IMG/VR virus record: IMGVR_UViG_3300037110_000029
Span: 1 to 20,135 of that record
Direction: 5' to 3' (one strand)
Origin: a virus
DNA: 20,135 bases
A program made the position numbers and the translations under genes. Below are positions 1 through 20,135 of the stretch, in pieces (positions within the stretch are counted from its first letter, which is position 1; each line of letters starts with the position of its first letter). Below the pieces are notes generated by a model. That model saw nothing but the letters and a program-made list of their open reading frames with translations, was not told the origin of the DNA and did no database searches.

Positions 1-1399
1 CAACTCCTAAACTCGTTGCTCCTTGGTCTGGTAAAAGTCTACCACCTTCAGGATAATTAGAATCATCTATTAATGAGTCATAACAACCATAGATAATTCC
101 TCTGACTGTATAAAATAAGAGATTGTCCTTGAGTTGTAGATTTTCAAAAAATAAATTAGTATCATGTCCATCTTGAATACTCGAAAAATCAAATAAGTTG
201 CCATAGAAATCCATACCTGTTACACCAAAGGTTACTGCTCCTCCACTTATCATAGCTACCTGGAATGTTATTTCATAAGCTATTGTTGGGTCAATTATTA
301 TTGCTTTATTAATAATATCCTTTCCAGCACTACCTTTAAAAACTGTCCCTACAGGTTGACCGATCCCTGCAACCTGACCAGCCGGAAGTCTATCAATTGA
401 TATGACATTATTAACTAACGACGGGACAATACTCGAAGGAGATAATGACACATATTGAGGATTAATTAAGGGGTATGCATCACGAGAAGCTGCTCCCTGA
501 ATTCGTTCATACCCTTTTACTACATTCATCGCACCACAAGTACCGTACCAAAGTGGACTGAAATTATTTATATTCCAAGTCGCCTTCTGTGTCTCGAGTA
601 AAGCTAATATAAATTCATCCTGAGGAACATTGTTTATTAATCTGAATAATTCACCGTCTACAATACGACAACTCTGACCTTTCCTCTGAGAAATCTGTAA
701 GGTGCCCCTCTGACGTATCTCATCATAGAAGTTATTAGCCAATGCAGTCAAGTCTGCAAGATTCCTTTCAGGATATAAGAATAATCCTCTATTGAGCAAA
801 AAGTCATTCAGTAAAGATTTGTCAAATATTATTTCTTTTAAATACCTTCCAATATTCACCTGCTCGGCGATTATATAACATACTACATAAAAGAAATCCA
901 GGAAATCCTTATCCTCCCAGTTATAATTATCCTGTCTTGTAACATAAGCTGAAATAATACCACGATGATATAATTTATCAAGAACGTTCAATGCCCAATT
1001 TATCGTTTCTGGGTCGAAAAATTGAACGAACTTACTGAAAGGCATATTACTGTAGCTATTTGGTGTTGGCTGAACAGCATAGGAGCAATTTAATTGAATT
1101 GAAATGAATTCCAATACCTGATTATCCAGTGTTCCAGAGTAAATATATTGAAAATTTATGATAAAAACCTCTTGTGGTACAGGTAAAATCGCCTGTAATG
1201 CAGAATTGGTAAGTAATTCCCATTCACTCCAATTTATCCCGTCAATAGTGTACTTAAACCAACGTTGAAAATAAGCATTAGATATCTCACCATTAGTGAC
1301 ATCTGTGTAACTACTTATCCCAACTAACCCAACCACTGGGATATTGTTAGTGAAGACCTGAGTATCTCCTATATTTGTAAAGACGTTATTCGTAACCAT
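1..1399 (-). CDS. Large baseplate-wedge or fibre-attachment protein, C-terminus beyond left edge
   Basis: This frame starts with ATG at 1399 and stays open for 466 codons to the left edge, so the gene is truncated. The start lies 6 bases after the stop of the upstream fibre gene. Visible layout: a beta-rich N-terminus with the segment YTIDGINWSEWELL (residues 50-63), the sort of 'D-G-x-x-W-S-x-W' strand seen in fibronectin- or discoidin-like modules; a helical middle (about 120-235) ending in YDEIRQRGT, vaguely like the P2 gpI family of tail proteins; and a beta-rich part (about 350-440) that could be a carbohydrate-binding-type sandwich. In its place after J-like and fibre genes, a wedge or fibre-docking role (gpI/gp7-like) is reasonable, but this is inference. 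The open frame itself is certain; the function is not. Confidence 0.75.
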   Translation of the reverse strand, partial: MVTNNVFTNIGDTQVFTNNIPVVGLVGISSYTDVTNGEISNAYFQRWFKYTIDGINWSEWELLTNSALQAILPVPQEVFIINFQYIYSGTLDNQVLEFISIQLNCSYAVQPTPNSYSNMPFSKFVQFFDPETINWALNVLDKLYHRGIISAYVTRQDNYNWEDKDFLDFFYVVCYIIAEQVNIGRYLKEIIFDKSLLNDFLLNRGLFLYPERNLADLTALANNFYDEIRQRGTLQISQRKGQSCRIVDGELFRLINNVPQDEFILALLETQKATWNINNFSPLWYGTCGAMNVVKGYERIQGAASRDAYPLINPQYVSLSPSSIVPSLVNNVISIDRLPAGQVAGIGQPVGTVFKGSAGKDIINKAIIIDPTIAYEITFQVAMISGGAVTFGVTGMDFYGNLFDFSSIQDGHDTNLFFENLQLKDNLLFYTVRGIIYGCYDSLIDDSNYPEGGRLLPDQGATSLGV

Positions 1400-1405
1400 A
1401 TCATT

Positions 1406-2758
1406 TTATAAATAATATCCAATAACACTTAAACTAACTAGAGTTGAAGTACTCAAACCCATTGCTGTCAATCTCACTGACATATTTTCAGCCACAATAG
1501 GAACAAACACTGTAAATTGATAATCAAAAATATCATTCGTACCAGCAACAGCATAAGACATATCTTTCCATTCCATATGTGTATATGACATATTATTAGC
1601 TCCTGAACAAAATCCTATTCTAAAAACTTCTCCAACTGGATTAGTGCCATTATCAACATTAACTCTTAATAATACTCCTGTAGCATTTACAGGCACATTA
1701 TAAGGTTTTTCTTGTGAATCGGTTTGTTCTGGTGAAAAATCTACCGTACAATAATCACAATTGTTAGGACCTAATGTAGATATCTTAACAGGTCCTACTG
1801 TTGGAATATTTCCAGCTGTAGTGTGGTCTATACCAGTATTTGTAGTTCCTATAGTTGTAAATACTTTCTGCCAATAAGTAATATATTCTAAAGTATTATA
1901 TGCCTTCTGTACACTCGTGTTTGGTGCTAACTTTCCATTACTATCAATCACTACATAAGCACCTGAACTAGGAACAAACGGAGTACCTATAACCGGAACG
2001 TCACCAGCAGCATATCCTGTAACCAATGCAGGCTTACTGACTAATCCTAATCCATCAGGAGCAACCATTACCTGTTGACCAGGTATTAATGTTGATTCTA
2101 TTTCAGCAACATTACCTGTCGCAATACCAGATACCAAAGCAGGTTGTGCAGATAATCCACCAGCACCTATCATAGCTTGCTGACCTACAGCATCTGTCAG
2201 GTCAACATCATTAAATAATAAATATCCAGCCTTGAGCCCTGCATACTCTGTAACGATATCGGCATCATAGAACTTTATCCAACTATTATATGGTGCCTGA
2301 ACTAAGCCTGACCAAAAATAAGCAGTTTGCTGATCCTTAGTATCTGCAGCCACAAAACATACATCACCTGCTTGCTGATTAGTGATATTATCTCTACAAG
2401 GGACTCCAGGTGATGTAGCTGATAAACTCAATACTACTGTTATATTTGCTGCACCAGAAATCCTTGTAACCATCGCAGAAGTCAATGGATTAGTAACCTG
2501 AAGTTTATTGTTATTATTAACAATGATAGTTGTATCATCTATCTTATTGTCCAAATAATCAGGAGCATCAGCATTGTTCATACTTACCAATCCAAAATTA
2601 TTCGCAGCCACAGCAGTCCATCCTACAGGAGTATTGAAATTATAAAATTTCAATTGATTATTAACAGTATCAAACCACAGTATCTGTGTATTTGCTGGTG
2701 CAGTAGCTTGCGATAACAGACCTACAACGAGTCCCAAATCCTTAGTAATTGTCGGCAT
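1406..2758 (-). CDS. Tail fibre or receptor-binding protein with tandem repeats
   Basis: A 450-aa protein rich in Thr, Asn, Val and Gly with almost no charged helices, typical of beta-structured phage fibres. The N-terminus (residues 1-50) has the 'ILWFDTVNNQLKFYN...W' pattern common at the start of phage tail fibre proteins. Residues 192-226 and 227-263 are two tandem copies of a roughly 36-residue unit beginning GQQ(A/V)M and containing PALV(S/T)G. The C-terminal 120 residues look like a compact beta domain with three cysteines (334, 337, 384) and may be the receptor-binding head. It follows the signal-peptide fibre gene after 20 non-coding bases and precedes the large truncated protein by 6. 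No SD is visible before the ATG. An exact receptor cannot be told from sequence. Confidence 0.7.
   Translation of the reverse strand: MPTITKDLGLVVGLLSQATAPANTQILWFDTVNNQLKFYNFNTPVGWTAVAANNFGLVSMNNADAPDYLDNKIDDTTIIVNNNNKLQVTNPLTSAMVTRISGAANITVVLSLSATSPGVPCRDNITNQQAGDVCFVAADTKDQQTAYFWSGLVQAPYNSWIKFYDADIVTEYAGLKAGYLLFNDVDLTDAVGQQAMIGAGGLSAQPALVSGIATGNVAEIESTLIPGQQVMVAPDGLGLVSKPALVTGYAAGDVPVIGTPFVPSSGAYVVIDSNGKLAPNTSVQKAYNTLEYITYWQKVFTTIGTTNTGIDHTTAGNIPTVGPVKISTLGPNNCDYCTVDFSPEQTDSQEKPYNVPVNATGVLLRVNVDNGTNPVGEVFRIGFCSGANNMSYTHMEWKDMSYAVAGTNDIFDYQFTVFVPIVAENMSVRLTAMGLSTSTLVSLSVIGYYL
1970..2185 (-). repeat. Two tandem ~36-residue coding repeats inside fibre gene
   Basis: Residues 192-226 and 227-263 of the 450-aa fibre protein align as two copies: GQQAMIG...LSAQPALVSG then GQQVMV...LVSKPALVTG, each ending with a proline before the next unit. 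A degraded third copy may follow (SSGAYVVIDSNGKL). Such repeats usually form successive turns or segments of a trimeric fibre shaft. Confidence 0.65.
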
Positions 2759-2778
2759 ATTAATATAATTTAAAATAA

Positions 2779-4674
2779 TTATTCTATATTCGTTTTACCT
2801 ATTTGATACATCGTAGTTGTGCTGGTAACTATAAACATTGATACACAACTATTGCCTGATGCTGGTACAGATATAGTTCCACTACCTGTACCAACTGCGT
2901 GTATAGAAGATTGATCGAATGAGATAGTGTACCCAATACTTCCTTGTGGAGAAATAATCAATACAACATAATTCCCTATCATACTTGTCGGATAAGGTGT
3001 TGAACCACTTATTGTTTGATTAGCTGTAGGAGTAAATGTGTATTGATTAGTACCAGCCAACAAATTAAATACGAATCCTGACGTGGCACCCGAACCTGCT
3101 GGATATTGATAAGAAGGCTGAAACGGCAAAGGATTTCCATTAATCATATAATGTGATCCAGTTGGAATATTGACATTACCCCCATTATCAACATTAAACA
3201 CAGTTGCAGTTAAATTCTTAAATTTTATAAAATTACCATTCCATTTTGTATTAACATCTGAAGTAACTGAAAGATCTATAAAATCACTCGATTCACTACC
3301 AATTACAGGACTTCCATAAACTTCATGTGTGATATTTAAAAAGGGTTTTGTAAGGGATGATAAATTAGAATTAACTATGTCAAAATTCAGAAATCCATTT
3401 GCTGGTTGGTTATTATAAATAATCGTAGCCATGCTAATAAGTCCTGCATCTTGAGGAGTAGATGAGGCTCCATTAATTAAATAATTCCCATAAAATGAAC
3501 CTGTGGGATTTTCTGCTAATCCTATTACATTGTTTGTATGTAACGATGATGAATAATTAGTAAAACTATAAAAATTTCCATCATAATTTAATCTTGTGCC
3601 ATGAACAGGGAATGTACTACTGTTGTCAAAAGAACCTGAATTTTGAAACGTATAAGGTGTATATTTATTTGTTGACCAATTCAATATGTCAGAAACAGGA
3701 GTCACTCCTCCGTGCGAAAGGACATATCCAACGTCTGGTATAGAACGTGCTGTATAATTAGCAGAATAATCAGCAGCATATAATAATCCTGTAGAACCTA
3801 TATTATCAGTTATAAGCATGTAAGGTGTTACCAAATTATTAAGATTAATGCTGCTTGTTATTGAGGTTATTGGTGTGGATGTTGACATAGAAGTTAAACT
3901 CATACCAGTACCACCACCACCACACGAAACAGAACTACCACCAGATGACATTTGAGCAACACCATCTGTCAAGGTCATCTGAGCAGGGTCAGTAAACCCA
4001 CTATTAATCTGAAATACACTTAATGGAGTTCCACTCGTACCTAAGTATAATTGAGAACCTCCATATGATGATGCACCATTAATAGCTGTATAACCTATAT
4101 TCAGAGTTCCTCCCAAACCATATGTATTAGTGCCTGTCGAAGCTATTCCATTATTGTAATTCGTACTTCCAGCAGATATTGCTGTTATAAAACCATTACT
4201 ATTTATAGTAATATTAGGATTGTTATAAGTTCCAGGAGTCAATGTTGATAATCCTAATATTGAAATCACTCCTGTTGACTGATTAAATGCTATCGGAGAA
4301 GTTGCTGATATTGATGTGAGTAATGAACTACCACCACTTTGAGTAGTCAACACAGGATATCCACCACTGATAAGATTTGTAGCATAAAAATTACCATCAA
4401 AACCAAGCCATCCTGTATTTGTAGGTGGATGAGTATAATCAGTGTAGAACCGATACGCACCTTTCGTTGACCAAGGTGAAAATGAAATCGAAGGATATCC
4501 TGTACCATAAAGGATTCCAGAAGTCACATTATTATAACTGTTAGTTATCAAGCTATCAAATGCTACACTGTTAGGAGTACAACCTGAACAGAAGTATCCT
4601 TCAATTTTACTCATCTGACAGAACGCTATGCTCGTCAGCATTATAAAGGTAATCAGAAAACCAATTCTTTTCAT
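2779..4674 (-). CDS. Tail-fibre-like protein with N-terminal Sec signal peptide
   Basis: This 631-aa protein opens with MKRIGFLITFIMLTSIAFCQ: two positive residues, a hydrophobic core at about residues 5-17 and a likely cleavage site near AFC|Q, a classic signal peptide layout and very like secreted proteins of Bacteroidota. It is not a good lipobox (I-A-F-C). The rest is Ser/Thr/Gly/Asn-rich beta sequence. The segment at 121-170, SISATSPIAFN followed by LTPGTY and INSNGFITAISAG, matches the style of phage tail fibres, as does RSIPDVGYV at 310-318. A CxxC (29-32) follows the signal region, and an SCGGGG stretch lies at 250-255. It sits between a 134-aa protein and the second fibre gene, with 15- and 20-base spacers. 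Either it is a virion fibre whose N-terminus derives from a host secreted protein, or it is truly exported by the infected cell. Confidence 0.7.
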   Translation of the reverse strand: MKRIGFLITFIMLTSIAFCQMSKIEGYFCSGCTPNSVAFDSLITNSYNNVTSGILYGTGYPSISFSPWSTKGAYRFYTDYTHPPTNTGWLGFDGNFYATNLISGGYPVLTTQSGGSSLLTSISATSPIAFNQSTGVISILGLSTLTPGTYNNPNITINSNGFITAISAGSTNYNNGIASTGTNTYGLGGTLNIGYTAINGASSYGGSQLYLGTSGTPLSVFQINSGFTDPAQMTLTDGVAQMSSGGSSVSCGGGGTGMSLTSMSTSTPITSITSSINLNNLVTPYMLITDNIGSTGLLYAADYSANYTARSIPDVGYVLSHGGVTPVSDILNWSTNKYTPYTFQNSGSFDNSSTFPVHGTRLNYDGNFYSFTNYSSSLHTNNVIGLAENPTGSFYGNYLINGASSTPQDAGLISMATIIYNNQPANGFLNFDIVNSNLSSLTKPFLNITHEVYGSPVIGSESSDFIDLSVTSDVNTKWNGNFIKFKNLTATVFNVDNGGNVNIPTGSHYMINGNPLPFQPSYQYPAGSGATSGFVFNLLAGTNQYTFTPTANQTISGSTPYPTSMIGNYVVLIISPQGSIGYTISFDQSSIHAVGTGSGTISVPASGNSCVSMFIVTSTTTMYQIGKTNIE

Positions 4675-4689
4675 ATCATTTATTTTAAA

Positions 4690-5094
4690 TTATAATACTA
4701 AAAATCCAGAGTCATCACCAGTTATTTCCATATTCCCTATACCGAGTTGTCCTAACTGTTCATAATAGTATCCTCCAGGCAAATTATACATCAAGTGTCC
4801 ACGATTATCTATTGTATAATATCCAGCATCTTCACCAATAACGATAAGTTCACCATTATCACTCATATCAAAGTTAGTAAGATACTTATCTCTATCACAC
4901 TTGATATACAAATCTCCTACACTAACAGGAACATAATCAAGAGAATTGATATCATTTTCATCTACAATCCCAACCTTCACATAATAAGGTGTATCGAGGT
5001 CAGGAACTGTATCTGTTGTAGAATTCAGAATCATCACGCCTATATTCGTTACAGCATTTACAGGATATTGTAATATGTCTAATGGTACATTCAT
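4690..5094 (-). CDS. Small baseplate- or fibre-associated protein, function unknown
   Basis: A 134-aa protein whose ATG overlaps the TGA of the J-like gene as ATGA, so translation is probably coupled to it. No family is recognised. Residues 74-85 (NFDMSDNGELIV) and 92-103 (YYTIDNRGHLMY) look like two copies of a short beta-hairpin unit, 'x-I-D-x-x-G-x-L-x-Y', a pattern I associate with small phage tail or fibre proteins. The first 60 residues are a mixed beta sequence with the YYVKVGIVD strand. There is no signal peptide or membrane segment. Position between the wedge genes and the fibres suggests a fibre connector or a small decoration protein; this is inference only. Confidence 0.65.
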   Translation of the reverse strand: MNVPLDILQYPVNAVTNIGVMILNSTTDTVPDLDTPYYVKVGIVDENDINSLDYVPVSVGDLYIKCDRDKYLTNFDMSDNGELIVIGEDAGYYTIDNRGHLMYNLPGGYYYEQLGQLGIGNMEITGDDSGFLVL

Positions 5095-6341
5095 AAATTT
5101 ATAGTGCTAATTATTGAACCAAAGTTGTTGTCCACTGAACCTGTATAATATACAGGATTCAAATTGCCAGCAGAGTCCTGAATTATATTGCCATCTAAAT
5201 CCTGCATTATGAACCCTCTGATACGAGGAACGTATCCGATAGGAACTGTGATATCATTATTTGGCAGAAAGTTCTTATCTGGCACGTATTTCACACCGTT
5301 CGCATTTTTTACTATATTTATCAGATTGACCCACTGTACAGTACTTGTATAATCCCAAAATCTAAAATCAAGATACTTGCCGAATGCCAGCTGTATATTC
5401 TGCATCACTGTATCTGGACTAATGTTATTATAAAGCTCTACACGAAATGATACATCGATAGGGAATATAAAGGCATTTATAAGACTCAAACCCACCGACT
5501 GAGTACCAATTAACCTTTGCTCAGTGAGACTGAAATATTGGTTGCCAAAATTCAATAAATTGTCAATGTCATTATCCGACAGTGCTATACCATTCTGTGT
5601 AATTATAGCCAACGTCAAAATACCATTATCATTTATTCCTGCGAACACAACTCGCAATACATCAGGATTAAATTGTTGAAAGATATTTGTATATTTATTC
5701 AAAGTCCCAGCAGTTAAGAAGTTTGGCGTTTGCTGAATACGAACTCTAAATACATCATCCTGTTCAACATCACGTCCTCCAGTGGCTGTATATTCATTGA
5801 CTACATACTTATGTCCTGTAGGAGCTGAAGCCATCATACTGATTGAAGCAGGAGGAACATTAGTATTACTTCCACTATCAACACTCTGAACCTTTGCATA
5901 TGTATATCCGAAGTTCAATATATCCTGATAGTTCTGATAACCTACAGAATTATTTACTGGATCGAGACCATTTATATCATTTTCTAAGATGAATTGGAAT
6001 CCACCAGAAGAAGTCATTATATTAGTGGCAGCAACATAAGTTGTTCCTGGTGTTGCAACTAATCTTACAAAGGTTGATGAAGCACTGGCTCCGAACCTCG
6101 CCAATACACCTTGACGAGCTGCTATGATATCCAAATCCTGACCATACGCAAACTCAGGGAACAAGTTAGATTCAAGAACGGCAACATCCTTAATCCCTTT
6201 CTGTAAAGGTTTTGCCATACCATATAAAACAGCATTGACGACACTTTCATCTGACACCTTACTTATCTTAGATGTCTTATTAATCATTATCTCGCTAATG
6301 TACTGCTTTATCTGTTGTATTGTTAAAACATTCGTTCTCAT
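5091..6341 (-). CDS. Baseplate wedge protein, gp6/gpJ-like (Baseplate_J family)
   Basis: This 416-aa protein has the expected layout of Baseplate_J proteins (P2 gpJ, Mu gp47, T4 gp6 core): an N-terminal helical part with YGQDLDIIAARQGVLAR (residues 66-82), then SSTFVRLVATPGTTY (88-102), where a beta domain starts, then GGRDVEQDDVFRVRI (188-202), which matches the family's 'GG.d.E.d...R.Ri' signature, and a C-terminal mixed domain. In contractile tails this protein dimerises to form the wedge ring that surrounds the hub and triggers sheath contraction. Its ATG overlaps the TGA of the LysM-gp25 gene as ATGA, and its own TGA overlaps the next start the same way. Length is within the usual range for the family. 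Confidence 0.88.
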   Translation of the reverse strand: MRTNVLTIQQIKQYISEIMINKTSKISKVSDESVVNAVLYGMAKPLQKGIKDVAVLESNLFPEFAYGQDLDIIAARQGVLARFGASASSTFVRLVATPGTTYVAATNIMTSSGGFQFILENDINGLDPVNNSVGYQNYQDILNFGYTYAKVQSVDSGSNTNVPPASISMMASAPTGHKYVVNEYTATGGRDVEQDDVFRVRIQQTPNFLTAGTLNKYTNIFQQFNPDVLRVVFAGINDNGILTLAIITQNGIALSDNDIDNLLNFGNQYFSLTEQRLIGTQSVGLSLINAFIFPIDVSFRVELYNNISPDTVMQNIQLAFGKYLDFRFWDYTSTVQWVNLINIVKNANGVKYVPDKNFLPNNDITVPIGYVPRIRGFIMQDLDGNIIQDSAGNLNPVYYTGSVDNNFGSIISTINL

Positions 6342-7267
6342 AGTGGCAAATTCTGTGTTATTTGTAATTGACTATAAACTGATTCCACTGTAACCTCTAA
6401 ATTCACAGCACCTCCGACTAAATTCAAATTTGAAATTGATACTGATTTGAACGTATCGTCCTTGGCTATCGTATTATATAACTGTCTAAACACTGCGGGA
6501 TACAGGAAAGATAGGTTTGCTCTATTAATTAACAATGATTTATCAATACCATCATTAGGAAATTCAGGACTGTCTCCCTTACAAAGTGAAAGTAATATCG
6601 CAAAGCCTTGAACAAAGGTCTGTTCAGGAGTCAACACTACAAAATCACTCACTTCCTCATCAAATTGAAAATACTGAGGTAAATCAATACCTAATATACT
6701 GTCTCCAACAATAGTATTAACGACACTTTGGATATTAAATACCTGGTCATTCTGATAATAGAACTTGAATATAGTCCCACCTTGACGAGTATAATCATCT
6801 TCTGCCAAGTCATTCTTAATAGCGAGGTCTGCCCAATCATCATCCGGGTTGCTTAATCCTGCCTGTAAAGCTATGTTCTCTATTGTCTGATTCTGTTTCA
6901 GAATATAATCAACTTCAATATTATTATTAAAATTATTATTAGTTATAGAGCTCCTCAACCATTTGGCTGAATTATTAATACTGTCTAACTTTACTGCCAT
7001 AGTATCCAGTGTATCAACTAAATCCCAAAACTCTACACTATTCAATGCATTAGAATTAAGTATTATAATCTCATTGAGCTGCTGAGATTGATTAATTAAT
7101 GATTGCAATTGATTAAAAGACGGCTGGTCTGGAACATTCACAGTGCCTGCATAATAGGCATAAATATTATCCGACTGTAAATTAATAAAGTTGTAAAAGT
7201 CGCTCAAGTATTGATTTACATCAAATCCTGTAATGCTTTCAAATTGTTCTAATATCGTCTGTATCAT
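6338..7267 (-). CDS. Baseplate wedge protein: LysM domain fused to gp25-like domain
   Basis: I place the start at the ATG at 7267 (309 aa), one base after the upstream TAA; a longer TTG start at 7288 would overlap the previous gene and is less likely. Residues 119-158 look like a LysM domain: YILKQNQTIENIALQ, then W145, then LAIKNDL, corresponding to the 'V..GDTL..IA' and 'W..L...N.L' pattern. Residues 205-298 look gp25-like: a helix, GDSPEFP, a second helical region, then SVSISNLNL and a final beta strand NLEVTVES. In T4 the LysM fold occurs in gp53 and gp25 is separate; both contact gp6 in the wedge core and join it to the sheath. The gene precedes the J-like gene with an ATGA overlap, as expected. 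The 1-118 region is helical and unassigned. Confidence 0.78.
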   Translation of the reverse strand: MIQTILEQFESITGFDVNQYLSDFYNFINLQSDNIYAYYAGTVNVPDQPSFNQLQSLINQSQQLNEIIILNSNALNSVEFWDLVDTLDTMAVKLDSINNSAKWLRSSITNNNFNNNIEVDYILKQNQTIENIALQAGLSNPDDDWADLAIKNDLAEDDYTRQGGTIFKFYYQNDQVFNIQSVVNTIVGDSILGIDLPQYFQFDEEVSDFVVLTPEQTFVQGFAILLSLCKGDSPEFPNDGIDKSLLINRANLSFLYPAVFRQLYNTIAKDDTFKSVSISNLNLVGGAVNLEVTVESVYSQLQITQNLPL

Positions 7268-7268
7268 A

Positions 7269-8057
7269 TTATAAGTGACTTTTAACAATCAATTCATTAC
7301 CAAACGTACTCATCAATCCTGTAGCAACCGTCTGAGCCGAATTCTGTATCACACCTGCTCCTAATGCTTTCCCTAAAGAATTACTGGAACTTCGTGATAC
7401 TGATTCAGCTGGCGATATCGCTGTCATACTAAGAGAATAATTCCATATCATATTTGAAGCCTGGTTCTGTGTGAAGTTTAATGACTTAACCTTCACCAAC
7501 CAGCTCTCTCCAAAGGTCGGATTATGAAAATATAATTTACGAGGCACGCCATTATCATTATCTACAGAAAGGTCACAGATAGATTGTAATATCTTCATAG
7601 ACCCATATCCCGTTTTAAACAAGGTACTGAAATTAGCTTGGTTTACCTTAAAATCAATGTCAGTCTTTTTACCCGTATATCCTTTCCCTGAAGTATTAAA
7701 ACCAAAGGTGCTAAAATTCAGTACATTATTGCCTATTAATAGACGGAAATTCCTCCCAAAACTACCAGAAATTGAAATATCTTTTGGTATAAAGGTATTT
7801 GTATTGACCACTGTAATGCCTCCAGAATTCTTCTTAATATTCGTAATTTGTGGTTCAGTCTGGGAAATCTGTGAAGGCATCACAGGGAAAGAAAAGTAAT
7901 TAATCACCTTCTCTGCATTATTCTTGCTTGTACCAACCAACTCAAATGCCATTATATAAACCTCGAAATCATTAGGATACAAAGAACTCAATCCAGCTCT
8001 TCCTATGGCTCCGAGAAGCTGAGTATATTGTGAAAGTGCTATTCCTGTATCTGTCAT
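7269..8057 (-). CDS. Baseplate hub/tail-tube adaptor protein (probable)
   Basis: A 262-aa protein with the segment FSFPVMPSQISQ (residues 55-66) followed by PKDISISGSFG (91-101). A first strand of the form 'F.v.P..i' followed by an 'i.i.G.fG' strand is shared by many tail tube initiator, distal tail and XkdP/gp53-type baseplate proteins. Later come GYGSMKILQSICD (150-162), PRKLYFHNP (172-180) and a strand-rich stretch MIWNYSLSMTAISP (203-216). It lies between the lysozyme gene and the LysM-gp25 gene, so it most likely bridges hub or tube and wedge. It starts with ATG five bases after the lysozyme stop, without an SD, and ends one base before the next ATG. The structural role is fairly safe; the exact equivalent in T4 or P2 is not. 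Confidence 0.6.
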   Translation of the reverse strand: MTDTGIALSQYTQLLGAIGRAGLSSLYPNDFEVYIMAFELVGTSKNNAEKVINYFSFPVMPSQISQTEPQITNIKKNSGGITVVNTNTFIPKDISISGSFGRNFRLLIGNNVLNFSTFGFNTSGKGYTGKKTDIDFKVNQANFSTLFKTGYGSMKILQSICDLSVDNDNGVPRKLYFHNPTFGESWLVKVKSLNFTQNQASNMIWNYSLSMTAISPAESVSRSSSNSLGKALGAGVIQNSAQTVATGLMSTFGNELIVKSHL

Positions 8058-8062
8058 AATTA

Positions 8063-8584
8063 TTATAATTTTGTATCTTTAATACGAGCCATCCAGCCCT
8101 GAAGATATTTACGATTCTTTGAATTTCTTACAGAACATGTAATGTAAAAATTTTGACGTTCAGCAATATATAACTGTAGAAGATTTAACTCGGTATTATT
8201 TATTGCTTCTACTGTCTTATCATCAATATTATTAGTTTGTTTAACTCCAAGTATAAACTGCATTAGCCTTGAAGCAGTTCCTGTACCTGAATTAATCGCC
8301 TGGTCAAATAAATGTAAGGAAATAAATTCGTCATGAATCTTACTTAGATTGAGCCTGTTATAAAAATTCAACTTGATAAATTCCTTTGCTTTATCCAAAT
8401 CCATTGATTTCAACTCATCTATATTTATCTCTTCATCAAAATCATTACAATCTACATATTCTACTCTTCTTAGATAAAAGATAGAAATTCCAAACTTAGG
8501 TGGAATCAAATCCTCTACTGAATGAGTTCGGTTCCAGTCCTCATGCTTTAAAATAATATCTATACCCTTATTGAATTCTAACAT
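8063..8584 (-). CDS. GH108-type lysozyme (N-acetylmuramidase) with peptidoglycan-binding C-terminus
   Basis: The 173-aa length fits single-module glycoside hydrolase family 108 proteins. Residues 4-41 follow the family's opening: a helix FNKGIDIILKHE, with Glu15 where the catalytic Glu of the 'EGGY' motif lies, and KFGIS (30-34) where the family has 'T.(F/Y)GI(S/T)'. FDQAINSG (93-100), the QFILGVKQ helix (109-116), RQNFY (143-147) and GWMARI (163-168) match the C-terminal peptidoglycan-binding part. It should cleave the glycan backbone of peptidoglycan. There is no signal peptide or membrane segment. Lying between spike and adaptor genes, it is probably carried in the baseplate for wall penetration, as the lysozyme domain of T4 gp5 is; a free endolysin role is the alternative. 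The EGG is altered to EDW. The start is preceded by a purine run (AAAAAGGGGAGT). Confidence 0.8.
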   Translation of the reverse strand: MLEFNKGIDIILKHEDWNRTHSVEDLIPPKFGISIFYLRRVEYVDCNDFDEEINIDELKSMDLDKAKEFIKLNFYNRLNLSKIHDEFISLHLFDQAINSGTGTASRLMQFILGVKQTNNIDDKTVEAINNTELNLLQLYIAERQNFYITCSVRNSKNRKYLQGWMARIKDTKL

Positions 8585-8649
8585 ACTCCCCTTTTTAAAA
8601 CCCTAAATTTACTACAAAATTTTAATTATTTTTAATAAAGTTATCTCTA

Positions 8650-9036
8650 TTAATCAGTATCTGGAACTTCAATGTTAAAAACCGTATTTGTAATGGAATT
8701 GGTCAATGACGTCACTTCACTTTCAATAGCAGGTAAAACAGCAGTGGCTGCAGCCTGAGACGCAGTTGCGTCAGCAAAAGGTGAAGGTGGAGGAGCAGCA
8801 GTTGAAGTTGTCAGAGTCAGCGCTTCCTGATTTAATTTATTAACCAATAATGTAACAGTATTATATAAAACCTGTGCTTCTTGATATGCCTGTATCGCAA
8901 TAGCGAATGCTGTAAATGCTTCAACAACTACTGATGGAAGCTTGTCTTTTATTGCCTGAGGTGTCTTATTCCAAACCTTAGCAATATCAAACATTCCCAT
9001 GTTAGGTGTTATCTTCAATATTTCATTAACTGTCAT
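8650..9036 (-). CDS. Small Ala/Thr-rich baseplate-region protein, function unknown
   Basis: I choose the ATG at 9036, which overlaps the TGA of the spike gene as ATGA, over a GTG at 9066 that would extend into the spike gene. The 128-aa product has two helical, Ala-rich parts (about 14-72 and 88-118) separated by a Thr/Pro linker ending in AAPPPSPF (80-87), and an acidic tail. No known family, signal peptide or cysteine motif is seen. The upstream sequence AAAATAAAGGGATT resembles the A-rich leaders before the tube and chaperone genes. Its place between spike and lysozyme suggests a hub accessory protein or a link between spike and lysozyme. It is followed by a 65-bp non-coding gap, AT-rich, in which I see no clear promoter or terminator. 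Confidence 0.6.
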   Translation of the reverse strand: MTVNEILKITPNMGMFDIAKVWNKTPQAIKDKLPSVVVEAFTAFAIAIQAYQEAQVLYNTVTLLVNKLNQEALTLTTSTAAPPPSPFADATASQAAATAVLPAIESEVTSLTNSITNTVFNIEVPDTD

Positions 9037-9761
9037 AATCCCTTTATTTTCGTTGCCACTATACACTGAGATATATCTCCAATAGGTGAACCTGGTGGTA
9101 GTCCAGGTGCTATGACTAATCCTTGATTTCCACCTAATAAGATAGTGTCAGCTGTTACGTCTACTACTCCTTCAGTATTGACGACAACATTCCCAGTATT
9201 CTGTATATTTACATCACCATCAACTGAAATGTTTACATCACCATTTACATTCAAATTCAGACTGGCACTTTTATTGGAATTTGAAAGGTTTATATTTAAA
9301 TCTCCACCACCATCATCTCCTATGACATTTATATTTAATTCACCTGTATCTCCGTGCCCAGATATAAGAACCAGTGCATTACCTAAACTTTTAAAGAGCT
9401 GAAATTCATTCTCACTTAGTGCTTGTGTCTCATCTCCTTTAGTCAGAACAGCTATGATTATCGGAACGTTCTTAATTAAATAATTTACATAAACCACCGC
9501 ACTACCTAAAAAATCGCCTGGTTGAGTATTTGAATCTTCATAATTTGAAGTCGGGAAGGTTATATTCTGTAAAGATGTCATGTCTATCTTTATATCATGA
9601 AACAACGCACCGTCCTCAGTCATTATCGAAACTGTCTCTTTATTGAAACACTCTTGTACAAAAGCATCCCTATTAAAATTAGAAGGGATGACAATATAAG
9701 CTATACCAACAGTGTACAGCGTGTTAGGAACCATCTCTCGTGTTATACCATCTTCAAACAT
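9033..9761 (-). CDS. Baseplate central spike protein (gp5/gpV/gp45-like) with OB fold and beta-helix
   Basis: The start is the ATG at 9761, overlapping the hub TGA by 8 bases (ATGTTTGA); a TTG at 9776 is unlikely. The 242-aa protein has an N-terminal beta domain (about 10-115) that fits an OB fold, then a run of alternating short strands from 140 to 210, such as LNINV, DLNINLS, LNLNVNGDVNISVDGDVNIQ, VVVNTEGVVDVTADTILLGG, typical of the trimeric beta-helix of contractile-tail spikes. The end contains NQGLVIAPGLPPGSP. The spike punctures the outer membrane on contraction. It lies directly after the hub gene as in P2, Mu and T4. No HxH iron-binding apex motif is seen, so the tip may be formed by another protein or by a different fold. 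The protein has no lysozyme domain, which matches the separate lysozyme gene nearby. Confidence 0.82.
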   Translation of the reverse strand: MFEDGITREMVPNTLYTVGIAYIVIPSNFNRDAFVQECFNKETVSIMTEDGALFHDIKIDMTSLQNITFPTSNYEDSNTQPGDFLGSAVVYVNYLIKNVPIIIAVLTKGDETQALSENEFQLFKSLGNALVLISGHGDTGELNINVIGDDGGGDLNINLSNSNKSASLNLNVNGDVNISVDGDVNIQNTGNVVVNTEGVVDVTADTILLGGNQGLVIAPGLPPGSPIGDISQCIVATKIKGL

Positions 9762-12114
9762 TGTATTTAGGATCAAATTGTAACCTATTCAAAAAGAAAT
9801 TAAATATATCAGGGTCTACATCGAATACACCCTTGGCAACCAACTTGCTCTTATTCTTCGTAACTCCATTGACTTGATAAGTATCGGTCAGCTGCTGTAT
9901 AATATAATCCGTATTCACAACATCAAAGTAACTAACTGCCTTAGACACTTCTTGATCTTTATTAGCCGCAGAAGGGAAAGTAGCCGAAGAACCATATACA
10001 AATCTTTCAATCATTCCTCTACTAACAGAGAGTGTCGTAATTCGTTCAATTGAACCTGATGAAATACTGAATGACTGACTAACTGCATCAACATAAAATA
10101 TCTCTTTCGTTCCTTTATGACGAACCCATGTACCTCTCTTTATACGACGGTCACCATTGATAATTATAGAACCATTACGAGTGAACGGCATGTAACTGTT
10201 ACAATCAATAATATACTTCAAATCCTGTAGAGCAGCCTTACGGAAATAATCAATATTTACATCCTTTTGTGCTTGCGATATTGCTTCATAAGATGTATAA
10301 ATACAAGTATCTTCTTTCTTCTTATTGCCCCATATCTTCGCATATGCTGGTAAGAATATGACAGGAAAGTTAGGGAGTGCTGAATCTTGACCTGTAAAAT
10401 TAAATTCTCTCGGTGTGTAACGATACCAAGTGAATATATTACTATCATTAAACTCTAATGAGTCAGTGATTATATCTGATTCCTCGATATCAATAACCAG
10501 TGACTGCTGTTGATATTCATCAGTACTCTTACTTGCAGATGACTTCTGTATAGGAGGATTATAACTATAATCAATCGCAACCGTATTATTTTTTAAAAAA
10601 CTTAATATTGCCGTCTTATTAAATGGTGGCTGACGCACGATTATAGTATATTGGTCTCCGAAAGTATCACCCCAAAACTCAACAAAAGGTTCTTGACATA
10701 TCTTTTGAAACTCATTATACAAACTTCCATCAGGATTCGCTACACTATTATCATTCAGTCGGCGATTATCTAAGATACTATCAATTGATATTTTGACTAT
10801 CTGCCATACACCATTCATAGCTTCCTCGCCAACATTATATTGAGTATCATCTTTCAATAACTTATATCGTGTACTAACACGGTCTCCATAAGCATTGAAT
10901 ACATTATTAGGAATAATACCCATGTAACTGCACTGATTTATAATAAACTGAATGTTAAACTTCAATGACCTGTTGACTTTGGCAAATAGTTCTTTATAAT
11001 TTTGATCATGAAAATTGCGTTTCACTAAATTATCACTATCGGCATCAGTATTGGCATAGAAGAATTGTGTAGAACCTGTTGTAAATAAAAACGGAAAGAT
11101 GAAATCACCATCATCAGTAAGTAACTTCATAAAGTCTCTTCCCATTATAGAAATAGATACATCATTACTTTCTGGAGAGGTCACTATCTTAGTGCTATCA
11201 ACCAATGCAATCATGTCATACACTTGATTTGGCAATTGATTAAAGGGAACTTCAAACAGTCTTTCAGTTTTCCCAGAATCATATTCTAATGCAAGCTTCT
11301 CAAACTTAATAAATACAAGATCATTAACATTTATTTTATTATGAAAGAAGAAATTGGTACGAACTTTAGAAACTGAATCGTGATGTACACTCGCTTCATA
11401 AAGAAGTTGGTCTAAATTCATATTCAATTCATCACCATATATATCTTCTATCGGAGCCATAGAAAGACTGAAACTCCCTCCAGCTTTAGAAGTGCTGGTA
11501 CTCACTGACTCCACAAAGCTCGTTACATTTATCAATTTATTTAAAGTACGAATCCACATCCACACAGATATGTTAGGATAGAGCTCAGTGACTGTATCAT
11601 TATTATTAACATTATATTTAGTGGCCGATATATACTTAGGGTCTTGTAATAACTTGACAAGTTGATCATCAAGAAATGTAAGAGTATTGGATTCGTCTAC
11701 AACAGTGTTTACTAATAATCCAGCCAAATTTGATACATTTGCTCCCGTTTTGGGAATCAAAATTACTGTTCCGGAAACTATTAAGTCAATGAAAGAATCT
11801 TGTGAATTTATATCTAAAAATCCTAAATTCAAATAATCTTCAGTCGCAGAAATTAACAAACTATTATTCTTTTTATCAGTTAGTGTATAATTCTCTATAA
11901 TTCGCTGATAATTAATTTTACCCGTGCCACCGTCATAACTCAGGAATGAATATAAGTCAGGTTGCGTGCTTGTAGATAAAAATGGATTATTCGCCACAGG
12001 AGCACCATTGAAATCAATAACACACCCATTCCAAATAAATGTAGGGTCTTTTATCAATTCAACTATACTTGTAATTGATGAGTCTGTCTTATATTTTATG
12101 TAAGGAACTGGCAT
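9754..12114 (-). CDS. Baseplate hub protein (gp27/gpD/gp44-like)
   Basis: A 786-aa protein placed directly before the spike gene. Residues 477-498 carry VEFWGDTFGDQYTIIVRQPP, close to the 'E.wGDt.gd.f.l.vRqPPf' segment that marks many hub proteins of the gp27/gpD type. Residues 552-570 (SLEFNDSNIFTWYRYTPRE) and 659-700, with RGTWVRHKGTKEIFYVDAVS and a TTLSVSRG strand, match the later tube-like domain of the same family. The hub trimer attaches the tail tube to the spike. At 786 aa it is large for this family (P2 gpD and T4 gp27 are about 390), with an extra N-terminal part of roughly 200 residues whose role I cannot assign. It begins 4 bases after the tape measure stop. Confidence 0.82.
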   Translation of the reverse strand: MPVPYIKYKTDSSITSIVELIKDPTFIWNGCVIDFNGAPVANNPFLSTSTQPDLYSFLSYDGGTGKINYQRIIENYTLTDKKNNSLLISATEDYLNLGFLDINSQDSFIDLIVSGTVILIPKTGANVSNLAGLLVNTVVDESNTLTFLDDQLVKLLQDPKYISATKYNVNNNDTVTELYPNISVWMWIRTLNKLINVTSFVESVSTSTSKAGGSFSLSMAPIEDIYGDELNMNLDQLLYEASVHHDSVSKVRTNFFFHNKINVNDLVFIKFEKLALEYDSGKTERLFEVPFNQLPNQVYDMIALVDSTKIVTSPESNDVSISIMGRDFMKLLTDDGDFIFPFLFTTGSTQFFYANTDADSDNLVKRNFHDQNYKELFAKVNRSLKFNIQFIINQCSYMGIIPNNVFNAYGDRVSTRYKLLKDDTQYNVGEEAMNGVWQIVKISIDSILDNRRLNDNSVANPDGSLYNEFQKICQEPFVEFWGDTFGDQYTIIVRQPPFNKTAILSFLKNNTVAIDYSYNPPIQKSSASKSTDEYQQQSLVIDIEESDIITDSLEFNDSNIFTWYRYTPREFNFTGQDSALPNFPVIFLPAYAKIWGNKKKEDTCIYTSYEAISQAQKDVNIDYFRKAALQDLKYIIDCNSYMPFTRNGSIIINGDRRIKRGTWVRHKGTKEIFYVDAVSQSFSISSGSIERITTLSVSRGMIERFVYGSSATFPSAANKDQEVSKAVSYFDVVNTDYIIQQLTDTYQVNGVTKNKSKLVAKGVFDVDPDIFNFFLNRLQFDPKYNV

Positions 12115-12118
12115 TTAA

Positions 12119-14065
12119 TTAAAATGTAATTTTAAATGGTTTTTTAGGATCAAATAGTTTTTTAGAATTTAATGCGTTTACTTTTTTTTGGTCAGGTACT
12201 ACGATTGTAAGATATGTACTGGGGTCAGTAACATCATATGCCTTCTTGCTACCTGCTATAATACGAAGATACTCCTTCATCTCCATCTGATTCTGTATTG
12301 CCTTAACCTGATTCTCTTCTGTCTTCTCGTAAGTGCCTTCTGCTGTATTAAAATGCTGGTCAAGTTTCGTTACAATACTATCAATGATCCCAGGTGTAGA
12401 CCAAGCATCTGACATTTGTGCATTTAATCTCTTATATTTCGATGTACCCTTACCAACTGCTGCTTCTCCTAAGAAATCAACTCCTCCTTCAGCACCAGAC
12501 AATATAGAGATAAATTTATCTGGAGAAGATTTAGCTATTCTTTCAGATAAATCCAATTCTTTACCACCAAAAAATACTTGGCTAATCATATCAGAATAAC
12601 GATCACCTCCACCAGCTATACCTTTCATTGTCTTCAACATATCTGGAAGGTACTGTTGATTCGCAGGAGAGAAGGGATCCTCCATTATCTTACGATACTG
12701 GAATAGACTTTGTCCTGGCATCATTGAACTTAATACACCAAACTGTAGAGCTTGTACCTGACTATTCCCTGACTGATGTAGACCTGAATATAATCCTTGA
12801 ACTGCCTGACCCAATACTACAGGATTTGATATACCTACAGAATCCTTGATTGCCTTAATCATATGTGTATTAACACCCTGATTGACGTGTGTTGTTTCCT
12901 CAAGCTGCTTCTGACTCAGATTTATCATTATCTGCATATATTCAGAAAGCTGACTCCTATCATTACCCATACCACTGCCAGATTGCAATCTTCCTGCCAC
13001 AGCAGCTGCCGATACACCACTACCTCTTAATAACTTAGTCATTTCAAGTGCCTGACCTTGATCAATTCCACCACCATGTATCAATTCGGCTGTCTTTAAA
13101 GCTCCTCTCATAATAGGATCATCATGACCTGCTGCCTTTGAATATTCTTTTGCTAACTGATATGATTCTGTATAAGTCATTCCCATTCCGCCCATAGTAT
13201 TAAGATTATCCTGTCTCGCACCTTCAGCATTAATCGGACTAAGATCAAGAGATCTTCTTCTACCTGGAACTTTTTTCCCTTTTTTATTCAAATATGAATA
13301 ACCTATATCTTCAACAGGTGTCATACCTGTATTCCTCATCCCTCCAGTAACACCATAATATTCAGCCTGTGCTTGTTGTAGTTCGCTCGAATTCTTAAAT
13401 ACTTGCTCAGCAGAACCTGATATTAAGGCAGCAGCAACATTAATAAGTGGATTTCCTGTAAACATAGAAGTCATCGTTGGAATAGCAGAAGCAGCACCTG
13501 AATATATATTTGGAGCTCTCATTACAGTCAAGGTAGTATTTTGCAAATCACCTATCGTCCTGAGAAAACGATCATTATACTGTTTATCCTTTTCTTTTTG
13601 TTGACGATCCTTTTCATTTTCTGATTTATCTTCTTGACGATCTATGCGTTGCTTTGCACGCTCATCATTCTTTTCAAGTCTCTCCTGATATATCTTTTCT
13701 TTATTATTTGTTTTATCCCTTTCAAAAAATTCACGCAGAATATTAGCTTCCATACCAGATGCAGCAAATTCACCTTGAATACCTGCGACGTTTTTCTTAT
13801 ACTGTTGAGGGGTCTGTTGACCTGATTGAAGTAAGTTCTTCTCAATCATTAGAGATGCTTTCAGGTCTTGAGTCAATTTACGTTGATGAGAAATAACTTG
13901 CTCCTCAACTATCTTCATCATATCTTTAGATGATGTCCCGTATTGTTTTGCAAACTGAACGAAATCCGCATACATCTTACCAACCTGCTTGGATACTTTA
14001 TCTGCACCTTGAGCAAAATTAGCATCATCTACACTGAACTTTATTTTGAACTCTCTATCTGCCAT
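12119..14065 (-). CDS. Tail tape measure protein
   Basis: A 648-aa protein located between the chaperone genes and the hub, the usual place for a tape measure protein. It opens with a beta-like segment EFKIKFSVDDANFAQG (residues 5-20), common at the start of tape measure proteins, followed by a long helical region, highly charged at about 112-168 (many K, E, R, D, Q: coiled coil). A hydrophobic, Ala-rich stretch lies at 178-218 and could be the membrane-interacting part; Gly/Ala/Met-rich helices follow (about 290-480). No peptidase or lysozyme domain is evident. The known ruler relation of about 0.15 nm per residue gives a tail of roughly 100 nm, short for a large phage; this is an estimate. 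Its ATG shares one base with the preceding stop (TAATG). Confidence 0.8.
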   Translation of the reverse strand: MADREFKIKFSVDDANFAQGADKVSKQVGKMYADFVQFAKQYGTSSKDMMKIVEEQVISHQRKLTQDLKASLMIEKNLLQSGQQTPQQYKKNVAGIQGEFAASGMEANILREFFERDKTNNKEKIYQERLEKNDERAKQRIDRQEDKSENEKDRQQKEKDKQYNDRFLRTIGDLQNTTLTVMRAPNIYSGAASAIPTMTSMFTGNPLINVAAALISGSAEQVFKNSSELQQAQAEYYGVTGGMRNTGMTPVEDIGYSYLNKKGKKVPGRRRSLDLSPINAEGARQDNLNTMGGMGMTYTESYQLAKEYSKAAGHDDPIMRGALKTAELIHGGGIDQGQALEMTKLLRGSGVSAAAVAGRLQSGSGMGNDRSQLSEYMQIMINLSQKQLEETTHVNQGVNTHMIKAIKDSVGISNPVVLGQAVQGLYSGLHQSGNSQVQALQFGVLSSMMPGQSLFQYRKIMEDPFSPANQQYLPDMLKTMKGIAGGGDRYSDMISQVFFGGKELDLSERIAKSSPDKFISILSGAEGGVDFLGEAAVGKGTSKYKRLNAQMSDAWSTPGIIDSIVTKLDQHFNTAEGTYEKTEENQVKAIQNQMEMKEYLRIIAGSKKAYDVTDPSTYLTIVVPDQKKVNALNSKKLFDPKKPFKITF

Positions 14066-14421
14066 TAGAATTTGAAATTATCAAGTTTTAATTTTTCAAA
14101 CTGCTCAGTAGCTTGCTTATTACTAATAACAGTTCTATTTAACCAATTTCCTTTACCAGCCTTATAAGAGGTGTTTTTGATTGAAAAATCCTCACCAGCT
14201 TCTTTCTTCGCAGACAGAAGCTTTAATTCCTCTTCACGCATTTCAAAGTACATATAATCTTCCTCGAACTCTACACACTGGTCTATAAAGCAAGATTCCC
14301 TATGAATCATGGAATTGAAAGCCACCTTGTGCTTATCTCGCCACCATCTATCCATAGGGAATCTTATATTCCAATCAACGACATATCTCTTTATGTCATC
14401 AGCTTCGATGCTTTTAAGCAT
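14065..14421 (-). CDS. Probable second tail assembly chaperone-like protein
   Basis: This 118-aa ORF begins 12 bases after the stop of the first chaperone and, unusually, in the same frame: TAA, four codons, then ATG. It has no SD. The sequence is charged and helical, with YVVDWNIRFPMDRWWRDKH (13-31) and FIDQCVEFEEDYMYFEMREEE (45-65). It lies exactly where G/T-type chaperone pairs lie, between the first chaperone and the tape measure gene. In lambda the second part is made by a -1 frameshift; here the -1 frame meets TGA at once, so either independent initiation or readthrough of the TAA would be needed. It ends with TAA sharing one base with the tape measure ATG. Function is by position; the family is not firmly recognised. 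Confidence 0.6.
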   Translation of the reverse strand: MLKSIEADDIKRYVVDWNIRFPMDRWWRDKHKVAFNSMIHRESCFIDQCVEFEEDYMYFEMREEELKLLSAKKEAGEDFSIKNTSYKAGKGNWLNRTVISNKQATEQFEKLKLDNFKF

Positions 14422-14433
14422 AGCACTATATGT

Positions 14434-14805
14434 TTACTTGGTCGGCTCATCAGTTTTCTTTCCTACATTCTGAAGTGCTTGATACCAAGCCGTCATCCAG
14501 GGCATAAACTTTTCCCGATACTCGGTGCGGATTTCAGCAAAATCCAAAGCATCAATATCCTCAAATGATACCTTGTTCAAATCTTTTTGAACCTGAGGAA
14601 TGAGCACTGTCAAGTTAGCAACGATATCAACAAACTCCAAGGCATCGTACTGTGCTACTAAATTAGATGAAGCCATAGTACCATACTGACCACCAGTGAG
14701 CTGTTGCTTCAATGCTTCAAGACGCATAAACTGTCCAACAGTTGGATAACTTACAACGTATTCGTTTCCCTTAACTTTTAAAGTGATTGTTCTCTGTAAT
14801 TCCAT
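14434..14805 (-). CDS. Tail assembly chaperone (gpG-like)
   Basis: A 123-aa protein between tube and tape measure. It opens with a beta segment (ITLKVKGNEYVVSYPTVGQ, residues 7-25) leading into helices (MRLEALKQQL, 27-36) and a helical rest with FVDIVANLTVLIPQVQKDL (58-76). A short beta start with 'P(T/S).gq...iE' followed by helices is the usual layout of tail assembly chaperones in myophages and siphophages; these coat the tape measure protein and recruit tube subunits. It ends with KKTDEPTK and TAA. The ATG follows the A-rich leader AAAAATAAAGAATGTT, shared with the tube gene. The role is inferred from layout and position. Confidence 0.7.
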   Translation of the reverse strand: MELQRTITLKVKGNEYVVSYPTVGQFMRLEALKQQLTGGQYGTMASSNLVAQYDALEFVDIVANLTVLIPQVQKDLNKVSFEDIDALDFAEIRTEYREKFMPWMTAWYQALQNVGKKTDEPTK

Positions 14806-14809
14806 AACA

Positions 14810-14846
14810 TTCTTTATTTTTACGACGATAATACTTACAATTTTTA
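14810..14846 (-). repeat. Spacer cassette copy between tube and chaperone genes
   Basis: On the minus strand this reads TAAAAATTGTAAGTATT, then a 7-base insert ATCGTCG relative to the other copy, then TAAAAATAAAGAA just before the chaperone start. The first TAA is the tube stop codon. The order TAAAAATTG, GTATT, AAAAATAAAGAA is the same as in the sheath-tube spacer. Confidence 0.7.
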
Positions 14847-15329
14847 GAACAGTATCGGGTCGAGATATGTACCTGACATATCACTTCCACTGATTTGTCC
14901 TTCTGTTATATCAAATGACTGACTATCCATAAATGCATTATAGATGACACCTATTTTTTCCTTACCTACCTGAGTGACAACTCCGGTCGTCTGGTCTTGT
15001 TCCTCAATTATCTTACGATAAAGATGAATATTGACACCGCTCTCAGTCAGCAGTAAAGTATTCTGAAAATCCTCCACGCTGTTATTTACTGTACGATTTA
15101 TAAAGGGATTAGGAATTGTACCTAACTTAGTAAAGTCAATAAAATAACTTGAAGCTGTGAACGAGCAATTAATATTCAGAGGAGGTTTCTCACTCGCTAT
15201 TAAGGTGCCGATACCACGTACATCACCACGACCTATATTCTCAGTTGCCCTGAAGGTCTTCATTTTGCCTATTGCTTGACCACCAATCTCAATTATTGCG
15301 AGGGGTGCCGTTAATGTCTTTGTTGCCAT
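14844..15329 (-). CDS. Tail tube protein
   Basis: A 161-aa protein directly after the sheath gene. Its length and beta-rich layout match contractile-tail tube proteins (P2 gpFII, T4 gp19): an N-terminal strand LAIIEIGGQAIGKMKTFRAT (residues 10-29), the region RGDVRGIGTLIASEKPP (34-50), a beta-hairpin region, then KIGVIYNAFMDSQSFDITEG (125-144) near the C-terminus. It should form stacked hexamers inside the sheath and carry DNA at injection. The ATG has the A-rich leader AAAAATAAAGAA immediately before it. The gene has its own spacer on both sides, unlike the overlapping baseplate genes, which fits strong independent translation of an abundant protein. Confidence 0.85.
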   Translation of the reverse strand: MATKTLTAPLAIIEIGGQAIGKMKTFRATENIGRGDVRGIGTLIASEKPPLNINCSFTASSYFIDFTKLGTIPNPFINRTVNNSVEDFQNTLLLTESGVNIHLYRKIIEEQDQTTGVVTQVGKEKIGVIYNAFMDSQSFDITEGQISGSDMSGTYLDPILF

Positions 15330-15360
15330 TTCTTTATTTTTAATACTTTACCAATTTTTA
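15330..15360 (-). repeat. Spacer cassette copy between sheath and tube genes
   Basis: Minus-strand reading: TAAAAATTGGTAAAGTATT then AAAAATAAAGAA and the tube ATG. The TAA is the sheath stop. It matches the tube-chaperone spacer almost base for base apart from small insertions, so the two are probably duplicated or selected for the same job, such as an A-rich translation enhancer. Confidence 0.7.
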
Positions 15361-17055
15361 TGATAACATAAATCCTGTCATGAAAATTTGATCGACTTCT
15401 TCATTAGGATAGAATCCGTACTGAACGAAATATGCAGTTCCAACAACCGTGACAACAGGCTGAGTAAATGATAATATCAGGTTATCAACCAACGGATTTG
15501 CAGTTACTGATTTCAACTTACCTATTGTCCAATCACGAATATAAGCAGTAGAAAGGGTGTTTCGATTAGTACCACTGGGGTTACTAAATAATTCCTTCTT
15601 TCCATCGACAATAAATCCATTGTTCAATGCAGCAGAGATACGGGTGAGCTGTACTATATATGATGTTCCATCGGGATTTATATCATTCTGACTCAACTGT
15701 AATGAATTCACGTCATCAAGAATGATAAACTTCTGAAAGTCATCGTCATAATAGGTTGCAAAGATACCGATTTCAACAGACTGCTCCATCTCTTTTGGTA
15801 AAAGTAAATGAACCTCACCATCAATTGCAATAGTTTTGAAAGTTGAAGGAACTTGAGGTGCGAGTCCACAAGTACGTCCCAAGCATATCGCTGTCTTATA
15901 TAACTGATCCCACACTCGATATCCTACTCCTGTAAGATTTGAATTCTTTTGTACCCCACCATGAACGACCACTACACGTTCCGAGTTCAATTTATAAACT
16001 GAATCTGCTGAACTGTAAGTCACTAATTGTCCGAGAGAATTGAGATTAAAGTGAGCACTGTCAAATCCTCCACCGACCCAAAGGAATTTCATGAATTTTG
16101 CCTGGTTCAATATATGACTGAGATACATGAAATTGGTCACACCAGCAGCATTATTTCCGTACTGATCAGACAAGATGAAGTTATATCCAAGGTTCGTGAC
16201 GGCATCGAGAACAGCATTTATACCAGCAGTGTTGAAAGTTTCAGTACCACCAACCGCTAATGTATTTCCGGAGTATAATACTAAGTCAGTTGATGCAAGT
16301 AACCCAGTTCCAGTGATTGAACTTGATTGAACGATGAAATACGTATTGAAATTCGGGTCAGTCTGCATCCAAGCCAGCAAGTCAGTGATACCACTAAATT
16401 CTATTGATTTAGCAACCAATAAAGGATTAGTCATATTTGCAGCTATACCATCATAAGGTAAACCATCACTGTTAATTGAAGCAGGTGGAATACCTTTAAA
16501 GGTCCCCTGCCAGAACGACAATATATATTTACTTGTATTGACAACTCCTGGAGACAAGGTGAACGCATATCCTTTTGAAAGGACTTCATTTGTACCATTC
16601 AATACCTGTGCACCATTTGCTATCAATCCTTCATCAAATGTATTAATTACAATCGTTCCACCTGCATACCCTCCACCCTTCGGTGAAAAGGTTAATGTCG
16701 CAGGAGTGGTCGTTGCAGCACGAGTATAAAATATTGTCGCTACTCCATCAACACCCAAATCCGGATTAAATAATGGATCAGCGAGCAACCACCAGTATCC
16801 ACCCTTTACAAAAGAACGGAAGTCAGTGATATTATCAAATTTATAAACTGATTTTTTACCTTGAGTCCTGGTGCCAAGGATACCAGCTCCTCCACCATAT
16901 GAATCACCACCAGCTCCAGGTTCCAATCCTGTATCAATTATCAATACATTACCTGTCGCACTTACTAATGGTGTGCTCTGATTGCCACCAGATATATCTG
17001 AATAAACTCCTGGAAGAACTACTTTCTGACCATTAAATACAAATGTTTGTGCCAT
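15358..17055 (-). CDS. Tail sheath protein
   Basis: A 565-aa protein with the family's N-terminal PGVYS (residues 15-19), and a C-terminal part with RDWTIGKLKSV and a final VGTAYFVQYGF-type strand. The expected multi-domain build is present: an N-terminal arm, variable Gly/Thr-rich insertion domains (about 40-200), a central alpha/beta region with VGGGFDSAHFNL and VVVVHGG, and a conserved C-terminal domain. Sheath subunits contract to drive the tube through the envelope. It is followed by the tube gene, the normal order in P2- and T4-type phages. It starts with ATG at 17055 after the longest gap in the window, which may hold a promoter. No SD is visible. Confidence 0.92.
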   Translation of the reverse strand: MAQTFVFNGQKVVLPGVYSDISGGNQSTPLVSATGNVLIIDTGLEPGAGGDSYGGGAGILGTRTQGKKSVYKFDNITDFRSFVKGGYWWLLADPLFNPDLGVDGVATIFYTRAATTTPATLTFSPKGGGYAGGTIVINTFDEGLIANGAQVLNGTNEVLSKGYAFTLSPGVVNTSKYILSFWQGTFKGIPPASINSDGLPYDGIAANMTNPLLVAKSIEFSGITDLLAWMQTDPNFNTYFIVQSSSITGTGLLASTDLVLYSGNTLAVGGTETFNTAGINAVLDAVTNLGYNFILSDQYGNNAAGVTNFMYLSHILNQAKFMKFLWVGGGFDSAHFNLNSLGQLVTYSSADSVYKLNSERVVVVHGGVQKNSNLTGVGYRVWDQLYKTAICLGRTCGLAPQVPSTFKTIAIDGEVHLLLPKEMEQSVEIGIFATYYDDDFQKFIILDDVNSLQLSQNDINPDGTSYIVQLTRISAALNNGFIVDGKKELFSNPSGTNRNTLSTAYIRDWTIGKLKSVTANPLVDNLILSFTQPVVTVVGTAYFVQYGFYPNEEVDQIFMTGFMLS

Positions 17056-17083
17056 TATGATAGATTATTCATAGCACCGATAT

Positions 17084-17092
17084 CAATTTTTA
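17084..17092 (-). repeat. Third TAAAAATTG copy, in leader of sheath gene
   Basis: The minus strand carries TAAAAATTG 29 bases before the sheath ATG, the same nine bases that open the spacers before the tube and chaperone genes. Here it is not part of a stop codon of a neighbour, and the AAAAATAAAGAA part is missing. In an AT-rich genome nine bases can recur by chance. Confidence 0.45.
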
Positions 17093-17107
17093 CGATTTTT
17101 CAAGGTT

Positions 17108-17115
17108 TAAATATA
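17108..17115 (-). promoter_or_regulatory. Weak candidate promoter element upstream of sheath gene
   Basis: The minus strand reads TATATTTA, one base from the Bacteroidota -7 element TAnnTTTG, in the 85-bp gap before the sheath gene and just after a terminator-like hairpin. I find no clear TTG or TTTG -33 element at the right distance, so this is a suggestion only. Confidence 0.2.
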
Positions 17116-17130
17116 CTAACTTTTCGCATT

Positions 17131-17164
17131 AAAAAAAAATTTAGATATCTTTTATTTCTAAATT
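17131..17164 (-). terminator. Possible intrinsic terminator at the end of the 68-aa gene
   Basis: On the minus strand, AATTTAG, a 13-base loop and CTAAATT form a 7-bp stem, extendable by a G-U and an A-U pair, running into nine T's. The TAA stop of the 68-aa gene lies in the right arm. The stem is AT-rich, so it would be weak or leaky, but its place right before the sheath gap fits a transcript boundary. Confidence 0.4.
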
Positions 17165-17347
17165 CTGTTCTTTAGCGATTTTCAACCATTCTTCGACTGT
17201 CCGTTTCTTATCTGATAACATTCTATTAATATAGAATTCGACCCGTGGATTCGCTACATAAAGTCTACAAAACTCACGAGAGCCCAATCTAACTCTACCG
17301 TCGTCTTCAAAATTTCCACCGCCTATTGATGTCTCTTGCTTTTTCAT
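17141..17347 (-). CDS. Small protein of unknown function between neck and sheath genes
   Basis: A 68-aa ORF with ATG at 17347, ten bases after the stop of the probable tail terminator gene; a weak purine stretch (CGGAA) lies upstream. The protein is charged: a Gly-rich start (SIGGGNFEDDG, 7-17), a middle RVRLGSREFCRLYVANPRVEF (18-38), and a C-terminal helix KRTVEEWLKIAKEQNLEIKD (48-67). There is no signal peptide or membrane helix. It is in the co-directional run and its codon use looks like the neighbours', so I accept it as real. It may be a small regulator or a virion assembly factor; nothing in the sequence decides. Confidence 0.55.
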   Translation of the reverse strand: MKKQETSIGGGNFEDDGRVRLGSREFCRLYVANPRVEFYINRMLSDKKRTVEEWLKIAKEQNLEIKDI

Positions 17348-17357
17348 AATAATTCCG

Positions 17358-18068
17358 TTATATATTATTAAATCCTAAGTCACAATCACCATATCCATAT
17401 GAATATATAGCTCCATAGTGAATTCCGCTGTAAAATACTATCTCATTATAGAATGCAGTCCATACAAGATCAGGAACTGTCACCTCATTAATCATGTCAA
17501 AACTCAATGTGCGAGCAAACAAGTTAGGTATATTATCATCCTTAAGCATTAAATCCTGTGCACCGAACTTAGGATTTCTCAGTCCATTAAGTTCTAATGT
17601 AGGATGATTAGCAATCATAACACACTGTAAAGCATAAAATATAATTAATACTTCAAATTGATTATCTGACGTTATTATGATATTATACTTACTTCCAAAT
17701 GTACGTGTACTGGTTTGTTCAAATTGTTCATTCTCATCATCCCATATAACACCACTATCATAATTAGGGTCAAATCCTATACCATCTCCGATTGGAGATT
17801 GGGCTGGAAGATTAATATGAATAGTCGGTATGCCGGCTCTCGTACGGTCAAAGAACGTACGTACCATAAGCATTCTTGGATCATCAGGATTCCTCAGAAG
17901 TATCTTCTGTGCTTGATGATAGAAATCATATCCATCTACAACGTTCCCATTAAATAACTGATAAATGAAAGTTTTTGTAGGGTCTGTTTCTGTATTGAAG
18001 TTGGCTTGAATTAATCCTAAAAATCCATCCAAAAGTTTCTTGAGCTTTATCTCTGGTAAAATCAGCAT
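17358..18068 (-). CDS. Probable tail terminator / neck protein
   Basis: A 236-aa protein just before the sheath region, where tail terminator or sheath-terminator proteins (T4 gp15- or gp3-like role) are coded. It has an N-terminal helix (residues 4-23), a middle strand-rich stretch (RTFGSKYNIIITSDNQFEV, 122-140), a helix with YALQCVMIANHPTLELNG (145-162) and a later strand LSFDMINEVTVPDLVW (188-203). A strand, helix and strand order of this kind is compatible with tail terminators that cap tube and sheath and join them to the neck, but I do not recognise a signature. Its ATG directly follows the TAA of the previous gene. It has the best SD in the window (AGGAGG, spacing 7). Confidence 0.5.
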   Translation of the reverse strand: MLILPEIKLKKLLDGFLGLIQANFNTETDPTKTFIYQLFNGNVVDGYDFYHQAQKILLRNPDDPRMLMVRTFFDRTRAGIPTIHINLPAQSPIGDGIGFDPNYDSGVIWDDENEQFEQTSTRTFGSKYNIIITSDNQFEVLIIFYALQCVMIANHPTLELNGLRNPKFGAQDLMLKDDNIPNLFARTLSFDMINEVTVPDLVWTAFYNEIVFYSGIHYGAIYSYGYGDCDLGFNNI

Positions 18069-18839
18069 TTATTGTCCTCCTATGAATTCATCTGCAATTC
18101 CCCAAACAAACCTTTCAAGATCGGTTTCTAATTTCCCAGCTGCCGTATCTGCGAGGTGTCTGGCCTCTATACCTGTATTAATCCAACTATTCGGGTCACT
18201 CAGGTCACTAACTCGACGGAACGTTGTATATGATGAATGTGATGTCATATCACTTTTCACCATGCCTTCATACTTGGTGCTCTTACTGGTGTAAGTTTCT
18301 CGGAAATCACCCTTATAATCAGTTACTGCCTGACGAACAGTTGGAATCTGATACTGCTTAGGAATTCCAGACTTCACTAACTGAAACTCAGGATTTTCAT
18401 TTATCCCCTGTCTCATGACATTATGAATAGCTGTAGGCATCACTTCCATAAAAGCAGATGATTCTCCTAATGCGGCAGGATTAGCATATCTGAAAGGGAT
18501 AGTTAAATACCATCCTTCGCCAGACTTCTTCATGTGCTTCTTAGATGATTTACTGAACCCATCCTTCATATCAAATGGGTCAGAGCCTAACTCTATCATA
18601 TTAGGAAGTTGACCAACTAATCCAACCTCAGACTCCTTGAGAGAATTCTTCTTTTTATAAATACCTTCAATATATATGTTCCTCGTTGAATGTAATTCTA
18701 TCTTAGCTTCCTCAATTAGCAATCTTTCAAATTCATTAGTGATACCATCCAATACCTCTCCTATCAACTGGCTTGACTCTTGCTGACTCAATCCCAATTC
18801 CTTTGACATCACTGTAACATCTATATTGAAAGGTTCCAT
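18069..18839 (-). CDS. Probable neck / tail completion protein
   Basis: A 256-aa protein whose ATG touches the TAG stop of the four-cysteine protein. Residues 1-55 are helical. The segment ELGSDPFDMKDGFSKS (83-98) followed by GWYLTIPFRYANP (109-121) resembles the 'DPFDMK.GF..s....gW.l.iPFR' stretch I associate with gp10-like tail completion or neck proteins in phages. The C-terminal part has WINTGIEARHLAD (220-232) and a final helix FVWGIADEFIGG. It should act at the head-tail joint or at the end of the tail; the equivalent in T4 is not clear. The last codons (GGA GGA after ATA) also create the SD of the next gene, so the two are probably translationally coupled. Confidence 0.5.
   Translation of the reverse strand: MEPFNIDVTVMSKELGLSQQESSQLIGEVLDGITNEFERLLIEEAKIELHSTRNIYIEGIYKKKNSLKESEVGLVGQLPNMIELGSDPFDMKDGFSKSSKKHMKKSGEGWYLTIPFRYANPAALGESSAFMEVMPTAIHNVMRQGINENPEFQLVKSGIPKQYQIPTVRQAVTDYKGDFRETYTSKSTKYEGMVKSDMTSHSSYTTFRRVSDLSDPNSWINTGIEARHLADTAAGKLETDLERFVWGIADEFIGGQ
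18076..18081 (-). promoter_or_regulatory. Perfect Shine-Dalgarno AGGAGG for the tail terminator candidate
   Basis: AGGAGG ends 7 bases before the ATG at 18068 and lies in the final codons of the gene before it. No other gene in the window has such a match at good spacing. It could be a coincidence of Gly-Gly codons. Confidence 0.5.
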
Positions 18840-19595
18840 CTATGTATTCAATATTAAGTTATTTCCGACAAAGTTCAAAGCATCCAGTACATAGTGACTG
18901 CGTCTCGCTACTGCATTGACAGGGAATAATTCAGTCACCTTAACACCACTTTCCTGTGTTATTGGACTATTCCTTACATCATGAACGACGTCTATAATGT
19001 GATACTGGAGATTATGTTTGTAACGTATTGAAATTGTAATGTCATTAGGATACAAGGAAGTAAACAAAATTTTATTCCCAATAATTGTATAATCCGTATT
19101 AAGTAAAAGTCTCTTTAGGGCTGTATTCTCATTTATGAAGATGAACATATCTATTATGTTAATGATAGGATATATCGTGTAACAGTACGACTGTCCATTG
19201 TAATTCTTCATAAATACAGTCTCACTTTGAGTTGCCAAGCTATCAAGGACTGTAATCCTGTCCATGAAACAAAGATAATCACGTACCAATGCTGTAACAG
19301 AAACAGTTCCTATATTTTCTTTAGACCATTCACGATACTTTGTATTTGCATTAAGGGACATGAGCAACATCTTAGTTTGATAGGCTCCCAAAAATACGAA
19401 CCCTGTACCCAAACAGTTCTGACACGTTGCAAGCTGTGGTGACGAAATTCCTCTACAGGGACAGAGCACATTACTTTCAATAGTTACATTATATCCCTTT
19501 TCCCAGACCGCAGAACCAAAACCATGTCTATCAAATTCAACACGTGGTTGAAATACATTACTAATAGAAGCTTCTTGTGTAATTACTTTGCTCAT
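18840..19595 (-). CDS. Virion neck protein with four-cysteine zinc-binding motif
   Basis: A 251-aa protein with CPCRG at residues 45-49 and CQNCLGTGF at 58-66. C45, C47, C58 and C61 form a probable zinc site, and CxxCxGxG looks like a DnaJ-type or rubredoxin-like knuckle. The rest is beta-rich: VSVTALVRDYLCFMDRITVLD (98-118) and later strands ending with HYVLDALNF. Proteins with such a knuckle near the N-terminus occur in the neck region of some large phages; a structural zinc site in a head-tail connector is the likely meaning, but the family is not firmly named. It is the only gene in the window that ends with TAG. It starts 3 bases after the previous stop, without an SD. Confidence 0.6.
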   Translation of the reverse strand: MSKVITQEASISNVFQPRVEFDRHGFGSAVWEKGYNVTIESNVLCPCRGISSPQLATCQNCLGTGFVFLGAYQTKMLLMSLNANTKYREWSKENIGTVSVTALVRDYLCFMDRITVLDSLATQSETVFMKNYNGQSYCYTIYPIINIIDMFIFINENTALKRLLLNTDYTIIGNKILFTSLYPNDITISIRYKHNLQYHIIDVVHDVRNSPITQESGVKVTELFPVNAVARRSHYVLDALNFVGNNLILNT

Positions 19596-19598
19596 TGA

Positions 19599-20135
19599 TT
19601 ATAATGATAGCATTGTTATTCCTTTATACTTACTCCTCAGAATTTTGGTTTGTTCATCAATATCCTTTTGGTACTGTTTAATCCTATTTTGAAATGCTGA
19701 CCCTGATGAAATCGAAGCTGACTGGCTAAGTCCGTCAATACCCAATGACTGAGATGAGATTCCAGGATTAAGTATCAAATCACCAGCTATGGCAAATACA
19801 TCCACTGCAGCCATTTTACCGATAAGGTCAAGAAGGTCATACGGAAGTTTACTGTATCCTGTACAGTAAGTGAACTGCCAATAATTAGGAAGAATCGAGT
19901 ATCCCAGGATTCCAAGATATGGAACTATACCATTATAGACCAGCGAACCTGATTGAGCAGCACCCTGATTTGGAACCAAGTACAATTGACGATAGAATGT
20001 TTCTCCGTCACCACTTGCCCTTATACTCAACCATTCCACCGGATAATCAATTTGCTTTATCGTGCCTACATACCCATCCAGCTTAAAACATTGTACTATT
20101 GGATATGATGACCGCACATAACCGAAAGCCTCAAA
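19599..20135 (-). CDS. Head-tail connector-like virion protein, N-terminus beyond right edge
   Basis: The frame is open to the right edge: 6 codons (F E A F G Y) precede a GTG at 20117, so I treat the gene as cut at its 5' end rather than starting at that GTG. The visible 178 residues have a beta-rich first half (DYPVEWLSIRASGD, FYRQLYLVPNQG), then a helical part LPYDLLDLIGKMAAVDVFAIAGD and SLGIDGLSQSASISS, followed by a helical tail with FQNRIKQYQKDIDEQ and KYKGI at the end. The order 'P.DLLd.igk.Aa', 'iDGLSQS', 'yKGi' recalls a phage structural protein family of the neck region, where it would sit between portal and tail. Function by position, not by a sure family match. It ends with TAA, 3 bases before the next ATG. 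Confidence 0.6.
   Translation of the reverse strand, partial: FEAFGYVRSSYPIVQCFKLDGYVGTIKQIDYPVEWLSIRASGDGETFYRQLYLVPNQGAAQSGSLVYNGIVPYLGILGYSILPNYWQFTYCTGYSKLPYDLLDLIGKMAAVDVFAIAGDLILNPGISSQSLGIDGLSQSASISSGSAFQNRIKQYQKDIDEQTKILRSKYKGITMLSL

Follow-up and report, generated by a model that had tools for sequence, protein, structure and literature searches.

The superinfection-blocking protein Llp of phage T5 is a small lipoprotein with a lipobox, and its signal-bearing gene lies beside receptor-binding genes. In Bacteroidota, a Gln at position +1 is the mark of signal peptidase I substrates (Bochtler 2018, PMC5837995), and cyclization of this residue stabilizes the exported proteins (PMC10653852). 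Porphyromonas gingivalis phages (Nixviridae) have five Q-rule genes of unassigned function, which the relevant passages of their description read as envelope-modifying while leaving fibre character unstated (PMC10367356). Bartlau et al. report that lyase-domain proteins of the phages Ingeline and Nekkels carry 'signaling peptides' and place such enzymes on tails, and the passages concerned leave the conflict between a signal and a tail location undiscussed (PMC8776804). Benler et al. counted the lack of signal peptides in favour of variable proteins having come from phages (PMC6199706). In the openly accessible literature we found no paper that describes or explains Sec-signalled tail fibres as a class.

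The window, which is the whole stretch of DNA analyzed here, is a 20,135-base IMG/VR virus fragment carrying a contractile-tail module with genes for the sheath, tail tube, tape measure, tube initiator, lysozyme, baseplate J and further baseplate proteins. The gene for the fibre-like protein P0001 occupies a variable slot in this module, with gpJ and a small conserved protein on one side and a conserved baseplate gene on the other. Identification of the sheath, tail-tube initiator, baseplate J and lysozyme bears out the original prediction that the gene sits in a tail operon. The features of the locus are:

15358..17055, minus strand: tail sheath (PHROG 279); contractile tail of the Bacteroidota-phage type
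5091..6341, minus strand: baseplate J-like protein (gpJ), which opens the fibre slot (Pfam PF04865, 8.5e-15; PHROG 6, 1.1e-25)
4690..5094, minus strand: 134-aa protein, conserved after gpJ in several relatives (tblastn: L014, L025, L009, L058, L053)
4675..4694, minus strand: AT-rich leader TATAATTTAAAATAAATGAT, directly upstream of ATG1 and supporting a start there
4615..4674, minus strand: predicted Sec signal peptide MKRIGFLITFIMLTSIAFC, residues 1-19, plus Q20 (direct translation; rule-based call with null rates)
2779..4674, minus strand: fibre-like protein P0001, 631 aa, in the variable fibre slot
3136..3228, minus strand: fibre motif, residues 483-513 of P0001 (VDNGGNVNIPTGSHYMINGNPL region), weakly common to the signal-bearing fibres of the related phages L031 and L080
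1406..2758, minus strand: 450-aa fibre with the usual signal-free N-terminus, encoded next to P0001
2..1399, minus strand: baseplate protein, cut by the window edge, which closes the fibre slot (tblastn, 29-34% over ~450 aa in many relatives)

The sheath is 28-39% identical to those of Chryseobacterium phage MA9V-3, Bacteroides phages and a human-gut phage contig, and these relatives make a Bacteroidota host likely for the window phage. The fibre at 1406-2758 begins with ~45 residues that form the conserved signal-free fibre N-terminus of this phage group (tblastn, 36-54% over 27-47 aa in L015, L053, L005, L055 and L008). P0001 resembles this neighbor and other ordinary caudoviral fibres, such as gp048-050 of phage phi17:2, in its operon place, low-complexity composition and modular C-terminus, but those fibres have no signal. 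A GH108-type lysozyme at 8063-8584 also lies inside the baseplate operon; it receives no signal call in our scan and is probably a tail-associated lysin.

Read on the minus strand from 4674 down to 4615, the DNA translates to MKRIGFLITFIMLTSIAFCQ, which is residues 1-20 of the 631-aa ORF at 2779-4674. The N-terminus of P0001 reads MKRIGFLITFIMLTSIAFC/QMSK, where the slash is the predicted cut: K2 and R3 are followed by an uncharged core (I4-A17), by A17-F18-C19 and then by Q20, so that Ala stands at -3, Cys at -1 and Gln at +1. The n-, h- and c-regions and the +1 Gln are like those of Bacteroidota Sec/signal peptidase I substrates, from which P0001 differs in being phage-encoded in a tail operon and in having Cys, not the usual Ala, at -1. 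Signals were called by a home-made rule (n-region charge, an 8-residue core, and a small residue followed by Gln) and not by SignalP. The rule calls the P0001 signal at 2.92 KD and places the cut just before Q20; among internal Met positions in related phages it gives 5 calls in 4510 (0.11%), and it fires on 0.09% of random N-termini with the composition of mature P0001, and on 1.3% of shuffles of P0001 residues 2-40. Translation, rule-based call and null rates agree with the Sec signal first proposed for these 20 residues (K2 R3, hydrophobic core, AFC/Q), and P0001 very probably carries a functional export signal.

The rule-based scan finds no convincing signal on any other gene of the window. 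Its one further call, on the tail-tube protein at 14844-15329 (MATKTLTAPLAIIEIGG/Q), has a weak core and was set aside as a false positive. By inspection, I16-A17-F18-C19 contains no lipobox (G/A/S before Cys), which rules out a lipoprotein blocker; P0001 shares with T5 Llp a signal and the nearness of receptor-binding genes, but it is a 631-aa protein and has no lipobox. NCBIfam detects no type IX C-terminal sorting domain in P0001 or in seven sister proteins, and P0001 is ruled out as T9SS cargo on that ground.

Translation might instead begin at Met21, leaving the upstream codons non-protein, and Met21 does follow the predicted cut and Q20 immediately. The AT content of the 20 bases ahead of ATG1 is 95%, and of those ahead of Met21 45%, where true starts in the window average 81% and internal ATGs 62% (sd 9). 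This base composition indicates that ATG1 is the start and Met21 is not. The sequence before Met21 is coding-like and unlike any start in the window phage, and a start there would also open a gap of 75 bp in an operon whose genes are tightly packed, so we give this alternative hardly any credence.

Mature P0001 has 612 aa, of which S+T+G+N make up 48%. It has no family match in PHROGs, Pfam, NCBIfam or PDB and no homologues in the phage collection, viral contigs, genome contigs or 47 related records, the latter being weak negatives since a fibre is fast-evolving. A plasmid search gave no Bacteroidota match. Predicted structures of the whole protein and of its last 132 residues have pLDDT values of 33 and 32, too low to be usable. 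Residues 483-513 match the L031 and L080 fibres at 48-53% over 30-31 aa (blastp in a small set, E 0.009-0.019). We infer that P0001 is a fibre from its position, composition and company, and as the protein is an orphan, its putative function is assigned by analogy of position and architecture. The original description of a textbook Sec signal on a fibre-like tail-operon protein is upheld, and export is its natural reading.

About 55 distinct relatives of the window phage were gathered with a gpJ profile; a scan of genomes with the same profile found no prophage relatives. Seven of these phages encode fibre-like proteins with strict Q-rule signals, six of them in the slot and one just behind it:

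L005, slot: 417 aa
L029, slot: 229 aa
L031, slot: 1998 aa, with phage fibre matches
L048, slot: 948, 770 and 155 aa, with PHROG tail-fibre matches
L070, slot: 319 aa
L080, slot: 864 and 728 aa
L068, 13261-16923, just behind the closing baseplate gene: 1220 aa

The mature parts of these proteins are mostly unrelated, and several have recognized tail-fibre or collagen-like stretches. The feature is thus present in roughly one in seven phages of the group, on different proteins. A Fisher test also places signals preferentially in the slot (11/73 versus 28/771 elsewhere, P 2e-4), with a loose rule that counts spanin-like membrane proteins and false positives as well; because of this looseness we rely on the strict list instead.

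Within the 1220-aa fibre of L068 lies a GDSL lipase/acylhydrolase domain (Pfam 1.8e-15) that could have esters of the host surface as its substrates. In L048 (6521-14475), a run of signal-bearing proteins (948, 370, 770, 406 and 155 aa) replaces the single fibre gene; it includes collagen-like repeats and an LVIVD-like repeat region, and three of its proteins follow the Q-rule.

Searching with the N-terminus of L031 brought up Cellulophaga phage phi19:1; a match of the same N-terminus to crAss001 was discarded, as it lies on the wrong strand. In phi19:1, the N-termini of gp101-104 read, in order, MKKIFSILILLSCFYINA/Q, MKKTIYILSILLLTISGVSA/Q, MKQTISIVLFFILSLGLNA/Q and MRNIVLILLFFNISFSFG-K; GenBank notes record each of these proteins as structural, with experimental MS/MS evidence. 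Proteins gp085-087 of phi18:3 and gp091-094 of phi10:1 are likewise signal-bearing and MS/MS-detected according to their GenBank notes. This amounts to 11 signal-bearing fibre/lyase proteins with MS/MS notes in three phages of two families, 10 of them with Q-rule sites; their presence in virions is taken from the GenBank notes. Within the stretches examined, none of 19 other structural proteins of phi19:1 and phi18:3 has a signal (17 with a bare MS/MS note, plus capsid and tape-measure proteins noted as virion parts). Protein gp090 of phi10:1 has no signal either; gp088 of that phage, incomplete in its stretch, lay outside the scan. For Bacteroidota phages, the records contradict the original premise that fibres of the virion ought to stay unexported.

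The same kind of cassette is present in phi19:3, phi13:2, phi46:3, Nekkels and Ingeline. Like P0001, the cassette proteins (phi19:1 gp101-104, phi10:1 gp091-095, phi18:3 gp085-087, Nekkels, Ingeline) are large and fibre-like and combine a short, signal-bearing and mostly Q-rule N-terminal module with a variable C-terminal part. They differ in lying outside the tail module in some phages and in being the only ones with recorded virion detection, and they have no sequence similarity to P0001: all-against-all blastp gave no match, including in the N-terminal module. In Ingeline (L093, Ingeline_1) the cassette at 2615-11409 follows the integrase, and in phi18:3 (L084) that at 31108-40734 lies between cpn10 and endolysin genes, both away from the tail genes.

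The main rival to an exported fibre that joins the virion is a Sec-exported protein acting free or bound to the cell surface, for example as a depolymerase, adhesin, receptor blocker or decoy, that is released or displayed before lysis, with the Cellulophaga MS/MS records reflecting co-purification. The cassettes move between unrelated virion types that share a host, they stand outside the tail module in Pachyviridae and Ingeline, and they have lyase annotations, all of which would suit such a factor, as would the tandem of several signal-bearing proteins in L048. The Q-rule proteins of the P. gingivalis phages, thought in the passages that treat them to modify the envelope (PMC10367356), point the same way. 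However, the 11 signal-bearing proteins were recorded alongside ordinary virion proteins in three phages of two families, and most of the myophage cases are located within the baseplate operon, flanked by gpJ and the baseplate gene that follows. We regard a free factor as possible but doubtful.

Substitution patterns bear on whether the signal is used at all. Among the Cellulophaga phages, the gp102 signal shows no non-synonymous changes against 4-5 synonymous ones, and that of gp103 has two or three amino-acid changes with its signal character retained; by these counts the signal is under purifying selection. The L031 and L080 signals are identical at 9 of 18 positions and differ by a 3-aa indel, both ending in NA/Q, while conservation is much higher in the mature part (75% over 696 aa overall). 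The gp102 and gp103 changes, together with the L031/L080 drift around a kept cut site, suggest evolution as used, cleaved signals and not as anchors or relics. The signal-bearing module of gp102, 118 aa long, also shows 82-100% identity across Assiduviridae (sipho) and Pachyviridae (podo) phages.

The original prediction had considered that the gene was captured from a host and its signal is a relic. The signal could then be inherited from a host secreted protein and unused, the product folding or trimerizing too fast for export and being assembled in the cytoplasm. P0001 is an orphan, so a host source is possible, and Bacteroidota hosts hold many secreted fibre-like proteins. An exact-peptide genome scan found no host-gene relative of P0001, although it is insensitive and reaches close relatives only, and lends no support to the capture. 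Charge, core and cut-site Gln are retained across unrelated proteins, the gp102 signal is preserved as described above, and the mature parts of the sister proteins resemble phage fibres; signal character is also kept between L031 and L080 despite their drift. An unused relic seems improbable.

The hydrophobic N-terminus could also stay uncleaved and anchor the fibre in the virion or a membrane, which had been offered as another outcome. Fibres of phi17:2 that share C-terminal regions with gp101, gp103 and gp104 have different N-termini without a signal, so the signal module stands at an adaptor position, and mounts with and without a signal are exchanged on shared fibre domains. An anchor with a structural role would be expected to keep its sequence, yet the L031/L080 signal drifts and changes length while its cut site is kept, and a Q-rule site would be pointless without cleavage. 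An anchor is accordingly a very unlikely reading.

Our preferred reading, put forward tentatively and at somewhat less than even confidence, is that P0001 is an exported fibre of a Bacteroidota-infecting myophage that joins or accompanies the particle at lysis. The sequences show the signal, its start codon, its Q-rule site and the place in the fibre slot, and they show that the feature recurs in Bacteroidota phages, related ones and others. P0001 would be made in the tail operon and addressed to the periplasm via the host Sec translocase, signal peptidase I would cleave it between C19 and Q20, and a host glutaminyl cyclase would probably cap the new N-terminal Gln. With no lipobox and no type IX sorting domain, it probably goes no further than the periplasm. 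Once holin, endolysin and spanin have opened the envelope, the particles could encounter the accumulated mature fibre; alternatively, the fibre might bind wall and glycan debris through which particles pass. It would then be carried on the particle, serving as an accessory fibre with a receptor-binding or depolymerase role. Support for the export signal is good; actual export and attachment at lysis are inferred. Several points weigh against this route. The cassette in Ingeline and Pachyviridae adjoins integrase or lysis genes and not tail genes, as a secreted accessory factor might; the -1 residue of P0001 is Cys, which is less usual than Ala; and we know of no adaptor for docking an exported fibre.

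It is conceivable, though we would not lean on it, that Bacteroidota phages more generally have a second virion assembly route, in which Sec-exported fibres and depolymerases mature in the periplasm and are loaded only at lysis. With such a route, fibre cassettes could pass from one tail type to an unrelated one, and disulfide-bonded or host-glycan-binding fibres would be kept out of the cytoplasm. The rule that phage tail proteins lack signals would fail in a major gut and sea phylum, and annotation pipelines would be misfiling signal-bearing fibre genes as host genes. A periplasmic stage of phage assembly would be testable in the cultured Cellulophaga phages.

Further Q-rule proteins of ~230 aa are encoded beyond the tail genes in three relatives (L005:19055-19765, L027:18802-19503 and L028:20083-20778). 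Another relative, L002 (MT835500.1, flagged unverified), has baseplate J joined to a long downstream fibre-like region in a single 2696-aa reading frame at 30341-38431. In the same record, the gene order that is conserved behind the tail tube is broken at 21315-22313 by an ORF whose start resembles a CxxC zinc finger and which is possibly a homing endonuclease.
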